Below, piece after piece: positions 1 to 64,000 of a DNA stretch of 64,000 bases. Source of the DNA: Shinella zoogloeoides. GTDB lineage: Bacteria; Pseudomonadota; Alphaproteobacteria; Rhizobiales; Rhizobiaceae. The first letter of the stretch is position 1, and each line of letters starts with the position of its first letter. Made by a program: the position numbers and the translations under genes. Below the pieces are notes generated by a model, which had not been told where the DNA came from, did not search any database, and was given only the letters and a program-made list of their open reading frames with translations. The stretch lies in contig NZ_QNUJ01000004.1 in the NCBI RefSeq assembly GCF_003574625.1, positions 62,001 to 126,000 of the forward strand, given 5' to 3'.

Positions 1-1520
1 TCCGGCTGCATCTTGATCGCGCCGATCTCGTTCTTGGTGATGTTGCCGTTGCGGCAGAGCATGGGGATCAGCCAGCGCGGTTCGGCCCGCTGCTTGCGGC
101 CGACCGAAATGGAGATCCAGACGCTGGCGGCAAAGCTGTCGCGGGGGCGCTTGGTCTCGGCCGGGATGGCATCGTTGCTGCGCTCGCGCGGCTTGCGCTG
201 CTCGAGCGAGACCTCGATCAAGTCTTCCGGCGCGGAGCGACCGGCCTTGAAGAAGCGCGTGACGGCGGCGGCAAGCTGGCGGGAGTCGAATTTCTCGACC
301 AGCGCCGCGACCGTTGCTTCTTCGTCTTCGGTGACCTTGTCGGAAAGCAGCGGATCGGCGAGCAGGCGCTCGTCGTCGCGGCGCAGGATCTCCTCGGCCG
401 AGGGCGGGGTCGCCCAGTTGGCCTTGAGGTTCGCCATCTGAAGCAGGCGCTCGGCCTTGCGGCGGGCGTTGAGCGGCACGATCAGGGCGCTCACCCCTTT
501 TCGACCGGCGCGGCCGGTGCGGCCCGAACGGTGCAGCAGGGTATCGGGATTGGTCGGCAGGTCGGCATGGACGACCAGCTCGAGGTTCGGCAGGTCGATG
601 CCGCGGGCGGCGACGTCGGTGGCGATGCAGACGCGGGCGCGGCCGTCGCGCATGGCCTGAAGGGCGTGGGTGCGCTCGTTCTGGCTGAGTTCGCCGGAAA
701 GGGCGACGACCGAGAAGCCGCGATTGTTGAAGCGGGCCGTCAGGTGGTTCACCGCCGCGCGCGTCGAGCAGAAGACGATGGCGTTCTGCGCATCGTAGAA
801 GCGCAGCGTGTTGATGATGGCGTTCTCGCGGTCGGCAGGCGCGGTCAGCAGGGCGCGATAGTCGATATCGACATGCTGCTCCTTCTCGGCGGCCGTCGAG
901 ATACGCATCGCATTGCGCTGGTAGTTTTTCGCGAGCGCGGCGATCTCCTTCGGCACGGTGGCCGAGAACATCAGCGTGCGGCGGTCTTCCGGCGCGGCTT
1001 CCAGGATGAATTCGAGGTCTTCGCGGAAGCCGAGGTCGAGCATTTCGTCGGCCTCGTCGAGCACGACGGCGCGGATGTCGGAAAGATCGAGATTGCCCCG
1101 GGTGATGTGGTCGCGCAGGCGTCCCGGCGTGCCGACGATGATATGGGCGCCGCGCTCCAGCGCGCGCCGTTCCGTGCGCACGTCCATGCCGCCGACGCAG
1201 GAGGCGATGACGGCGCCGGTCATCTCGTAGAGCCATTCCAGCTCGCGCTTGACCTGCATGGCAAGTTCGCGCGTCGGGGCGATGACGAGGGCGAGGGGGC
1301 TTGCGGCGCGGCCGAAGCGCTCTTCGCCGTCAAGCAGCGTCGGGGCGACGGCGAGGCCGAAGGCGACGGTCTTGCCGGAGCCGGTCTGCGCGGAGACCAG
1401 CGCGTCGGCATCGCCGATCTTCGGGTCGGAGACGGCGATCTGCACCGGCGTCAATGTGGTATAGCCGCGTTTTTCCAACGCCTTTGCCATCGCCGGAGCG
1501 AGGCCTTCGAAACTCGTCAT
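1..1520 (-). CDS. DEAD-box ATP-dependent RNA helicase (DeaD/CsdA-like), 3' end beyond window
   Basis: ATP-driven RNA unwinding, expected in ribosome assembly or cold-shock RNA remodelling in the cytoplasm. The frame is open from the ATG at 1518-1520 to the window edge, about 506 codons, so the C-terminus is missing. Visible in order: Q-motif region (LTPVQ, near residue 24), Walker A AQTGSGKT, PTRELA, GTPGRL, the DEAD box in VLDEADEML, SAT, and the helicase C motifs (VFCSTRAAV, ATDVAARGID, HRSGRTGRAG). The last visible part (RWLIPMLCRNG...) looks like the start of a DbpA-type RNA-binding domain, as in DeaD/CsdA. It is divergent from panC across about 280 bp. The Shine-Dalgarno is weak, but the N-terminus MTSFEGLAPAM fits the family. 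The exact paralog (deaD, rhlE, dbpA) is an inference from the C-terminal extension. Confidence 0.9.
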   Translation of the reverse strand, partial: MTSFEGLAPAMAKALEKRGYTTLTPVQIAVSDPKIGDADALVSAQTGSGKTVAFGLAVAPTLLDGEERFGRAASPLALVIAPTRELAMQVKRELEWLYEMTGAVIASCVGGMDVRTERRALERGAHIIVGTPGRLRDHITRGNLDLSDIRAVVLDEADEMLDLGFREDLEFILEAAPEDRRTLMFSATVPKEIAALAKNYQRNAMRISTAAEKEQHVDIDYRALLTAPADRENAIINTLRFYDAQNAIVFCSTRAAVNHLTARFNNRGFSVVALSGELSQNERTHALQAMRDGRARVCIATDVAARGIDLPNLELVVHADLPTNPDTLLHRSGRTGRAGRKGVSALIVPLNARRKAERLLQMANLKANWATPPSAEEILRRDDERLLADPLLSDKVTEDEEATVAALVEKFDSRQLAAAVTRFFKAGRSAPEDLIEVSLEQRKPRERSNDAIPAETKRPRDSFAASVWISISVGRKQRAEPRWLIPMLCRNGNITKNEIGAIKMQP

Positions 1521-1801
1521 AGGGGGTCTTTCGGAATTCGGGTTCAGCGGCGATCTTGCACCGCACTCTCAAGCCCGCGCGTAACGGGCGTGTGTGGGCG
1601 CTCTCTACTGTTCCTTGCCGCAAATGTACAGTGCGCAAAACGCAAAGCTGCCCAGCGGGTTAAGCGATGGCGGGCAAGAGTCTTTCCCGATTGTCTTTTT
1701 GCGCTGCACAAGATAGAAAACGGCGCTCCCCGAAATGCTCCCGAGAAGGCATGCGGACAGGGCCGCCCGCGGGAGAGGGCGAGAGCAAGGAGGAACCGGC
1801 G

Positions 1802-2665
1802 ATGCAGACCTTCACCACCATCGCGGACCTGCGCGCGGCGCTGGCGCCGCACCGCCTGGACGGCCGGACCATCGGTCTCGTTCCCACCATGGGCTATCTT
1901 CATGTCGGCCATATGGAGCTTGCCCGCCGGGCGCTCGCCGACAACGACATCGTCGTCGCCACCATTTTCGTCAATCCGCTGCAGTTCGGCGCGAACGAGG
2001 ATCTCGCGCGCTATCCGCGCGACCTTGCCCGCGACCAGGCGATGCTGGAGGCGGCGGGTGTCCACTATCTCTTCGCCCCCGGCGTCGCCGACATGTATCC
2101 GCGGCCGATGGAAACCGTGGTCGACGTGCCGACGCTCGGCGCGGAGCTGGAAGGCTCCGTCCGTCCCGGCCATTTCGCCGGCGTCGCGACGGTCGTGACC
2201 AAGCTCTTCAACATCGCCGGTCCCGACCGCGCCTATTTCGGCGAGAAGGACTACCAGCAGCTCGCCATCATCCGCCGCATGGTCGCCGATCTCGCGCAGC
2301 CCCTGGAGGTGGTCGGCGTGCCGACGGTGCGCGAGGCGGACGGGCTCGCCTGCTCCTCGCGCAATGTCTACCTGTCCGCGGAAGAGCGTGCCGCCGCCGC
2401 CATCGTGCCGCGCGCGCTGGAAGAGGCCGAGCGGTTGGTCGCGGCGGGCGGGACGGATGCGAAGCGGCTGGAAGCGGCCGTGACGGCCTTCATCGCCGCG
2501 GAGCCGCTGGCAAGGCCCGAAGTGGTCGCCATCCGCGATCCCGACACGCTGGCCGAGATCGGCAGCGTTGGCGACAGGCCGGTTCTTTTGTTGCTTTTCG
2601 TGCGCTTTGGGGGCACGAAACTCCTCGATAACCGGGTCATCGGCCCGAAAAACGCGAAAAGGTAG
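1802..2665 (+). CDS. panC: Pantothenate synthetase
   Basis: Joins pantoate and beta-alanine with ATP to make pantothenate, the last step before CoA synthesis. The protein is 287 aa, normal for PanC (about 280-290). The nucleotide-binding motif [10 protein letters not shown] lies at residues 28-37, followed by [16 protein letters not shown] and SSRNVYLS, all PanC hallmarks. The frame is open further upstream, but the ATG at 1802 sits right after an AAGGAGG Shine-Dalgarno, which decides the start. panB begins 6 nt after its stop, so the two genes form a pantothenate operon. Identification is secure. Confidence 0.96.
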
Positions 2666-2671
2666 CGTGAT

Positions 2672-3496
2672 ATGAGCGTACACACCGCCAAACGCCGTCT
2701 GGCTCCCGCCGACATCAAGGCTTTGAAGGGCCAGCGCCCGATCGTCAGTCTCACCGCCTATACGACGCCGGTTGCCAAGCTGATGGACCCGCATGTCGAT
2801 TTCATGCTGGTCGGCGACAGTCTCGGCATGGTGCTCTACGGCCTCGATTCGACCGTCGGCGTAACCATCGAGATGATGATCGCCCATGGCCAGGCCGTCA
2901 TGCGCGGCTCGTCCAATGCTTGCGTCGTGGTCGACCTGCCGTTCGGCTCCTACCAGCAGTCCAAGGAGCAGGCCTTCGCAACCGCCGCCCGCGTGCTCAA
3001 GGAAACCGGCTGTTCGGCTATCAAGCTCGAGGGCGGCGCGGAAATGGCCGAGACGGTGCATTTCCTCACGCAGCGCGGCATTCCGGTGCTCGGCCATGTC
3101 GGGCTTATGCCGCAGCTCATCAACACGACCGGCGGCTACCGCACGCTCGGCCGCAACGACAAGGAAGTCGACAAGATCCGCAAGGACGCCGCGGCCATCG
3201 ACGATGCCGGCGCCTTCGCCATCGTGGTGGAGGGCACGGTCGAGCCGGTGGCGCGCGAGGTGACCGCCGAGATCAAGGCGCCGACCATCGGCATCGGCGC
3301 ATCGCCGGCCTGCGACGGCCAGGTTCTCGTCGTCGACGACGTGCTCGGCATCTTCACCGACTTCAAGCCGCGCTTCGTCAAGCATTTCGCCAATCTCGCG
3401 CCGGTGATGAGCGAAGCCTTCGCCACCTATGCCGAGGAGGTGAAGGCCCGCAGCTTCCCGGGACCGGAGCATACGTTCCAGCTCAAGAAGAGCTGA
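2672..3496 (+). CDS. panB: 3-methyl-2-oxobutanoate hydroxymethyltransferase (ketopantoate hydroxymethyltransferase)
   Basis: Transfers a hydroxymethyl group from methylene-tetrahydrofolate to alpha-ketoisovalerate, the first committed pantothenate step. The protein is 274 aa, the usual size of the decameric TIM-barrel enzyme. Family signatures are [14 protein letters not shown] near the N-terminus, [13 protein letters not shown] and [13 protein letters not shown]. The start ATG lies 6 nt after the panC stop, so the genes are probably co-transcribed and translationally coupled. A perfect palindrome follows the stop and probably ends the operon. Confidence 0.96.
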
Positions 3497-3500
3497 GCCT

Positions 3501-3530
3501 GAAGATCAGGAGGCCCGCCTCCTGATCTTC
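3501..3530 (+). terminator. Perfect 14-bp palindrome after panB
   Basis: GAAGATCAGGAGGC and its exact reverse complement are separated by only two bases, starting 5 nt after the panB stop. There is no T-tract, so this is a terminator-like or mRNA 3'-end hairpin rather than a canonical intrinsic terminator. Confidence 0.6.
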
Positions 3531-3657
3531 ATCCATCAGCGCCGGTCGTCACAGGGCGCCGATCGATCAATCCTGCTGAACGGTCCATCAGCCATATTGG
3601 TTTGCCGGTGGACCGTGCCTGCTCTATGGCTTCAGCCAACGCAAGAGAGCAGAACCC

Positions 3658-4392
3658 ATGACACCCGCCACGAAAGAAGAAATCCGCGACGCCGCCCGGC
3701 GCGGGCTGGCCATCGCGCTCGCCGCCGCGCCGTTCGGCGTGCTGTTCGGCGCCGTCGCCGTCGATAACGGCCTCAGCATCGCCGAAGCGGCGCTGATGAG
3801 CGCCACGCTCTATGCCGGCGCGAGCCAGCTCGTCGGCGTCGAGCTGTTCAATCATCATGTCGCGCCGTGGCTGGTGGTGCTGTCGATCTTCGCGGTGAAT
3901 TTCCGCCACGTGCTCTATTCGGCGGCGATTGCCGCCCATATCCGGCATTTCACCTTCTGGCAGAAGGCGACCGGGCTTTTCCTGCTGGTCGATCCGCAAT
4001 TCGCCGAGACGGAGCGGCGGGCCGATGCCGGCATTCGCGTCGGCTATGTCTGGTTTCTGGTGCTCGGCCTCAGCGTCTATATTCCCTGGTTCTTCCTGAC
4101 GTTGCTCGGCGGCTTCCTCGGCAACCTCATCGGCGATCCCAAGGCCATCGGTATCGACGTGCTGCTGCCGATCTACTTCATGGGGCTGGTGCTCGGCTTC
4201 CGCAGCCGGGCGAACTGGCTGCCGGTGGTGCTCGCCTCGTCCGTCGGCTCGATCCTGGCGCTGCATTTCGTCGGCTCGCCCTGGCATGTCAGCCTCGGCG
4301 CGCTGGCCGGCATCGCCGTCGCCGCTGTCATGCCCATCGACGGGGAAGAGAGCGCGGCGCCCATCGGCGATACCGTTGAAGGGGAGGCATGA
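3658..4392 (+). CDS. azlC: AzlC family branched-chain amino acid exporter, large subunit
   Basis: Integral membrane partner of an AzlCD-type (BrnFE-like) exporter of branched-chain or related hydrophobic amino acids. The protein is 244 aa with several hydrophobic segments. The AzlC signature region is visible: APFGVLFGAVA near residue 22, then LYAGASQL and VNFRHVLYSAAI. The ATG at 3658 follows a purine-rich stretch (AGAGAGCAGAA). The stop overlaps the azlD start by 4 nt (ATGA), the classic coupled arrangement. The substrate is inferred from the family only. Confidence 0.88.
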   Translation: MTPATKEEIRDAARRGLAIALAAAPFGVLFGAVAVDNGLSIAEAALMSATLYAGASQLVGVELFNHHVAPWLVVLSIFAVNFRHVLYSAAIAAHIRHFTFWQKATGLFLLVDPQFAETERRADAGIRVGYVWFLVLGLSVYIPWFFLTLLGGFLGNLIGDPKAIGIDVLLPIYFMGLVLGFRSRANWLPVVLASSVGSILALHFVGSPWHVSLGALAGIAVAAVMPIDGEESAAPIGDTVEGEA

Positions 4393-4706
4393 GCATGGAC
4401 ACGATGTTCCACACCCAGACACTGCTGATCATCGCGGCCGGCGCGATCGCCACCTATCTCACGCGCATCGGCGGCTATGTCTTCATTACGCGCATGAAGC
4501 GCATTCCGCCGCGGGCCGAAGCGGCGCTGAATGCCGTTCCGGCCGCGGTCCTGACGACGCTGGTGGCGCCGGCCGCCGTGACCGGCGGCCTCGACGTCAC
4601 CCTCACCATGGCGGTCGCCTTCCTCGTCGGCCTGCGTATCTCGCTTCTGCCGATGCTGGGCGTGGGCTGGATCGTCGTGATGATCCTGCGTCACGTCATC
4701 GGCTGA
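4389..4706 (+). CDS. azlD: AzlD family branched-chain amino acid exporter, small subunit
   Basis: Small partner of AzlC; the two are thought to form the export channel together. The protein is 105 aa with three to four hydrophobic helices and the typical TYLTRIGGY motif near residue 20, followed by PRAEAALNAVPAAVL. It starts inside the azlC stop (ATGA at 4389). Its last 11 nt overlap the end of the convergent aminopeptidase gene, so the two transcripts collide tail to tail. Confidence 0.86.
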   Translation: MSMDTMFHTQTLLIIAAGAIATYLTRIGGYVFITRMKRIPPRAEAALNAVPAAVLTTLVAPAAVTGGLDVTLTMAVAFLVGLRISLLPMLGVGWIVVMILRHVIG

Positions 4707-6531
4707 TCGGGGCCGTCGCCTTTTCCAGCCATGCCTTCGTCGCGTCGTCCGAAAGGAGCGGCGCGATCTTTTCGCGCGTTTCGGCGTGATAGGCATTGAA
4801 CCAGGCGAGCTCCTCGTCCGTCATCAGCGCCGGCACGACGAGGCGGCGGTCGATGGGGCAGAAGGTCAGCGTCCCGAAACCGAGCATGTCGATATCACCG
4901 CCCTCGACGGGCGCGGCCGGCAGGGTGTGGATGAGGTTCTCGATGCGGATGCCGAAGCTGCCGGGGCGGTAGTAGCCCGGTTCGTTCGAGAGGATCATGC
5001 CGGGCAGAAGCTCCTGTGTCGAAAGCCGCGAAATGCGCTGCGGGCCTTCATGCACCGAGAGATACGAGCCGACGCCATGGCCGGTGCCGTGCGCGAAGTC
5101 GGCGCCGGCCTTCCACAGGGCGATGCGGGCGAGGGGGTCGAGATCGCAGCCGCGCGTTCCTTTGGGGAAGCGGGCCGTGCTGATGGCGATCATGCCCTTG
5201 AGGACCAGCGTGAAGAAGCGCTTCTGCTCCTCCGGCACCGCGCCGATGGCGACCGTGCGGGTGATGTCCGTCGTGCCGTTGATATATTGCGCGCCGGAAT
5301 CGATGAGGAAGAGCGTGCCCGGTTCGAGCGTCGCATCGCTCGCCGTCGTCACGCGGTAATGCATGATGGCGGCATGCGCGCCGGCGCCGGAGATGGTGTC
5401 GAAGGAAATGTCCTTCAGCGGGTTCTGCTGGCGCTCGCCGACGCGGCGGCGCACCTCTTCCAGCTTCTTCGTGACGGCGATCTCGGTCTCGGTTCCCGGC
5501 GTCGTGCCATCGAGCCAGGCGAGGAATTCCACCATGGCCGCGCCGTCCTGGAGATGGGCGCGGGCGGAGCCCTGAAGCTCGACGTCGTTCTTGCAGGCGC
5601 GGGGCAGGCGGGCCGGGTCGGCGGCCTCGACGAGCGTGCCGCCCTTGCCGCGGACGATCTCGGCCAGCGCGAAGGGTGCGTGGTCCGGGTCAATGAGGAT
5701 GCGCTTGCCTTCCGCCGCCAGCGCCGCGATGCGTTCGTCGAACTGTGAGGGGGGCACGAGGTCGGCGAGCTGCGTGAGATAGGCTTCCTGCTCGATGCCG
5801 GTCTTGCGCTTGTCGAGGAAGAGCTGCGGGCGGCCGTTCGCCGGGATGATGGCGCGGGCCAGCGGGTGGGGCGTGTGCGGCACGTCGCTGCCGCGGATGT
5901 TGAAGATCCAGGCGATGGAGGAGGGATCGGTGACGGCGAGGGCATCGGCGCCGGCCTTCGCCGTCGCCTCGGCCATCTTCACGAGCTTGTCCCTGGCGAG
6001 CTCCCCGGCATGGTCGATGGTCTGGATGGCGACGCGGCCGAGCGGTTCGCTCGGGCGGCCGGTCCAGATGCGGTCGAGCGGGTTGTGCGGCAGGAGGACG
6101 AGCGCGCCGCCGAGGCCGGCAAGCGCCTTTTCCAGCCGGCGCACTTCCGCGCCGGTGTGCAGCCAGGGATCGATACCGAGGCGGAAGCCCTTCGGCGCAT
6201 GATTTTGCAGCCAGAGATGCGGCGGTTCGCCGACGAGGTCGCCGCCGGTGAAGACCGTGCCGTCCACCTGCTCGGCGAGCTGCGTGACATAGCGCCCGTC
6301 GACGAAGACCACGGCCTCGCCGCGCATGACGAGCGCGACGCCCGCCGAGCCGGTAAAGCCCGTCAGCCAGGACAGGCGCTCGGCGGAGGCCGGCACATAT
6401 TCGCCCTGATATTCATCGGCGCGCGGCACGAGGAAGCCGTCGATGCCGAGCGTGTCGAAGGAGGCGCGCAGTGCATCCGCGCGCTCGCGGCCGAACTGGG
6501 GCGTGGAGGTGACGTCGAAACTCTGGAACAT
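4696..6531 (-). CDS. Xaa-Pro aminopeptidase (M24B family, XPNPEP1-like)
   Basis: Metal-dependent cytoplasmic peptidase that removes N-terminal residues preceding proline. The protein is 611 aa, the long three-domain form (two creatinase-like N-domains plus a pita-bread catalytic domain), not the short PepP/PepQ form. Metal ligands of the M24 fold are visible in order: LIDSGAQYINGTTDITRT (two Asp), HGTGHGVG (His), LSNEPGYY (Glu) and IRIENL (Glu). The frame is open 62 codons further upstream, but the ATG at 6529-6531 (MFQSFDV) gives the usual N-terminus. It is convergent with azlD, with an 11-nt overlap. Confidence 0.92.
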   Translation of the reverse strand: MFQSFDVTSTPQFGRERADALRASFDTLGIDGFLVPRADEYQGEYVPASAERLSWLTGFTGSAGVALVMRGEAVVFVDGRYVTQLAEQVDGTVFTGGDLVGEPPHLWLQNHAPKGFRLGIDPWLHTGAEVRRLEKALAGLGGALVLLPHNPLDRIWTGRPSEPLGRVAIQTIDHAGELARDKLVKMAEATAKAGADALAVTDPSSIAWIFNIRGSDVPHTPHPLARAIIPANGRPQLFLDKRKTGIEQEAYLTQLADLVPPSQFDERIAALAAEGKRILIDPDHAPFALAEIVRGKGGTLVEAADPARLPRACKNDVELQGSARAHLQDGAAMVEFLAWLDGTTPGTETEIAVTKKLEEVRRRVGERQQNPLKDISFDTISGAGAHAAIMHYRVTTASDATLEPGTLFLIDSGAQYINGTTDITRTVAIGAVPEEQKRFFTLVLKGMIAISTARFPKGTRGCDLDPLARIALWKAGADFAHGTGHGVGSYLSVHEGPQRISRLSTQELLPGMILSNEPGYYRPGSFGIRIENLIHTLPAAPVEGGDIDMLGFGTLTFCPIDRRLVVPALMTDEELAWFNAYHAETREKIAPLLSDDATKAWLEKATAPISR

Positions 6532-6790
6532 GGGTGGCTTCCGGTGAGGCGATGAATCGTGCAGGCAATTTAACCGATCCCGGCAGGGAGGGAAACGCGG
6601 GCGGGGGCATACGGACGGATCGAGAGGTCTCAGATTGGACTTATGCGCTCCGCGCATGGCACCCATGACGCAAAAGGGACTATCTCTATTTTTTCTATCG
6701 ATTATAAGCGGCGTCAACGAAGCGAACTTAAACGCGCTTCAAGCGAAACGAAGTGAAAGTTCCTCCAGTCCTTCGTGTCGCACATAGCTA

Positions 6791-6945
6791 GGTGTTCCGA
6801 TCAGGCGTCTTGCCGGTCACTCCTCCTCCCTCCTCCGGGAAGGCGCTCGGAACACATAGGTCCGCTCGAGCACTCCTCCTCCTCAAGCTCGCGGGCAGGC
6901 CGGTTCGCCGGTCCATAGGCGGTGCCTCTGGCACCGCCTTTTATT
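6791..6945 (+). ncRNA. Alpha-r14/cuckoo-like trans-acting small RNA with anti-Shine-Dalgarno loops
   Basis: The region folds into successive hairpins. In the first, GTGTTCCGA (6792-6800) pairs with TCGGAACAC (6847-6855), with inner pairing GCGTCTT/AAGGCGC; its loop carries ACTCCTCCTCCCTCCT. The second, near 6862-6893 (CCGCTCGAGC with GCTCGCGGG), has a loop with ACTCCTCCTCCT. A strong intrinsic terminator follows. Two CUCCUCC loops complementary to the Shine-Dalgarno sequence are the hallmark of alpha-r14/cuckoo RNAs of alphaproteobacteria, which base-pair at ribosome binding sites. A CATAGCT box at 6783-6789 could be part of the promoter. A 72-codon frame across the same bases has no protein-like features. 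The family name is from memory; the structure is seen directly. Confidence 0.75.
6917..6943 (+). terminator. Rho-independent terminator of the small RNA
   Basis: Perfect 10-bp stem: AGGCGGTGCC (6917-6926), loop TCT, GGCACCGCCT (6930-6939), followed by TTTATTTT. This is a canonical intrinsic terminator on the plus strand and fixes the 3' end of the small RNA. Confidence 0.92.
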
Positions 6946-7022
6946 TTGCCCGGATTTCCAGTCGACACCGCGCCATGGCCTCGGGGCGAGCCCGAGGGCG
7001 ATGGAGATGAGGAGAGAGAAGC

Positions 7023-7904
7023 CTAGCGGCGGTTGTCGAGGTGGATCGTCACCCAGCCTTCGCGCCAGATGGTCTTCACATGGCGCAGGCCCGCGCCGTT
7101 ATAGGCGGCGAGCACCTTCCAGCGTTGCGAGGCGAGGATACCCGACAGGATGACGTCGCCGTTCGGGGCGAGCTGCGCCGCCAGTTGCGGGGCCATGCGC
7201 ATCAGCGGGCGGGCGAGGATATTGGCGATGATCAGATCGAACGGACCGTGGCGACCGAAGGCGGTGGAGTGGAAGCCCGGCGCGGTTTCCAGCGCGATGC
7301 CCGAGGCTATGCCGTTGAGGCGCACGTTCTCGCGCGCGACGCGGGTGGCGATGGGATCGATGTCGGTCGCCAGCACCCGGATGGGGGCGAGCTTGCGCGC
7401 GGCGATCGCCAGCACGCCGCTGCCCGTTCCAAGGTCGAGCGCGCGCTTTACCCTGCGCTTGCGCATCACGTCGAAGATGACTTCCAGGCAGCCCGCCGTC
7501 GTGCCGTGATGGCCGGTGCCGAAGGCCTGCCCGGCATCGATCTCGATGGATATCTCGCCGGCGCGCGCCGTGCCGCGGTCATGCGAGCCGTGCACGACGA
7601 AGCGCCCGGCGCGCACGGGCTTCAGGCCCTCGAGCGACTTGGCGATCCAGTCGATATCGGGAAGAACCTCGCGCTGGATCTCGACGCCCGGGAAATCGGC
7701 GGCGAGCAGGGCGGCGAAGCGTTCGTGGATATCCGCCTCTTCCGGCCGGAACATGTAGACGGAGGCTTCCCAGACGTCGTTCTTCTCGTCGATCTCCATC
7801 GTGGCGATGGCGTAGCCTTCTTCCTCGAAGGCGTCGCTCATCAGCGAAAGTGCCGCTTCCGCCTTTTGCTCGGTGGTGCTGATATAGAGGCGGATTTCGC
7901 TCAC
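7023..7904 (-). CDS. prmA: Ribosomal protein L11 methyltransferase
   Basis: SAM-dependent trimethylation of ribosomal protein L11. The protein is 293 aa. The AdoMet-binding motif LDLGTGSGVLAIAA is followed by the acceptor-side motif IIANILARPLM, both diagnostic of PrmA, and the N-terminal substrate-recognition domain precedes them. I chose the GTG at 7904 (MSEIRLYIST) because this N-terminus matches rhizobial PrmA as I recall it and AGGAA lies about 9 nt upstream. An ATG at 7940 would add 12 residues. Confidence 0.9.
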   Translation of the reverse strand: MSEIRLYISTTEQKAEAALSLMSDAFEEEGYAIATMEIDEKNDVWEASVYMFRPEEADIHERFAALLAADFPGVEIQREVLPDIDWIAKSLEGLKPVRAGRFVVHGSHDRGTARAGEISIEIDAGQAFGTGHHGTTAGCLEVIFDVMRKRRVKRALDLGTGSGVLAIAARKLAPIRVLATDIDPIATRVARENVRLNGIASGIALETAPGFHSTAFGRHGPFDLIIANILARPLMRMAPQLAAQLAPNGDVILSGILASQRWKVLAAYNGAGLRHVKTIWREGWVTIHLDNRR

Positions 7905-7982
7905 GGGCCGGGTTCCTGTTGTTTCAGGTCCGCCTAGCATGTCCGAAAGCCGAGGGCAAAGGTGGATCGCCGGTAAGCGCGC

Positions 7983-8582
7983 TTATCCCTTGATCAGGTT
8001 GGCGAGCTTCTTTTCGGCGACGTCCGGGTTTTCGCCATAGGAGATCGTGCCGGTGAAGCGGCCGGTCGCGTCGAGCAGGAAGACCGAGGCCGTGTGGTCC
8101 ATCGTGTAGTCGCCGTCCGGCTTTTCCTCGTCGAGCGGCACCTTGCGGTAATAGACGCGGAAGCCCTTGACCATGTCCAGCACCTTGGCCGGCGGGCCGG
8201 AAATGCCGGTGATGCGCTTGGAGACGTTGCCGACATACTGGCCCATCAGCTCGGGCGTATCGCGCTCCGGGTCGACGGTGACGAAATAGGCCTGCAGCTT
8301 GCTGCCGTCCGGGTCCACCTTGTCGAGCCAGCCGTTGAGCTCGAAGAGCGTCGTCGGGCAGACTTCCGGGCAATGGGTGAAGCCGAAGAAGAGGGCTGTC
8401 GGCTTGCCGGTGAAGGCCTTCTCGGTGATCGGCTTGCCGTCCTGGGCGACGAGTTCGAAGGGCACGCCGAACGGACCGCTCGCCACCTGGTCCTTGGAGC
8501 GGGTCATTTCCAGCGTGAACCAGCCGAGCAGGCCGGCGACGAGCGCGACGGCGATCCAGAGTACGAGGCGCAGGGTCTTCAT
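7983..8582 (-). CDS. SCO1/SenC family copper chaperone
   Basis: Membrane-anchored, thioredoxin-fold protein facing the periplasm that delivers copper to the CuA site of cytochrome c oxidase. The protein is 199 aa with one N-terminal transmembrane anchor (residues about 7-26). The copper ligands of the family are present: the CPEVC motif (Cys71, Cys75) and the distal His163 in DYTMDHTAS. The ATG at 8582 has AAGGA about 7 nt upstream; an open frame continues upstream but has no signal. It is probably expressed on its own or with prmA, which lies 79 bp downstream. Confidence 0.92.
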   Translation of the reverse strand: MKTLRLVLWIAVALVAGLLGWFTLEMTRSKDQVASGPFGVPFELVAQDGKPITEKAFTGKPTALFFGFTHCPEVCPTTLFELNGWLDKVDPDGSKLQAYFVTVDPERDTPELMGQYVGNVSKRITGISGPPAKVLDMVKGFRVYYRKVPLDEEKPDGDYTMDHTASVFLLDATGRFTGTISYGENPDVAEKKLANLIKG

Positions 8583-8603
8583 GGCAGTCCTTCGGTGGGC
8601 TCC

Positions 8604-8703
8604 GGAGCATTTTCGCTTTTCTTCGAATCGCGAAAGCGCCCCAACTCTTTGTTTCGCCGCATTGTCCGGCGCCGAAGCGATCCCGCTTCGGCTGGAAATG
8701 CTC
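8604..8703. repeat. Mosaic intergenic palindromic element (RIME-like)
   Basis: The outer arms GAGCATTT (8605-8612) and AAATGCTC (8696-8703) are inverted. Inside are two hairpins: CGCTTTT paired with GAAAGCG, and a perfect GCCGAAGCG / CGCTTCGGC stem at 8671-8692. AACTCTTTGTTTCGCC in the middle is typical of Rhizobium intergenic mosaic elements. It sits just upstream of the SCO1 gene. No second copy was noticed in this window, so the repeat status rests on family resemblance. Confidence 0.5.
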
Positions 8704-8809
8704 ATGTCGGCAACGCCGCTCGCCCGGTGTCATAGTCCTTCGGCGCAGGGCGCGCAAACGCGCCAATTGCCGCAATGCCGGCAAAGCGGAAGGGCTCGCG
8801 CGATTGTGA

Positions 8810-8968
8810 TCAGAAGCACCAGGACATGCCGGATTCGGCAAGGCTGAGGAAGATCGCCGTGCCGTGCTCCAGCCAGCCGGCAAAGGCCGCCGTCGCGACC
8901 ATGACGGCGAGCCCGAGCGCGACCAGCGCGGCGGGAACGACGGTATATCGGCGGGCTGTCTTGTCCAT
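8810..8968 (-). CDS. Small membrane protein, unknown function
   Basis: 52-aa protein starting at the ATG at 8966-8968 (MDKTARRY). It has one strongly hydrophobic segment (residues about 9-30: VVPAALVALGLAVMVATAAF) and a short tail ending GMSWCF. Similar tiny proteins near SCO1 genes exist in Rhizobiaceae as far as I recall, but no function is known. The gene lies upstream of the mosaic repeat, in the same direction as the SCO1 gene. Coding status is likely but not certain because of the size. Confidence 0.5.
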   Translation of the reverse strand: MDKTARRYTVVPAALVALGLAVMVATAAFAGWLEHGTAIFLSLAESGMSWCF

Positions 8969-9223
8969 GGCGGGACCATAGCACGGAACGGCCATGTTCG
9001 AAACCGCCCCGGCCTGCCGCTACGTCAGGCGTTTCAATGTGCCGAAACCGGCCGGAATACCTCATTCTGCAAGGTTTCCTTAGGCATTGTTTAATCTCTC
9101 TTTGTCACCTTGCCATGACGCGCATCAGGCCCTCGGGCTCCGGGACATGACGTCCGCCGCACGCCGAACGGCGCGCCGCGCATCTCTCACAGTTCGCTCC
9201 CTCGTCGGGAAGAGGTCTTGTCC

Positions 9224-9688
9224 ATGTCCAACGCCATCAAGCAGTCCGGCGCCTATCTCGAAATCGTTTCCTTCCATCTCGGTGAGCAGGAATTCTGCAT
9301 CGACATCATGGCCATCCGCGAAATCCGCGGCTGGGCGCCGGTGACGCCGATGCCGCACACGCCGCCCTATGTGCTCGGCCTCATCAACCTGCGCGGCGCG
9401 GTGATCCCGGTCATCGACATGGCCTGCCGTCTCGGCATGAAGATGACCGAGCCGTCCGAGCGCTCCGCGATCATCGTCACGGATATCGCCGGCAAGCTGG
9501 TCGGCCTCCTCGTCGAGCAGGTCTCCGACATGATGACCATCAAGAGCGAAGCCCTGCAGCCGGCGCCGGAGATCATCCCGGAAGCCCAGCGCGCCTTCTG
9601 CCGCGGCATCGTGGCGCTGGAAAAGTCGATGGTCTGCTTCCTCAACCTCGACACCGTCATCGCCGACGAACTCGCCCAGGCCGCCTGA
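9224..9688 (+). CDS. cheW: CheW-like chemotaxis coupling protein
   Basis: Scaffold linking chemoreceptors to the CheA kinase at the cell pole. The protein is 154 aa and consists of one CheW domain: FHLGEQEFCIDIMAIREI, YVLGLINLRGAVIPVIDM, RSAIIV and KLVGLLVEQVSD follow the normal order. A TTG two codons upstream is in frame, but the ATG at 9224 has AAGAGG at the right distance. No other chemotaxis gene is nearby, so this is an orphan coupling protein. A strong hairpin follows. Confidence 0.92.
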   Translation: MSNAIKQSGAYLEIVSFHLGEQEFCIDIMAIREIRGWAPVTPMPHTPPYVLGLINLRGAVIPVIDMACRLGMKMTEPSERSAIIVTDIAGKLVGLLVEQVSDMMTIKSEALQPAPEIIPEAQRAFCRGIVALEKSMVCFLNLDTVIADELAQAA

Positions 9689-9711
9689 GGCCGAAGGCAC
9701 CGGAATTTCAG

Positions 9712-9745
9712 CGAAAGCGCCCGTCGTCTCCGCCGGGCGCTTTCG
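9712..9745 (+). terminator. Hairpin after cheW
   Basis: CGAAAGCGCCCG (9712-9723) and CGGGCGCTTTCG (9734-9745) form a perfect 12-bp stem 23 nt after the cheW stop. No T-run follows the stem, so termination efficiency is uncertain. Confidence 0.65.
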
Positions 9746-9774
9746 GCTGCGCACGTTCTCGTGAAAATCCATGA

Positions 9775-9799
9775 GGAACCAAACGAGACTCCTCCCGTT
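9775..9799 (+). promoter_or_regulatory. Candidate EcfG/RpoE2-type general stress promoter
   Basis: GGAAC at 9775-9779, exactly 18 nt, then TT at 9798-9799 (preceded by CG). This matches the GGAAC-N18/19-TT consensus of the alphaproteobacterial general stress sigma factor. It lies 40 bp upstream of the start of the small secreted protein gene at 9840. Confidence 0.6.
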
Positions 9800-9839
9800 T
9801 TCTCCATGCTTCCGCAAATGAAAACAGTGGAGAATGACA

Positions 9840-10193
9840 ATGAACAGGACAGTTACGATCGCCCTTGCCTCGCTTCTCGCCGTGTCGCCCGTCGCAGGCG
9901 TCGCCTATGCCCAGCAGGGCATGGATGCGGACAGGATGACCACCGGCTCGATCGGCACCGACAACGTGAGTGTCGTGCAGATGTCGACGCTGGAAATGGA
10001 CCAGAGCCAGCGCGGCGAATTCGACCGCCTCTCTCACCGGATGAACGATCCGGCCTCGGTCGAGCGGGTGCAGGCTGAACTTCAGTCCAACCCGGACCTG
10101 ACGGCGCTTCTTGCTTCCAAGAACGTCCAGCTCAACAATGTCGTCGAAATCAAAACGGCGGCCGACGGCAGCAAGATCGTCTATGTGAGGTAG
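9840..10193 (+). CDS. Small secreted/periplasmic protein, unknown function
   Basis: 117-aa protein with a clear Sec signal peptide (MNRTVTIALASLLAVSP..., probable cleavage after AYA near residue 24). The mature part is acidic and Gln/Ser rich (QMSTLEMDQSQRGEFDRLS...) and has no domain I recognise. Two ATGs are in frame (9834 and 9840). The second is chosen because GTGGAG lies about 8 nt upstream of it but only 2 nt from the first. It is preceded by a stress-type promoter and followed by an intrinsic terminator, so it is monocistronic. Confidence 0.72.
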   Translation: MNRTVTIALASLLAVSPVAGVAYAQQGMDADRMTTGSIGTDNVSVVQMSTLEMDQSQRGEFDRLSHRMNDPASVERVQAELQSNPDLTALLASKNVQLNNVVEIKTAADGSKIVYVR

Positions 10194-10216
10194 ATGCCTT
10201 GCCGTTCCGCGAACCG

Positions 10217-10248
10217 CGCCCCGAGCCAATCACGGCCGGGGCGTTTTT
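10217..10248 (+). terminator. Rho-independent terminator
   Basis: CGCCCCG (10217-10223) pairs with CGGGGCG (10237-10243), followed directly by TTTTT (10244-10248). It terminates the small secreted protein gene and abuts the end of the convergent creA. Confidence 0.85.
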
Positions 10249-10751
10249 CATGGTTTGCCCTTGGTCCAGGTCACGGTCTCGCCATAGAGCGGGACGGTCG
10301 AGATCGACATCTTCGCCGAGCCGTTCACCACCTCGCGCGAATGGGCGAGGTAGATCAGCGTGTCGTTCTTTCTGTCGTAGACGCGCGTGACGATCAGCGA
10401 TTTCCAGATCAGCGACAGACCGGCCTTGAAGACCTCCTCGCCGCCGCGGGAAAGATCGATATCGTCGATGGTGATCGGGCCTGTCTGCTGGCAGGAGATG
10501 GCATTGTTCGACGGGTCCTCGAACCAGTTGCCCTTCTGCAGGCGGTCGATGACCGAGCGGTCGAAATAGGTGACGTGGCACGTCACGCCGGAGACCTTGG
10601 GATCGCTCACCGCATCGACATAGATATCGTTGCCGATCCAGTCGACGCCGACCTTGCCCACCGTATCGGCGGCGGCGGGAAGGGCGGCGACAGCCAGCAG
10701 GCCGGCGGTGAGAGTGGTGCGCAGGCAGGCATGGGCAGAAGGCATGGGCAT
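10248..10751 (-). CDS. creA: CreA family protein
   Basis: 167-aa secreted protein of the CreA family (function unknown; the name comes from the E. coli creABCD locus). A signal peptide (LTAGLLAVAALPAAADT) is followed by the conserved core: VDWIGNDIYVDAVSDPKV, CHVTYFDRS, SCQQTGPI and KSLIVTRVYD. The start ATG at 10751 has AAGGAG 7 nt upstream; a second in-frame ATG lies two codons later. It is convergent with the small secreted protein gene and downstream of cutC in the same direction. Confidence 0.86.
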   Translation of the reverse strand: MPMPSAHACLRTTLTAGLLAVAALPAAADTVGKVGVDWIGNDIYVDAVSDPKVSGVTCHVTYFDRSVIDRLQKGNWFEDPSNNAISCQQTGPITIDDIDLSRGGEEVFKAGLSLIWKSLIVTRVYDRKNDTLIYLAHSREVVNGSAKMSISTVPLYGETVTWTKGKP

Positions 10752-10813
10752 GGCAGGTCTCCTTGTTCCCGTGAAAGGTAGGGATAACCGACCGCTGCCC
10801 GCAAGATGGCGCG

Positions 10814-11560
10814 TCAGGATTTTGCGGCGGCGATGGTCGCCCGGACGGCGTCCTTGTCCGTCAATGTCAGTTCGTATTCGCGGTCCTTCTCGGTGCCGCC
10901 CATGCCGACATGCGGATTGCGGAAGACCATGCCGCTCGGCACGGTCGTCAGCGCCGCGAAATGCATCTCGGCAAGGCCGGCCTCATCGCGGACCTTGCGG
11001 ATGTTGCCGGCGTCGAGCGCGCCGCAGCCCATGATGACGATGCGGCCGGCGGCCTGCTCAACCGCGCTTCTCAGGATGGCAATGCCTTCGACGGCGGTGT
11101 CGCGCTGGCCGGAGGTCAGCACGCGGTCGATGCCGCAGCGGATCAGGGCCTCCAGCGCCTCGCCGGCATCCGCCGTCATGTCGAAGGCGCGGTGGCAGGT
11201 GACGGACATCGGCCGTGCCGCCTCGACCAGCGCGCGGGTGCGTTCCTCATCGATCCGGCCGTCCGGCGTGAGGCAGCCGATCACGACGCCGGAGACGCCC
11301 TCGCTTTTCAGCGCCCTGATGTCCTCGACCATGGTCTCGAATTCGGTATCCGAATAGAGGAAGTCGCCGCCGCGCGGGCGGATGATGGCGTGGACGGGAA
11401 TGCGCGCGGCCTTCACGGCGGCGCGGATCGTCGCGAGGCTCGGGGTCAGGCCGCCCTCCATCAGGCTTGCGCAGAGCTCCACCCGGTCGGCGCCGGCCTC
11501 CTGGGCCGCGAGGAAACCGTCGATGCCTTCGACGCAGAGTTCGATGAGGGGCTTGGTCAT
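10814..11560 (-). CDS. cutC: CutC family protein
   Basis: 248-aa TIM-barrel protein originally linked to copper tolerance; its biochemical role is unsettled. Signatures: ELCVEGIDGFLAAQEAGADRVELCASL at the N-terminus, VHAIIRPRGGDF, VTCHRAFDM, RVLTSGQ and IMGCGAL. Length and start (ATG at 11560) match the family. It lies 21 bp downstream of the dipeptidase gene in the same direction, so the two are probably co-transcribed. Convergent neighbours do not constrain its function. Confidence 0.9.
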   Translation of the reverse strand: MTKPLIELCVEGIDGFLAAQEAGADRVELCASLMEGGLTPSLATIRAAVKAARIPVHAIIRPRGGDFLYSDTEFETMVEDIRALKSEGVSGVVIGCLTPDGRIDEERTRALVEAARPMSVTCHRAFDMTADAGEALEALIRCGIDRVLTSGQRDTAVEGIAILRSAVEQAAGRIVIMGCGALDAGNIRKVRDEAGLAEMHFAALTTVPSGMVFRNPHVGMGGTEKDREYELTLTDKDAVRATIAAAKS

Positions 11561-11581
11561 GTAATCTGTCCGTGTTGTTCG

Positions 11582-12637
11582 TCAGGCTTCGCGCCAGACG
11601 GTTTTCAAAAGCCGCAGCCAGTTCTCGCGGCAAAGTTTCGCAAGGTCGTCCTCGCCGTAGCCGGCGGCGCGCAGCGCCTCGACCAGCGCCTGGTTGCCGG
11701 CCGCATCGCCGATGGCGGCGGGGATCGTCGCGCCGTCGAAGTCCGAGCCGATCGCCACGCAGTCGATGCCCATGCGCTCCACCATATGGTCGATATGGCG
11801 AACCATGTCGGAGAGCGGCGTGTCGGCATTCTCCATGCCGTCGGCGCGCAGCATCGTGGTCGCGTAGTTGAGGCCGGCAATGCCCTTGCGCTCGCGGATC
11901 GCATCGAACTGGCGGTCGGTGAGGTTACGCGAGATCGGCGTCAGCGCATGGGCGTTGGAATGGGTGGCGACGAGCGGCTGCGTGCTTTCGCGCGCCACGT
12001 CCCAGAAGCCCTTTTCGGTGATGTGGGCAAGGTCGATCATGATGCCGAGCCGGTCGCATTCCTTCACCAGCGCGACGCCGGCCGGGGTGAGGCCGGGGCC
12101 GGTATCGGGCGAGGAGGGGAAGGCGAAGGGCACGCCGTGGCCGAAGCGGTTGTGCCGGCTCCAGACCGGGCCGAGCGAGCGCAGGCCCGCGGCGTAAAGC
12201 GTCTCCAGTGTCGAGAGGTCCTCTGCGATCGGCTCGCAGCCTTCGATATGCAGCACGGCGGCGAAGCGGCGGGCCTCCATGGCGGCGCGGATATCGGCGG
12301 TGGAGCGGCAGATCGAAAGCGCGCCGGCGCGTTCCAGCCGGAAGGCGATCGCGGCCATTTCGAGCGCGGTGGCGAGCGCGGCGGGCTGTTCCAGCGGGCC
12401 GACCATCGGAATGCTGTAATGGCCGTTCGCGTCGACTTCCCGCGCCGGATAGTCCTCGTTCGGCGGGATGAACATGGCGCAGAAGCCGCCGGCAAGGCCG
12501 CCCTTCAGCGCGCGCGGGGCGTCGATATGGCCCTTGTCGGTTCCGTGGGCGAATTCGGCGACGGGATCGATCCCCTCCCGCGCATGCTCCCAGAGCCGAA
12601 GGAGAACATCGTTGTGGCCGTCGAAGATCAATTGCAT
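11582..12637 (-). CDS. Membrane dipeptidase (M19 renal dipeptidase family)
   Basis: 351-aa zinc peptidase; the family hydrolyses dipeptides, often including D-amino acids. Metal-site motifs are in order: DGHNDVLLRLW at the N-terminus (His/Asp), HIEGCEPI, DLAHITEKGFWDV, ATHSNAHAL and IGSDFDGATIP. The ATG at 12637 has a GGGAG Shine-Dalgarno; the frame is open 29 codons further but without support. It lies between nagA and cutC, all on the minus strand. A role in peptidoglycan peptide turnover next to the amino-sugar genes is possible but inferred. Confidence 0.88.
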   Translation of the reverse strand: MQLIFDGHNDVLLRLWEHAREGIDPVAEFAHGTDKGHIDAPRALKGGLAGGFCAMFIPPNEDYPAREVDANGHYSIPMVGPLEQPAALATALEMAAIAFRLERAGALSICRSTADIRAAMEARRFAAVLHIEGCEPIAEDLSTLETLYAAGLRSLGPVWSRHNRFGHGVPFAFPSSPDTGPGLTPAGVALVKECDRLGIMIDLAHITEKGFWDVARESTQPLVATHSNAHALTPISRNLTDRQFDAIRERKGIAGLNYATTMLRADGMENADTPLSDMVRHIDHMVERMGIDCVAIGSDFDGATIPAAIGDAAGNQALVEALRAAGYGEDDLAKLCRENWLRLLKTVWREA

Positions 12638-12727
12638 GTACCGCTCCCGGACAAATTCTATCCTGCTGGGCTCGGGTAGAGCCGATTCCGCCGCGGTCCG
12701 CAAGGAGAGCGGCGGGGCCGTCATGCA

Positions 12728-13888
12728 TCAGGCATGGAAGACCGGGATGCCGCCGATCCAGGTCGACAGGACATTTACGCCGTCGTCGATGACCGCGAAA
12801 TCGGCGTCGTGGCCATGGGTGAGGCGGCCCTTACGGCCGGTCATGCCGATGGCCTCGGCGGGATAGAGCGAGGCCATGCGCAGGGCCTCTTCCATATCGA
12901 TGCCCACGGTGTCGCGCATGTAGCGCACGCAGGAAGCCATATCGATGTCGGCGCCGGCGAGCGTGCCGTCGGCCAGCGTCAGGCGCCCGCCCTCGCGGAA
13001 GATCTCGCGGCCGTTCAGGAAGAAGCTCGTCATGTCCGTGCCGATGGGCGACATGGCGTCGGTGACGAGGAAGATGCGGCCGGGGCCGCGCTTTGCCCGG
13101 AGCGCCGCGCGGATGGCGACGGGGTGGACATGGTAGCCGTCGGCGATCAGGCCGGCATTGACATGGCCGAGATCGAGCGCCGCGCCGACCATGCCGGGCT
13201 CGCGGTTGCCGAGCTGGCTCATGGCGTTGAAGAGATGCGTCATCATGTGCGCGCCCGCCTCGACGGCCGCCGCCGCCGTGGCATAGCTGCTGTCGGAATG
13301 GCCGAGGCTGACGGTGACGCCGGCCGCATGCAGCGCGGCGATCTGCTCGTTGGTCGCGTTTTCCGGTGCGAGCGTCATCAGCAGGGTATCGAGGCCCTTG
13401 CGGGCGGCGATGGTCCGTTCGAGGTCCGCCTGTTCCATCGGCCGGATGAGAGCCGGGTCGTGCGCGCCCTTGCGGGCGATGGAAAGATGCGGGCCTTCGA
13501 GATGCAGGCCGAGGAAGCCGGGCACGCCCGCTTCGCGCGCCGCAAGGCCGGCCGCGATGGTCTTCGCGGTCACCTCGCGGTTGTCGGTGATCAGCGTCGG
13601 CAGGAGGCCGGTGGTGCCGAACCGGGCATGGGCGGCGCACATGGTGCGGATGCCCTCGACATCGTGCTGCTCGTTGAGCAGCACGCCGCCGCCGCCATTG
13701 ACCTGGAGATCGATGAAGCCGGGAACGAGCGAAAGCCCGTCCATCGGCACGATCCGGGCGTCGGCCGGCACGTCGCGCAGCGCGGCGATGGCGGCGATCT
13801 TGCCGCCCTCGACGATGAGCGCGCTGTCGTCATGCCACAGATTGCCGTCGAAGATCCGGGCTCCGGTAATGGCGGTGAGGGCTGTCAT
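12728..13888 (-). CDS. nagA: N-acetylglucosamine-6-phosphate deacetylase
   Basis: Removes the acetyl group from GlcNAc-6-P to give GlcN-6-P. The protein is 386 aa, normal for NagA. Amidohydrolase-type motifs: VPGFIDLQVNGGGG, GLHLEGPHLS, SLGHSDSSY, MTHLFNAMS and the catalytic Asp in LVTDAMSPIG. The start overlaps the stop of the upstream SIS gene by 4 nt (ATGA at 13885-13888). It is the last gene of the four-gene minus-strand operon kinase-gntR-SIS-nagA. Confidence 0.95.
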   Translation of the reverse strand: MTALTAITGARIFDGNLWHDDSALIVEGGKIAAIAALRDVPADARIVPMDGLSLVPGFIDLQVNGGGGVLLNEQHDVEGIRTMCAAHARFGTTGLLPTLITDNREVTAKTIAAGLAAREAGVPGFLGLHLEGPHLSIARKGAHDPALIRPMEQADLERTIAARKGLDTLLMTLAPENATNEQIAALHAAGVTVSLGHSDSSYATAAAAVEAGAHMMTHLFNAMSQLGNREPGMVGAALDLGHVNAGLIADGYHVHPVAIRAALRAKRGPGRIFLVTDAMSPIGTDMTSFFLNGREIFREGGRLTLADGTLAGADIDMASCVRYMRDTVGIDMEEALRMASLYPAEAIGMTGRKGRLTHGHDADFAVIDDGVNVLSTWIGGIPVFHA

Positions 13889-14907
13889 CGGGTTTCCGTC
13901 ACTTTCTTGAGGTTGACCGGCTTGTCGGGGTCGAGGCCGCGCCCGCGCGACCAGGCTTCGACGAAGCCGTAGAAGGGAACGATCAGCGCCAGCGCGTCGG
14001 TGATCGGATGTCCCGTGGCGACGAAGGGCAGTTTTCGCGCGCTCTTGGCGCCGGCCGCGGTGATGCCGACATAGGCGCCGCGCTCGGCGAGGCTGTCGGC
14101 CATGCCGGTGACGGAGGCTTCGGCCGCATCGCGGGCGGCAAGGGCGATCACCGGGAAGGAGGGGCCGACGAGGGCGACGGGGCCGTGCAGCACTTCCGCC
14201 GAGGAATAGGCCTCGGCATGCATGCCCGAGGTTTCCTTGAACTTCAGCGCGGCCTCGCTCGCAATGGCAAGGCCCGGGCCGCGGCCGAGGACATAGAGCG
14301 ACTGCGCGTCCTTGAGGTCGCCGGCAAGCTCGGACCAGTCGAGCGCGACGGCCTTGGCGAACTGTTCCGGCAGGTTCTTCACGGCGCGGTCGAGATCGGC
14401 GTCGCCCGTCCATTCGGCGAGCACGGCAAGGCCGGCGACGATGGAGTTCACATAGGACTTCGTCGCCGCGACGCTGATTTCCGGGCCGGCCGAAAGATCG
14501 AGCGAATGGGTGCAGGCATCGGCGAGCGGCGAGGGCAGCGTGTTGGTGAGCGCGATGGAGATCGCGCCGCCCTTCGTGGCGCCGTCGGCCATGGCGACGA
14601 TGTCCGGGCTCTTGCCCGACTGGGAGATGGCGATGGCCGCGCCGCCGCCGAGCTTCAGCTTCGCGCCGTAGATCGAGGCGAGCGATGGGCCGAGGGAAGC
14701 GACCGGCCGGCCGGCGGTGAGTTCGATCGCATATTTCAGGAAGAGGGCCGCGTGGTCGGAGGAACCGCGGGCGACCGTGACGAAGAACTGCGGATCGCGC
14801 TCGCGCAGCGCCTTGCCGGCAGCGGCGATGGCATCGGCGGAGCCGGCAAGCAGGCGGGCCGCCGCTTCTGGGATTTCATTGATCTCTTTTCGCATGTTGG
14901 TCTGCAT
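13885..14907 (-). CDS. SIS-domain glucosamine-6-phosphate deaminase (NagB-II/GlmS isomerase-like)
   Basis: 340-aa protein with two SIS domains and no glutamine amidotransferase domain, the architecture of NagB-II type deaminases that convert GlcN-6-P to fructose-6-P and ammonia. Visible: VARGSSDHAALFLKYA, AISQSGKSPDIV, SVAATKSYVNS, VLGRGPGLAIASEAALKFKE and EVLHGP. The ATG at 14907 has AAGGG about 7 nt upstream. The position between gntR and nagA and the absence of a classical nagB nearby support this role. A keto-sugar isomerase such as AgaS is the alternative. Confidence 0.85.
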   Translation of the reverse strand: MQTNMRKEINEIPEAAARLLAGSADAIAAAGKALRERDPQFFVTVARGSSDHAALFLKYAIELTAGRPVASLGPSLASIYGAKLKLGGGAAIAISQSGKSPDIVAMADGATKGGAISIALTNTLPSPLADACTHSLDLSAGPEISVAATKSYVNSIVAGLAVLAEWTGDADLDRAVKNLPEQFAKAVALDWSELAGDLKDAQSLYVLGRGPGLAIASEAALKFKETSGMHAEAYSSAEVLHGPVALVGPSFPVIALAARDAAEASVTGMADSLAERGAYVGITAAGAKSARKLPFVATGHPITDALALIVPFYGFVEAWSRGRGLDPDKPVNLKKVTETR

Positions 14908-14931
14908 GGAATTCCCTTTGCGATTGGACGC

Positions 14932-15696
14932 TCACGTGTCGGACAGCGTCAGTTCGGCGACGAAATCGTAGGCGTCGCCGCGGTAGATGGAGCGGGTGAA
15001 CTCGACCACCCGGCCGGTGCGCAGATAGGAGATGCGCTCGATGGAAAGGCCCGCCGCGCCCGGCGGCACGCCGAGCATCGAGGCGTCCGGGTCCTTCATG
15101 TTGTAGGCGGAGATGCGCTGCACGGCGCGCACCGGGCGGCAGCCGCGCTTTTCCAGCGCGGCATAGAGCGAGCCCTGCACCTGCATGGGATCGGGCAGGA
15201 ACTCGGCGGAGATGCAGGCGCGCTCGATGGCAAGCGGCATGTCGTCGGCAACGCGCAGGCGCCCGAGGCGGGCGACAAGCGCGTCGGCGGGCAGGCCGAG
15301 CATCATCATCTCGTCGGGCGAGGGATGGAACAGGCCGCGGTCGATCCACTCGGCGCGCGTCGTCAGGCCGCGCCGCGCCATGTCCTCGGTAAAGGAGGTG
15401 AGGCGCGAGAGCGACTGCTGCACCTTCGAGACCGGCTTTGCGACGAAGGTGCCGGAGCCGTGGCGGCGGACCAGGAGGCCGTCCTTGACGAGATCGTCGA
15501 CGGCCTTGCGCACGGTGACGCGGCTGACATTGGCATGGTCGGCAAGGTCGCGTTCCGCCGGCAGGGCATCGCCGTAATTCAGCTTGCCGGAGGTGATGGC
15601 GTCCTCCAGCGTCTGGCGGAGCTTCAGGTAGAGCGGACCGGGCACGCCCGATTGCAGGCTTTCCGGCGTCAGGATGGCGGAAAGGGGCGTGCTCAT
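14932..15696 (-). CDS. GntR/HutC family transcriptional regulator of amino-sugar genes
   Basis: 254-aa regulator with an N-terminal winged helix (residues about 20-85: LPAERDLADHANVSRVTVRKAV) and a C-terminal UTRA effector domain (about 100-245), the NagR/DasR/NagQ arrangement. In known relatives GlcN-6-P or GlcNAc-6-P releases the repressor. The start ATG at 15696 overlaps the stop of the kinase gene by 4 nt. The likely operators are the TGGTAT/TGGTCT half-sites between the divergent operons at 16601-16740. Binding specificity is inferred. Confidence 0.88.
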   Translation of the reverse strand: MSTPLSAILTPESLQSGVPGPLYLKLRQTLEDAITSGKLNYGDALPAERDLADHANVSRVTVRKAVDDLVKDGLLVRRHGSGTFVAKPVSKVQQSLSRLTSFTEDMARRGLTTRAEWIDRGLFHPSPDEMMMLGLPADALVARLGRLRVADDMPLAIERACISAEFLPDPMQVQGSLYAALEKRGCRPVRAVQRISAYNMKDPDASMLGVPPGAAGLSIERISYLRTGRVVEFTRSIYRGDAYDFVAELTLSDT

Positions 15697-16580
15697 GCGG
15701 CCGCTCCCGTTCTTTGCCGGTAGCCCTTGGCGGCGAGCGCCACGGCGCCGGTCAGCGCATCGGCCTCGGCCTCGACGAGGATCGAGCGGTGCCGTTCGCA
15801 CAACCATTCCGGATAGATCGGCGCAAGGCCGCCGAGCAGGCAGAGGCGCTGTTCGCCGGCCAGCGCCATGATGGCGTCGAGGGATTCGTTCACCGTCGCC
15901 GCGCCCGCCTTGACGATGGCGATCGCCTGGGCGTCGCCCCGGCGGGCATGGTCGAAGAGGACGGGGGCGAAGCGGCCGAAGTCGCCGGGCTTGGAGAGGC
16001 GCGCGAATTCGACGATGCCGCGCGGGTCGCCCTTGAATTCCTCCAGGATGGCGTCGGTAACGCCCGAGCGCGGATGCACGCCGTCATGGGCGAGCAGCGC
16101 CTCCTGGAGAAGCGCATGGCCGAGCCGCGCGCCGCCGCCGAGATCGCCGACGGTGAAGCCCCAGCCGCCGATATAGCGGACGGTGTTGTTCCGGCGCGCC
16201 ATATAGATGGAACCGGTGCCGAGGATCGCCACCGCGCCGTCGCCGTCGCCGATCGCGCCCTGCAGGGCGATCAGGCCGTCGCTGTCGATGTCGGTGTGGC
16301 GGAAGGGCAGGCGGTCGTGCACATAGCGGGTAAGGTCGCCGACATTGGTGCCGGCAAGGCCGAGAAAGGCCGAGGCGCCGTTGACACCGGCTTCGTCGAG
16401 CCCGGCGTCGCGATAGGCGGCTTTCGCCGCTTCCGTGATGGAGATGATCGCGTTGTTGGGATCGGTCAGGATATTGGCCGCGCCGCTCTTGCCGCGACCG
16501 AGGATGATGCCGTCCGGCCGCGCCACCGCTGCGCGGCAGCTCGTTCCCCCACCGTCGATACCGAGAATATAGTCAGTCAT
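15693..16580 (-). CDS. BadF/BadG/BcrA/BcrD-type ATPase, probable N-acetylglucosamine kinase
   Basis: 295-aa ASKHA-fold kinase. Motifs: phosphate-1 loop ILGIDGGGTSCRAAV at the N-terminus, FLGLAGTNVGD, AILGTGSIYMAR and GWGFTVGDLGGGARLG. This family includes bacterial and eukaryotic GlcNAc kinases. As no PTS component is present and sugar enters by an ABC importer, a kinase is required, and this gene, first in the operon, fits the role (GlcNAc and/or MurNAc). Start ATG at 16580. It faces murQ across a 196-bp AT-rich control region. Confidence 0.86.
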   Translation of the reverse strand: MTDYILGIDGGGTSCRAAVARPDGIILGRGKSGAANILTDPNNAIISITEAAKAAYRDAGLDEAGVNGASAFLGLAGTNVGDLTRYVHDRLPFRHTDIDSDGLIALQGAIGDGDGAVAILGTGSIYMARRNNTVRYIGGWGFTVGDLGGGARLGHALLQEALLAHDGVHPRSGVTDAILEEFKGDPRGIVEFARLSKPGDFGRFAPVLFDHARRGDAQAIAIVKAGAATVNESLDAIMALAGEQRLCLLGGLAPIYPEWLCERHRSILVEAEADALTGAVALAAKGYRQRTGAAA

Positions 16581-16600
16581 GGGCACCTCCGAGCACAACG

Positions 16601-16740
16601 ATACCAAAAAAATACCATTAACCAAGGGGTATGGTGGTATCGAAAATCAGCTTTTATGTAACTAATTGATTTTTATCGATTAAAATATTTGAGGCCAAAA
16701 AAGTGGTCTCATAAATTAATTTCCTATGGACAATTGGTAT
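16601..16740. promoter_or_regulatory. Divergent control region with repeated GntR-type half-sites
   Basis: The AT-rich segment between the kinase and murQ holds ATACCA at 16601-16606 and 16612-16617 (11 bp apart), TGGTAT at 16635-16640 and 16735-16740, and a GAGGCCA...TGGTCTC inverted pair at 16691-16710. TGGTAT/TGGTCT is the half-site of NagR/DasR (HutC-subfamily) operators. A further ACTGGTCT lies at 17671-17678 before the binding-protein gene. That the local GntR protein binds here is inference. Confidence 0.6.
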
Positions 16741-16776
16741 TTTTTTGGCATTAATTTCGGCCAGAGGAGAAACGAC

Positions 16777-17670
16777 ATGGCCGCAGGCAGGACCGAGGGC
16801 AGGCATGATCAGGCGAACGGGCTGGACGAACGTCAGCCCGTGGACGCGCTGAAAGTGCTTGCGGATGGGCAGAAGGCCGCGGCCGCCGTGGTCGATGCCG
16901 CGCTTGCCGATATCGCCGCCGCCGCCCGCCTTGCCGCCGATGCGCTTCTTTCCGGCGGCCGCCTCGTCTATGCCGGCGCCGGCAGTTCCGGCCTCATGGC
17001 CATGGCGGATGCGCTCGAGCTTCCCGGCACCTACGGCATCGCGCATGACCGCATCGTCATCCTGCTCGCCGGCGGTGCCGCGAGCCTCGTCGACCTTGCC
17101 GGCGGCTATGAAGACGACCGCGACCTTGCCGTGAACGATGCCGTTTCCGCCGGCGTCGATGCGAAGGACTGCGTGATCTGCGTTTCCGCGAGCGGCAGCA
17201 CGCCTTATGCGCTGGCGATGGCCGCCCATGCGAGGGAGAAGGGTGCCCGCGTCGTCGCGATGGCCAATAATCCGGGCGCGCCGCTCTTTAAGGGCGCCGA
17301 TGTCTCCATTCTTCTGCAGACGCCGCCGGAGGTGATTTCCGGTTCGACGCGCATGGGTGCCGGCACGGCGCAGAAGATCGCCTTCAACCTGTTCTCGACG
17401 CTCGTCGGCATCCATCTCGGCCATGTCCATGACGGGCACATGGTCAATCTCAAGGCCGACAACATCAAATTGAAAGGGCGCGCCTGCCGCATCGTTTCCG
17501 ACATTTCGGGTGTCGGGCTCGACGAGGCGGAGCGCCTTCTTGCGCGCTCCGGGGGCTCGGTCAAGGCGGCCGTGCTTCTGGCCGCGGGGGCGGAGGATCC
17601 CGGCGCCGCACAGGCGGCGCTGGAGCGTTCGGGGCAGAGCCTTCGCCGCGCCCTCAATTCCATCGGATAA
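16777..17670 (+). CDS. murQ: N-acetylmuramic acid 6-phosphate etherase
   Basis: Cleaves the lactyl ether of MurNAc-6-P to give GlcNAc-6-P and lactate. 297-aa SIS-domain protein. The sequence is diverged (GAGSSGLMAMADALELPGTYG instead of the usual GAGTSGR...ASECPPTYG), but both catalytic glutamates align: Glu81 (E. coli Glu83) and Glu112 in GGYEDD (E. coli Glu114). TGSSRM-like SGSTRMGAGTAQK is also kept. The ATG at 16777 follows an AGAGGAGA Shine-Dalgarno. It is the first gene of the plus-strand operon with the ABC importer. The alternative is a related SIS sugar-phosphate enzyme. Confidence 0.85.
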   Translation: MAAGRTEGRHDQANGLDERQPVDALKVLADGQKAAAAVVDAALADIAAAARLAADALLSGGRLVYAGAGSSGLMAMADALELPGTYGIAHDRIVILLAGGAASLVDLAGGYEDDRDLAVNDAVSAGVDAKDCVICVSASGSTPYALAMAAHAREKGARVVAMANNPGAPLFKGADVSILLQTPPEVISGSTRMGAGTAQKIAFNLFSTLVGIHLGHVHDGHMVNLKADNIKLKGRACRIVSDISGVGLDEAERLLARSGGSVKAAVLLAAGAEDPGAAQAALERSGQSLRRALNSIG

Positions 17671-17714
17671 ACTGGTCTCAAAACGCGCTACGGCGCATAA
17701 AAGGGGAGAATGCA

Positions 17715-18974
17715 ATGACACGCAACGCTATCAAAGGTCTGCTTCTTGCCACGAGCATCCTCGGCACGGCCGGGATCGCTCAGGCGGCGGACGTCACGCT
17801 GACGGTCGAAAGCTGGCGCAACGACGACCTCGCCATCTGGCAGGAAAAGATCATCCCGGCCTTCGAAGCGAAGAATCCGGGCATCAAGGTCGTCTTCGCG
17901 CCGACCGCGCCGACCGAGTACAATGCCGCGCTCAACGCCAAGCTGGACGCCGGCTCGGCGGGTGACCTCATCACCTGCCGTCCGTTCGACGCTTCGCTCG
18001 AACTCTTCAACAAGGGTCACCTGACCGCCCTCAACGACCTGCCGGGCATGGAGAACTTCTCCGACGTCGCCAAGTCGGCCTGGACGACGGACGACGGCTC
18101 CAAGACCTTCTGCGTGCCGATGGCCTCGGTCATCCACGGCTTCATCTACAACAAGGACGCCTTCGAGCAGCTCGGCATCACGCCGCCGGCCACGGAAGCC
18201 GAATTCTTCGCCATGCTCGACAAGATCAAGGCGGACGGCAACTACATCCCGATGGCCATGGGCACGAAGGACCTCTGGGAAGCCGCGACCATGGGCTACC
18301 AGAACATCGGCCCGACCTACTGGAAGGGTGAGGAAGGCCGCAAGGCGCTGATCAAGGGCGAGCAGAAGCTGACCGACGAAGGCTGGGTCGAGCCCTACCG
18401 CGTCCTCGCCAAGTGGAAGGACTATCTCGGCGACGGCTTCGAGGCGCAGACCTATCCGGACAGCCAGAACCTCTTCACGCTCGGCCGCGCCGCCATCTAT
18501 CCGGCCGGCTCGTGGGAAATCGGCCTGTTCAACACGCAGGCGCAGTTCAAGATGGGCGCCTTCCCGCCGCCGGTGAAGAATGCCGGCGACACCTGCTACA
18601 TCTCGGACCACAACGACATCGGCATCGGCCTCAATGCCAAGAGCCCGAATGCGGACGCCGCCAAGAAGTTCCTGACCTTCGTCTCCTCGCCGGAATTTGC
18701 CGACATCTACGCCAACTCGCTGCCGGGCTTCTTCAGCCTGAACTCGACGGCCGTGAAGATGGCCGACCCGCTGGCGCAGGAATTCGTCTCCTGGCGCGAA
18801 AAGTGCAAGCCGACGATCCGTTCGACCTACCAGATCCTGTCGCGCGGCACGCCGAACCTCGAAAACGAGACCTGGACGGAATCGGCCAACGTCATCAACG
18901 GCACCGACACGCCGGAAGTGGCCGCCGAAAAGCTCCAGAAGGGCCTCGACAGCTGGTACAAGCCGGCGAAGTAA
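17715..18974 (+). CDS. ABC transporter sugar-binding protein (family 1, CUT1)
   Basis: 419-aa periplasmic solute-binding protein with a signal peptide cleaved after AQA (residue about 24) and the extended MalE/UgpB-type fold (VTLTVESWRNDD..., NPGIKVVFAPTAPTEYNAALNAKL). It has a good AAGGGGAGA Shine-Dalgarno. Together with the two permeases and the ATPase downstream it forms a CUT1 importer. The neighbours (murQ, kinase, nagA, SIS deaminase) point to an amino sugar such as GlcNAc or MurNAc. The substrate is inferred from context only. Confidence 0.9.
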   Translation: MTRNAIKGLLLATSILGTAGIAQAADVTLTVESWRNDDLAIWQEKIIPAFEAKNPGIKVVFAPTAPTEYNAALNAKLDAGSAGDLITCRPFDASLELFNKGHLTALNDLPGMENFSDVAKSAWTTDDGSKTFCVPMASVIHGFIYNKDAFEQLGITPPATEAEFFAMLDKIKADGNYIPMAMGTKDLWEAATMGYQNIGPTYWKGEEGRKALIKGEQKLTDEGWVEPYRVLAKWKDYLGDGFEAQTYPDSQNLFTLGRAAIYPAGSWEIGLFNTQAQFKMGAFPPPVKNAGDTCYISDHNDIGIGLNAKSPNADAAKKFLTFVSSPEFADIYANSLPGFFSLNSTAVKMADPLAQEFVSWREKCKPTIRSTYQILSRGTPNLENETWTESANVINGTDTPEVAAEKLQKGLDSWYKPAK

Positions 18975-19007
18975 GCCTCGCGCTTCGGCTGCCGGACTTT
19001 GCTTGAG

Positions 19008-19055
19008 GAGCGGGCTTTCCCGCTCCGGTCCTCTCCCCGCTCATGCGCGGGGGGA
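19008..19055 (+). promoter_or_regulatory. Intercistronic hairpins between binding protein and permease genes
   Basis: GAGCGGG (19008-19014) pairs with CCCGCTC (19019-19025), followed by a second GC-rich hairpin (CTCCCCGC with GCGGGGGGAG, about 19033-19055). They sit in a 290-bp gap that otherwise shows no gene. This position resembles RNA-stabilising or attenuating hairpins that keep binding-protein mRNA above permease mRNA. Confidence 0.45.
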
Positions 19056-19264
19056 GGGACCCGGGCGGCGCGGCTGACTATTGCAGACGCGCCTGCCGCA
19101 TCGCCTCTTCGTCCCGGTGGACAGAGGCCGCCGAAGGGCAGATTGGGGCAGCGACCCCGTCACTATCGTGTATGCTGAACTTGTCATGTGCGGCCGGGCT
19201 GCCGCGCACGGCGTTCGCGCATGCAAAAACCGAACGAACAACAACCGGAGGGGCAAGCTGGGCC

Positions 19265-20215
19265 ATGAGCGACATACCTTCTTCCCGTGATGCAGCAGAG
19301 CCGATCAAGCGCCCCATGCGCTGGCATATCGGCGTTTTCCTGCTGCCCGCCTTCATCGTCTATTCGGCGGTCATGATCCTGCCGCTGATCGAGACGCTGC
19401 GCCTGTCCCTGTTCAACGTCGTGGACGGTCAATCGACCTTCGTCGGCCTTGGCAACTTCAAGGTCCTGTTCGGCGACGAGCGCTGGGCGGCGGACTTCTG
19501 GAACGCGCTCAGGAACAACTTCGTCTTCTTCGTCATCCACATGCTGGTGCAGAACCCGATCGGCGTGGCGCTCGCGGCCATGCTGTCGCTGCCCAAGCTG
19601 CGCTTCGCGGCCTTCTACCGCACGGCGATCTTCCTGCCGACGCTGCTCTCCTTCGTGATCGTCGGCTTCATCTGGAAGCTGATCCTTTCGCCGATCTGGG
19701 GTGTCTCGCCCTATCTCATGGATCTCGTCGGCCTGAAGTCGCTGTTCTCGCCCTGGCTCGGCAAGCCCGGCTCGGCGCTGATCGCCGTGTCGCTGATCTC
19801 CGTCTGGCAGTATGTCGGCATTCCGATGATGCTGATCTATGCGGCGCTGCTGAACATCCCGGAAGAGGTGGTCGAAGCGGCCGAATGCGACGGCGTGACG
19901 GGCTGGAGCCAGTTCTGGAAGATCAAGCTGCCGCTGATCATGCCGGCCATCGGCATCATCTCGATCCTCACCTTCGTCGGCAACTTCAACGCTTTCGACC
20001 TCGTCTACACCGTGCAGGGCGCGCTGGCCGGGCCGGACAAGTCCACCGACATCCTCGGCACGCTGCTCTACCGCACCTTCTTCGGCTTCCAGCTCCAGCT
20101 CGGCGACCGTTCGATGGGCGCGACGATCGCGACGGTCATGTTCCTCATCATCCTCGCCGGTGTCTCGCTGTATCTCTTCGTGATCCAGCGGCGCATGCGT
20201 CGCTACCAGTTCTGA
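19265..20215 (+). CDS. ABC sugar transporter permease (MalF/UgpA-like)
   Basis: 316-aa inner-membrane protein with about six hydrophobic segments and the EAA loop (EEVVEAAECDGVTGWSQFWKIKLPLIMP), which docks onto the ATPase. The frame is open further upstream through the intercistronic hairpins, but the ATG at 19265 (MSDIPSSRDAAE) gives the normal cytoplasmic N-terminus; CCGGAGGGG lies about 12 nt upstream. It is the first permease of the amino-sugar importer, 14 nt before the second. Confidence 0.9.
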   Translation: MSDIPSSRDAAEPIKRPMRWHIGVFLLPAFIVYSAVMILPLIETLRLSLFNVVDGQSTFVGLGNFKVLFGDERWAADFWNALRNNFVFFVIHMLVQNPIGVALAAMLSLPKLRFAAFYRTAIFLPTLLSFVIVGFIWKLILSPIWGVSPYLMDLVGLKSLFSPWLGKPGSALIAVSLISVWQYVGIPMMLIYAALLNIPEEVVEAAECDGVTGWSQFWKIKLPLIMPAIGIISILTFVGNFNAFDLVYTVQGALAGPDKSTDILGTLLYRTFFGFQLQLGDRSMGATIATVMFLIILAGVSLYLFVIQRRMRRYQF

Positions 20216-20229
20216 CCGGAGGGCCCGAC

Positions 20230-21072
20230 ATGTCCAACAAGGCACGCACCTCGCTCGCCCGCTCGTCCTTCGTCCACCTCGCCCTGATCGCCTATGCGGT
20301 GGTCTCGGTCTTCCCGGTGTTCCTGACGCTCATCAATTCGATGAAGGATCGCAACGCGATCTTCCGCAATCCGATGCAGCTTCCGACCACCAAGACCTTC
20401 GACCTCGTCGGCTATTACACGGTGCTGGGGCAGGGGGATTTCGCCACCTACTTCCAGAACAGCTTCATCGTCACGGTGGTCGCCATCGCCCTGGTGCTGC
20501 TGTTCGGCGCCATGGCCGCCTTCGCTCTTTCGGAATACCGCTTCCGCGGCAACACGATGATGGGCCTCTATCTCGCCATCGGCATCATGATCCCGATCCG
20601 CCTCGGCACGGTCGCGATCCTGCAGGGCATGGTGGCGACGGGTCTCGTCAACACGCTGACGGCGCTGATCCTGGTCTATACGGCGCAGGGCATCCCGCTC
20701 GCCGTGTTCATCCTGTCGGAATTCATGCGGACCGTCTCCGACGACCTCAAGAATGCCGGCCGCATCGACGGGCTTTCGGAATACGCGATCTTCTTCCGCC
20801 TCGTGCTGCCGCTGGTGCGGCCGGCCATGGCCACGGTCGCCGTCTTCACGATGATCCCGATCTGGAACGACCTGTGGTTCCCGCTGATCCTGGCGCCGAG
20901 CGAGGCGACCAAGACGGTGACGCTAGGCTCGCAAATCTTCATCGGCCAGTTCGTCACCAACTGGAACGCAGTGCTCGCGGCGCTGTCGCTGGCGATCTTC
21001 CCCGTCCTTGTCCTCTACCTCGTCTTCTCGCGGCAACTGATCCGCGGCATCACTTCGGGAGCTGTAAAGTGA
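20230..21072 (+). CDS. ABC sugar transporter permease (MalG/UgpE-like)
   Basis: 280-aa inner-membrane protein with about six hydrophobic segments and the EAA loop (DDLKNAGRIDGLSEYAIFFRLVLPLVRP). Start ATG at 20230, 14 nt after the first permease. The stop overlaps a possible GTG start of the oxidoreductase gene. It pairs with the upstream permease to form the transmembrane part of the importer. Confidence 0.9.
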   Translation: MSNKARTSLARSSFVHLALIAYAVVSVFPVFLTLINSMKDRNAIFRNPMQLPTTKTFDLVGYYTVLGQGDFATYFQNSFIVTVVAIALVLLFGAMAAFALSEYRFRGNTMMGLYLAIGIMIPIRLGTVAILQGMVATGLVNTLTALILVYTAQGIPLAVFILSEFMRTVSDDLKNAGRIDGLSEYAIFFRLVLPLVRPAMATVAVFTMIPIWNDLWFPLILAPSEATKTVTLGSQIFIGQFVTNWNAVLAALSLAIFPVLVLYLVFSRQLIRGITSGAVK

Positions 21073-22133
21073 ACTCTGCCATGACCCCCATCCGTGTCCT
21101 TTCCGCCGGTCTCGGCAACATGGGCAGGAGCCATGCGCTCGCCTATCACGAAAATCCGGGCTTTACGATCGTTGGCCTCGTCAACCGCTCGAAGGTCGCC
21201 GTTCCGGAAGGCCTCGAAGGCTACGAGATCCTGCCGTCCTTCCCGGAGGCGCTGAAGGAGTTGAAGCCGGAGCTCTGCTCGATCAACACCTATTCGGACA
21301 GCCATGCCGAATTCGCCATCGCGGCGATGGAAGCGGGCGCCCATGTCTTCGTGGAAAAGCCGCTGGCCACCACGGTCGCCGATGCCGAGCGCGTCGTCGC
21401 CTGTGCCCGCGCCAACGGCCGCAAGCTGATCGTCGGCTACATCTTGCGCCATCATCCCTCGTGGATGCGGCTCATCGACGAGGCGCGCAAGCTCGGCGGG
21501 CCTTACGTCTTCCGCATGAACCTGAACCAGCAGTCGAGCGGGCCGACCTGGGCGACCCACAAGGCGCTGATGCAGACCACGCCGCCCATCGTCGACTGCG
21601 GCGTGCACTATGTCGACGTGATGTGCCAGATCACCGACGCCAAGCCCGTCGAGGTGCGCGGCATGGGCCTGCGCCTGTCGAACGAGATTGCGCCGGACAT
21701 GTACAATTACGGCCATCTCCAGGTGCTGTTCGACGACGGTTCGCTCGGCTGGTACGAGGCGGGCTGGGGCCCGATGATCTCGGAAACGGCCTTCTTCGTG
21801 AAGGACGTCATGTCGCCGAACGGCTCGGTCTCCATCGTCATGGATCCGAACGCCAAGTCGGACGACATCGACACGCACACCAAGACGGCGGTCATCCGCC
21901 TTCACAACGCGGCGACCGGGCCGGACGGGAAGTTCCTGTCGCCGGACGAGGACCTGAAGATGGCGGGCGAGCCAGGCCATCAGGAACTGTGCGACCGCGA
22001 ACAGGCCTTCGTGCTGAAGGCGATCCGTGAGGACATCGATCTTTCACGGCACATGGACGATGCGGTGCAGTCGCTCAGGATCTGCCTCGCCGCCGACGAA
22101 AGTGTCAGAACCGGTCAGACGGTCAAGCTCTAA
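21069..22133 (+). CDS. Gfo/Idh/MocA family NAD(P)-dependent oxidoreductase
   Basis: Sugar or sugar-derivative dehydrogenase. The Rossmann motif GLGNMGRSHALAYH is near the N-terminus, and the family motif VEKPLATTVADAERV follows at about residue 95. Two starts are possible: GTG at 21069, overlapping the permease stop with GGGAG about 7 nt upstream, and ATG at 21081 (MTPIRVLSAG), which matches the usual N-terminus. The length is 354 or 350 aa. Its place inside the importer operon suggests it acts on the imported amino sugar or a derivative; the reaction is unknown. Confidence 0.87.
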   Translation: MNSAMTPIRVLSAGLGNMGRSHALAYHENPGFTIVGLVNRSKVAVPEGLEGYEILPSFPEALKELKPELCSINTYSDSHAEFAIAAMEAGAHVFVEKPLATTVADAERVVACARANGRKLIVGYILRHHPSWMRLIDEARKLGGPYVFRMNLNQQSSGPTWATHKALMQTTPPIVDCGVHYVDVMCQITDAKPVEVRGMGLRLSNEIAPDMYNYGHLQVLFDDGSLGWYEAGWGPMISETAFFVKDVMSPNGSVSIVMDPNAKSDDIDTHTKTAVIRLHNAATGPDGKFLSPDEDLKMAGEPGHQELCDREQAFVLKAIREDIDLSRHMDDAVQSLRICLAADESVRTGQTVKL

Positions 22134-22145
22134 AGGGGATATCGG

Positions 22146-23147
<1,002 letters not shown>

Positions 23148-23149
23148 GG

Positions 23150-23177
23150 ACCCTCATCACAATTTTGTGATGAGGGT
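23150..23177 (+). terminator. Perfect 13-bp palindrome ending the amino-sugar importer operon
   Basis: ACCCTCATCACAA (23150-23162), TT, TTGTGATGAGGGT (23165-23177), starting 2 nt after the ATPase stop. It has no T-tract after the stem, like the palindrome after panB. Confidence 0.6.
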
Positions 23178-23336
23178 GGATTGCTGCCTTTCTCGCGGCT
23201 ATCCTCAGTTGTCAAAAGACAGAAACTAACATACAGCCTTGTTTGTATGTTGCGATGCGGTGATCCTGCGGTCACCGCATCTTCACGTTTTCAGCTCCTT
23301 GCCGGCCTTTTGCCGACATCGCCTATGGAAGAACCC

Positions 23337-24662
23337 ATGCGTTTTACGAGACCGATTTCGATTGCGACCTTTGGCGCCCTCATGATCCTCGCCGGCTGTA
23401 AGGACGAACAGGCGCCGCAGGGAGCGGGGGGCTTCCCGCCGCCGCAGGTGGCCACCATCACCGTCAAGGCGGAAGACGTGCCGATCACCAACGACCTGCC
23501 GGGCCGCATCGCGGCGACGCGCACGGCCGAAGTTCGTCCGCGCGCGACGGGCATCGTCATCGAGCGCGTCTTCGAGCAGGGCTCGCTGGTCAAGGAAGGC
23601 GACGTGCTCTACCGCATCGATCCGGCGCCGTTCCAGGTGCAGGTCGAAAGCGCCGAGGCGACGCTGCGCCGCGCCAAGGCCGTACAGGCCCAGGCGAAGA
23701 ACGACACCGTTCGCCAGGAACAGCTCCGGAAGTCCAACGTCGCTTCCGCACAGGCTTATGACGACGCCGTCGCCAAGCTGGCGCAGGCCGATGCCGATGT
23801 CGCAATCGCGGAAGCCGGTCTCGCGACGGCCAAGCTCAATCTCGAATATACCGAGGTGAAGGCGCCGATCAGCGGCCGAATCGGCCGCGCGCTCATCACC
23901 GAAGGCGCGCTGGTCTCGGCCAACGGCACGGAGAACCTGGCGACCATCCAGCAGCTCGATCCGGTCTATGCCGACTTCACCCAGTCGGCGACCGACCTCA
24001 TCCGCCTGCGCAAGGCGCTGCAGGACGGCGACCTGATGGCCGACAACAATTCGGCCGACGTCACGCTGATGCTCGACGACGGTTCGACCTATGCGCAGCC
24101 GGGCAAGCTGCTGTTCTCCGAAGCGGCCGTCGACGAATCGACCGGCCAGGTGACGCTGCGCGGCGAATTCCCGAATCCCGATGGCGACCTCCTGCCGGGC
24201 ATGTATGTGCGCGTGCAGATCGAACAGGGCATCGAGAGGGGCGCCGTTCTCGTGCCGCAGCAGGCCGTGCAGCGCGACGCCTCGGGCAGCGCGCTCGTCT
24301 ATGTCGTTTCCGCCGACAACAAGGCCGGTCCGCGTCCGGTTCACGTCGGCCGTGCCGCCGGCACGCGCTGGGTCATCACCGAAGGCCTGAAGGACGGCGA
24401 GAAGATCATCGTCGAGGGCTTCCAGAAGGTCCAGCCGGGCGCTGAAGTCGTGCCGTCCGAATGGGACCCGAATGCTGTCGCCAACGCTGCCAAGACGCCC
24501 GCCGAAGGCGGCGCTGCGGAAGCCGGCAAGGATGCCAAGACCGAGGGGGCTGCCCCGGCAGGCGAGGCAGGCAAGGCTGAGGGCGGCGAAGGTGCCGCCA
24601 AGACCGGCGATGCCGGCAAGGCCGAAGGCGGCGATGCCGCCAAGACCGAGCAGGCAAAGTAA
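23337..24662 (+). CDS. RND efflux periplasmic adaptor lipoprotein (SmeA/AcrA-like)
   Basis: Membrane fusion protein connecting an RND pump to an outer-membrane channel. 441 aa. The N-terminus is a lipoprotein signal with lipobox LAGC (Cys21). The lipoyl halves (IERVFEQGSLVKEGDVLYRIDP and TEVKAPISGRIGRALITEGA) flank an alpha-hairpin (residues about 100-160), then come beta-barrel and membrane-proximal domains. The last 50 residues are an Ala/Gly/Glu/Lys repeat (units like AGKAEGG and AAKTG) not usual in AcrA. The ATG at 23337 is preceded by GGAAGA. The pump gene follows 11 nt later. The order amino-sugar operon, adaptor, pump, TetR resembles the Sinorhizobium smeAB region as I recall it. Confidence 0.92.
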   Translation: MRFTRPISIATFGALMILAGCKDEQAPQGAGGFPPPQVATITVKAEDVPITNDLPGRIAATRTAEVRPRATGIVIERVFEQGSLVKEGDVLYRIDPAPFQVQVESAEATLRRAKAVQAQAKNDTVRQEQLRKSNVASAQAYDDAVAKLAQADADVAIAEAGLATAKLNLEYTEVKAPISGRIGRALITEGALVSANGTENLATIQQLDPVYADFTQSATDLIRLRKALQDGDLMADNNSADVTLMLDDGSTYAQPGKLLFSEAAVDESTGQVTLRGEFPNPDGDLLPGMYVRVQIEQGIERGAVLVPQQAVQRDASGSALVYVVSADNKAGPRPVHVGRAAGTRWVITEGLKDGEKIIVEGFQKVQPGAEVVPSEWDPNAVANAAKTPAEGGAAEAGKDAKTEGAAPAGEAGKAEGGEGAAKTGDAGKAEGGDAAKTEQAK

Positions 24663-24673
24663 GGATCCGGACT

Positions 24674-27600
24674 ATGCCCAGTTTCTTTATCGACAGGCCG
24701 ATTTTCGCCTGGGTCGTCGCGATCTTCATTATGATCGCCGGCGCCATCTCCATCCCGCTCCTGCCGATCGCGCAATATCCGAACGTCGCCCCGCCGCAGA
24801 TCTCGGTCTCGACGACCTATTCCGGCGCGTCCTCGCAGGACACCTACCAGAGCGTCACCAAGCTCATCGAGGATGAGCTGAACGGCGTCGACGGCCTGCT
24901 CTATTTCGAATCGACCTCCAGTGCCGCCGGTTCGGCCGAAATCAACATCACCTTCGCGCCGGGCACCGATCCGAGCCAGGCCTCGGTCGACGTGCAGAAC
25001 CGCGTCAGCCGCGTCGAGCCGCGTCTTCCCGATTCGGTCCGCCGCCAGGGCGTGCAGGTCGAAGAAGCCGGCTCCGGCTTCCTGCTGATCGTCTCGCTTA
25101 CCTCCACCGACGGCTCGATGGACGCCATCAGCCTCGGCGACTACCTGAACCGCAACATCCTGTCGGAAATCCAGCGTGTGCCCGGCGTCGGCCGTGCGCA
25201 GCTCTTCGCGACCCAGCGCTCGATGCGCGTCTGGCTCGATCCGGCCAAGATGCTCGGCCTCAACCTGACGGCCGCGGACGTCACCGCCGCCGTGCAGGCG
25301 CAGAACGCGCAGATCGCGGCCGGCAGCATCGGTGCCCAGCCGAACCCGATCACCCAGCAGATCGCAGCTCCCGTCAACATCAAGGGCCAGCTCACGACGC
25401 CGGAGGAGTTCGGCGCCATCGTGCTGCGCGCGAATGCGGACGGTTCGGCCGTGCGCCTGCGCGACGTGGCGCGTGTCGAAGTGGGCGGCGAGACCTATTC
25501 GTTCTCGACGCGCCTCAACGGCCAGCCTTCCGCCGCCATCGGCGTGCAGCTTTCGCCGAGCGGCAACGCCATGGCGACGTCCGAGGCGATCAAGGCGCGC
25601 ATGGATGAACTGGCGAAGTTCTTCCCGCCGGGCATCGAATATTCGATCCCCTACGACACGTCGCCCTTCGTGAAGGTGTCGATCGAGAAGGTTCTGCATA
25701 CGCTGCTCGAAGCCGTCGGCCTCGTGTTCCTCGTGATGTTCCTGTTCCTGCAGAACATCCGCTACACGATCATCCCGACGCTCGTCGTTCCGGTCGCGCT
25801 GCTCGGCACCTGTGCTGTCATGCTCGCCATGGGATTCTCGATCAACGTCCTGACCATGTTCGCCATGGTGCTCGCCATCGGCATTCTCGTGGACGATGCG
25901 ATTATCGTCGTGGAGAACGTCGAGCGCATCATGTCGGAAGAGGGGCTGCCTCCCAAGGAAGCGACCCGCAAGGCGATGAAGCAGATCACCGGCGCCGTCA
26001 TCGGCATCACGCTGGTGCTCGCCTCGGTGTTCATTCCGATGGGCTTCTTCCCCGGCGCGGTCGGCGTCATCTACCAGCAGTTCTCGCTGACGATGGTCGT
26101 CTCGATCCTCTTCTCGGCCTTCCTCGCCCTGTCGCTGACCCCGGCGCTCGCCGGCAGCTTCCTCAAGCAGGTTCCGAAGGGACACCATCACGAGAAGCGT
26201 GGCTTCTTCGGCTGGTTCAACCGCAGCTTCGACCGCAGTTCGAGAGGCTATAGCGGCACGGTCGGCTGGCTGGTCCGCAAGGCGGGCCGCGTGATGGTGA
26301 TCTATCTCGCGATCCTCGCCGGCCTCGGCTACATGTTCATGAAGCTGCCGTCCTCGTTCCTGCCGGACGAAGACCAGGGCTTCGTGATCGTCATGATGCA
26401 GCTTCCCTCGGAGGCGACCGGCCACCGTACGGACGAAGTGCTTTCGCAGACCGAGAAGATCTTCGGCAAGGAGCCGGCGGTCGACACCATCGTCGGCATC
26501 AATGGCTTCTCGTTCTTCGGCGCGGGCCAGAATGCAGGTCTTGCCTTCGTGACGCTGAAGGACTGGAGCGTGCGCGGACCGGACGATTCGGCCCAGTCGA
26601 TCGCAGGGCGCGCCAGCATGGCGATGAGCCAGATCAAGGATGCGATCAGCTTCGCGCTGTCGCCGCCGCCGATCCAGGGCCTCGGCACGACGGGCGGCTT
26701 CTCCTTCCGTCTCCAGGACCGCGGCGGCCTCGGCCAGCAGGCTCTTTCGGCCGCGACGGCCCAGCTCCTCGATCTTGCCGGCAAGAGCAACGTCATCACG
26801 GGCGTGCGCGTCGACGGCATGCCGGACGCCGCGCAGGTCAACATCGTGATCGACCGCGAGAAGGCCAACACCTTCGGCGTGACCTTCGCGGACATCAACA
26901 CGACGATCTCGACCAATCTGGGCTCGACCTACGTCAATGACTTCCCGAACGCGGGACGCATGCAGCGCGTGACGGTCCAGGCGGACCAGAACGAACGCAT
27001 GCAGATCGCCGACCTCCTCAACCTCAACGTCCGCAATTCCAAGGGCGGGATGGTTCCGATCTCGGCATTCGCGACCGCCGAATGGGTGAAGGCGCCTACG
27101 CAGACCGTGGGCTATAACGGCTATCCGTCGATCCGCATCAGCGGCGATACCAAGCCGGGCTTCTCCTCGGGCGATGCCATCACCGAGATGGAGCGGCTTG
27201 CCGCCCAGCTGCCGCCGGGCTTCGGCTACGAGTGGACGGGGCAGTCGCTGCAGGAAATCCAGTCGGGTTCGCAGGCGCCGATCCTCGTCGGTCTCTCGAT
27301 CCTCCTGGTGTTCCTGTGCCTTGCGGCGCTCTATGAGAGCTGGTCGATCCCGTTCGCGGTCATCCTCGTCGTGCCGCTCGGCGTCATCGGCGCGGTCATC
27401 GCAGTGACGCTCCGCGACATGTCGAACGACGTGTACTTCAAGGTGGGTCTCATCGCGATCATCGGCCTTTCGGCGAAGAACGCGATCCTGATCATCGAGT
27501 TCGCCAAGGAACTGATGGCGGACGGCCGGTCGCTGATCGAGGCGACCATCGAGGCCTGCCACCTGCGCTTCCGCCCGATCCTGATGACCTCGCTCGCCTT

Positions 27601-27808
27601 CACGCTCGGCGTTCTGCCGCTCGCCATCGCGACGGGCGCCAGCGCCGGCAGCCAGCGCGCCATCGGCACCGGCGTCATGGGCGGCATGATCACCGCCACG
27701 GTGCTCGCCATCTTCTTCGTGCCGGTCTTCTTCGTCTTCGTGATGAAGCTGTTCGGCTACGGGAAGAAGAAAGAGGAGCCGGCTCCGGCCGCAAGCCCGG
27801 CGGAGTAG
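24674..27808 (+). CDS. RND multidrug efflux transporter (SmeB/AcrB-like, HAE1 family)
   Basis: 1044-aa proton-driven inner-membrane pump, full length for AcrB. Starts PSFFIDRPIFAWVVAI; contains the porter signatures (SSAAGSAEINITF, TQQIAAPVNIKGQL) and the proton-relay helix motif AIGILVDDAIIVVENVERIM with adjacent Asp residues. The second half repeats the fold (LAALYESWSIPFAVILVVPLGV, LIAIIGLSAKNAILIIEFA). It is co-transcribed with the adaptor, with a TetR regulator 6 nt downstream. Substrates cannot be read from sequence; multidrug export is the family role. Confidence 0.94.
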   Translation: MPSFFIDRPIFAWVVAIFIMIAGAISIPLLPIAQYPNVAPPQISVSTTYSGASSQDTYQSVTKLIEDELNGVDGLLYFESTSSAAGSAEINITFAPGTDPSQASVDVQNRVSRVEPRLPDSVRRQGVQVEEAGSGFLLIVSLTSTDGSMDAISLGDYLNRNILSEIQRVPGVGRAQLFATQRSMRVWLDPAKMLGLNLTAADVTAAVQAQNAQIAAGSIGAQPNPITQQIAAPVNIKGQLTTPEEFGAIVLRANADGSAVRLRDVARVEVGGETYSFSTRLNGQPSAAIGVQLSPSGNAMATSEAIKARMDELAKFFPPGIEYSIPYDTSPFVKVSIEKVLHTLLEAVGLVFLVMFLFLQNIRYTIIPTLVVPVALLGTCAVMLAMGFSINVLTMFAMVLAIGILVDDAIIVVENVERIMSEEGLPPKEATRKAMKQITGAVIGITLVLASVFIPMGFFPGAVGVIYQQFSLTMVVSILFSAFLALSLTPALAGSFLKQVPKGHHHEKRGFFGWFNRSFDRSSRGYSGTVGWLVRKAGRVMVIYLAILAGLGYMFMKLPSSFLPDEDQGFVIVMMQLPSEATGHRTDEVLSQTEKIFGKEPAVDTIVGINGFSFFGAGQNAGLAFVTLKDWSVRGPDDSAQSIAGRASMAMSQIKDAISFALSPPPIQGLGTTGGFSFRLQDRGGLGQQALSAATAQLLDLAGKSNVITGVRVDGMPDAAQVNIVIDREKANTFGVTFADINTTISTNLGSTYVNDFPNAGRMQRVTVQADQNERMQIADLLNLNVRNSKGGMVPISAFATAEWVKAPTQTVGYNGYPSIRISGDTKPGFSSGDAITEMERLAAQLPPGFGYEWTGQSLQEIQSGSQAPILVGLSILLVFLCLAALYESWSIPFAVILVVPLGVIGAVIAVTLRDMSNDVYFKVGLIAIIGLSAKNAILIIEFAKELMADGRSLIEATIEACHLRFRPILMTSLAFTLGVLPLAIATGASAGSQRAIGTGVMGGMITATVLAIFFVPVFFVFVMKLFGYGKKKEEPAPAASPAE

Positions 27809-27814
27809 GCCGCC

Positions 27815-28438
27815 ATGCGCCGGACCAAGGCGGAGGCCAAGGAAACCCGCCAGCAAATCCTGCTGGCGGCCGAGAAGGTCTTCTACGAAAAAGGTGTCGC
27901 CCATGCCTCCATGGAGGATGTGGCGCGCGCCGCGGGGGTCACCCGCGGCGCCATCTACTGGCACTTCGCCAACCGGGCGGACCTCGTGCTGGAACTCTAC
28001 GATTCGCTTCCCCTGCCGCAGGAAGACCTGATCGCCCGCGAGCTGGAGGCGGAGAATGTCGACGTGCTCGCCGTTCTGGAGCGGGTCGGCAAGGAATGGC
28101 TGGAACTGCTGGCTGCCGACGAGCATCGCCAGCGCATCCTGTCGATCCTCCTGCGTTGCGACGCCACCGGCGAATTCGCCCGTATCTCCGAGCGCCAGAA
28201 CGACATCGACGACGAGCACATGCAGACGCTGGAAACGGCCTTCGCCAAGGCCGAGCGGCAGGGCCAGCTCTGCGCCTGCTGGACGCCCCGTTCCGCCGCA
28301 TCCATGCTGCGCTGGGTCCTCAAGGGGCTCTGTTCGGAATGGCTGCTGTTCGGCCGCAGGTTCGACATCGCAGGCGAGGGAACGGAGGCCCTGCGCCGTC
28401 TTTTCCGCACCTATGGATCGCACGCGCCGTCCGGCTGA
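27815..28438 (+). CDS. TetR family regulator (AcrR/TtgR-like), likely repressor of the RND pump
   Basis: 207-aa regulator. The N-terminal helix-turn-helix is MEDVARAAGVTRGAIYWHF (residues about 33-51), exactly the AcrR/TtgR/SmeT type, followed by a ligand-binding domain. It starts 6 nt after the pump stop, so it is in the same operon, which implies feedback control of the pump. The operator is not obvious. Ligands are presumably pump substrates (inference). Confidence 0.9.
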   Translation: MRRTKAEAKETRQQILLAAEKVFYEKGVAHASMEDVARAAGVTRGAIYWHFANRADLVLELYDSLPLPQEDLIARELEAENVDVLAVLERVGKEWLELLAADEHRQRILSILLRCDATGEFARISERQNDIDDEHMQTLETAFAKAERQGQLCACWTPRSAASMLRWVLKGLCSEWLLFGRRFDIAGEGTEALRRLFRTYGSHAPSG

Positions 28439-28472
28439 GCGGCACCCGCTGCCGGCCTGTCGCAGAAGGTTC

Positions 28473-28498
28473 TTGACAGCGGGGCGCATTGTCCCGCT
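28473..28498 (+). promoter_or_regulatory. Candidate promoter/operator of the second TetR gene
   Basis: A TTGACA -35 box at 28473-28478 overlaps an inverted repeat AGCGGG (28478-28483) / CCCGCT (28493-28498). Such overlap suits autorepression by the TetR protein encoded 24 bp downstream. No convincing -10 box was found at the right spacing. Confidence 0.4.
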
Positions 28499-28521
28499 CT
28501 TCTGCGCACAAGCGAGGCAGG

Positions 28522-29199
28522 GTGACGGCGAAGATGCGGGCAGGCGGGGCTGAACAGGGCTCGGGCGAAGGCGAGAAACGGGTACGCAAGGCCCCAAAGG
28601 CGACGCGCCGGCAGCAGCTCATCGAGGCGACGATCGATTCGCTTGCCAAGCGCGGCTATTCCGACACGACGCTTGCCGACGTCGCCGATGGCGCCGGCCT
28701 TTCCCGCGGCATCGTGAACTTCCATTTCGAGAGCAAGGAAAACCTGCTCGTCGCCACGCTGCAGTTCATGTCCGAGGAATATTCGGACCATTGGAACGCG
28801 GCGCTGGAAAAGGCGGGAGAGAGCCCGGCGGCCCGGATCTGGGCGCTCGTCCACGCCGATTTCGACCGCAGAATCTGCACGAGACGCAAGCTGGCGGCCT
28901 GGTGCGCCTTCTGGGGCGAGGCGAAGTCGCGGCCGACCTACCAGGCGCTCTGCGGCGCGCGCGACGTCAAGTATCAGGAGACGGTGATCTCGCTCTGCGC
29001 CGGCCTCAAGGCGGAGGGCGGCTATGCCTTCCAGCCGGAAGCGGTCGCACTCGCTCTTTGCACCCTGCTGGAAGGCCTGTGGCTGCGCCTGACGATGGGC
29101 GACGGCACCACGCGGGAAAAGGCGTTGGAGGCGGCTGTCGCCTTCCTCGCCACTGCCTTTCCGAACCATATCACCCCGCAGGGACTGCGGCCGGAATAG
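28522..29199 (+). CDS. TetR family regulator (BetI-like)
   Basis: About 225 aa with an N-terminal helix-turn-helix (TTLADVADGAGLSRGIVNFHFESKENLL), where GIVNFHF is the BetI-type recognition helix. The C-terminal half (KLAAWCAFWGEAKSRPTYQALC) also resembles BetI, a choline-responsive repressor, but no bet genes are nearby, so the target is unknown. The start is uncertain: GTG at 28522, ATG at 28534, or a TTG at 28489 that lies inside the putative promoter. Confidence 0.8.
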   Translation: MTAKMRAGGAEQGSGEGEKRVRKAPKATRRQQLIEATIDSLAKRGYSDTTLADVADGAGLSRGIVNFHFESKENLLVATLQFMSEEYSDHWNAALEKAGESPAARIWALVHADFDRRICTRRKLAAWCAFWGEAKSRPTYQALCGARDVKYQETVISLCAGLKAEGGYAFQPEAVALALCTLLEGLWLRLTMGDGTTREKALEAAVAFLATAFPNHITPQGLRPE

Positions 29200-29238
29200 G
29201 CATGCGCCCATACCTTTGCTAAAACCCCGGCCTTCGCG

Positions 29239-29265
29239 AAAACCCCGGTCGCGGCGCAACCGGGG
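29239..29265 (-). terminator. Rho-independent terminator of the His-rich protein gene
   Basis: On the minus strand, CCCCGGT (29265-29259) and ACCGGGG (29249-29243) form a stem followed by TTTT (complement of 29239-29242). It sits 30 bp after the minus-strand small gene. A second CCGGGGTTTT copy follows. Confidence 0.65.
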
Positions 29266-29294
29266 CATGGCGATTCCGTCGATGAGGCCGGCGC

Positions 29295-29528
29295 TTAGCG
29301 GCAGACCCTCACGCGCTTGAAGACGACATGGCCCCACTTGTTGTAGCGCTTGATCTTCTTCCAATGGCAGTGGCGATGGTGATGGCCGTAATAGTGCGAG
29401 ACATGGCGGTGATGGCCGCCCCAGCCGTGGCCATAGCCGCCGCCATAGGAACCGGCGGCCTGCGAGGGAGCGGCGAAGGAGAGCGCTGCGGCGATGGCGA
29501 CCACGGCTGACAGGATGAACTTGCGCAT
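29295..29528 (-). CDS. Small secreted Gly/His-rich protein
   Basis: 77-aa protein with a clear signal peptide (MRKFILSAVVAIAAALSFAAPSQA, cleavage after QA near residue 24). The short mature part is dominated by Gly, Tyr and at least a dozen His (GGYGHGWGGHHRH, YYGHHHRHCHW) and ends in a basic tail (VVFKRVRVCR). The His clusters suggest metal binding in the periplasm, which is inference. Similar proteins are common in Rhizobiaceae. The ATG at 29528 has AGAGAGG upstream. The end is marked by an intrinsic terminator. Confidence 0.72.
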   Translation of the reverse strand: MRKFILSAVVAIAAALSFAAPSQAAGSYGGGYGHGWGGHHRHVSHYYGHHHRHCHWKKIKRYNKWGHVVFKRVRVCR

Positions 29529-29808
29529 TTCAATATCCTCTCTTCAGGTCAAAGGATGAACCATTCATCCGATGGCATTCTCGCAGGCAAGACGCCGCAG
29601 GGTTGTTCCGTCGGGAACATGTTTGCCGTCACCTTTCCGGTCCCTGTCGGACGAGAAATGCATCACGCATGAAGCGCGGAAAGAGCGTGCGTTCTTCAAA
29701 AAACGGTGATAGCCACGAATAGTCGCCCGGTTGTGAACGTCCGTCCTGCTGCCTCTCCGATTGCGGGACGGGTAGATCGTTTCCCGGCCGGCGGGGGGAT
29801 CACGCGAC

Positions 29809-30912
29809 ATGGGTTTCAAGGATATTTTCAGCGCCTGGCGCAACCGGAATGCCGCCCGCCCGACCGGCGGTGGGGGAGAAGAGCCGCTGTCGCTGGAAGG
29901 CAGCCTCGTCCGCGATTACGACCTCTATCTCGTCGAGCTTCACGACGAGTTGCCGGACCTCGTTCCGCAGCGCGATGCGATGCGCGCCGCATGGAGCCTG
30001 GGGGATTTCGAGGCCTATCATCAGGCCTTCGAGACGGCGCGGGCGAGCGGTATTATCGCTGCGAACGGCAAGCCGCTCCATGCGCTCGTCAGGGACTGGT
30101 TCCTGGAGTCCTTCCCGGGCCTGCCGGACGATGCGGACGCCGCGCCGCCGCAGGGCGACATGCTGGCGCCCTTCCGGGCGTTCTTCGAGCGCAGTCCCTC
30201 GGCCTTTTCCGCTGCGACCTATGCCGATGCGCTGCGCACCGCCGCCTTCATGCGGCGCGGCACGGCCTGGGGGCACGAGGTGACGGCCGACCAGTGGAAG
30301 GGCTTTGAAGCGCTGCTGAAGGAGGCGGACGCCGTTCTCGACAGCCATGCCGATCCGAAGGATTTCAGCTGGCGCATGAGCGATTATCGCCGTTCGGCGA
30401 ACGAGGGCAGTTTCGAGACGTTCAAGGCGCGCTTCGAGCGGGCATGGCTGCTCGACCGCTACAATATCGACCTCTGCCGCGCCCATGCCCGCATGATCCT
30501 GCCGCGCTGGCTGGGCCGGAACGCGCGGGACCTCGAGGATTTCGCCCGGCGGGCAGCGGAACTGACCGGCGACCGCTTCGGCCTCGGCTTCTATGCGCTG
30601 ATCCATCAGGCGAACACGGATGTCGGCGACCACCAGCTTGCCGATACGCTGTGCGATCCCGCCCTCGTCAAGCAGGGGTTCGAGGACCTTCTGACGCGCT
30701 TTCCGGCGCCGAGCGTGATGAACCTCTATGCCGACATGCTGGAATGGATGGGCGACACGGAGGCGCTGGCCGACCTCCTCGAAACGCGCTTCCGCGTGAT
30801 GGTGCCGCAGATCTGGTACGGCGAAACGCGCAGCGACAAGATCTCCTACCTTTTCGCCACCTTGCTGGAGGCGGCCGAGGTGCTGGACGAACGGCGCGCG
30901 GCGCGGCGCTAG
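29809..30912 (+). CDS. Conserved hypothetical protein, 367 aa
   Basis: No family recognised. Soluble, acidic and helix-rich, without signal peptide or membrane segment. It starts MGFKDIFSAWRNRNAARP with a Gly-rich linker (TGGGGEE), then a long alpha-helical body rich in aromatic and charged residues (RDYDLYLVELHDELPDL, LYADMLEWMGDTEAL), compatible with a repeat-type helical fold. It is monocistronic, 67 bp before the amidase. The 280 bp upstream (29529-29808) show no other gene. Codon use matches the chromosome, so it is a native gene. Confidence 0.75.
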   Translation: MGFKDIFSAWRNRNAARPTGGGGEEPLSLEGSLVRDYDLYLVELHDELPDLVPQRDAMRAAWSLGDFEAYHQAFETARASGIIAANGKPLHALVRDWFLESFPGLPDDADAAPPQGDMLAPFRAFFERSPSAFSAATYADALRTAAFMRRGTAWGHEVTADQWKGFEALLKEADAVLDSHADPKDFSWRMSDYRRSANEGSFETFKARFERAWLLDRYNIDLCRAHARMILPRWLGRNARDLEDFARRAAELTGDRFGLGFYALIHQANTDVGDHQLADTLCDPALVKQGFEDLLTRFPAPSVMNLYADMLEWMGDTEALADLLETRFRVMVPQIWYGETRSDKISYLFATLLEAAEVLDERRAARR

Positions 30913-30979
30913 GGACGGGCTGGCGCGGCGTGCCTCTGCCTGCTAGCTCTAGCATCAGACGATTGCCGGAGCGCCGACC

Positions 30980-32398
30980 TTGCAGGACATCACCGATCTT
31001 TCCGCCCTTGCCCTTTCCGCCGCCATCGCCGAGCGCCGGCTCGATTGCCGCACGGTGATGGCCGCCTATCTTTCGCGCATCGAGGCGGTCAATCCGCGCA
31101 TCAACGCCATCGTCAGCCTTCGCCCGGCCGAGGCGCTGCTCGCCGAGGCGGAGGAGGCCGACCGGGCGCTTGCGGCCGGGGACTATCGCGGCTGGCTGCA
31201 CGGCATGCCCTTCGCGGTGAAGGACCTTTCCGAGGCCAGGGGCATCCTCTGCTCCTTCGGCTCGGCGAACTATGCGGATTTCGTGCCGGACTATGACGAC
31301 ATCCATGTCGAGCGCATCCGCGCGGCCGGCGCCATCATCATCGGCAAGACCAATGCGCCGGAGATGGGGCTTGGATCCCACAGCTACAACCCGATCTTCG
31401 GCGTCACCCGCAATCCTTATGACACGGCGAAGAGCGCCGGCGGTTCTTCCGGCGGCGCGGCGGCGGGGCTGGCGGCGCGGATCCTTCCGGTCGCCGACGG
31501 CAGCGACATGATGGGGTCGCTGCGCAACCCTGCGGCCTTCAACAATGTCGTCGGTTTCCGTCCGTCCTTCGGCCGGATTCCCTCGCTCGGCAGCGAGCTC
31601 TTCCTCGGTCAGCTTGCCGTCAACGGGCCGATGGGGCGCAGCGTCGCCGATGTGGCCGCGCTCCTTGCGACCCAGGCCGGGCACGACCCGCGCGATCCGC
31701 TTTCGCTGCGCGACGAGGACCTGTCGCTGGACGGAAGCCGCGATCTTTCCGGCGCCCGTGTCGGCTGGCTCGGCGATTTCGGCGGGTACCTTCCCTTCGA
31801 GCCGGGCGTGCTGGAGCTCTGCCGTGCCTCGCTCGACGTGTTCCGCCGGCTCGGCTGCACGGTGGAGGATGTTCCGCCGGGCTTCGACATGGCGCGGCTC
31901 TGGCAGGTCTGGCGCACGCTTCGCCATTTCCTCGTTTCCGGCGGGCAGGCCGCCGACTATGCCGACCCGGAGCGCCGGGCGCGCATGAAGCCGGAGATGA
32001 TCTGGGAGATCGAGCATGGCCACGACCTTACGGGCGCGGAGATCTATGCCGCCTCGCTCGGCCGCAGCGACTGGCACCGCCATGTCGCCGGGCTTTTCGA
32101 GACTTACGATTTCCTGATCCTGCCCGCCGCGCAGGTCTTCCCCTTCGATGCGGAGCTGGACTGGCCGAAGGCGATCGAGGGGCGGACGATGGATACCTAT
32201 CACCGCTGGATGGAGGTGGTGATCGGCCCGACGCTCGCCGGGCTTCCCGTCGCGGCCATGCCGGCCGGCTTCGGCGCGAACGGGCTGCCCGCCGGCATCC
32301 AGATCATCGGCCCGGCGCGGGGCGACCGGGACGTGCTCGCCGCGGCCGCCGCCTATGAGCGGGCGACGGACTGGCTGGCCCGGTATCCCGAATTCTAG
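30980..32398 (+). CDS. Amidase (amidase-signature family)
   Basis: 472-aa amidase-signature hydrolase. The Ser-cisSer-Lys triad is visible: Lys81 (PFAVKDLSE), Ser156 in GGSSGGAA, and the nucleophile Ser180 in MGSLRNPAAF. It begins at a TTG (30980) with GGAG about 9 nt upstream; no ATG gives the family N-terminus. The substrate is unknown: glutamyl-tRNA amidotransferase GatA is unlikely, because gatB/gatC are absent and the sequence (HSYNPIFGVTRNPYD) is of the stand-alone type. Confidence 0.88.
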   Translation: MQDITDLSALALSAAIAERRLDCRTVMAAYLSRIEAVNPRINAIVSLRPAEALLAEAEEADRALAAGDYRGWLHGMPFAVKDLSEARGILCSFGSANYADFVPDYDDIHVERIRAAGAIIIGKTNAPEMGLGSHSYNPIFGVTRNPYDTAKSAGGSSGGAAAGLAARILPVADGSDMMGSLRNPAAFNNVVGFRPSFGRIPSLGSELFLGQLAVNGPMGRSVADVAALLATQAGHDPRDPLSLRDEDLSLDGSRDLSGARVGWLGDFGGYLPFEPGVLELCRASLDVFRRLGCTVEDVPPGFDMARLWQVWRTLRHFLVSGGQAADYADPERRARMKPEMIWEIEHGHDLTGAEIYAASLGRSDWHRHVAGLFETYDFLILPAAQVFPFDAELDWPKAIEGRTMDTYHRWMEVVIGPTLAGLPVAAMPAGFGANGLPAGIQIIGPARGDRDVLAAAAAYERATDWLARYPEF

Positions 32399-32649
32399 GG
32401 AGTCCGGCCCTTCGGACACGCCAGCGCCGCATTTTCGTGAAAGGCACGCTTGCCGGGTGTTGAGGACCGCCCGGCCGCATTCCTTCAAAAACATGAGGCG
32501 CCGTTTAGGAATTGCTTACCATATTTCGTCATTCTTTGCTCGTTCGGCAGACACCCGGGACGCGTGATCCCCACTGCCGCCAGCGTAAAGGCCTTCGGAC
32601 TGTTTTTTCCGCGGCCGCGTCGAGTAACGAGTATCGGGTAACGAGTATC

Positions 32650-33861
32650 ATGGCGTCTGTGTACAATTCCGCGCGTTCCGCGTCGAAATCCCGTGGGGGC
32701 CGCTCCGGGGGTATCTTTCTCGGTGCATTGATTGCTTGCGGCGTCATTGCCGGGTCCGCCTGGGCGGTCGTTTCGACGCTCGGCGCGATGCAGGATGCCG
32801 CTTCCTCCCTTTCGGACGGAAAGAAGAATATCGCCGCTTCCCTTCTCACCGCCACGCCCGGCGTCGAGAAGAACCAGCCGGCGCGCATGATCAAGGTCGC
32901 GAAATTCTCGCGCCTTTCGCCGCCCTCCGAGAGCGAGATCCGCCAGAAACAGCTTACCGCCGAGGCGATCCAGGCCGCGCATCAGCGCAAGATTTCCGTC
33001 CAGCTCGCTTCCGCCGTCAAGCGCGAGAAGGCCAAGGCCCTGATGCTGGAAGCCGCCTTCGCCCGTGCCGAGCGTTCGGTGGAACAGGAGAAGGCCGTGA
33101 GCGGCCAGCCCGCGCTGGTGACGGCGCTGCTGCCGAATGACGTTTCCGCCCGCAAGGATCTCCAGCCCTTCGGCCTCGTGATGAAGAAGCCGGAAGAGGA
33201 AAAGTCCGAGGAGGATATGATCCTCGGTGAAATCCCGCTGCCCGAGGCCCGGCCGGCGCTGGAGACTGTCACCATCGAGCGCAAGCCGGCGGAGGAAAAG
33301 CCTGCCACCCGCACCGCCCGCGAAGAAAGCAAGGACAAGGACGACGACAAGGATGTCGCCGCCATCGTCAAGCCGGAGCGCTCGCTCTTCGGCGGCCTCT
33401 TCTCGGGCAAGAGCAGCACCGGCTGGCCGGGCAAGGGCACGCGGGTCGCGATCTACGACGTCTCGGCCGCGACCGTCTACATGCCCGACGGCACGAAGCT
33501 TCGCGCCCATTCCGGCATCGGCAAGATGCGCGACAACCCGAATTACGAGCATGTGAAGATGAGCGGCCCGACGCCGAAGGGCATCTATCGCCTGAGGATG
33601 CGCGAGCAGCGTTTCCACGGCGTCGAGGCGATCCGCATGCTCTCGGTCGATGGCCGCGATCCGAAGAACCGCACGGGCCTGCTGACGCATACCAATCTGC
33701 TCCGTAACCAGAAGGGTTCGCACGGCTGCGTCGCCTTCCAGAACTACGAGCCGTTCCTCAATGCCTTCAAGCGCGGCCATGTCACCATGATGGTCGTGGT
33801 GCCGGAACTGCCGTCCTCCCGCACGCAGCTCGCCGCGCTCTATCGCAAGGCTGGGGCGTAA
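32650..33861 (+). CDS. DUF2778 (Tlde1-like) L,D-transpeptidase-fold protein, membrane anchored
   Basis: 403 aa: cytoplasmic Ser/Arg-rich N-terminus, one transmembrane segment (residues about 24-44), a long charged linker with a Lys/Asp/Glu tract (KDKDDDKD), then a C-terminal DUF2778 domain (residues about 265-390). That domain has the catalytic-type motif GSHGCVAF (Cys360) preceded by LLTHTN, as in L,D-transpeptidase-like Tlde1 enzymes acting on peptidoglycan. The domain faces the periplasm. The ATG at 32650 has no Shine-Dalgarno; it directly abuts a tandem TAACGAGTATC repeat. The anchor and chromosomal context argue for a cell-wall role rather than a secreted toxin. Confidence 0.8.
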   Translation: MASVYNSARSASKSRGGRSGGIFLGALIACGVIAGSAWAVVSTLGAMQDAASSLSDGKKNIAASLLTATPGVEKNQPARMIKVAKFSRLSPPSESEIRQKQLTAEAIQAAHQRKISVQLASAVKREKAKALMLEAAFARAERSVEQEKAVSGQPALVTALLPNDVSARKDLQPFGLVMKKPEEEKSEEDMILGEIPLPEARPALETVTIERKPAEEKPATRTAREESKDKDDDKDVAAIVKPERSLFGGLFSGKSSTGWPGKGTRVAIYDVSAATVYMPDGTKLRAHSGIGKMRDNPNYEHVKMSGPTPKGIYRLRMREQRFHGVEAIRMLSVDGRDPKNRTGLLTHTNLLRNQKGSHGCVAFQNYEPFLNAFKRGHVTMMVVVPELPSSRTQLAALYRKAGA

Positions 33862-33876
33862 GGGAGACCCCTCCCT

Positions 33877-33905
33877 AAATCCCTCCCCGCAAGGGGGAGG
33901 GATTT
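33877..33905. terminator. Bidirectional hairpin between convergent genes
   Basis: AAATCCCTCCCC (33877-33888), GCAA, then GGGGGAGGGATTT (33893-33905). It lies between the DUF2778 gene and the convergent helicase. The A/T ends can serve as a short U-tract on either strand. Confidence 0.65.
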
Positions 33906-33989
33906 AACATGCCGCGTCCTTGGCATTCCATTTTGAACGATGAGCAAGCCTCCCGCTGGGCGAAATGCCGGCAGGCAGAGGTGATCGCG

Positions 33990-36452
33990 TCAAACCCGCT
34001 CGACGAAGCCGTCGAGCACGCGTTTCTGGCCGGCGCGGTCGAAATCGATCGTCAGCTTGTTGCCCTCGACCGCCGCCACGTTGCCGTTGCCGAATTTCAG
34101 GTGGAAGACCCGGTCGCCGATCGAAAATTGCGACGGCTCGCTCGTGGTCGACTTGGCGACCAGCTCGCCCTCGATGGTGCGGCCGCGCGGGCCGCTTTCG
34201 CCGTAGCCGATACGCTCGACCGCGTGGCCGGAGCGTGAGCCCCAGTTATCCCGCGTCGCATCCGTGCGGTTCGCCTGCGCGCGCCGCCAGCCGGGTGTCG
34301 AATAGGCGTTCTGGAACGGCTCCTGCTTGTCGAAGCGCGACTGGCCATAGCCGCCGCGGCCGTAACCGCCATAGGACTGTTCCACCTCGGCCACTTCGAC
34401 ATGCGTTTCCGGCAGCTCGTCGAGGAAGCGCGAGGGCAGGGTGGATTGCCACAGGCCATGGATCCGCCGGTTCGAGACGAACCAGATGTGGCAGCGGCGT
34501 TTCGCCCGCGTGATGCCGACATAGGCGAGGCGGCGTTCCTCCTCCAGCCCGGAGCGGCCGCCCTCGTCGAGCGCGCGCTGGTGCGGGAAGAGGCCTTCCT
34601 CCCAGCCCGGCAGGAAGACGGTCTCGAATTCGAGGCCCTTGGCCGAGTGCAACGTCATGATCGATACGGCGTCGAGGTTCTCGTTCTGCTCGGCGTCCAT
34701 CACGAGCGAGACGTGCTCCAGGAAACCGCGCATGGACTCGAAGGCCTCCATGGAGCGGATGAGTTCCTTCAGGTTCTCCAGCCGCCCCGGCGCCTCGGCC
34801 GACTTGTCGGCCTGCCACATGGCGGTATAGCCGCTCTCGTCGAGGATCTGCTCGGCAAGCTCGGTATGCGGCATCGTCTCCAGCAGCGACTGCCAGCGGC
34901 GGAAATCGGTGACGACGTCGAAGAGCGCCTTGCGCGCCTTCGGCTTCAGTTCGTCCGTATCGATGATCTCGCCCGCCGCCGCGAGCATCGGAATGTCGCG
35001 GGCTCTCGCATAGTCGTGCAGGTTGCGGATCGTCGTGTCGCCGAGGCCGCGCTTGGGCGTATTGACGATGCGCTCGAAGGCGAGGTCGTCAGCCGGCTGG
35101 CTGACAAGGCGGAAATAGGCGAGCGCATCGCGGATCTCCAGCCGCTCGTAGAAGCGCGGGCCGCCGATGACGCGATAGTTGAGGCCGAGCGTGACGAAGC
35201 GGTCTTCGAATTCGCGCATCTGGAACGACGCACGCACGAGGATCGCCATGTCGTTCAGCTTGTGATCCTTGCGCTGAAGCTGCTCGATCTCCTCGCCGAC
35301 GGCGCGGGCTTCCTCCTCGGAATCCCAGGCGGCGTGCACGACGACCTTGTCGTCGTCGGGGTCGTGCCTGTCGGTGAAGAGCGTCTTGCCCAGCCGGTCC
35401 TCGTTATGGGCGATCAGATGGCCGGCGGCGCCGAGGATATGGGCGGTGGAGCGATAGTTGCGCTCCAGCTTGATGACTTTGGCGCCCGGGAAATCTTTCT
35501 CGAAGCGCAGGATATTGTCGACCTCCGCGCCGCGCCAGCCGTAGATCGACTGGTCGTCGTCGCCGACGCAGCAGACGTTCTGTGGCGTGCCCTTGGGGCG
35601 CTGGGCGAGGAGGCGCAGCCACATATATTGCGCGGTGTTGGTGTCCTGGTACTCGTCGACGAGGATATAGCGGAACTTCTGGTGATATTCGGCGAGCACG
35701 TCGGGATTGGCGCGGAACATGCGGATCGGATGCAGCAGCAGGTCGCCGAAGTCGCAGGCGTTCAGCGTTTTCAGGCGGTTCTGGTAGGCGACATAGAGTT
35801 CGCGGCCCTTGCCGTTGGCGAAGGCGCGTGCGTCTCCCTCCGGAATCTGCGCCGGGTCGAGGCCCTTGTTCTTCCAGGTGTCTATCATGCCGGCGAATTG
35901 CTTGGCCGGCCAGCGCTTGTCGTCGATGCCCTCGGCCTGGAGGATCTGCTTGATGAGGCGCACCACGTCGTCGGTATCGAGGATCGAGAAGTCCGACTTG
36001 AGGCCGACGAGTTCGGCATGGCGGCGCAGCAGCTTGACGCCGATGGAGTGGAACGTGCCGAGCCAGGGCATGCCCTCAACCGCGCCGCCGACGAGGAGGC
36101 CGATGCGTTCCTTCATCTCGCGCGCTGCCTTGTTGGTGAAGGTCACGGCGAGGAGCTGGCTGGGAAAGGCGCGGCCGGTGGCGAGGATATGGGCGATGCG
36201 GGTGGTGAGCACCCGCGTCTTGCCGGTGCCGGCGCCGGCGAGCACCAGAACGGGGCCGTCGAGCGTCTCGACCGCCTCGCGCTGCTCGGGATTGAGGCCG
36301 GAGAGATAATCCGGCGCCCGGTTGGCATCGCGGGCCGCCATGGCGCGTGCGGCGATGCCGAGGCCGCCGGCCGGCTTGGCCGGTGCCGCGGGCTTTCCAC
36401 CGAGCTGCGGGTCCTCGTCGAAGAAGGGAATGTCGTCGTAACCGCTGATCAT
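33990..36452 (-). CDS. ATP-dependent DNA helicase UvrD/PcrA family
   Basis: 820-aa superfamily-1 3'-5' helicase for repair and replication. Motifs in order: LNPEQREAV (Q), LAGAGTGKTRVL (Walker A), TFTNKAAREMKERI (Ia), LVDEYQDTN (II), GDDDQSIYGWRGA (III), LERNYRS (IV), SIMTLHSAKGLEFETVFLPGWEEG (V) and EEERRLAYVGITRAKRR (VI). The C-terminus has a Gly/Tyr-rich stretch (SYGGYGRGGYGQSRF) and a Tudor-like domain (FSIGDRVFHLKFGNGNVAAVEG), as in PcrA. The ATG at 36452 is preferred over a TTG three codons upstream. Confidence 0.93.
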   Translation of the reverse strand: MISGYDDIPFFDEDPQLGGKPAAPAKPAGGLGIAARAMAARDANRAPDYLSGLNPEQREAVETLDGPVLVLAGAGTGKTRVLTTRIAHILATGRAFPSQLLAVTFTNKAAREMKERIGLLVGGAVEGMPWLGTFHSIGVKLLRRHAELVGLKSDFSILDTDDVVRLIKQILQAEGIDDKRWPAKQFAGMIDTWKNKGLDPAQIPEGDARAFANGKGRELYVAYQNRLKTLNACDFGDLLLHPIRMFRANPDVLAEYHQKFRYILVDEYQDTNTAQYMWLRLLAQRPKGTPQNVCCVGDDDQSIYGWRGAEVDNILRFEKDFPGAKVIKLERNYRSTAHILGAAGHLIAHNEDRLGKTLFTDRHDPDDDKVVVHAAWDSEEEARAVGEEIEQLQRKDHKLNDMAILVRASFQMREFEDRFVTLGLNYRVIGGPRFYERLEIRDALAYFRLVSQPADDLAFERIVNTPKRGLGDTTIRNLHDYARARDIPMLAAAGEIIDTDELKPKARKALFDVVTDFRRWQSLLETMPHTELAEQILDESGYTAMWQADKSAEAPGRLENLKELIRSMEAFESMRGFLEHVSLVMDAEQNENLDAVSIMTLHSAKGLEFETVFLPGWEEGLFPHQRALDEGGRSGLEEERRLAYVGITRAKRRCHIWFVSNRRIHGLWQSTLPSRFLDELPETHVEVAEVEQSYGGYGRGGYGQSRFDKQEPFQNAYSTPGWRRAQANRTDATRDNWGSRSGHAVERIGYGESGPRGRTIEGELVAKSTTSEPSQFSIGDRVFHLKFGNGNVAAVEGNKLTIDFDRAGQKRVLDGFVERV

Positions 36453-36638
36453 GCGGCTCAATGTAGTGATTCGGTCCCGAAAGGCCAGTTTTCCGTTCTG
36501 CTTTTATTCCGCGGGGAAGGACGAGGGCCGAAAGATTGTGGAAACCGCCGCCGTCCGGGCCCTTGCGGGGCCGCCGGCGGAGATGTCGTCCCCGTCGAGG
36601 GAGGGGAGGTCCGGCTCGGCGGAATTCTCCACTTTTTC

Positions 36639-36684
36639 TTACATTTCGGTAACAGACCGGCCCGGCTATCTTACAATTTCGTAA
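36639..36684. promoter_or_regulatory. Two TTAC-N6-GTAA palindromes upstream of the second RND operon
   Basis: TTACATTTCGGTAA (36639-36652) and TTACAATTTCGTAA (36671-36684) start 32 bp apart, about three helix turns, about 100 bp upstream of the adaptor ATG at 36785. They look like paired sites for a dimeric regulator, resembling OmpR-family boxes such as RstA (TACAT-N4-GTAACA-like). The regulator is not known. Confidence 0.45.
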
Positions 36685-36784
36685 TGATCGTACTCTTTCA
36701 TTGCCGGTTCATTTCCAAAGCGGGATACTTGCTCTATGTCGCGTCGCAACAGGCGATGTTTCGCTTCCATCGGAGAGTGTGTGC

Positions 36785-37945
36785 ATGCGGGTTTGGAAAC
36801 AGCTCCTCATCGGCCTTGGCGTGATCGCGGCGGGGGTGTTGCTTTGGGGCCGCTTCGTTCCGGGAGCGAACGGCATGCTGGAGGCCGCGGGCCTGCCCGG
36901 AGGGCTCGTCGCGGCCATTGCGCCGGCCGGTGACGGCAAGGCCGAAGGCGGGAAAGAGGGTGGTGGACGCCGCGGTTTCGGCGGCGGGCCGACGCTCGTC
37001 GCCACAAGGCCCGTCGCCATGGCCGTCGTCAACGACCGGCTGAACGCCATCGGCGACGGCGAGGCGATCCGCACCGTGACGGTCACGCCCTATTCGACCG
37101 GCAACCTCACGGAAGTCCTCGTCGAATCCGGCGAGCGCGTGGAACAGGGGCAGGTGATCGCCCGGCTCGACAGCGACGAGCAGAAGATCGCCGCCGACCA
37201 GGCGCGCGTCGCCCGCGACAGCGCGGAGCAGAAGCTCAAGCGCATCCAGAACCTGCGCTCCTCCACCAGCCTTGCCGACCTGCAGGATGCCGAGACCGCG
37301 CTGAAGGCGGCGGAACTTGCCCTCAGGAATGCGGAACTGACGCTCCGCCGCCGCGATATCACCGCGCCCTATAGCGGCGTGGTCGGCATCATCTCGGTCA
37401 ATCCCGGCGACTACGTCACCACCGCCTCGGCGATCGCCCGCATCGACGACCGCTCGGAAATCCTCGTCGACTACTGGGTGCCGGAGCGCTTCGCCACCAG
37501 CGTGCGCGTCGGCAACGACCTGACGGCGACGGCCGTCGCGCGGCCGGGGGAGACCTTCACCGGCAAGATCCAGGCCGTCGACAACCGCATCGAGCAGGAA
37601 AGCCGGACGTTGCGGGTGCGGGCACGCATCAGCAATCCCGAGGACGTGCTGCGCGCCGGCATGTCCTTCCAGGTGAACATGCGCTTCGAAGGCGACTTCT
37701 ATCCGAGCGTCGATCCGCTGGCGATCCAGTGGAGCGCCGACGGCTCCTATATCTGGAAGCTCAAGGGCGACACGGTCGAGCGGGTTCCGGTGCATATCGT
37801 CCAGCGTAATCCCGACAAGGTGCTGGTGAAGGCCGCGCTTGCCGAGGGCGACGCCGTCGTCACGGAAGGCGTGCAGACGCTGCGCCCGGGCGGCGCGGTG
37901 CGCACGGCCGAGGAGAAGACCCCCGCCGTGACGGAGGGCTCGTGA
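36785..37945 (+). CDS. RND efflux periplasmic adaptor subunit (second system)
   Basis: 386-aa membrane fusion protein with an N-terminal membrane anchor (residues about 5-24) instead of a lipobox. A Gly/Arg-rich linker (KAEGGKEGGGRRGFGGG) precedes a lipoyl half (TPYSTGNLTEVLVESGERVEQGQVIARLD), an alpha-hairpin (about 115-170), the second lipoyl half (RRDITAPYSGVVGIISVNPGD) and beta-barrel parts. The ATG at 36785 has GGAGAG about 7 nt upstream. The stop overlaps the pump start by one base, so the two genes are coupled. The type is closer to MexE/AcrA-like adaptors of alphaproteobacteria than to the first adaptor in this window. Confidence 0.9.
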   Translation: MRVWKQLLIGLGVIAAGVLLWGRFVPGANGMLEAAGLPGGLVAAIAPAGDGKAEGGKEGGGRRGFGGGPTLVATRPVAMAVVNDRLNAIGDGEAIRTVTVTPYSTGNLTEVLVESGERVEQGQVIARLDSDEQKIAADQARVARDSAEQKLKRIQNLRSSTSLADLQDAETALKAAELALRNAELTLRRRDITAPYSGVVGIISVNPGDYVTTASAIARIDDRSEILVDYWVPERFATSVRVGNDLTATAVARPGETFTGKIQAVDNRIEQESRTLRVRARISNPEDVLRAGMSFQVNMRFEGDFYPSVDPLAIQWSADGSYIWKLKGDTVERVPVHIVQRNPDKVLVKAALAEGDAVVTEGVQTLRPGGAVRTAEEKTPAVTEGS

Positions 37946-40900
37946 TGTCGGGTGAGGCAGGCGGGCTCAACGATACCGGCACGGCGGGCTTTACCGCGCT
38001 CTTCATCCGGCGGCCGATCTTCGCCCTCGTCCTCAACACGCTGATCGTCGTCGCCGGCCTCGCCGCCTTCAACGGCGTGGAGATTCGCGAGCTTCCTTCC
38101 GTCGACCAGCCGGTCATCAGCGTGACGACCACTTTCGACGGCGCTTCGCCCGAGACGGTAGACCGCGAGCTGACCGACGTCATCGAAGGCGCCGTTTCCC
38201 GCGTGCAGGGCATCAAGGATATCTCCTCGGTCTCGTCCTTCGCGCGCAGCCGCGTGACGCTGCAGTTCTCGGATACGACGGACGTCAACCAGGCCGCCAA
38301 CGACGTGCGCGACGCGCTCGGCCGCGTGGCCAACAAGATTCCGGACGGCGCCGAGGAGCCCCGCGTCGTGAAGGCCGATGCGGACAGCCAGCCGATCATG
38401 CGGCTTGCGCTGACCTCCGACACGCAGTCGCTCGAAGACCTGACGCTGCTCGCCGAGAACGAGATCACCGACCGTCTCGCCTCGGTCGAGGGGGTCGCGG
38501 ACGTCGCCGTATATGGCGACCAGGAGAAGATCTTCCGCGTCGACGTCGACCAGTCGAAGCTCGCGGCACGCGGCCTGACGGTGGCGGACCTGCGCAACGC
38601 GCTGGCGACCGCCGCCTTCGACGTGCCGGCCGGCTCGCTGAAGAGCCGCAGCCAGGACATCACGGTGCGTGCGACGGCCGACCTTGCCAAGCCCTCCGAC
38701 TTCGAGAACCTGATCCTCAAGAACCGCGTGCGCCTCGGCGACATCGCCATGGTGACGCTGGGGCCGGACGAGGGCTCGACGGCGCTGCGTTCCAACGGCC
38801 GCCAGGGTATCGGCCTCGGCATCATCCGCCAGGCGCAGTCCAACACCCTCGATATTTCCGAGGGCGTGAAGCAGATGGTCTCGCGCCTCGGCACCATCCT
38901 GCCCGAGGGCACCCAGCTCAAGATCACCAGCGACGATGCCGTCTTCATCGACGGCGCCATTCACGAAGTGGAGATCGCACTCGTCGTCGCCGTGCTGATC
39001 GTGACGCTCGTCATCTATCTCTTCCTGCTCGACTGGCGCGCGACGCTCATTCCGACGATCAGCATGCCCATCGCGCTGATCGGCACGATCGCGGCCATCT
39101 ACATGGCCGGTTTCTCCGTCAACATCCTGACGCTGCTGGCCATCGTGCTGGCGACCGGCCTCGTGGTGGACGACGCCATCGTGGTGCTGGAAAACATCGT
39201 GCGCCGGCGCGCCGAGGGGCTGAAGCCGCGCGCGGCGGCGATCCACGGCACGCTCGAAGTGTTCTTCGCCGTCATCGCGACGACCGCGACGCTCGCCGCC
39301 GTCTTCGTGCCGCTCTCGTTCCTGCCGGGGCAGGCGGGGCGCCTCTTCCGCGAATTCGGCTTCGTGCTGGCCTTCGCCGTGCTGCTCTCCTCCTTCGTGG
39401 CGCTGACGCTCTGCCCGATGCTCGCCTCGCGCATGCTGACCAAGGAGGTCAAGCACGAGCACACCGGCATTCTCGCCCGCATCGGCGGGGCGGCCTCGCG
39501 CTTCTATCGCTCGACGCTGAGTGCCTGCCTCGGCGCGCCCTTCGTCGTCTTCCTCGTGGCGCTGCTCTTCACGGCGGCGGGGGCGACCTCGTTCTTCACG
39601 ATCAAGTCGGAACTGACGCCGAGCGAGGACCGGTCGATGGTCATGCTGCGCGTGAACGCGCCGCAGGGCGTGTCGCTCGATTATGCGCAGGACCAGATGA
39701 AGGTGGTCGAGAACAAGCTGCGTCCGCTCTACGACGACGGCGAGATCGTCAACATCTTCTCCATCTCGGGGCAGGGCGGCTCGACGAACAGCGGCTTCAT
39801 GGTGCTGACGCTGGCGCCGTGGAGCGAGCGCGACCGCACGCAGCAGCAGATCGTGCAGGACATCAACGCCGCCGTGGCGACGGTGCCGTCCGTGCGCGCC
39901 TTCACCATGCAGCCGAACAGCCTCGGCATCCGCGGCGCCGGCAACGGCCTGCAGGTGGCGCTCGTCGGCAACGACTATACCAAGCTCGGCAGTGCGGCGG
40001 CCGAACTCGTGCGCAAGATCGAGGACAGCGGCCGCTTCCAGAACGTGCGTCTCAACTACGAGGCCAACCAGGCGCAGCTTTCGGTGACGATCGACCGCGA
40101 GCGCGCCGCCGATCTCGGCATCGACATCACCGGCCTTGCCGCCGCGCTGCAGGCGATGCTGGAGGGCACCAGCGTCGTCGACGTCTATGTCGAGGGGCAG
40201 GCCTATCCGGTGAAGCTCTCCTCCACCACGACGCCGATCAACGACCCGATGGACCTGGAGAACATCTTCCTCAAGACCGGCGACGGCAAGATCGTGCCGA
40301 TGTCCTCCATCGCCTCGCTGGAGGAAAAGGCCGTCGCGCCGCAGCTCTCGCGCGAGCAGCAGCTTCGCGCCGTCTCGCTTTCCGCCGGCCTCAAGGACGG
40401 GCTGGCGCTCGGCGATGCGCTGAAGATGGTGCAGGACATGGCCGAACCGCTGCTGCCGGAGGGCTCGCGTCTGATGCCGATGGCGGAAGCCGCGACGCTG
40501 CAGGAGAATTCGAGTGGCCTCGTCGTCACCTTCGGCTTCGCCATCGCCATCATCTTCCTCGTGCTGTCGGCGCAGTTCGAAAGCTTCGTCAGCTCCATCA
40601 TCATCATGGTGACGGTGCCGCTCGGGCTTGCCTGCGCCGTCTTCGCGATGATCCTGACGGGGACGACGCTCAACATCTACAGCCAGATCGGCCTCGTGCT
40701 GCTCGTCGGCATCATGGCGAAGAACGGCATTCTCATCGTGGAATTCGCCAACCAGCTGCGCGACCGCGGGCAGGATATCCGCAGCGCCATCGAGAACGCC
40801 TCGAACATCCGCCTGCGTCCCGTGCTGATGACGATGATCGCCACCGTCGTCGGCGCGGTGCCGCTGGTGCTGGCAAGCGGGGCGGGCGCGGAAGCGCGCA

Positions 40901-41103
40901 TCTCGCTCGGCTGGGTACTGGTCGGCGGGCTCGGCCTTGCGACGGTGGTGACGCTGTACCTGACACCGGTCGCCTATCTGGTGATCGCCCGCTTCACCAG
41001 CCCCCATGCCGACGAGGAAAAGCGCCTTGCCGCGGAGCTGGAGCATGCGCGCATGCTCGCAAAGGGCGATGAGGCCGAGGTCCTGCCGCTGGCGGCCGAG
41101 TGA
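37945..41103 (+). CDS. RND efflux transporter permease subunit (second system, HAE1-like)
   Basis: 1052-aa inner-membrane pump. Typical pieces: FIRRPIFALVLNTLIVVAGL, YGDQEKIFRVDVDQSKLAARG, the proton-relay helix VLATGLVVDDAIVVLENI, and in the second half QFESFVSSIIIMVTVPLGLA and LVGIMAKNGILIVEFANQLR. The ATG at 37945 (overlapping the adaptor TGA) is preferred to the GTG one codon earlier. It belongs to a two-gene operon without a local regulator; the twin palindromes upstream are the best control candidates. Export substrate unknown. Confidence 0.92.
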   Translation: MSGEAGGLNDTGTAGFTALFIRRPIFALVLNTLIVVAGLAAFNGVEIRELPSVDQPVISVTTTFDGASPETVDRELTDVIEGAVSRVQGIKDISSVSSFARSRVTLQFSDTTDVNQAANDVRDALGRVANKIPDGAEEPRVVKADADSQPIMRLALTSDTQSLEDLTLLAENEITDRLASVEGVADVAVYGDQEKIFRVDVDQSKLAARGLTVADLRNALATAAFDVPAGSLKSRSQDITVRATADLAKPSDFENLILKNRVRLGDIAMVTLGPDEGSTALRSNGRQGIGLGIIRQAQSNTLDISEGVKQMVSRLGTILPEGTQLKITSDDAVFIDGAIHEVEIALVVAVLIVTLVIYLFLLDWRATLIPTISMPIALIGTIAAIYMAGFSVNILTLLAIVLATGLVVDDAIVVLENIVRRRAEGLKPRAAAIHGTLEVFFAVIATTATLAAVFVPLSFLPGQAGRLFREFGFVLAFAVLLSSFVALTLCPMLASRMLTKEVKHEHTGILARIGGAASRFYRSTLSACLGAPFVVFLVALLFTAAGATSFFTIKSELTPSEDRSMVMLRVNAPQGVSLDYAQDQMKVVENKLRPLYDDGEIVNIFSISGQGGSTNSGFMVLTLAPWSERDRTQQQIVQDINAAVATVPSVRAFTMQPNSLGIRGAGNGLQVALVGNDYTKLGSAAAELVRKIEDSGRFQNVRLNYEANQAQLSVTIDRERAADLGIDITGLAAALQAMLEGTSVVDVYVEGQAYPVKLSSTTTPINDPMDLENIFLKTGDGKIVPMSSIASLEEKAVAPQLSREQQLRAVSLSAGLKDGLALGDALKMVQDMAEPLLPEGSRLMPMAEAATLQENSSGLVVTFGFAIAIIFLVLSAQFESFVSSIIIMVTVPLGLACAVFAMILTGTTLNIYSQIGLVLLVGIMAKNGILIVEFANQLRDRGQDIRSAIENASNIRLRPVLMTMIATVVGAVPLVLASGAGAEARISLGWVLVGGLGLATVVTLYLTPVAYLVIARFTSPHADEEKRLAAELEHARMLAKGDEAEVLPLAAE

Positions 41104-41198
41104 TCGCTGCCGGCAAAGGTGGCAACAAGCCGATATTGCGGCTGGACAGCCGGGCGGCAATTTGCTGAGTAAATCCCCACGAATGTGAGGACGTTACG

Positions 41199-42620
41199 AT
41201 GGCATTGGCGGATATCAGGACCGGGGCGCGCAACGAGGCTGGCATTGCCGAGGCGCTCGCGCGCCTCGCGGAGCGCTTCGGGCCGCGATTGCAGACGGGC
41301 GAGGCGATGCGCGCCCAGCACGCGCATACCACCACCTATATTCCCGCCCAGCTTCCCGACGGGGTCGTCTTCGTGGAGAATGCCGAGGAGGTGAAGGCGG
41401 TCGTGGGCCTTTGCGCCGAACTCAAGGTGCCGGTCGTTCCCTTCGGCACGGGCTCCTCGCTGGAGGGGCAGGTGAATGCGCCCGAGGGCGGCATCTCCAT
41501 CGATTTCAGCAACATGAAGCGCGTGCTCGAGGTCAATGCCGAGGACCTCGACTGCACGGTCGAGCCCGGCATCACCCGCGAGGAGCTGAACCTCTATTTG
41601 CGCGACACCGGCCTTTTCTTCCCCATCGATCCCGGCGCCAATGCCTCGATCGGCGGCATGGCCTCGACGCGCGCCTCCGGCACCAATGCGGTGCGCTACG
41701 GCACGATGAAGGACAACGTGCTTGCCGTGACCGCCGTGACAGCGACGGGCGAGGAGATCCGCACCGCCCGCCGCGCGAGGAAGTCCTCGGCCGGCTACGA
41801 TCTCACCCGCCTCTTCGTCGGCGCGGAAGGAACGCTCGGCGTCCTGACCTCGGTCACGCTGCGCCTCCAGGGCATTCCCGCGGTGATCGCCGGCGGTATC
41901 TGCGGCTTTCCGACATTGAAGGACGCCTGCAATGCGGTGATCATGACGATCCAGCTCGGCATTCCCGTCGCCCGCATCGAGCTGCTCAACACGCTGCAGA
42001 TCAAGGCGTGCAACGCCTATTCGGGCCTCACCCTGCCGGAGCAGCCGACGCTCTTCCTCGAATTCCACGGCAATGAGGAAAATGTCCGGCTGCAATCGGA
42101 GGAGTTCGGTGCCATTGCGGCCGAATGCGGCGGTGGCGCATTCCAGTGGACGGCGGACGCGGAGGAGCGCGCCAGGCTCTGGAAGGCGCGGCACAATGTC
42201 TACTGGGCGTCCAAGGCGCTGCATCCCGGCTATGCCGCCATCGCGACGGATGTCTGCGTGCCGATCTCCCGGCTGGCCGACTGCGTGGCCGAGACGGAAC
42301 GGGACATCGAGGAGCACGGCCTGCTGGCGCCCATCGTCGGCCATGCCGGCGACGGCAATTTCCATGTCAGCCTGATCTTCGACGACAAGGACGCGGCGCA
42401 GATCGCCGGGGTCGAGGCCTTCGTCACCCGGCTCAATGCGCGCGCGCTCGCCATGGACGGCACCTGCACGGGCGAACATGGCATCGGGCAGGGCAAGCAG
42501 GCCTTCCTGCCGGGCGAGCTCGGCGGCGCGGTGCATCTGATGCGGCAGATCAAGCAGGCGCTCGACCCCGACAACATTCTCAACCCCGGCAAGATTTTTT
42601 CGACCCTGCCGGAGAATTAG
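41199..42620 (+). CDS. FAD-binding oxidoreductase (D-lactate dehydrogenase/GlcD-like)
   Basis: 473-aa flavoprotein of the VAO/FAD-oxidase_C group that oxidises D-2-hydroxy acids such as D-lactate. The FAD-binding PP-loop PVVPFGTGSSLEGQVNAP, DPGANASIGGMASTRASGTNAVRYGTM-type region, VGAEGTLGVLT, and the C-terminal active-site motifs HAGDGNFH and CTGEHGIGQGK are present. ATG at 41199. It is monocistronic or leads into the AsmA gene. Note that MurQ, encoded earlier in the window, releases lactate; a link is only speculative. Confidence 0.88.
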   Translation: MALADIRTGARNEAGIAEALARLAERFGPRLQTGEAMRAQHAHTTTYIPAQLPDGVVFVENAEEVKAVVGLCAELKVPVVPFGTGSSLEGQVNAPEGGISIDFSNMKRVLEVNAEDLDCTVEPGITREELNLYLRDTGLFFPIDPGANASIGGMASTRASGTNAVRYGTMKDNVLAVTAVTATGEEIRTARRARKSSAGYDLTRLFVGAEGTLGVLTSVTLRLQGIPAVIAGGICGFPTLKDACNAVIMTIQLGIPVARIELLNTLQIKACNAYSGLTLPEQPTLFLEFHGNEENVRLQSEEFGAIAAECGGGAFQWTADAEERARLWKARHNVYWASKALHPGYAAIATDVCVPISRLADCVAETERDIEEHGLLAPIVGHAGDGNFHVSLIFDDKDAAQIAGVEAFVTRLNARALAMDGTCTGEHGIGQGKQAFLPGELGGAVHLMRQIKQALDPDNILNPGKIFSTLPEN

Positions 42621-42662
42621 ACGTTATCGTGAAGCGATTGAACGGAATTCGAGGCTTGCGGC

Positions 42663-45600
42663 GTGCTTTCTAGGATCGGGCTCTTTGTCGGCGGCGTGGT
42701 GGTCGTGGCGCTGTTCGCGGCGCTGCTTGCCCCGCTCTTCGTCGACTGGACCAGCTTCCGGCAGGATTTCGAGCGCGAGGCGAGCCGCATCATGGGGCGT
42801 CCCGTCACCGTGCATGGCAGCGTCGATGCGCGGCTGCTGCCGTTTCCCTCCGTCACGCTGAGCGACGTGCGCGTCGGCGCGCCGGAGGACGGCAAGCCGC
42901 TGGTGGAGGTCGAGCGTTTTTCCATGGATGCGGAGCTTGCACCGTTCCTTTCCGGCGAGGCGCTGATCTTCGACATGCGCATCGAGGAGCCGAAGGCGCG
43001 CGTCAAGCTGTTTTCCGACGGCACGCTCGACTGGGCGCGCGGCCTGAAATCCGACATTCCCGCCAAGACGGTCATCCTCGAAAACGTTGCGATCACCGGC
43101 GGCGAGATCGAATTCGTCGACGAGCAGACCGGCCGCACGCGCCATGTCACCGGCCTCGACGCGCAGGTTTCGGCCAAGTCGCTCGGCGGGCCGTGGCGCA
43201 TCGACGGGCGCGCGGCGCTCGACGGCGAGACCGGCGCCTTCCAGCTTGCGAGCGGGCAGGTGGAGAATGGCGAGCTCTCGATGCGCGCCCGCATCGTGCC
43301 GGACCGGCTGTCCTTCAGCGCCGATCTCGACGGCGTGCTGAAGGTGGTGGACTTCCGCCCGCAATACCAGGGCGGCTTCACGCTCGCGGAAAAGCCGCGT
43401 CCCAAGGGCGAGGCGACGGCCGATCCGATCCGCGTCGCCGGAAAATTCGAGCTTTCCAACGAGCGCATCCGCGTTCCCGAATACCGGCTGGAGGCCGGGC
43501 CGCAGGACGATCCCTATGTGGTGACCGGCGAGGCGACGCTCGATACCGGCCGCGCGCCGGAATTCCTGCTGATCGCCGACGGCCAGCAGATCGACGTCAG
43601 CCGCATCGGCAACAAGGGAGAGGGCGGCAAGACCGGCCGCAACCCGCAGGTTTCCGCCCGCCAGCGGCTCCAGGCGCTGCTGGCGATCGCCGCCGACATC
43701 CCCATTCCGCAGGTGCCGGGGCGGGCAAGCCTGTTCCTGCCTGCCGTGGTCGTGGGGGACACGACGGTGCGCGAGATCCGCCTCGACGTGAAGCCGGACG
43801 GCAATAGCTGGCGGATCGACCGCGCGGATGCGCAACTGCCCGGCCGGACGGCGCTGGAGGCCAAGGGCCGCCTGACGCTCCGGAACAATCGCGGCTTCGT
43901 CGGCAACCTGCTGGTGGCGTCCAATCAGCCATCCGGCCTTGCCACCTGGCTGGCCGGTTCCGTCGATCCGGAAATCCGCAGGCTGAAGACCGCGGGCTTT
44001 TCGGCCGACGTGAACCTCACCGACGATTTGCAGCGTTTCGAAAACCTCGAAATCGCCGTGGACGGCGCCTCGCTCACCGGCCGGCTGGAGCGCGAATCCC
44101 GCGCTGACGCGGCCCCGACGCTTTCGCTGCAACTGCGCGGCGACGAGGTGGAGCTGGATTCGCTGCAGGCCCTTGCCGGGCTCTTTGCCGGCGATGCCTC
44201 GCTGCCGGCCGTGCTCGGCCATTCCATCGCGCTCGATATCAAGGCGGATCATCTACGCGCCTTCGGCGAAAGCGCCGATGGCGTCGAGGCCGTGCTGTCC
44301 GCCAAGGACGGGCTTCTCACGCTCAGCCGCTTCGACGTCGCCTCGCTCGCGGGCGCTGCGCTTTCGGCGAAAGGCACGCTCGGCGGCACGTTGACCGAGC
44401 CTAGCGCCGGGCTCGACGTGGCGCTCAAGGCGGATGCCATGCAGCCCGTCGTCGATCTCCTGGCGCGCCACCTGTCGGCCCATCCGCTGCTCACCCGTTT
44501 CGTCGCCAATGCCGGCTACTACGACAATGCGAACCTGTCGCTGCGCGCCGCCGTTTCCGGGGAGGCGGGCGCTCCCGCCACCTTCACGCTGGCGGGGCCG
44601 GTCAATGACGGACGTGTCGATCTCAAGCTCTCGGCGTCCGGTCTTGCGCAGCTTCTGGACGGGCGCGGCTTCGAGTTGGAGGGCAGCCTCTTCAATCCGC
44701 AATCCGTGGTGCTGGCCGGGCAGATGGGCCTCGATCCGCTTCCCTTCGACGCCGATCCCGACGGGAGCGTCACCTTCAGCGTCGACCAGCCGGAGGAGGG
44801 GCCGGCTACGGTCTCGGCGGCGTTCAATGCCGGCAGGACGTCGATCTCGGCCAAGGGCACGGCGGCGCTTTCGGCAGCGGACTTCCTGACGGGCGCGCTC
44901 ACCCTTTCGGCGAAGAGCGACGATATCGAGCCCTATCTGATGATGAACGGCATCGCATTGCCGCAGGGCGGCGCGGGGCTGCCGCTGACCTTGCAGGCAT
45001 CGGTCGACACCAGCGCCGAGGCCGTCGCCATCACGGATATCTCCGGCGAGGCCGACCGCAACGGCTTTTCCGGCGGGCTGACGCTCGATCGGACGGCGCC
45101 CACGCTTGCCGGCACCGGCGCCCTTCGCTTCGACACCCTCGACTTCGCCTTCCTTGCCGAGGCCGTGGCGGGCCCCGTGACCGATGCAGCGGAAGGCGGG
45201 CTCAATGCCGCGCCGCTCGGCCGGCCGCTGCTTGAGAATGCGGACCTTACCGTTGCGCTCGAGGCCGGCGCGTTCTGGCCGGGGCTTTACGGCGCGGTGG
45301 AGGGCTTCAAGGGCAATCTCGCCTGGAAGGGCGGCGAACTGACGCTGACGGACATGGCCGGCGACTGGCTGGGCGGCAAGCTGTCCGGCCGCCTCAAGGT
45401 GGCGAATTCCGAGGAGAACGGGTTGTTCGAGGCGCGCGTTGCCCTTTCAGGGACCGATCTGTCGAAGATCGTCTGGGCGAGCCCCGATGGCGCGGTCGCG
45501 GGCGGCAAGGCGGATGTGACGCTTGCCGTGGACGCGTCCGGCAAGAGCGTGCGGGCCATGGCCGAAGGCGCGAGCGGTTCGGGCGAGGCGCGGGTGGCCG

Positions 45601-46451
45601 ATTTCGTCGTGCGCGGCATCGATACCGGGGCGTTCCCCTCGCTGCTTTCGGCCGCGGACCGGATCGAAGGCGACGTCACGCCCGAGCGGGTCGCCGGCTT
45701 TGCCGCGGATGCCGTGCTGAAAGGCGAGGCGGCGTTGGGGACCGCTCGCATTCCCTTCGCGCTCGCCAGCGGCAAGCTGCGCGTCCAGAACGTCACGGCG
45801 GAAGACGGCAAGGCGGCGCTTTCCGGCGATGCGGATATCGATCTTGCCGACGAGACCATGACCGGCCGGCTCGCTGTGACCTACAAGGCCGGCGAGGAGG
45901 CGCTCGCCGGGGCGGAGCCGGAAGTGGCGCTCGGTTATCGCGGCCTTGTGGACGCGCCGGGCGTCGAGCTCGATGTCCAGCCGCTTGCCAATTACCTGTC
46001 GCTGCGCCGCTTCGAGACGGAGCGGCGGCGCGTGGAGACATTGCAGGCCAACGTGCTGGAGAAGCAGCGGCTGCGCCGGGAGGCCGCGCTCTATCGCGCA
46101 CGCGCCGAGGCACGCGCGGCGGAGGCCGAGGCGGCGCGGCTGCGGATGGAGGAGGAAGAGCGCCTGCGCGCCGAAGCGCGCGCGCGGGCCGAGCAGGAGC
46201 GCGCTGCGCAGGCCGCCGAAGAGGCGAAGCGCAAGGCTGCCGAGGATGCGCGCCGGGAGGCGGAAGCGCAGGAGCAGGCGAGACGCCTTGCAGAACAGAA
46301 GGCTGCCGAGGACGCGCGCAAGGCCGAAGAGGAGGCCGCGCGCCGACGCCTGCCGGTCTCGCCGGAGGAGGGCGTCGAGCGCGGCAGCGAGTTGCCGCCC
46401 GTCGGCAACGGACAAAGCCTGAATTTCGACGCGCTGCCCGGCGTCAATTGA
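42663..46451 (+). CDS. Large AsmA family protein with C-terminal coiled coil
   Basis: 1262-aa inner-membrane-anchored protein facing the periplasm. It has an N-terminal transmembrane helix (residues about 4-25), then the AsmA N-domain (VDWTSFRQDFEREASRIMGRPVTV...) and a long beta-rich body of the bridge-like lipid transfer type, ending in a conserved AsmA_2 region. The last 150 residues are an Ala/Glu/Arg-rich coiled coil (about residues 1120-1230, AEARAAEAEAARLRMEEEER), an unusual addition. The start is a GTG (42663). Family members act in outer-membrane lipid homeostasis. The 3' end overlaps the convergent RHH gene by 8 nt. Confidence 0.87.
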   Translation: MLSRIGLFVGGVVVVALFAALLAPLFVDWTSFRQDFEREASRIMGRPVTVHGSVDARLLPFPSVTLSDVRVGAPEDGKPLVEVERFSMDAELAPFLSGEALIFDMRIEEPKARVKLFSDGTLDWARGLKSDIPAKTVILENVAITGGEIEFVDEQTGRTRHVTGLDAQVSAKSLGGPWRIDGRAALDGETGAFQLASGQVENGELSMRARIVPDRLSFSADLDGVLKVVDFRPQYQGGFTLAEKPRPKGEATADPIRVAGKFELSNERIRVPEYRLEAGPQDDPYVVTGEATLDTGRAPEFLLIADGQQIDVSRIGNKGEGGKTGRNPQVSARQRLQALLAIAADIPIPQVPGRASLFLPAVVVGDTTVREIRLDVKPDGNSWRIDRADAQLPGRTALEAKGRLTLRNNRGFVGNLLVASNQPSGLATWLAGSVDPEIRRLKTAGFSADVNLTDDLQRFENLEIAVDGASLTGRLERESRADAAPTLSLQLRGDEVELDSLQALAGLFAGDASLPAVLGHSIALDIKADHLRAFGESADGVEAVLSAKDGLLTLSRFDVASLAGAALSAKGTLGGTLTEPSAGLDVALKADAMQPVVDLLARHLSAHPLLTRFVANAGYYDNANLSLRAAVSGEAGAPATFTLAGPVNDGRVDLKLSASGLAQLLDGRGFELEGSLFNPQSVVLAGQMGLDPLPFDADPDGSVTFSVDQPEEGPATVSAAFNAGRTSISAKGTAALSAADFLTGALTLSAKSDDIEPYLMMNGIALPQGGAGLPLTLQASVDTSAEAVAITDISGEADRNGFSGGLTLDRTAPTLAGTGALRFDTLDFAFLAEAVAGPVTDAAEGGLNAAPLGRPLLENADLTVALEAGAFWPGLYGAVEGFKGNLAWKGGELTLTDMAGDWLGGKLSGRLKVANSEENGLFEARVALSGTDLSKIVWASPDGAVAGGKADVTLAVDASGKSVRAMAEGASGSGEARVADFVVRGIDTGAFPSLLSAADRIEGDVTPERVAGFAADAVLKGEAALGTARIPFALASGKLRVQNVTAEDGKAALSGDADIDLADETMTGRLAVTYKAGEEALAGAEPEVALGYRGLVDAPGVELDVQPLANYLSLRRFETERRRVETLQANVLEKQRLRREAALYRARAEARAAEAEAARLRMEEEERLRAEARARAEQERAAQAAEEAKRKAAEDARREAEAQEQARRLAEQKAAEDARKAEEEAARRRLPVSPEEGVERGSELPPVGNGQSLNFDALPGVN

Positions 46452-46674
46452 GCGGGACGTCGCCCGCCCGCTGCTTCAGCCATTGCAGGACGAAGAGACG
46501 CAGCGCCGAAGACAGGTTGCCCTCGACGCCGCGCGCATCGTCGATCTCCCTGAGAAGCGCGGCCAGCGGCATGGCGCGCGCGTCCGCGATGCGTTTCAGC
46601 TCGTCGTGGAATGCCGGTTCGAGCGAGAAGCTCGTGCGGTGGCCATGCAGCGTGGTGGAATATTTGCGGATCAT
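46444..46674 (-). CDS. Ribbon-helix-helix domain protein
   Basis: 76-aa protein with an RHH_4-type fold: a beta strand (HRTSFSLE) then two helices (AFHDELKRIADARAMPLAALLREIDDAR). Such proteins bind DNA as dimers; the target is unknown. The ATG at 46674 has GAGG 6 nt upstream. It lies in the conserved rhizobial string sspB - DUF4169 - RHH, all on the minus strand, so it may be co-transcribed with them. Confidence 0.82.
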   Translation of the reverse strand: MIRKYSTTLHGHRTSFSLEPAFHDELKRIADARAMPLAALLREIDDARGVEGNLSSALRLFVLQWLKQRAGDVPLN

Positions 46675-46743
46675 GCCGTCCTCACAGGATGATTCAGGCC
46701 GTTGGCGGATCGATTCCGGGGATGCCGGCAAGGTGCTGGGATG

Positions 46744-46953
46744 TCAGCCTTTTTCGCCATCCGAGGCATCGCCGGGCCGCTCGAGGCGGCCCTGCTCCAG
46801 CGTCTTTTCCGCCTTTTCGTTCAGCGCGCGCGTCAGGGATTTCTCCGCCTTCGTGCGGCCGAAGGCGACGCGGTTCTGCTCGGCCTGCTTCTCCTTGTCG
46901 GAGCGCGCCTTCTGCTTGCGGAACTGGCGGAGATTGACGACGTCGCCGCTCAT
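46744..46953 (-). CDS. DUF4169 family protein
   Basis: 69-aa basic protein with the family pattern VNLRQFRKQKAR then AEQNRVAFGRTKAEKSL. Function unknown. It is found next to sspB in many Rhizobiales. Start ATG at 46953, 9 nt after the sspB stop, so translation coupling with sspB is likely. Confidence 0.82.
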   Translation of the reverse strand: MSGDVVNLRQFRKQKARSDKEKQAEQNRVAFGRTKAEKSLTRALNEKAEKTLEQGRLERPGDASDGEKG

Positions 46954-46962
46954 CGGAAAGGC

Positions 46963-47481
46963 TCAGTTCTTCTTGCGGAAGGAATCGAGCGAGACGACCG
47001 AGCCGCCCTTGTTGTCGCCGCCGCCGGTCGGGGGCGCCGGCTCTTCGGCGGCATCCTCGGCCTTTTCCGGCGCGGCGGGATAGGCCGTCACCTCGGCGGA
47101 ATGATCCTCTTCCTCCTCGACCGTCGGCACGTCGAACTCCAGTTCGAAGCTGACGGACGGATCGTAGAAGCCGCGGATGGCATTGAAGGGGATGACGAGC
47201 TTTTCCGGCGTATCGGAGAAGGAGAGGCCGATCTCGAACAGGCTCTCGGTGACCTTGAGGTCCCAGAACTGATGCTGGATGACGATGGTCATCTGCTCGG
47301 CATATTTCGCCTTGAGGTGCTGCGAGATGCGCACGCCGGGGGCGTTGGTCAGGAAGGTGATGAAGAAATGGTGCTCACCGGGCAAATGGCCCGTGACCGC
47401 AACTTCGGACAGAACCTTGCGAATGACGCTGCGCAGCGCGTCCTGGGCGAGAATGTCGTAGCGAATGTGGTCTTGCGCCAT
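46963..47481 (-). CDS. sspB: ClpXP adaptor SspB (alphaproteobacterial type)
   Basis: 172-aa adaptor that binds ssrA-tagged proteins and hands them to ClpXP. The folded part is residues about 1-115 (MAQDHIRYDILAQDALRSV, GEHHFFITFLTNAPGVRIS, MTIVIQHQFWDLKV, FSFNDTPEKL-like SFSDTPEKLVIPFNAI). An acidic, flexible linker follows, and the C-terminus GSVVSLDSFRKKN is the ClpX-binding tail. The gene lies directly downstream of the ssrA copies in the same direction, a functional pairing of tag maker and tag reader. The ATG at 47481 is chosen on the family N-terminus. Confidence 0.93.
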   Translation of the reverse strand: MAQDHIRYDILAQDALRSVIRKVLSEVAVTGHLPGEHHFFITFLTNAPGVRISQHLKAKYAEQMTIVIQHQFWDLKVTESLFEIGLSFSDTPEKLVIPFNAIRGFYDPSVSFELEFDVPTVEEEEDHSAEVTAYPAAPEKAEDAAEEPAPPTGGGDNKGGSVVSLDSFRKKN

Positions 47482-47579
47482 CCGTTCCTGTCTTTCTTCC
47501 TGCCCTTGTATTCGGGCATTCTTCGTTTGCTTCATGCCTTCCGGCACGAGTCATCTGGCACAGCTATAGACCATTTCAA

Positions 47580-47858
47580 GGGATTGGAGAAGGTGAAGGC
47601 TTCTGTTGCCAGGTGCCTTCGGACCCCGCCTGCCGGTGCGACCCGTCAGGACTTTGAGTGAAGTGTCACACCGCCATTAGGCAGCGAGACGAGCTTCCGC
47701 ATAGTTGTCGTTTGCAACTACAAGTTTAGCCCGATAACGGTGGTACAATGCCGAGCAAAAAGTCGATCTTTACGCCCTTGTCGATCCTATTTCGCCCCCA
47801 TCAAAAGCCGGTCCGTCAAGGTCGACCGGTTTTTGGTGGAGGCGCCGGGTACCGAACC
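47580..47858 (-). ncRNA. ssrA: Native ssrA (permuted tmRNA), downstream half cut off by the island: 3' acceptor end, intervening segment and coding RNA
   Basis: Read on the minus strand: T-loop and T-stem remainder (complement of 47845-47856), acceptor strand CGCCTCC (47844-47838), ACCA (47837-47834), an intervening hairpin (47833-47800), then the coding RNA starting GGGGGCG (47799-47793). The 7-bp acceptor stem has the G3-U pair that identifies alanyl-tRNA. The tag ORF at 47715-47677 encodes ANDNYAEARLAA and ends TAA. The terminal hairpin is GAAGGC (47620-47615) / GCCTTC (47600-47595) and is intact. The promoter and the 5' part of the acceptor RNA are missing here; they lie 6.3 kb away at 54156-54227. 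Any expression would need read-through from the island copy upstream. Confidence 0.85.
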
Positions 47859-47944
47859 TTATAAAGACAACTTCGGAGTTAGCCGACGTAAGTTTCTAAT
47901 TAAATCAGAGGCTTATGTGGTTTCGTCGTGGGCTAACTGGCGAG

Positions 47945-48270
47945 TGGGAGGAAGTGGAGGTTTCTGTTGCCAGGTACCTCCGAACCCCGCCTAAGAGTGC
48001 GACCCCTTAGGACTTGATTTGAAGTGTCACACTGCGATTAAGCAGCGAGACGAGCTTCCGCATAGTTGTCGTTTGCAACTACTATTTTGACCCGATAACG
48101 GTGGTATCATGCCGAGCACAGCTTTTGTCTTTCAATGCCAGTCGATCCCATTTCGCCCCCATCAACAGCCGCCGTACCCGGCGGTTCTTGGTGGAGGCGG
48201 CGGCTTCGAAGCCGCGTCCTGTACATCTATTGCACAAAAGGTTTAGCACCATAGCCTCCTTGCGGGGGCA
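47945..48270 (-). ncRNA. ssrA: Island-borne complete permuted two-piece tmRNA
   Basis: Minus-strand order: acceptor RNA from about 48270 (GCCCCCGCAAGGAGGC hairpin), T-arm GCGGC-TTCGAA-GCCGC (48214-48199), acceptor strand CGCCTCC (48198-48192), ACCA (48191-48188), intervening hairpin (48187-48161), coding RNA starting GGGGGCG (48160-48154). The acceptor stem has the G3-U pair. ACAAAAG in the coding piece pairs with CTTTTGT in the acceptor piece (P2-like). The tag at 48076-48038 is ANDNYAEARLAA then TAA. The last hairpin is GGAGGT (47981-47976) / ACCTCC (47961-47956). It differs widely from the native copy outside functional elements, so it is not a recent tandem duplicate. It has its own promoter. 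Confidence 0.88.
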
Positions 48271-48276
48271 TTTGTG

Positions 48277-48304
48277 AGATAGTGCATTCGTCCGCCGATT
48301 TCAA
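48277..48304 (-). promoter_or_regulatory. Promoter of the island-borne ssrA
   Basis: On the minus strand, TTGAAA (48304-48299), 16 nt, then CTATCT (48282-48277). This fits the rhizobial housekeeping promoter (TTGA.. and CTATAT). Transcription would start near 48270, at the first acceptor hairpin. The -35 box lies in the loop of an inverted repeat CCGCCGAT/ATCGGCGG (48292-48318) that may end the preceding gene. Confidence 0.6.
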
Positions 48305-48308
48305 TGGG

Positions 48309-48848
48309 CTATCGGCGGTGAAGGTGTACAACTGACACACCCGCAGCCTCCTTGAGTTCTCGCACCATGCGAAGGGCCTGGAGGCGTTCCAAATGCCATT
48401 CATGGGTGCGGGTGAGCACGCGATTGAGATAGTCGCGCAGTTCGTCCCGTTCCTTCTTCAGTCGCTCGTACCGGGCCTGAAGCTGGACGAACGCCTTGGT
48501 AGGAGACTTTCCTATCTCGACGTCCGGAAGATCAGCAAGTTGCTCGCGCAGAGTTCGATTCACGCGGGCAAGGAAGTCTACCACATCGCGTTTCGTTGTT
48601 TCCTTGTGCTTGGGACCATTGAGGAAGTTCCACCCTAGTCCGCATAGGACCATGAAGTCTCCCTGTTCAAGCTGCACTTTGTCGTCGCGCGTTAACCTGT
48701 CCCAGAGTACTCCGCTCTGAAGCTCTTTCTCGACGAGGGTCATGCCAGACTGGATCTTCCGGAGCGCGTCTTCCGTCCGAGAGCAAGCCGCACCCTTGAG
48801 GCCATCCAAGACCTTTCTCTTGTTGGAGGTGGACTTCTTCGATGTCAT
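48309..48848 (-). CDS. Island hypothetical protein with C-terminal coiled coil (paralog of 48892-49224)
   Basis: 179 aa, no family recognised. The basic Ser/Lys N-terminus (MTSKKSTSNKRK) is followed by a central block ELQSGVLWDRLTRDDKVQL, DFMVLCGLGWNFLNGPKHK and ETTKRDVVDFLARVN, and a C-terminal coiled coil (LQARYERLKKERDELRDYLN). The central block is repeated almost unchanged in the neighbouring gene upstream. No membrane segment or signal peptide. It is transcribed toward the island ssrA and ends in an inverted repeat. The cysteine and Trp pattern does not point to a known enzyme. Confidence 0.65.
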   Translation of the reverse strand: MTSKKSTSNKRKVLDGLKGAACSRTEDALRKIQSGMTLVEKELQSGVLWDRLTRDDKVQLEQGDFMVLCGLGWNFLNGPKHKETTKRDVVDFLARVNRTLREQLADLPDVEIGKSPTKAFVQLQARYERLKKERDELRDYLNRVLTRTHEWHLERLQALRMVRELKEAAGVSVVHLHRR

Positions 48849-48891
48849 CGGGTTCTCTCCAGCGCTGGAACAGTGTCAAAATCATTCGAAA

Positions 48892-49224
48892 TCAGCCCTC
48901 CAGTCTGGCCACGCGGCTGACTGGGCGGTCAGCAAGTTGCTCGCGCAGCCTCTGATTCACGCCAGCGAGGAAGTCGATGACATGGCGTTTCGTGGTTTCC
49001 TTTTGTTTCGGACCGTTGAGGAAATTCCAGCTTAGTCCGCACAGGACCATGAAGTCCTGTTGCTGAAGTTCGACTTTATCGTCGCGCACCAGCCGGTGCC
49101 AAAGAACTCCACTCTGAAGCTCTTCCTCGACCAGGGCCATACAAGCCTGGATCTTCTGGAGCGCCTCTTCCGTCCGCCAGTGAGGTGCATCCCTGAGACC
49201 ATCCAAGGCCCCTTGTTGTGTCAC
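48892..49224 (-). CDS. Island hypothetical protein, shortened paralog of 48309-48848
   Basis: 110 aa from a GTG at 49224. It shares ELQSGVLWHRLVRDDKVEL, DFMVLCGLSWNFLNGPKQK and ETTKRHVIDFLAGVN with the next gene, but the C-terminal coiled coil is gone and the frame ends at VSRVARLEG. The start has only a weak, distant Shine-Dalgarno. It is 43 bp upstream of its paralog in the same direction. This is a tandem duplication followed by truncation; it may be a pseudogene. Confidence 0.5.
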   Translation of the reverse strand: MTQQGALDGLRDAPHWRTEEALQKIQACMALVEEELQSGVLWHRLVRDDKVELQQQDFMVLCGLSWNFLNGPKQKETTKRHVIDFLAGVNQRLREQLADRPVSRVARLEG

Positions 49225-49255
49225 CGAATCCCAAGCGTTCGCCCTTCATCGATGC

Positions 49256-49759
49256 CTAAGGTCGTGAAGACTTGAAATGATCGAACGTAGTTTCGAACCT
49301 ACTGACGAGCCGTGCCTCGCGTCTCGTATTCAGGGGTGTAAGGCCTAGCTCATTGTTCTTCCGATGCGCGGCAAACAGGGTCTTAACACTTGAGGACTCC
49401 GCAGTTCCGACGAAGTAGCGGTCGCCCTTGTAGACATCGTTCAGCAGTCCAAGAAACGAGCGTCCCAAGCCGATCCCGATCCCGGAATTCAGGTAGTATT
49501 TGCACTCGGCGGCGAGGACAAGCTTGCTACTCCGGGGTTCGACGTTGGAAGCGCGGCAGATGTCGGCCTCGCTTTTGTAGAGCACGGCAACATCGCATTC
49601 GTGCGCGATATGGGAGCGAGGGTTTCGAACCGATGCGGCCCCATAAAGTCACGACATCCAGGGCGAGCCTTGTTTCTTAGTAAGATCCTCGAAACACGCG
49701 GTGATGTTCATGCGGGATCGATAAGCAACGACGACATCGTTTTCATAGAAGTTAGCCCT
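49256..49759 (-). pseudogene. Frameshifted PD-(D/E)XK-type nuclease remnant
   Basis: Three reading frames must be joined on the minus strand. The first segment runs from about 49753 (NFYENDVVVAYRSRM...ACFEDLTKK), then LALDVVT in a second frame, then from about 49650 LYGAASVRNPRSHIAHECDVAVL in a third frame, which continues to the stop at 49256. The last frame holds ECDVAVL, then LVLAAECKYYLNSGIGIGLG, the spaced Asp...Glu-x-Lys of restriction-like nucleases, and RSFLGLLNDVYKGDRYFVGT. Two frameshifts, with a TGA and a TAA in the wrong frames, show it is dead unless sequencing errors are involved. The 109-codon open frame from 49585 is only its tail. Confidence 0.6.
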
Positions 49760-49975
49760 TTAAGATTGTAATTTACTGCGTGGAGAGGTTGGGTAAGGTA
49801 GTGGAATCGTGCTGAGAAATGCTGGAAGCGTGCGAAGCGCAATGGCTTCGGGATGAAAGTCGTTCAACGGAGCCTGATAAGCGCATTCCCCATTGCTTGT
49901 CGGCTCCGCGCTCAAGGAACGTCGTTCTCTGGCATCCGCCGAGGGATCGGCTTACAACTATCCCGGGAGCATTCG
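49760..49975. other. Intergenic stretch without recognisable feature
   Basis: The plus-strand frame leading into the HNH gene is open from 49853, but its first 41 codons (MKVVQRSLISAF...) do not look protein-like and lack a Shine-Dalgarno. Nothing else is supported here. The base composition is more A/T-rich than the chromosome. Confidence 0.4.
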
Positions 49976-51106
49976 TTGAGACTACCCGACAAAGAACCTG
50001 TCCACGGAAAACTGCTTGGAGAGGCGCTCGATCGGACGACCGCCACCTACAAAATCACCCTGATGAAGACGATCATTGCACATGTCCGCGGCGGTGGTGG
50101 GGCGTTTCTTTCCTTCGGATCCATACTCCGCGGCATGATTGAAACCATCTGGGTCCCAGTCGCCCGGTTCCGCCTGACGCTCGGCCATGCCGATCAACTC
50201 GCGGGGTTTCTGGATTCGGTTCCCGAAGACATCCGCCTCTACGGCACCTTCCAGACCGCGCTCTCGCATCTCGACATGGGCCGGGCGGCTCATGAGACCA
50301 TCCTCCGCTATCCGCTGGCGGTCTTTCTCACGCCGTGGTTCAAAGCAGCGAGCGTGCAGCACAAGAGGAGCATCAGGCCTGGCAGGGATGCGATCCGCGC
50401 AGCCGATGCCGGGATCTACCTCCCGTACGACATCGAGGCCGACGGACTGAGACTGGATTCTGCCTTCATAGACTATGTTGCCGGGAACATGGCACTGCTC
50501 GAGGGCTGGACTGACATGTGTCTCGTAGACTATCTGCAGCGGCGAAATCCGAACGTTCCTGCCATACCGATGAAACTGCGCGATCTGGATCGGCCGGGCC
50601 TCGCAATCCAGCGCCGCTTCTGGAAGCAGGCGATGCAGAATGTGCCGCGCGCGTGCTTTTACACTGGGCGGCCGCTCGATCCGGAGAACTTCCATCTCGA
50701 CCACTTCGTTCCCCGGCGGTTCGTCGCTCATGATCGCATATGGAACCTTGTCCCGTCGCTTCCGGAAATCAACCTCAGCAAGGGTGTGGGCGTGCCGGAT
50801 GCGAACCTGATCCCGGCCATGGCGCGGCTGCATTTTGACGCCATCGGAGCCATCCGGCAGCACTCCCCGCAGAAATGGGCGCGCGACCTGCGCGAGGAGT
50901 ATCTCGATGATCTAGGGGTATCGCCGGAGGCGTTGGCGGACAACGCCAGCTTCGCGGCGGCCATGTCGGACACCCTGCAGCCACTGCTCAATCTTGCGCG
51001 CAAGCGCTTCCCTGACTGGCGGGGGCATCCCAACCTGCCACACGCGGTGGCCTCCCGGCGACATCCACGGCGAGTTCCTCTACTGCAGGGAATACTTCAG
51101 GGATGA
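49976..51106 (+). CDS. HNH endonuclease domain protein
   Basis: About 376 aa. The start is taken as TTG 49976 (MRLPDKEPVHGKLL) with GGGAG about 7 nt upstream. The N-terminal region (ALDRTTATYKITLMKTIIAHV) and FRLTLGHADQL resemble a recurrent uncharacterised N-domain of HNH proteins as I recall. The nuclease core is ACFYTGRPLDPENFHLDHFVPRRF, then WNLVPSLPEINLSKG: the Asp-His pair of LDHF and a distal Asn are the H-N-H positions. The zinc-type second Cys pair is missing, so this is a metal-free HNH variant. The last about 20 residues (RRHPRRVPLLQ) look like random sequence read past a deletion joint into the next gene fragment. Confidence 0.68.
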   Translation: MRLPDKEPVHGKLLGEALDRTTATYKITLMKTIIAHVRGGGGAFLSFGSILRGMIETIWVPVARFRLTLGHADQLAGFLDSVPEDIRLYGTFQTALSHLDMGRAAHETILRYPLAVFLTPWFKAASVQHKRSIRPGRDAIRAADAGIYLPYDIEADGLRLDSAFIDYVAGNMALLEGWTDMCLVDYLQRRNPNVPAIPMKLRDLDRPGLAIQRRFWKQAMQNVPRACFYTGRPLDPENFHLDHFVPRRFVAHDRIWNLVPSLPEINLSKGVGVPDANLIPAMARLHFDAIGAIRQHSPQKWARDLREEYLDDLGVSPEALADNASFAAAMSDTLQPLLNLARKRFPDWRGHPNLPHAVASRRHPRRVPLLQGILQG

Positions 51107-51107
51107 C

Positions 51108-52148
51108 ATGAACTGGCGGGATCGGCTGGCCGACGCACTGGAGCGGACCGATCATCGGCGCATCCGTCTCGCGACGATCCTCGCCGCAGTGTCCGGCTGC
51201 GATCTGAAGACGATCATCGAGAAGGTCTCGGCAGATGCCGTCCTTGCCCAGATCGACGGTCTCGAGGAGGAGTTCGGCCTGCAGGCGGTTGGCATGGCCG
51301 CGGCGCTCGCCGAACGCGGGCTGCTGCCGCTCTACGGCATGCCAACGCGGTCGCGAAATCTCTACGTCGAGCTGAAGAAGGCGAACGGGAAGGGAAACTT
51401 CGAGGCCGAGTGGGACACCATCGACCGCGACCAGGACATGGCGATCTTCGACTTCGCGCCGGGAAGCGTTCGAACGCGGGAAAAGCTGCGCCACCGCTGC
51501 ATCGGCTTCACTGGCGTTCTGCTCGATCCTGACCAGCACGCAACGAACTTCGACGGCCCCGTGGATCCCATCTCCGAATGGAGGAAGGACGACTTCCACC
51601 TCCGCTTCTGCGGCCAGTGCGGCGCGTGGAGCAGGGGCACCGAACATACCGTCGCCTGCCATGCCTGCGACGCACCCCTGGCCGATGCCGGGATCCGGTG
51701 CATCACTCCTGCAGGCTACCGTACGGAACTCATCCCCACGGACGAGAGCCTTGCCTCCAAGGTCGGCCAGCGCATGACGCTTGCGAGCCTCGGCAAGCCG
51801 GACGAACAGAAGACCGACGCAAATCTCAGCGTCAATTTCGCGGAGCAGTCGGAGATCTTCCTCGTCAATCCCGGCTTCAGGGATGAAACGGACTTCACGG
51901 GCTTCGAGGTGCAGGAGGTGGTCGACAACAACGCCCAGCGCATCTGGTGGTGGGTGGACAAGCCGCTTCTGAGGCTTTCGGGACCCTGGCCGGTTCGAAG
52001 CCAACCTTTGACAGCGCTTCCCCAAGCGTTTCTTTGTCGCCCGTCCGTTCTTCATGCGACCCAAGGTCGTCGGCTTTGGTCGTCTCGTTCTTACCACCGT
52101 GCGGCATCCCAGACTCCATTTCGCCATCCCGTGGACGATCCTGTTTAG
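51108..52148 (+). pseudogene. Internal fragment of a large DUF1998-like helicase-associated protein
   Basis: The frame is open from 50994; the recognisable part runs from about 51055 (GDIHGEFLYCREYF) to about 51965. It contains GLLPLYGMPTRSRNLYVEL, DRDQDMAIFDFAPGSVRTREK and a four-Cys zinc pattern (FCGQCGAWSR, ACHACDAP), which I associate with the C-terminal DUF1998/MZB part of DrmB- or Dpd-type helicases in defence loci. Both ends are artificial: upstream it joins the HNH gene, and after KPLLRLSGPWP it reads antisense into an unrelated gene start. It lacks any helicase core, so it is treated as a remnant. Family assignment is tentative. Confidence 0.5.
51966..52119 (-). pseudogene. Truncated 5' end of a lost gene
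   Basis: From an ATG at 52119 (minus strand) the frame reads MESGMPHGGKNETTKADDLG, then KETLGEALSKVGFEPARVPK, a plausible N-terminus of a soluble protein. After about 50 codons it runs into the antisense of the helicase fragment. It lies just downstream of the AAA gene in the same direction, so it may once have been the next gene of that operon. Evidence is limited to the look of the peptide and the composition break. Confidence 0.3.
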
Positions 52149-52236
52149 GTCGCCCGCCAGGGGCGTGAGCTGCAATGAGAGATGCCTGCATGCGAAGTGG
52201 CCGAGCGACTTGGGGTGGACATCATCGCATGCGGCC

Positions 52237-53463
52237 TTATTGTCGTCGCCTTGCACGTTCACGCGCCTCCCGCAATACTTCGACGAGACGCTCCAGCTTC
52301 CGGATCGAACCACCCGTCCAAAAGCTCGCCAAGGCGTCCAACTCGAATCCTTCAAGCGGAGTTGCCCAGCGCGGATCATGACCCGTCTCGATGTACAGCC
52401 GCTGCAGGATTCGCGTGGCGAACAGCGGCAACTGGTCGGCTCCCGGATTGGGAAAAGGCAGGATTCGGCACCTGTCCCGCAAAGCCGCCGGGACCGGCTC
52501 CAGTGAGTTCGCCGTCATCAGCCATGATACGCGCGACAGATCGCAGTGGGCCTCAAGGTAGGGATCATGCCAGCGTCTCGATGTCTCGGGTTCGAAAAGT
52601 CCGATCAACACGTCGTGCACGTTGCCATTGTTGCGGCCGGCACCGATCTTCTCGATCTCGTCGAGAATGACAACTGGCCCGGCGCATTCGTGTTCACGCA
52701 CGGCCATGACCGGAAGGCTAGGTTCGCCCGACGACCATCTCCGGGCGGTTCCGCCGATGGCGCTATCGCTCAAGCCTCCACACGAGATGAGCTCACAGGG
52801 CGCCCTGAGTTCCTCCGTCAATCGCCTGGCGAACCGCGTCTTGCCACTTCCGGGTGCTCCGAGCAGGACGGTCGGCTTCAGGTGAACATTTGGCCGACCG
52901 ACAAGGCCCTCGAGCACGTTGTCAACAACCGCCACCGCATAGGGAAATTCCGCGATCAGTTGCGCTCGAACTGTGGTTAGGTCGGGCATGCCGGGCAGCG
53001 GCAACGGACGCAGTTTGAACTTCGCGAATTCCTTCTCCACTCGCTTCCCATCGGCTGTCGTGTCGTTGCCGATGCCGCTGATAACGACGACTCCGTCGGT
53101 CGGTCGCGTTTCGAGTTCTGATGGTTCCTTTTTTTCCCAGGTTGCTTCTGCAAGGCCAGCAGATGATGAATCCTTGGGTTCTGGCTCGGCAGCCAGGCGG
53201 TACCAACGGTTGATCGTACGCGCGATGCCAACCTCCGTGTCCATGTACATGAGCTGACTGGTCATGATTTCACGACTGTCTCCCAGAGATGGATGTCCAA
53301 AGACGTATCCTGAGAGGCAGGCCGTCCTGCGTGAATACATCTGGTGTGCTTCGAGGATGGGAGCGGTGTGGAGTGACAGTATGTGGGTGATTCCAGCCTC
53401 AACCGAGCGCAAATCGGCGGACAGTCTCTGTGCATCTTCTGCGCTCAAATAGGCGAACTTCAT
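52237..53463 (-). CDS. AAA family ATPase (Lon-like ATPase domain), island-encoded
   Basis: 408 aa. The N-terminal third (residues about 1-150) has no family I recognise. The ATPase module follows: VLLGAPGSGKTRFARRL (Walker A), VVILDEIEKIGAG (Walker B), SWLMTANSLEPVPAALRDRCRIL (sensor 1 and arginine-finger region), resembling the Lon/ClpX-type AAA+ core. No protease domain or Lon Ser/Lys dyad is present. The ATG at 53463 has GGAGAGG about 9 nt upstream. It is divergent from the XRE gene across a triple operator. A defence or stress-sensing role is possible but not shown. Confidence 0.75.
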   Translation of the reverse strand: MKFAYLSAEDAQRLSADLRSVEAGITHILSLHTAPILEAHQMYSRRTACLSGYVFGHPSLGDSREIMTSQLMYMDTEVGIARTINRWYRLAAEPEPKDSSSAGLAEATWEKKEPSELETRPTDGVVVISGIGNDTTADGKRVEKEFAKFKLRPLPLPGMPDLTTVRAQLIAEFPYAVAVVDNVLEGLVGRPNVHLKPTVLLGAPGSGKTRFARRLTEELRAPCELISCGGLSDSAIGGTARRWSSGEPSLPVMAVREHECAGPVVILDEIEKIGAGRNNGNVHDVLIGLFEPETSRRWHDPYLEAHCDLSRVSWLMTANSLEPVPAALRDRCRILPFPNPGADQLPLFATRILQRLYIETGHDPRWATPLEGFELDALASFWTGGSIRKLERLVEVLREARERARRRQ

Positions 53464-53513
53464 GGGATTGCCCTCTCCTGTTGATTCGCTGCTTTCAAGA
53501 ACCACGAAATATT

Positions 53514-53570
53514 AGCGATTATGTCGCTTTAATTAGCGAATCTATCGCTACTTTTCGCGAGTCTTTCGCT
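53514..53570. promoter_or_regulatory. Three 15-bp operators AGCGA-N5-TCGCT spaced exactly 21 bp
   Basis: AGCGATTATGTCGCT (53514-53528), AGCGAATCTATCGCT (53535-53549) and CGCGAGTCTTTCGCT (53556-53570). The start-to-start distance is 21 bp each time, two helix turns, so all sites face the same side. They fill the space between the AAA gene (start 53463) and the XRE gene (start 53621). They are the natural binding sites for the XRE protein as a divergent auto-repressor (inference). Confidence 0.7.
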
Positions 53571-53620
53571 ATTGTCAACATTTGTTTGCGAACCGGGGCT
53601 TTTGATGACACCAAGGCGGC

Positions 53621-53881
53621 ATGAGGCCGCCATCACGAATGCTTGCTGTCGCTCGACTTGTCCTTGGTCAAACTCAGGCCGAGGTGGCGGAGGATTCCGG
53701 CATCAGTCCACGCACGATCTACATGATCGAGAAGGGAGCAGCCGGGATCGCAAGCGTTGAAAAACTGGTCCGCCACTACGGCAAGCGCGGCGTGATCTTT
53801 CTCGCGCCTAGTGGGGCGGAAGGCTGGGGTATCCGCGCCAGCTTTGTAGCCGGATGTTATGATGATGAACGGCCAGAGTGA
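53621..53881 (+). CDS. XRE-family helix-turn-helix regulator, island-encoded
   Basis: 86-aa protein with one Cro/cI-type HTH (LVLGQTQAEVAEDSGISPRTIYMIEKG, residues about 13-39), then VEKLVRHYGKRGVIFLAP and a short acidic tail. The ATG at 53621 is preceded by AAGGCGG; an ATG at 53605 is possible in another frame only. The HTH at the N-terminus and the triple palindrome upstream make it the probable repressor of both itself and the AAA gene. Confidence 0.8.
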   Translation: MRPPSRMLAVARLVLGQTQAEVAEDSGISPRTIYMIEKGAAGIASVEKLVRHYGKRGVIFLAPSGAEGWGIRASFVAGCYDDERPE

Positions 53882-54056
53882 TCGACTGCCAGTGTTGCTG
53901 AGGTCGGGCGCTCAAAGCCCCTTCCTTCGGTCGGGGTCCAAGTCGGCTTCGCCGCAAATGACGGCCTACCGGCCGGCTTCTTAAGTTCTTTTTGACGACA
54001 AGACCTCGTCCGCTGCGAAGTTGGGCTCCGCTCCTCGGCCTTGTCTTCTAAGCGGA
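53882..54056. other. Island right-end non-coding stretch
   Basis: No gene is supported between the XRE stop and the ssrA fragment. The stretch has short GC-rich inverted repeats (for example CCCC...GGGG near 53916-53937). An integrase would be expected here in an intact element, but no recombinase motif is readable in any frame. Confidence 0.4.
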
Positions 54057-54096
54057 ATGCGTGCTGTTCGATCGCCTAGGGGCGATCGGCACGCAT
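54057..54096. repeat. Long interrupted hairpin at the right end of the island
   Basis: ATGCGTGC-TGTT-CGATCGCC (54057-54076), TAGG, GGCGATCG-GCACGCAT (54081-54096): 16 paired bases with one 4-nt bulge. It lies about 60 bp from the right junction. It could be a terminator or a recombinase/arm site; there is no T-run to prefer the first. Confidence 0.45.
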
Positions 54097-54155
54097 GCTT
54101 CATTCTAAGGGAGAGTTGGCTGGTCGACTAACTGGCGCGGGTTGTCTGTATAACG

Positions 54156-54216
54156 CCCCCGGGTCCAATGGGTTTATTACACCGCCCGTTTATTGCCATA
54201 GCTGCCGAAGCAGCAC
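54156..54216 (-). pseudogene. ssrA: Detached 5' part of the native ssrA acceptor RNA
   Basis: Minus strand: a GCTGC-TTCG-GCAGC hairpin (54214-54201), then CTATGGCAATAAAC...GTGTAATAAACCCATTGG, ending in CCGGG (54162-54158), the 5' strand of the T-stem. It aligns with the acceptor of the island copy (both have GCTATGG, AAAC, GTG.AATA). It pairs with the separated coding RNA at 47580-47799: CCC-A-TTG here with CAAGGG there, and GGCAA-T-AAA with TTTTTGCT. These pairings show it is the missing piece of that gene. Beyond 54157 the sequence is island. Confidence 0.75.
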
Positions 54217-54221
54217 TTCAC

Positions 54222-54227
54222 ATATAG
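54222..54227 (-). promoter_or_regulatory. -10 box of the native ssrA promoter
   Basis: A perfect CTATAT on the minus strand (complement of 54222-54227) lies 8 nt before the first acceptor hairpin, the right distance for a start near 54215. The -35 region is poor (CTTTTC at about 17 nt). It should still produce a short RNA running into the island. Confidence 0.5.
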
Positions 54228-54387
54228 GCATTCCGGGCGCGCAAGAAAAGGGCTTTGTGACAGAGATTTTGCCCCGCGGCCGGGCAGGCGTTCATTAGCG
54301 CTTGACTTGCCGCCATGCGTTGAAAAACATGGGCATGCGGCGGGACCCCCATGACGGCGGCAGCCGAACGACCGTAGAGGAGACACC

Positions 54388-54699
54388 ATGACCGACTATC
54401 TCGCAGATGTCCGCAAGTATGACAGCGGTGCCGACGAGGCCATCGTCAAGAAGATCGTGAGCCATCTGGGCATCGCCCTGCGCAACCGCGACTCCTCGCT
54501 CGTCTCCTGCTCCGACCCCGAAGAACTCAACCGCGTGAAGGAAAAGTGGTGCGGCAAGAAGCTCGGCATCACGGGCGACGCCGCCGACAAGGCCGTCGAG
54601 GCCGTCTGCAAGGCGATGGCCGACGACCGCTCCAAGTCGCGCGTGACCTTCTACTATCTCACCGCCAAGGAACTCGGCAAACTCGGCGCGCTCGCCTGA
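54388..54699 (+). CDS. DUF2853 family protein
   Basis: 103-aa small soluble protein. Family pattern: MTDYLADVRKYDSGADEAIVKKIVSHLGIALRNRDSSLVSCSDPEEL, ending in SRVTFYYLTAKELGKL. Function unknown, mostly alphaproteobacterial. The ATG at 54388 follows AGAGGAGACACC, a strong Shine-Dalgarno. A CTTGAC -35-like box lies at 54301-54306. It is the first chromosomal gene right of the island. Confidence 0.86.
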   Translation: MTDYLADVRKYDSGADEAIVKKIVSHLGIALRNRDSSLVSCSDPEELNRVKEKWCGKKLGITGDAADKAVEAVCKAMADDRSKSRVTFYYLTAKELGKLGALA

Positions 54700-54786
54700 G
54701 GAAAGCCGGGGAAATCCCATTTCGCCCTTTGGCTGCCGCCGCTTCGGCTCTAGTATCGAACGCTGGACAACGAATCGGCGGCGACC

Positions 54787-55581
54787 ATGCAGCAGTATCT
54801 CGACCTTCTCGCCCATGTGATGGAAAACGGCACCGACCGGGGTGACCGGACCGGCACCGGCACGCGCGGCGTCTTCGGCCACCAGATGCGCTTCGACCTT
54901 TCCGAAGGTTTCCCGGTGCTGACCACCAAGAAGCTGCACCTGCGCTCCATCATCCACGAGCTGCTGTGGTTCCTGAAGGGCGACACGAACATCGCCTATC
55001 TGCGCGACAACGGCGTCACCATCTGGGACGAATGGGCCGACGACAACGGCGACCTCGGCCCGGTCTACGGCTACCAGTGGCGCTCCTGGCCGACCCATGA
55101 CGGCCGGCATCTCGACCAGATCGTCGCGGTCCTCGACAGCATCCGCAACAATCCGAATTCCCGCCGGCACATCGTCTCGGCCTGGAACCCGGCGCTGGTC
55201 GACGATATGGCGCTGCCGCCCTGCCATTGCCTCTTCCAGTTCTACGTGTCGGACGGCAAGCTCTCCTGCCAGCTCTACCAGCGCTCCGCCGACATCTTCC
55301 TCGGCGTGCCGTTTAATATCGCCTCCTACGCGCTCCTCACCATGATGGTGGCGCAGGTGAGCGGGCTGCAGCCGGGCGACTTCGTCCACACGCTGGGCGA
55401 CGCCCATATTTATTCCAACCATTTCGAGCAGGTGCGCGAGCAGATGAAGCGCCGGCCGAAGCCCTTGCCCTTCATGAAGATCAATCCCGAGGTGAAGGAC
55501 CTTTTCTCCTTCAAATTCGAGGACTTCACCCTGATCGGCTACGAAGCCGATTCAAATATCAAGGCACCCATTGCCGTCTGA
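54787..55581 (+). CDS. thyA: Thymidylate synthase
   Basis: Methylates dUMP to dTMP with methylene-tetrahydrofolate. 264 aa, the E. coli length. The catalytic Cys146 is in [11 protein letters not shown]; also [41 protein letters not shown] and GDAHIYSNH. It is followed by folA 22 nt later, the classic pair, since thymidylate synthase yields dihydrofolate that FolA reduces again. Confidence 0.97.
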
Positions 55582-55603
55582 TTTCCAGGAGAGCCCGAGC
55601 CGC

Positions 55604-56125
55604 ATGAGTGAAGCCAGGATCGTTCTCGTCGTGGCCGTTGCGAGAAACGGCGTGATCGGCCGCGACGGCGACCTGCCGTGGCGGCTGCCTTCCGATCTCA
55701 AGCGCTTCAAGGCGCTGACCCTCGGCAAGCCGGTGCTGATGGGGCGCAGGACCTGGGATTCGATCGGCCGGCCGCTGCCGGGGCGCCCGAATATCGTCAT
55801 CACCCGCGACAGGGCCTTTTCCGCGCCCGGCGCGGAGGTGGTCGCCTCGCTCGACGAGGGACTGGCGGCGGCGGGCCGCGCGGCCGAGGCGCTCGGTGTC
55901 GACGAGATCTGCGTCATCGGCGGCGGGCAAATCTATGCGCAGGTCTTCGACCGCGCCGATATCCTCCACGTGACGTATGTCGAGGCGGAGGTCGAGGGCG
56001 ACACGCGGTTTCCGGATATCGACCCCGGCCTTTTCGACAAGGTCGTCGAGGAGCCCATTCCGCAGGGCGAGAAGGACAGCCACGCCATGCGCTTCGTCAC
56101 CTGGCGGCGCCGGAAAACCGCCTGA
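55604..56125 (+). CDS. folA: Dihydrofolate reductase
   Basis: NADPH-dependent reduction of dihydrofolate. 173 aa. Motifs: VVAVARNGVIGRDGDLPWRLPSDL (Met20-type loop, with Asp in the active-site position), VLMGRRTWDSIGRPLPGRPNIVITR, EICVIGGGQIYAQ and HVTYVEAEVEGDTRFPDID. The ATG at 55604 follows CAGGAGAG; the frame is open 11 codons upstream into the thyA end. It is co-transcribed with thyA. Confidence 0.95.
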   Translation: MSEARIVLVVAVARNGVIGRDGDLPWRLPSDLKRFKALTLGKPVLMGRRTWDSIGRPLPGRPNIVITRDRAFSAPGAEVVASLDEGLAAAGRAAEALGVDEICVIGGGQIYAQVFDRADILHVTYVEAEVEGDTRFPDIDPGLFDKVVEEPIPQGEKDSHAMRFVTWRRRKTA

Positions 56126-56180
56126 ATTTCGCCGATCACGAACTATTTTGCCGCACGGGCGCGCAACGCGCCGTGGATTT

Positions 56181-56209
56181 GTTGAAAGGTGCCCGAGGGA
56201 TACCTATAA
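56181..56209 (+). promoter_or_regulatory. Promoter of hflK-hflC, with leader hairpin
   Basis: GTTGAA (56181-56186), 17 nt, CTATAA (56204-56209): a good rhizobial housekeeping promoter about 114 bp before the hflK ATG. The leader holds an inverted repeat GGAGCGCT (56267-56274) / AGCGCTCC (56289-56296) of unknown use. Confidence 0.6.
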
Positions 56210-56322
56210 CGGGTTCACCTAGCGTTGCGCGGCGAAACAATCTGCGAAATGCTTAGAACAAACGATGGAGCGCTGCCGCATCCGCGGAAGCGCTCCAAGG
56301 GGATGCAAAGAAAGAGGTATTG

Positions 56323-57447
56323 ATGCCCTGGAGCAATCAGAATGGCGGCGGCGGCCCTTGGGGCGGCGGCGGCGGCGGAAACAATCAGGGGCCATGGGGG
56401 CAGGGACCGAACCGCCCCCGCGGCGGCGGCGGTGGCGGCAATGGCGGCCCGCCGGACCTTGAGGAGATCATCCGGCGTGGCCAGGACCAGCTTAAGAACG
56501 TCATGCCCGGCGGCTTCAACGGCGGCATCGTCGTTATCGCACTGCTGCTCGTCGGCGTCTTCTGGCTGATGAACGCCATCTATACCGTCCAGCCGGACGA
56601 GCGTGGCGTCGAGCTGCGCTTCGGCAAGCCCAAGCAGGAAGTCTCCATGCCGGGCCTGCATTTCCATTTCTGGCCCTTCGAGACCGTCGAGCTCGTCAAG
56701 ATCACCGAGCAGCAGCAGAATATCGGCCGCCGCGCGGCCTCTGCGAATTCCGACAAGTCCGGCCTGATGCTGACGGGCGACCAGAACATCGTCAACGTCC
56801 AGTTCTCGGTGCTCTATTCGGTCACCGACCCGCAGGCCTATCTCTTCAACCTCGAATATCCGGCCGAGACGCTGCAGCAGGTCGCCGAAAGCGCGATGCG
56901 TGAAGTCGTCGGCCGCCGTCCAGCCCAGGACATCTTCCGCGACAACCGCCAGGCGATCGCCGAGGGCGTGAAGTCCACCATCCAGGCGACCATGGACGCC
57001 TACGGCGCCGGTCTCTCGATCAACACCGTCGCCATCGAGGATGCGGCCCCGCCGCGCGAAGTCGCCGATGCGTTCGACGAAGTGCAGCGCGCCGAGCAGG
57101 ACGAAGACCGTTTCGTCGAGGAAGCCAACCAGTACGCCAACCAGAAGCTCGGTCTTGCCCGCGGTCAGTCGGCGCAGATCCGCGAAGAGGCGGCGGCCTA
57201 CAAGGACCGCGTCGTCAAGGAAGCGGAAGGCGAGGCGGCACGCTTCCTCTCCGTCTACGAGCAGTACAAGGCCGCTCCCGACGTCACGCGCAAGCGTCTC
57301 TTCCTTGAAACCATGGAAGGCGTGATGAAGAGCTCCAAGAAGGTCATCATCGACGAGAAGCAGGGCGGACAGGGTGTCGTTCCCTTCCTTCCCCTCAATG
57401 AACTCGGCCGGACCACCGGCCAGCAGCAGGCGGGAGGCACGCAGTGA
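56323..57447 (+). CDS. hflK: FtsH protease modulator HflK
   Basis: SPFH/band-7 membrane protein that forms a cage with HflC around FtsH. 374 aa. The Gly/Asn-rich N-terminus (residues about 5-40) faces the cytoplasm, one transmembrane helix is at about 66-88, then comes the SPFH domain (YTVQPDERGVELRFGKPKQEVSMPGLHF) and a long alpha-helical stretch (EEANQYANQKLGLARGQSAQIREEAAAYK). The ATG at 56323 follows AAAGAGG. The stop overlaps the hflC ATG by one base. Confidence 0.94.
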   Translation: MPWSNQNGGGGPWGGGGGGNNQGPWGQGPNRPRGGGGGGNGGPPDLEEIIRRGQDQLKNVMPGGFNGGIVVIALLLVGVFWLMNAIYTVQPDERGVELRFGKPKQEVSMPGLHFHFWPFETVELVKITEQQQNIGRRAASANSDKSGLMLTGDQNIVNVQFSVLYSVTDPQAYLFNLEYPAETLQQVAESAMREVVGRRPAQDIFRDNRQAIAEGVKSTIQATMDAYGAGLSINTVAIEDAAPPREVADAFDEVQRAEQDEDRFVEEANQYANQKLGLARGQSAQIREEAAAYKDRVVKEAEGEAARFLSVYEQYKAAPDVTRKRLFLETMEGVMKSSKKVIIDEKQGGQGVVPFLPLNELGRTTGQQQAGGTQ

Positions 57448-58388
57448 TGGGTAACCGCGTACCGGCAATCCTGATCGCCATCGGCGTTCTTCTCTTCATC
57501 GCCTATTCGTCCGTCTTCGTCGTGAACGAGCGGCAGCAGGCCATCGTGCTGCGCTTCGGCCAGATCAAGGACGTCAAGACGGAGCCCGGCCTCTATTTCA
57601 AGCTGCCCTTCGGCTTCATGGACGCCGACAGCGTCCAGTACATCCAGGACCAGGCGCTGCGCTTCGACCTCGACGATATCCGCGTCCAGGTCTCGGGCGG
57701 CAAGTTCTACGAGGTCGATGCCTTCGTGGTCTACAAGATCACCGATGCACGCCGCTTCCGTGAAGCGGTCTCGGGCGACCGCGAAGCGGCGGAAGCGCGC
57801 CTGCGTACCCGTCTCGATGCGGCCCTGCGCCGGGTCTACGGTCTGCGCGGCTTCGAATCCGCGCTGTCGGAAGAGCGCGCCTCGATGATGCGCGAAGTCC
57901 GCGGCGAGCTGACGAACGACGCTTCGAACCTCGGCCTTACCATCTCCGACGTCCGCATCCGCCGTACCGACCTCACGCAGGAGGTCTCGCAGCAGACCTA
58001 CGACCGCATGAAGGCCGAGCGTCTTGCGGAAGCCGAGCTCATCCGCGCCCGCGGTAACGAGGAAGGCCAGCGCCGTCGTGCCATCGCCGACCGCCAGGTC
58101 GTCGAGTTCGTCGCGGCCGCCCAGCGCGATTCGGAAATCCTGCGAGGCGAGGGCGAGGGCGAGCGCAACCGCGTCTTCGGCGAAGCTTTCTCGCAGGACC
58201 CGGACTTCTTCGAGTTCTACCGCTCGATGAGCGCCTACCGCAACTCGATGAATTCGGCCGACACGACGCTCGTCCTGTCGCCGCGTTCGGAGTTCTTCCG
58301 CTTCTTCGAGGATGCGTCGGGCCAGAAGCCCGCGGCCGCCTCGGGCGCGACCAACGGCGCGGCGGCGACGCCCTCCACGGCAAACTGA
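57447..58388 (+). CDS. hflC: FtsH protease modulator HflC
   Basis: 313-aa partner of HflK. N-terminal anchor (residues about 5-24), SPFH domain (FVVNERQQAIVLRFGQIKDVKTEPGLYFKLPF), then a helical domain and a polar Ala/Ser/Thr tail. The ATG at 57447 overlaps the hflK stop; a GTG one codon earlier is also open. Both genes are co-transcribed with the small DUF2065 gene and the protease gene downstream. Confidence 0.94.
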   Translation: MGNRVPAILIAIGVLLFIAYSSVFVVNERQQAIVLRFGQIKDVKTEPGLYFKLPFGFMDADSVQYIQDQALRFDLDDIRVQVSGGKFYEVDAFVVYKITDARRFREAVSGDREAAEARLRTRLDAALRRVYGLRGFESALSEERASMMREVRGELTNDASNLGLTISDVRIRRTDLTQEVSQQTYDRMKAERLAEAELIRARGNEEGQRRRAIADRQVVEFVAAAQRDSEILRGEGEGERNRVFGEAFSQDPDFFEFYRSMSAYRNSMNSADTTLVLSPRSEFFRFFEDASGQKPAAASGATNGAAATPSTAN

Positions 58389-58398
58389 GAACGCTTCC

Positions 58399-58587
58399 GT
58401 GTCCGATTTCCTGACGGGGATCGCGTTCTTCCTGATCATCGAGGGGCTGGTGTACGCACTGGCCCCTTCGGTTTTGAGGCGCATGGCGCAAATGCTGCCG
58501 CAGATTCCGGAGAACCAGTTGCGCACCTCCGGGCTCGTCGCCGTCGCGCTTGGCGTGCTGATGGTATGGTTCATCCGCGGCGCGTGA
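58399..58587 (+). CDS. DUF2065 family small membrane protein
   Basis: 62-aa protein starting at a GTG (58399). Two hydrophobic helices (FLTGIAFFLIIEGLVYAL and TSGLVAVALGVLMVWFI) flank a conserved PSVLRRMAQMLPQIPENQLR loop. DUF2065 genes commonly follow hflC in proteobacteria, which suggests a role with the HflKC/FtsH complex, unproven. It is 10 nt downstream of the hflC stop. Confidence 0.85.
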   Translation: MSDFLTGIAFFLIIEGLVYALAPSVLRRMAQMLPQIPENQLRTSGLVAVALGVLMVWFIRGA

Positions 58588-58714
58588 AACCCGCCCTTGC
58601 GGCCGGTGGCCAATGCGGGCAAGACTTGACGGCAAATCATCGCGGCCGACTGATTTTCGCCTCATGGCGGGCAAAGACTGGCCGCGACCCAGCAGACGAA
58701 AGAGGATGCCGAAC

Positions 58715-60235
58715 ATGGCTTTGAAGACCAGGTCCAACGTAGCCCATGCGGCACTCGCGCTCGCGGTGAGCCTTTCGCTCGGCGCAGGGCCGCTCGCCGT
58801 TCCGGCAAGGGCCGAGGTGAAGCCCGCAGGCCCCGAATCCGTCGCCGACCTCGCCGAGGGCCTGCTCGACGCGGTGGTCAACATCTCCACCTCGCAGAAC
58901 GTCAAGAGCGACGACAAGGCGCCCATCCCGCAGGTGCCGGAAGGCTCGCCCTTCCAGGATTTCTTCGACGATTTCTTCAAGGGCGAGGACGGCTCGAACC
59001 AGCCCCAGACGGTCAATTCGCTGGGGTCCGGCTTCGTGATCGACCCCAAGGGCTTCATCGCCACCAACAACCACGTCATCGAGGGTGCCGACGACATCGA
59101 GGTGAACTTCGCCAACGGTTCCAAGCTGAAGGCCAAGCTGGTCGGCACGGACCCGAAGACCGACCTTGCGCTCCTCAAGGTGGAGCCGAAGGCGCCGCTG
59201 AAGGCCGTGCCCTTCGGTGATTCCCGCACCATGCGCATCGGCGACTGGGTGATGGCGATCGGCAATCCGTTCGGCCTCGGCGGCTCGGTGACCGTCGGCA
59301 TCATTTCCGCGCGCGGCCGCAACATCAATGCCGGCCCCTACGACAACTTCATCCAGACGGACGCCGCCATCAACCGCGGCAATTCCGGCGGCCCGCTGTT
59401 CAACATGAAGGGCGAGGTCATCGGCATCAACACGGCGATCATCTCGCCGTCGGGCGGGTCGATCGGCATCGGCTTCTCCGTGCCGACGGAGCTCGCCGAG
59501 AATATCTTCCTCCAGCTTCGCGACTACGGCGAGACGCGCCGCGGCTGGCTCGGCGTGCGCATCCAGCCGGTCACCGACGACATCGCCGAAAGCCTCGGCA
59601 TGACGGAGACCAAGGGAGCGCTGGTCGCGGGCGTCATCAAGGGCGGGCCGGTCGACAACGGCTCTATCATGACGGGCGACGTCATCGTCCGCTTCGACGG
59701 CAAGGACGTGCACGAGATGCGCGACCTGCCGCGCGTCGTCGCCGAAAGCCCGGTGGGCAAGGCGGTCGACGTCGTGCTTCTGCGCGGCGGCAAGGAGATG
59801 ACCGTCAAGATCACGCTCGGCCGCCTGGAAGACGGGGAAAAGCAGGCGGATCCCGCCGACGAGGCGACGCCGGACGAGGGCACGACCAAGGAGGGAACGG
59901 CCCCCGATACCGAGGAGCAGGCGCTGCCGAAGAACATCGAGACCGTTCTCGGCATGGGCATTGGCGAACTCGATGAGGATGCGCGCAAGACTTTCAACAT
60001 CGTCGAAAGCGTCAAGGGCGTGGTGATCACCGAGGTCGCACCGGGCTCGGCCGCCGCCGAGCGCGGCATCGTGCCGGGCGACGTGATCGTCGAGGTCGGG
60101 CAGGAGGCCGTCACGACGGCGGAAGAGGTCAAGAGCCGTGTCGCCAAGCTGAAATCGGAGGACCGGCGCAACGTGCTGATGATGGTCTCCAACCGCACCG
60201 GCGCGCTGCGCTACATCACCGTGCGCATCGACTGA
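58715..60235 (+). CDS. degP: Do/DegP-type periplasmic serine protease
   Basis: 506-aa HtrA-family protease/chaperone. Signal peptide with probable cleavage at ARA-E (residue about 33). The catalytic triad is visible: His120 (TNNHVIEG), Asp150 (TDLALLKV) and Ser224 (GNSGGPL). Two PDZ domains follow (about 290-370 and 420-500), joined by an acidic linker (DPADEATPDEGTTKE). The ATG at 58715 has GAGG 9 nt upstream; the ATG at 58706 overlaps that site. It is the last gene of the hfl cluster, ending in an intrinsic terminator. Confidence 0.93.
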   Translation: MALKTRSNVAHAALALAVSLSLGAGPLAVPARAEVKPAGPESVADLAEGLLDAVVNISTSQNVKSDDKAPIPQVPEGSPFQDFFDDFFKGEDGSNQPQTVNSLGSGFVIDPKGFIATNNHVIEGADDIEVNFANGSKLKAKLVGTDPKTDLALLKVEPKAPLKAVPFGDSRTMRIGDWVMAIGNPFGLGGSVTVGIISARGRNINAGPYDNFIQTDAAINRGNSGGPLFNMKGEVIGINTAIISPSGGSIGIGFSVPTELAENIFLQLRDYGETRRGWLGVRIQPVTDDIAESLGMTETKGALVAGVIKGGPVDNGSIMTGDVIVRFDGKDVHEMRDLPRVVAESPVGKAVDVVLLRGGKEMTVKITLGRLEDGEKQADPADEATPDEGTTKEGTAPDTEEQALPKNIETVLGMGIGELDEDARKTFNIVESVKGVVITEVAPGSAAAERGIVPGDVIVEVGQEAVTTAEEVKSRVAKLKSEDRRNVLMMVSNRTGALRYITVRID

Positions 60236-60288
60236 CGGAAAGCCGAGTCCCGTCAGGGGTTTGGCATCAATTTTCGAGAAAGAGATTC

Positions 60289-60320
60289 AGGCCGCTGCAG
60301 CTTTGCTTCAGCGGCCTTTT
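60289..60320 (+). terminator. Rho-independent terminator after degP
   Basis: AGGCCGCTG (60289-60297) and CAGCGGCCT (60309-60317) form a 9-bp stem, followed by TTTTCTC (60317-60323). It marks the end of the hfl-degP operon. Confidence 0.8.
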
Positions 60321-60370
60321 CTCGTCACCCTCGCTCCGGGCGCTGCCGCCATCCTATACCCTGTCCCTCG

Positions 60371-60940
60371 TCAGCGGTTTTTCTTCTGCCAGGTGGCGCG
60401 GTCGAGCGTGTAGAGCACATGCCGGCGAAGCTCCGCGCGTGCGTCCTCGATGCCGGGCATGTCGAAATCGCGATCCGGTGCGGCCACCATGCCGATGCGC
60501 TTCATGACGGCGGTGGAGCGTGTGTTGCCTGCCACGGCAAAGGAAACGATCTCCTCGAGGCCCTTATCCTCGAAGCCGAACTCCAGGAGCCTTTCGGCTG
60601 CTTCGGTGACGTAGCCCTTCCCCCAATGGCGGCGGGCGAGGCGCCAGCCGATCTCGACCGCACCGGCGGGCACGAAGGGCTCCAGCCGATCCGTCAGGCG
60701 CGAGAGGCCGCAAAAGCCGATGGCCTCATCCGTCATGCGGTCGGCAAGCGCGAAGAAGCCGAGGCCGGTTTGCGCGATGATGTCGCGAAGGCGCTCGAAG
60801 AGCTCGTCGGACTGGGCGCGCGTGCGCAGGAAGGGGAAGAATTCCATGACGACGGGATCGGAATTGATCTCGTGAAAGAGCTCCCGATCCTTCTCCTGCC
60901 AGTTGCGCAGGGTAAGGCGCGTCGTCGTGGTGATGATCAT
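60371..60940 (-). CDS. GNAT family N-acetyltransferase (RimJ-like)
   Basis: 189-aa acetyltransferase of the RimJ/RimL type (TTTTRLTLRNWQEKDRELFHEIN at the N-terminus, the acetyl-CoA loop RRHWGKGYVTEAAERLLEFGF, and NTRSTAVMKRIGM at the end). Substrate unknown. Its ATG at 60940 overlaps the serB stop by one base (TGATG), so the genes are coupled. Confidence 0.87.
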   Translation of the reverse strand: MIITTTTRLTLRNWQEKDRELFHEINSDPVVMEFFPFLRTRAQSDELFERLRDIIAQTGLGFFALADRMTDEAIGFCGLSRLTDRLEPFVPAGAVEIGWRLARRHWGKGYVTEAAERLLEFGFEDKGLEEIVSFAVAGNTRSTAVMKRIGMVAAPDRDFDMPGIEDARAELRRHVLYTLDRATWQKKNR

Positions 60941-61830
60941 CAATCTGTCATGAAGTCCGATTTGCGGTAGCCCTGCAGATAAAGAAGGGCGGTGAGGTCG
61001 CCGTGGTCGATGCGGATCTTCGCTTCCGCCGCGACGGCGGGCTTGGCGTGCAGGGCGATGCCGGCGCCGGAAAGGTGCAGCATGCCGAGGTCGTTGGCTC
61101 CGTCGCCGACGGCCATGGCCTCCTCCGGCGAAATGCCGAGGCGCGCGGAAATGTCGACCAGCGCATCCACCTTGGCCTGCTTGCCGAGGATCGGCTCGGC
61201 GACCTCGCCCGTGAGCCTGCCGTCGGCGTCGAGCAGGATGTTGGCGCGGTTCTCGTCGAAGCCGAGCGTTTCGGCGATGCGGCTGGTGAAGACGGTGAAG
61301 CCGCCGGAGACGAGGGCGGTGTAATAGCCTTTCGCCTTCATGGTCGCGATGAGCTCGCGCCCGCCGGGCGTCAGCGTGATGCGCTTTTCGATCACCTCGC
61401 CGATGACGGAGACCGGCAGGCCCTTCAGCAGCGCGACGCGCTCGCGAAGGGCGGGCTCGAAGGCGATCTCGCCGTTCATGGCGCGGGCGGTGATGGCGGC
61501 GACCTTGTCCTTCAGGCCGACTTCCGCCGCCAGTTCGTCGATGCATTCCTGGCCGATCATGGTCGAATCCATGTCGGCGATCAGCAGCTTCTTGCGCCGC
61601 GTCTCGGCTTCCTGCACGGCAAGGTCGATTGGCGCGCCGGCGATGACCGCGAGGATCGCGTCGCGGGCGGCGTGGATGTCGCCATCGTCGCGCAGCGCGA
61701 TATCGCAGGCGATGCCGTCGGCGAGCCAGTAGAGGCCGGATGCCTTGACCGCATCCGCGGCCTTTTCGGCGATGGCGGGCGTCAGAACAGGATTTGACGG
61801 ATTGGCGACAAGCGTGGCAACGAAAGCCAT
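60940..61830 (-). CDS. serB: Phosphoserine phosphatase
   Basis: Last step of serine biosynthesis. 296-aa HAD phosphatase. The nucleophile motif DMDSTMIGQECIDELA follows an N-terminal ACT-like region (about 80 residues); then VSGGFTVFTSRIAETLG and AVGDGANDLGML. The ATG at 61830 overlaps the first bases of the divergent miaA, so both promoters must lie inside the neighbour's coding region. Confidence 0.94.
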   Translation of the reverse strand: MAFVATLVANPSNPVLTPAIAEKAADAVKASGLYWLADGIACDIALRDDGDIHAARDAILAVIAGAPIDLAVQEAETRRKKLLIADMDSTMIGQECIDELAAEVGLKDKVAAITARAMNGEIAFEPALRERVALLKGLPVSVIGEVIEKRITLTPGGRELIATMKAKGYYTALVSGGFTVFTSRIAETLGFDENRANILLDADGRLTGEVAEPILGKQAKVDALVDISARLGISPEEAMAVGDGANDLGMLHLSGAGIALHAKPAVAAEAKIRIDHGDLTALLYLQGYRKSDFMTD

Positions 61831-62740
61831 GATGAGAAACCTTGATCGAATGCGGGACGCGATCCTGATAACGGGCCCGACGGCGAGCGGCAAGTCCGCG
61901 CTTGCCGTGCGGCTGGCGGCCGAGTACGGCGGCGTCGTGGTCAATGCGGACAGCATGCAGGTCTACGACACGCTGAACGTCCTGACGGCCCGCCCGCAGC
62001 CGGAGGACATGGGCGGCATCGAGCATCGGCTCTACGGCCATGTGCCGGCGGGCGAGGCCTATTCCACCGGCGACTGGCTGCGCGAGGCGACGGCCCTTGT
62101 CGGCGAATTGCGGGAGCGGGGGAAGCTTCCCGTCTTCGTCGGCGGCACGGGCCTTTATTTCCGCGCGCTGACTGGCGGCCTTTCCGACATGCCAGTGATT
62201 TCCGATGACGTGCGCGAGCGCCTGCGCGCCCGGCTTGCGGCGGAAGGGGCCGAGGCGCTGCACAAGGAATTGGCGGAGCGCGACGGGGAAACGGCCCGGC
62301 GCCTCATGCCGGGGGACGGGCAGCGCATCCTGCGGGCGCTCGAAGTGCTGGAGACGACCGGCCGGTCGATCGCGCATTTCCAGGCGACGGCGGGGCCGGC
62401 GGTGATCGATGCCGCGCGGGCGGAAAAGATCGTCGTTCTGCCGGACCGGGCGGTGCTTGCCGCCCGCATCGACCGGCGCTTCGCCGGAATGCTGAAAACG
62501 GGGGCGGTGGAGGAGGTGAAGGTGCTGCTGGCGCTGGAGCTTTCGCCCGCCATGCCGGTGATGAAGGCGATAGGCGTGCCGCAGATCGCGGCCATGCTGG
62601 CCGGCGATATGAGCGATGCGCAGGTCATCGAGCGCGGCGCGGCGGCGACACGGCAATATGCCAAGCGCCAGATGACCTGGTTCCGCAACCAGCTCGACGA
62701 GAGCTGGCGGCGGATCGATCCGCTGGCCTCTAGCGCCTGA
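61829..62740 (+). CDS. miaA: tRNA dimethylallyltransferase
   Basis: Adds the isopentenyl group to A37 of tRNAs reading UNN codons. About 303 aa. Walker-type P-loop ILITGPTASGKSALAV, NADSMQVYDTLNVLTARP, FVGGTGLYFRALTGGL, and the C-terminal QYAKRQMTWFRNQ motif. The start is ATG 61829 or 61832 (MRNLDRMRDAIL); no clear Shine-Dalgarno distinguishes them. It is divergent from serB with a 2-nt overlap and convergent with the next ATPase gene, with an 11-nt overlap. Confidence 0.94.
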   Translation: MMRNLDRMRDAILITGPTASGKSALAVRLAAEYGGVVVNADSMQVYDTLNVLTARPQPEDMGGIEHRLYGHVPAGEAYSTGDWLREATALVGELRERGKLPVFVGGTGLYFRALTGGLSDMPVISDDVRERLRARLAAEGAEALHKELAERDGETARRLMPGDGQRILRALEVLETTGRSIAHFQATAGPAVIDAARAEKIVVLPDRAVLAARIDRRFAGMLKTGAVEEVKVLLALELSPAMPVMKAIGVPQIAAMLAGDMSDAQVIERGAAATRQYAKRQMTWFRNQLDESWRRIDPLASSA

Positions 62741-64000
62741 TCAGGCTGCTGAGCGGCTTCTTGAGGAGCTGTTCGCGGATGGAGCCCTCGCGGCGCGGCT
62801 CCTGCTGCTCGCCGAAGGCGGGGCGCTGCGGCTGGCGATAGGGATCGGCGGCGGGGCGTTGCGGCTCGGCCAGTTCCCGGCGGATGGCGTCGAACCGCTC
62901 CTGCGGCGAGGGCTCGTAGACGCTGCCCGCGCCGGGGAGCATGTCGGGCCGGTATGGCTCGGGCGGTGGCGCGGCGGCCGGGCGGGCGGGCGGCGCGGCC
63001 TGGAGCGTCTCGATATAGTCTTCCTCGTCCTCGTAGGGTGCGTCTTCGTAGCCCGTCGGCAGCGTGGCGCCCTGGCCCTGCGAGGCGAGATAGGCATTCT
63101 GGAAATTGGAGATGTCCGGGCCGGAGACCGCACGCATGCGGGCGACGATCGACCGGAGGTCGACGCTTTGCGGGGTGTCCTCGCTGGTCTTCACGCCGGA
63201 GCTGCCGGCCTTCGGCAGGCGGTTCGATTCCACGCGGGAAAAGCGCATGCGCATCGGCACCGCCACGGCCTCGCCGAAGGCGATGGCCTCGCCGTTGCCG
63301 ATGGAGGAAATGAAGCTCGTCGTCGAGGACGACGAATTGGGGATCGCCGAGCGAATGATCTCCTGGTCGTGCTCGTTGGCAAGACGCATGGCGAAGATCG
63401 TCGAGCACTGGGAAAGGATGGTCGGGTCGAGTTCGCCGGGGCGCTGGGTGATGATGCCGAGCGACACGCCGTATTTGCGGCCTTCCTTGGCGATGCGGGC
63501 GATGGCCTGGCGGGTCGGGGCGAAGCCGAGCCTCGGATCGGCCGGCACGTAGCGGTGCGCTTCCTCGCAGACGACCAGCATGTGCACGCCGCCATTGCTC
63601 CACAGGCCGATCTCGAAGGCCATGCGGCAAAGCACCGAGGCAACGGAGTTGACCACTTCCGACGGGATGCCGGCAAGCTGGAAGGTCGTCACCGGCTTGC
63701 CTTCGCCGGGAATGCGGAAGATGCGGGCGATGGTGTCGAGGATCGTGTCTGTGATCGTGTTCGAGGAGAACATGAAATGGTAGCGCGGGTCGTTGATCGC
63801 CGACATGATCTTGACCTTGAGCGAGCGCAGGTGCGGCTTCTCCGCCCGGCCTTCGAGGCGCCCGATGCGCTCGTCGACGAGTGCCAGCAGGTCGGCGATG
63901 CGGAAGGGCACCGGCGTATCGGCGGTGATCGAGCTCTTCTCGCTGGCGCGGCGCATCACCCCGCTCTCGTTCGAGCCGCGGAAGGCGCGCTTGGCCTCGG
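62730..64000 (-). CDS. HerA-like ATP-binding protein (DUF87-type), 5' end beyond window
   Basis: At least 423 codons; the frame is still open at the window edge, so the N-terminus with Walker A is missing. Visible: LVVCEEAHRYVP (Walker B), LGFAPTRQAIARIAKEGRKYGVSLGIITQRPGELDPTILSQCSTIFAMRLANEHDQ (a HerA/VirB4-type arginine-finger region), then a Pro/Arg/Glu-rich tail (residues 300 on) with repeated PAAAPPPEPYRPD and QQEPRREGS-like sequence, ending LLKKPLSSLIRR. HerA relatives pump or translocate DNA; in rhizobia this family has no assigned pathway. Confidence 0.83.
   Translation of the reverse strand, partial: EAKRAFRGSNESGVMRRASEKSSITADTPVPFRIADLLALVDERIGRLEGRAEKPHLRSLKVKIMSAINDPRYHFMFSSNTITDTILDTIARIFRIPGEGKPVTTFQLAGIPSEVVNSVASVLCRMAFEIGLWSNGGVHMLVVCEEAHRYVPADPRLGFAPTRQAIARIAKEGRKYGVSLGIITQRPGELDPTILSQCSTIFAMRLANEHDQEIIRSAIPNSSSSTTSFISSIGNGEAIAFGEAVAVPMRMRFSRVESNRLPKAGSSGVKTSEDTPQSVDLRSIVARMRAVSGPDISNFQNAYLASQGQGATLPTGYEDAPYEDEEDYIETLQAAPPARPAAAPPPEPYRPDMLPGAGSVYEPSPQERFDAIRRELAEPQRPAADPYRQPQRPAFGEQQEPRREGSIREQLLKKPLSSLIRR

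Follow-up and report, generated by a model that had tools for sequence, protein, structure and literature searches.

The right operator of phage lambda comprises three sites for CI and Cro, and the locus described here, from Shinella zoogloeoides, shares with that type of operator a Cro/CI-type HTH regulator, a divergent gene arrangement, a promoter with three palindromes in tandem and a phasing that permits cooperation. It differs from lambda in its 15-bp sites lying exactly 21 bp apart, in its regulator, which is a single 86-aa protein, and in its target, a DUF6634/AAA operon rather than phage lysis–lysogeny genes; by analogy, the operator would belong to a familiar, lambda-like type. Type II toxin–antitoxin systems with autoregulated HTH antitoxins offer a second comparison, a small HTH regulator and a palindromic operator at its own locus being common to both; unlike those antitoxins, however, the XRE regulator of this locus is divergent, not co-transcribed, and its partner genes are ATPase/protease-like. 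The initial annotation of this DNA had drawn the toxin–antitoxin comparison, but the antitoxin model couple_hipB/Y4mF (TIGR03070) scored 25.5, below its cut-off of 71.65, and membership of this class was rejected.

IetAS defence systems pair an AAA ATPase with a subtilisin-like protease. AAA ATPase genes also occur near a protease gene in relatives of the unit studied here, whereas the IetA matches were weak both for the AAA protein of the window (the whole 64,000-nucleotide stretch of DNA analysed), where the match (5.5e-6) spanned 80 residues only and IetAS membership was rejected, and for intact relatives (5.2e-8 and 4.1e-6). In addition, the protease of the relatives is of the M41 type, no M41 remnant was matched in the window island up to E 5, and no subtilisin-like protease was found among eight window proteins scanned with Pfam. 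In the portions of the literature reached by searches on operator geometry, IetAS, tmRNA islands and Druantia regulators, no description of an XRE–DUF6634–AAA unit was found, and the name DUF6634 did not appear in a text search whose coverage leaves most subscription journals outside.

The operator array and its regulator

The array lies between the divergent XRE gene (+) and the AAA ORF (-), its sites following one another at 21 + 21 bp (Table 1). The initial annotation had reported three copies of AGCGA-N5-TCGCT, 21 bp apart; positions and spacing held, but the third copy is not exact, and its deviating C is found identically in the alignment of four related loci (L035, L036, L048, and L130). 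The single motif, with up to two mismatches, showed no enrichment in the window (70 observed vs 67.4 expected). The triple as a whole carries 1 mismatch of 30, whereas no triple with fewer than 8 arose in any of 60 dinucleotide shuffles of the window. Furthermore, in a motif-free test admitting any 5-N5-5 palindrome at any spacing from 16 to 30, the intergenic region scored 29 of 30, against a mean of 20.0 and a maximum of 22 in the shuffles (n = 300). The triple array is far beyond chance.

Table 1. Features of the locus; positions count from the first base of the window.
Feature	Position	Strand	Sequence	Evidence and remarks
6.3-kb island within tmRNA gene	47855..54150			Flanks abut in 6 of 7 same-genus genomes
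Complete replacement tmRNA on island	47953..48308	-		RF01849, 262 bits, whole model
Druantia DruE-like gene fragment	50994..52148	+		PADLOC DruE2, E 2.1e-69; profile positions 1315-1613 of 1928
AAA (Lon-like) part of fused gene, C-terminal ~314 codons + stop	52237..53181	-		Pfam AAA, 44.9 bits; matches C-terminal part of ~512-aa intact relatives
Fusion junction	53182..53193			~12 bases without a match on either side; DNA compared with that of L035 and L036
DUF6634 part of fused gene	53194..53463	-		Pfam PF20339, 31.7 bits (cut-off 27); 90 codons from conserved ATG
Operator site 1	53514..53528		AGCGATTATGTCGCT	Perfect 5-N5-5 palindrome, 0 mismatches; aligned in six loci
Operator site 2	53535..53549		AGCGAATCTATCGCT	Perfect AGCGA-N5-TCGCT, 0 mismatches
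Operator site 3	53556..53570		CGCGAGTCTTTCGCT	1 mismatch
TTGACA, candidate -35 box of DUF6634/AAA promoter	53573..53578	-		2 bp from site 3; common to six aligned loci
XRE (Cro/CI-type HTH_3) regulator, 86 aa	53621..53881	+		Pfam HTH_3 PF01381, 29.1 bits (cut-off 23); divergent from operon

In the DUF6634/AAA direction, the array would cover the remainder of the promoter beyond the TTGACA; neither a full sigma-70 consensus promoter nor an evident -10 box was found, and the promoter is therefore a putative one. As for the regulator, no second domain besides the HTH was recognised by Pfam. It is under purifying selection, with dN/dS values of 0.04–0.11 in 14 of the 15 pairs of the close group and no amino-acid change in the remaining pair, and the stretch SPRTIYMIEKG, which by its position we take to be the recognition helix, is nearly invariant in the alignment of that group. 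Matches to the XRE were obtained in 20 of 394 family genomes at E 1e-6, in none of the seven other same-genus genomes at the same threshold, in a single genome (the window's own) of 397 in an order-wide search at E 1e-8, and in no phage records, viral contigs or solved structures. The 86-aa protein is likely the binder of the array.

We consider it probable that the XRE regulator has the three palindromes as its operator, through which it would repress the operon on the DUF6634 side and autoregulate its own gene, with dimers able to cooperate and with the operon of the window collapsed to a fusion. XRE dimers would occupy three sites two helical turns apart on one DNA face, and the occupied sites would cover the promoter in the DUF6634 direction, from TTGACA downstream, about 50 bp upstream of the XRE start codon. 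This occupancy would repress the DUF6634 operon and, as its position suggests, the XRE gene as well, and the 21-bp phasing suggests that neighbouring dimers on the same face could cooperate. Alternatively, the palindromes might act in a transcript as RNA hairpins (attenuator or terminator) instead of as DNA operators, considering that each site can form a 5-bp stem (with one mismatch in site 3) and a 5-base loop and that site 1 was flagged as terminator-like on the minus strand; however, the stems are merely 5 bp long, the tail is a poor T run, and the regular 21-bp phasing, kept in six loci, is more in line with DNA binding, leaving hairpins very improbable.

Conservation of the array

Six loci carry an XRE of at least 83% identity, namely the window, Neorhizobium alkalisoli (L035), Ferirhizobium litorale (L036, the same as G100/L039), and the genomes G108 (L048), G178 (L130) and G283 (L040). 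In all six, the best motif-free triple had a spacing of 21 bp and an offset of 72–73, and exceeded all 60 shuffles of each locus. All three sites were kept in five of them, the middle site being decayed in G283. Across the five intact loci, invariant positions amounted to 26/30 in the half-sites, 3/15 in the N5 spacers, 6/12 between sites and 5/20 in the flank; when G283 was added, these became 19, 0, 6 and 2, respectively. The half-sites are conserved and the N5 spacers are drifting.

The initial annotation had proposed looking for the motif in other genomes, and the three-site pattern (up to two mismatches) was indeed detected in 17 of 394 family genomes, as opposed to 1 of 394 for the reversed control, and within 60 bp of an XRE match in five of the 17 genomes carrying it. 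A looser two-site pattern was rejected as a genome marker for being non-specific (328/394 family genomes at 1 mismatch), an abundance that we read as codon periodicity in coding DNA; since 21 is a multiple of 3 and the two-site pattern is near-ubiquitous, the three-site pattern alone is informative. This bears on whether the array is bound by another host regulator rather than by the local XRE. The genome holds five additional exact single sites elsewhere, vs two reversed-control matches, which would suit such a regulator, but the three-site pattern occurs only once in this genome and adjoins an XRE match in four other genomes, so that binding by the local XRE is preferred and a host regulator seems highly unlikely.

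Loci with distant XREs mostly had other upstream sequences, for example GGCGTC-N2/3-GACGCC, which together with further GACGCC copies was seen in L042, L043, L046, L049, L050, and L052. Among 20 loci with other XREs, a significant triple (above all 60 shuffles) was detected in five, with a spacing of 21 in L131 (G174), L134, L135, and L166 and of 22 in L044. The other 15 had no triple above the shuffles in the motif-free test, and the triple architecture is therefore not general; the exact arrangement appears to be mainly confined to the window-type XRE group. G174, one of the five genomes with the three-site pattern close to an XRE match, has its array next to an XRE of just 33% identity, adjoined by an IS21-like transposase ORF (our reading of the translation) and by no module gene. 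The correspondence between array sequence and XRE group is therefore imperfect, and G174 would count as weak, mixed evidence.

The fused gene and its island

The N-terminal third of the AAA protein had been described as unrecognised in the initial annotation; Pfam recognises it as DUF6634, and a novel domain was ruled out in favour of a DUF6634 joined by deletion or recombination. This part shares 96% and 94% identity with the stand-alone DUF6634 genes of N. alkalisoli and F. litorale, respectively, the former scoring 39.6 bits with PF20339. The AAA ORF is open from a GTG at 53505, and the relatives align from the ATG at 53463. The DUF6634 frame is intact to ...NRWYRL and is followed by unmatched bases and then by the AAA sequence from about codon 200, the DUF6634 stop, the spacer and the first ~200 AAA codons (~0.7 kb in total) being missing at the junction. 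At the protein level, residues 1–106 match a short upstream ORF of the relatives, and the remainder, beginning near residue 107, corresponds to the end of the ~512-aa AAA ORF, with the P-loop GAPGSGKT and VVILDEIE (Walker A + B) read intact in the translation. The window gene is an in-frame fusion of DUF6634 with the C-terminal 60% of the AAA protein.

No second DUF6634–AAA fusion was detected when 28 AAA loci were searched using the two profiles, and among the matches listed from 297 family genomes, the only one spanning both parts came from the window's own genome. The plasmid AAA protein H1 (L145), although covering 81% of the fused query, had no DUF6634 profile match and was rejected as a second fusion. 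The dS to L035/L036 rises at the junction from 0.10–0.22 for XRE and DUF6634 to 0.51–0.61 for AAA, and the two fused halves may therefore derive from different alleles. Membership of the Lon proteases was rejected for the window protein, which scored 77.5 bits against a cut-off of 608 and matched over the AAA region only. DUF6634 had two matches in viral contigs and none in phage records or solved structures. Predicted structures had a mean pLDDT of 42.9 for DUF6634 and 49.5 for the intact AAA protein, too poor for a fold search, and the lost N-terminal region of the AAA protein is predicted with modest confidence to be all-helical.

A 6.3-kb island holds the XRE–DUF6634/AAA unit at one of its ends. 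The sequences up to 47854 and from 54151 onwards are directly joined in six of seven same-genus genomes, and the seventh (G730) carries a different insert at the same point, its tmRNA being 94% identical to that of the island. The split tmRNA gene, with its replacement, occupies 47586-48308 and 54151-54270, and the replacement tmRNA is only ~80% identical to the native piece. The ends hold the split target and regenerated copy by which a tmRNA island is recognised. These two features are shared with tmRNA (ssrA) islands of the Islander kind (PMC4383910), whereas the window island is small and decayed, and no integrase was noticed among those of its ORFs that were scanned (a subset). An HNH-domain ORF (49853-51106) overlaps the DruE-like fragment, and together (49853-52148) they are a Druantia remnant; membership of Druantia, in the sense of a complete DruE with partners, was rejected, the DruE fragment alone being found among four window proteins scanned. 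A tandem duplicated stretch (48532-48813 and 48929-49210, 80% identical DNA) was also observed in the island, its ORFs having no Pfam family above the cut-off.

In this genome, all that is left of the operon is a single in-frame fusion within the decayed tmRNA island, and the switch therefore probably still works but would drive a chimeric, possibly non-functional product.

The unit in relatives and its possible role

Judging from gene order, the conserved unit in relatives is a divergent XRE, a separate DUF6634 gene and then a ~512-aa Lon-like AAA protein. Using profiles built partly from loci later scanned with them, a divergent XRE was found adjoining in 17 and DUF6634 present in 18 of 21 non-redundant AAA loci, which were taken from the best matches, several of them from one genome, after the duplicates (L036 = L039, L045 = L037) had been dropped; in seven more distant AAA loci, a divergent XRE was found in three and DUF6634 in one. 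The association of AAA homologs with such a partner, on which the initial annotation had staked its proposal, is thus borne out, but the AAA gene as the operator's target is not, as the operator heads a DUF6634-first operon and the AAA with a DUF6634 N-terminus is a local fusion. From the XRE side, a divergent DUF6634 was adjacent to 16 of 25 XRE matches, spanning 15 genera; eight had no DUF6634 within the 2–3 kb examined, and the ninth had one only further off.

FtsH-like ATPase, M41 peptidases and a calcineurin-type phosphoesterase lie near the unit in some loci, and the controlled operon in relatives would consist of DUF6634 and the Lon-like AAA protein, sometimes with the FtsH-like ATPase and the M41 peptidase. 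F. litorale and N. alkalisoli both carry XRE, DUF6634 and AAA, with no M41 match in the 12 kb and 11 kb read, respectively, and all three genes are also present on the predicted viral contig L166. On the Rhizobium plasmid L142, an XRE (61%) is divergent from a DUF6634 (44%); FtsH-like and M41 genes accompany the pair, and the 8 kb read gave no match to the Lon-like AAA. Further arrangements were observed in other loci, including tandem DUF6634 genes of different subtypes ahead of the AAA gene (L048 8862-9710 and L056 8774-9412), a DUF6634 followed directly, with no AAA between, by an ORF that by eye is calcineurin-type phosphoesterase-like (viral contig L165 4842-5968), and an additional, broken fragment from this AAA family ~7 kb from an intact copy in G289 (L038 1966-2278).

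Two of the close loci raise the question of which gene the array serves. In G178, the DUF6634 has a stop after codon 42 and the XRE and array are kept, so the array may be there for autoregulation only, or DUF6634 may have been broken recently; in G283, the DUF6634 is frameshifted and the XRE is kept. Moreover, the window, F. litorale and G178 carry the XRE and array in one and the same position next to the thyA region. The XRE might accordingly use the array mainly for autoregulation or for control of the island (e.g., excision or maintenance), with DUF6634/AAA incidental. Against this, the divergent XRE–DUF6634 pair recurs in as many as 15 genera and on the Rhizobium plasmid, the array adjoins the TTGACA on the DUF6634 side, and the scanned subset of window-island ORFs yielded no integrase, and we regard this alternative as unlikely compared with an operator that would control both the DUF6634-side operon and the XRE gene.

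The neighbouring genes bear on a role in defence. Flanks of related loci included HamA/HamB, DrmA and methyltransferases, each accounting for one to a few of the 142 ORFs, and mad3 in two ORFs; mad3 was also found in 3 of 63 control ORFs, as the only defence family among the control families listed. This comparison sets 142 flanking ORFs of 22 loci against 63 ORFs from 34/35 control loci of unequal locus length, with families counted from the first 25 of 56 and the first 25 of 34. Among the accessory genes, the L037 phosphoesterase hits the candidate model PDC-S10 (4.3e-15), and IetA is matched by the AAA domain of the L042 FtsH-like ATPase (5.9e-24). Given these defence-type neighbours, a defence role in relatives is possible, while a working defence module in the window's own genome is doubtful. 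More tentatively, the divergent XRE with DUF6634, the Lon-like AAA and, where present, the FtsH-like ATPase, M41 and sometimes the phosphoesterase might constitute an undescribed island-borne anti-phage or stress-proteolysis system of Rhizobiaceae, in which the operator would silence a costly protease machine until a signal releases the XRE.

The lesson drawn from this genome is a modest one, namely that the switch would have outlived its intact payload. For the family, DUF6634 gains a recurrent context, a putative divergent XRE switch together with ATPase/protease genes, on genome contigs of many genera, a plasmid and a predicted viral contig, and the operator would offer a means of releasing the operon from control in a relative where it is intact, and thereby of learning the operon's role.
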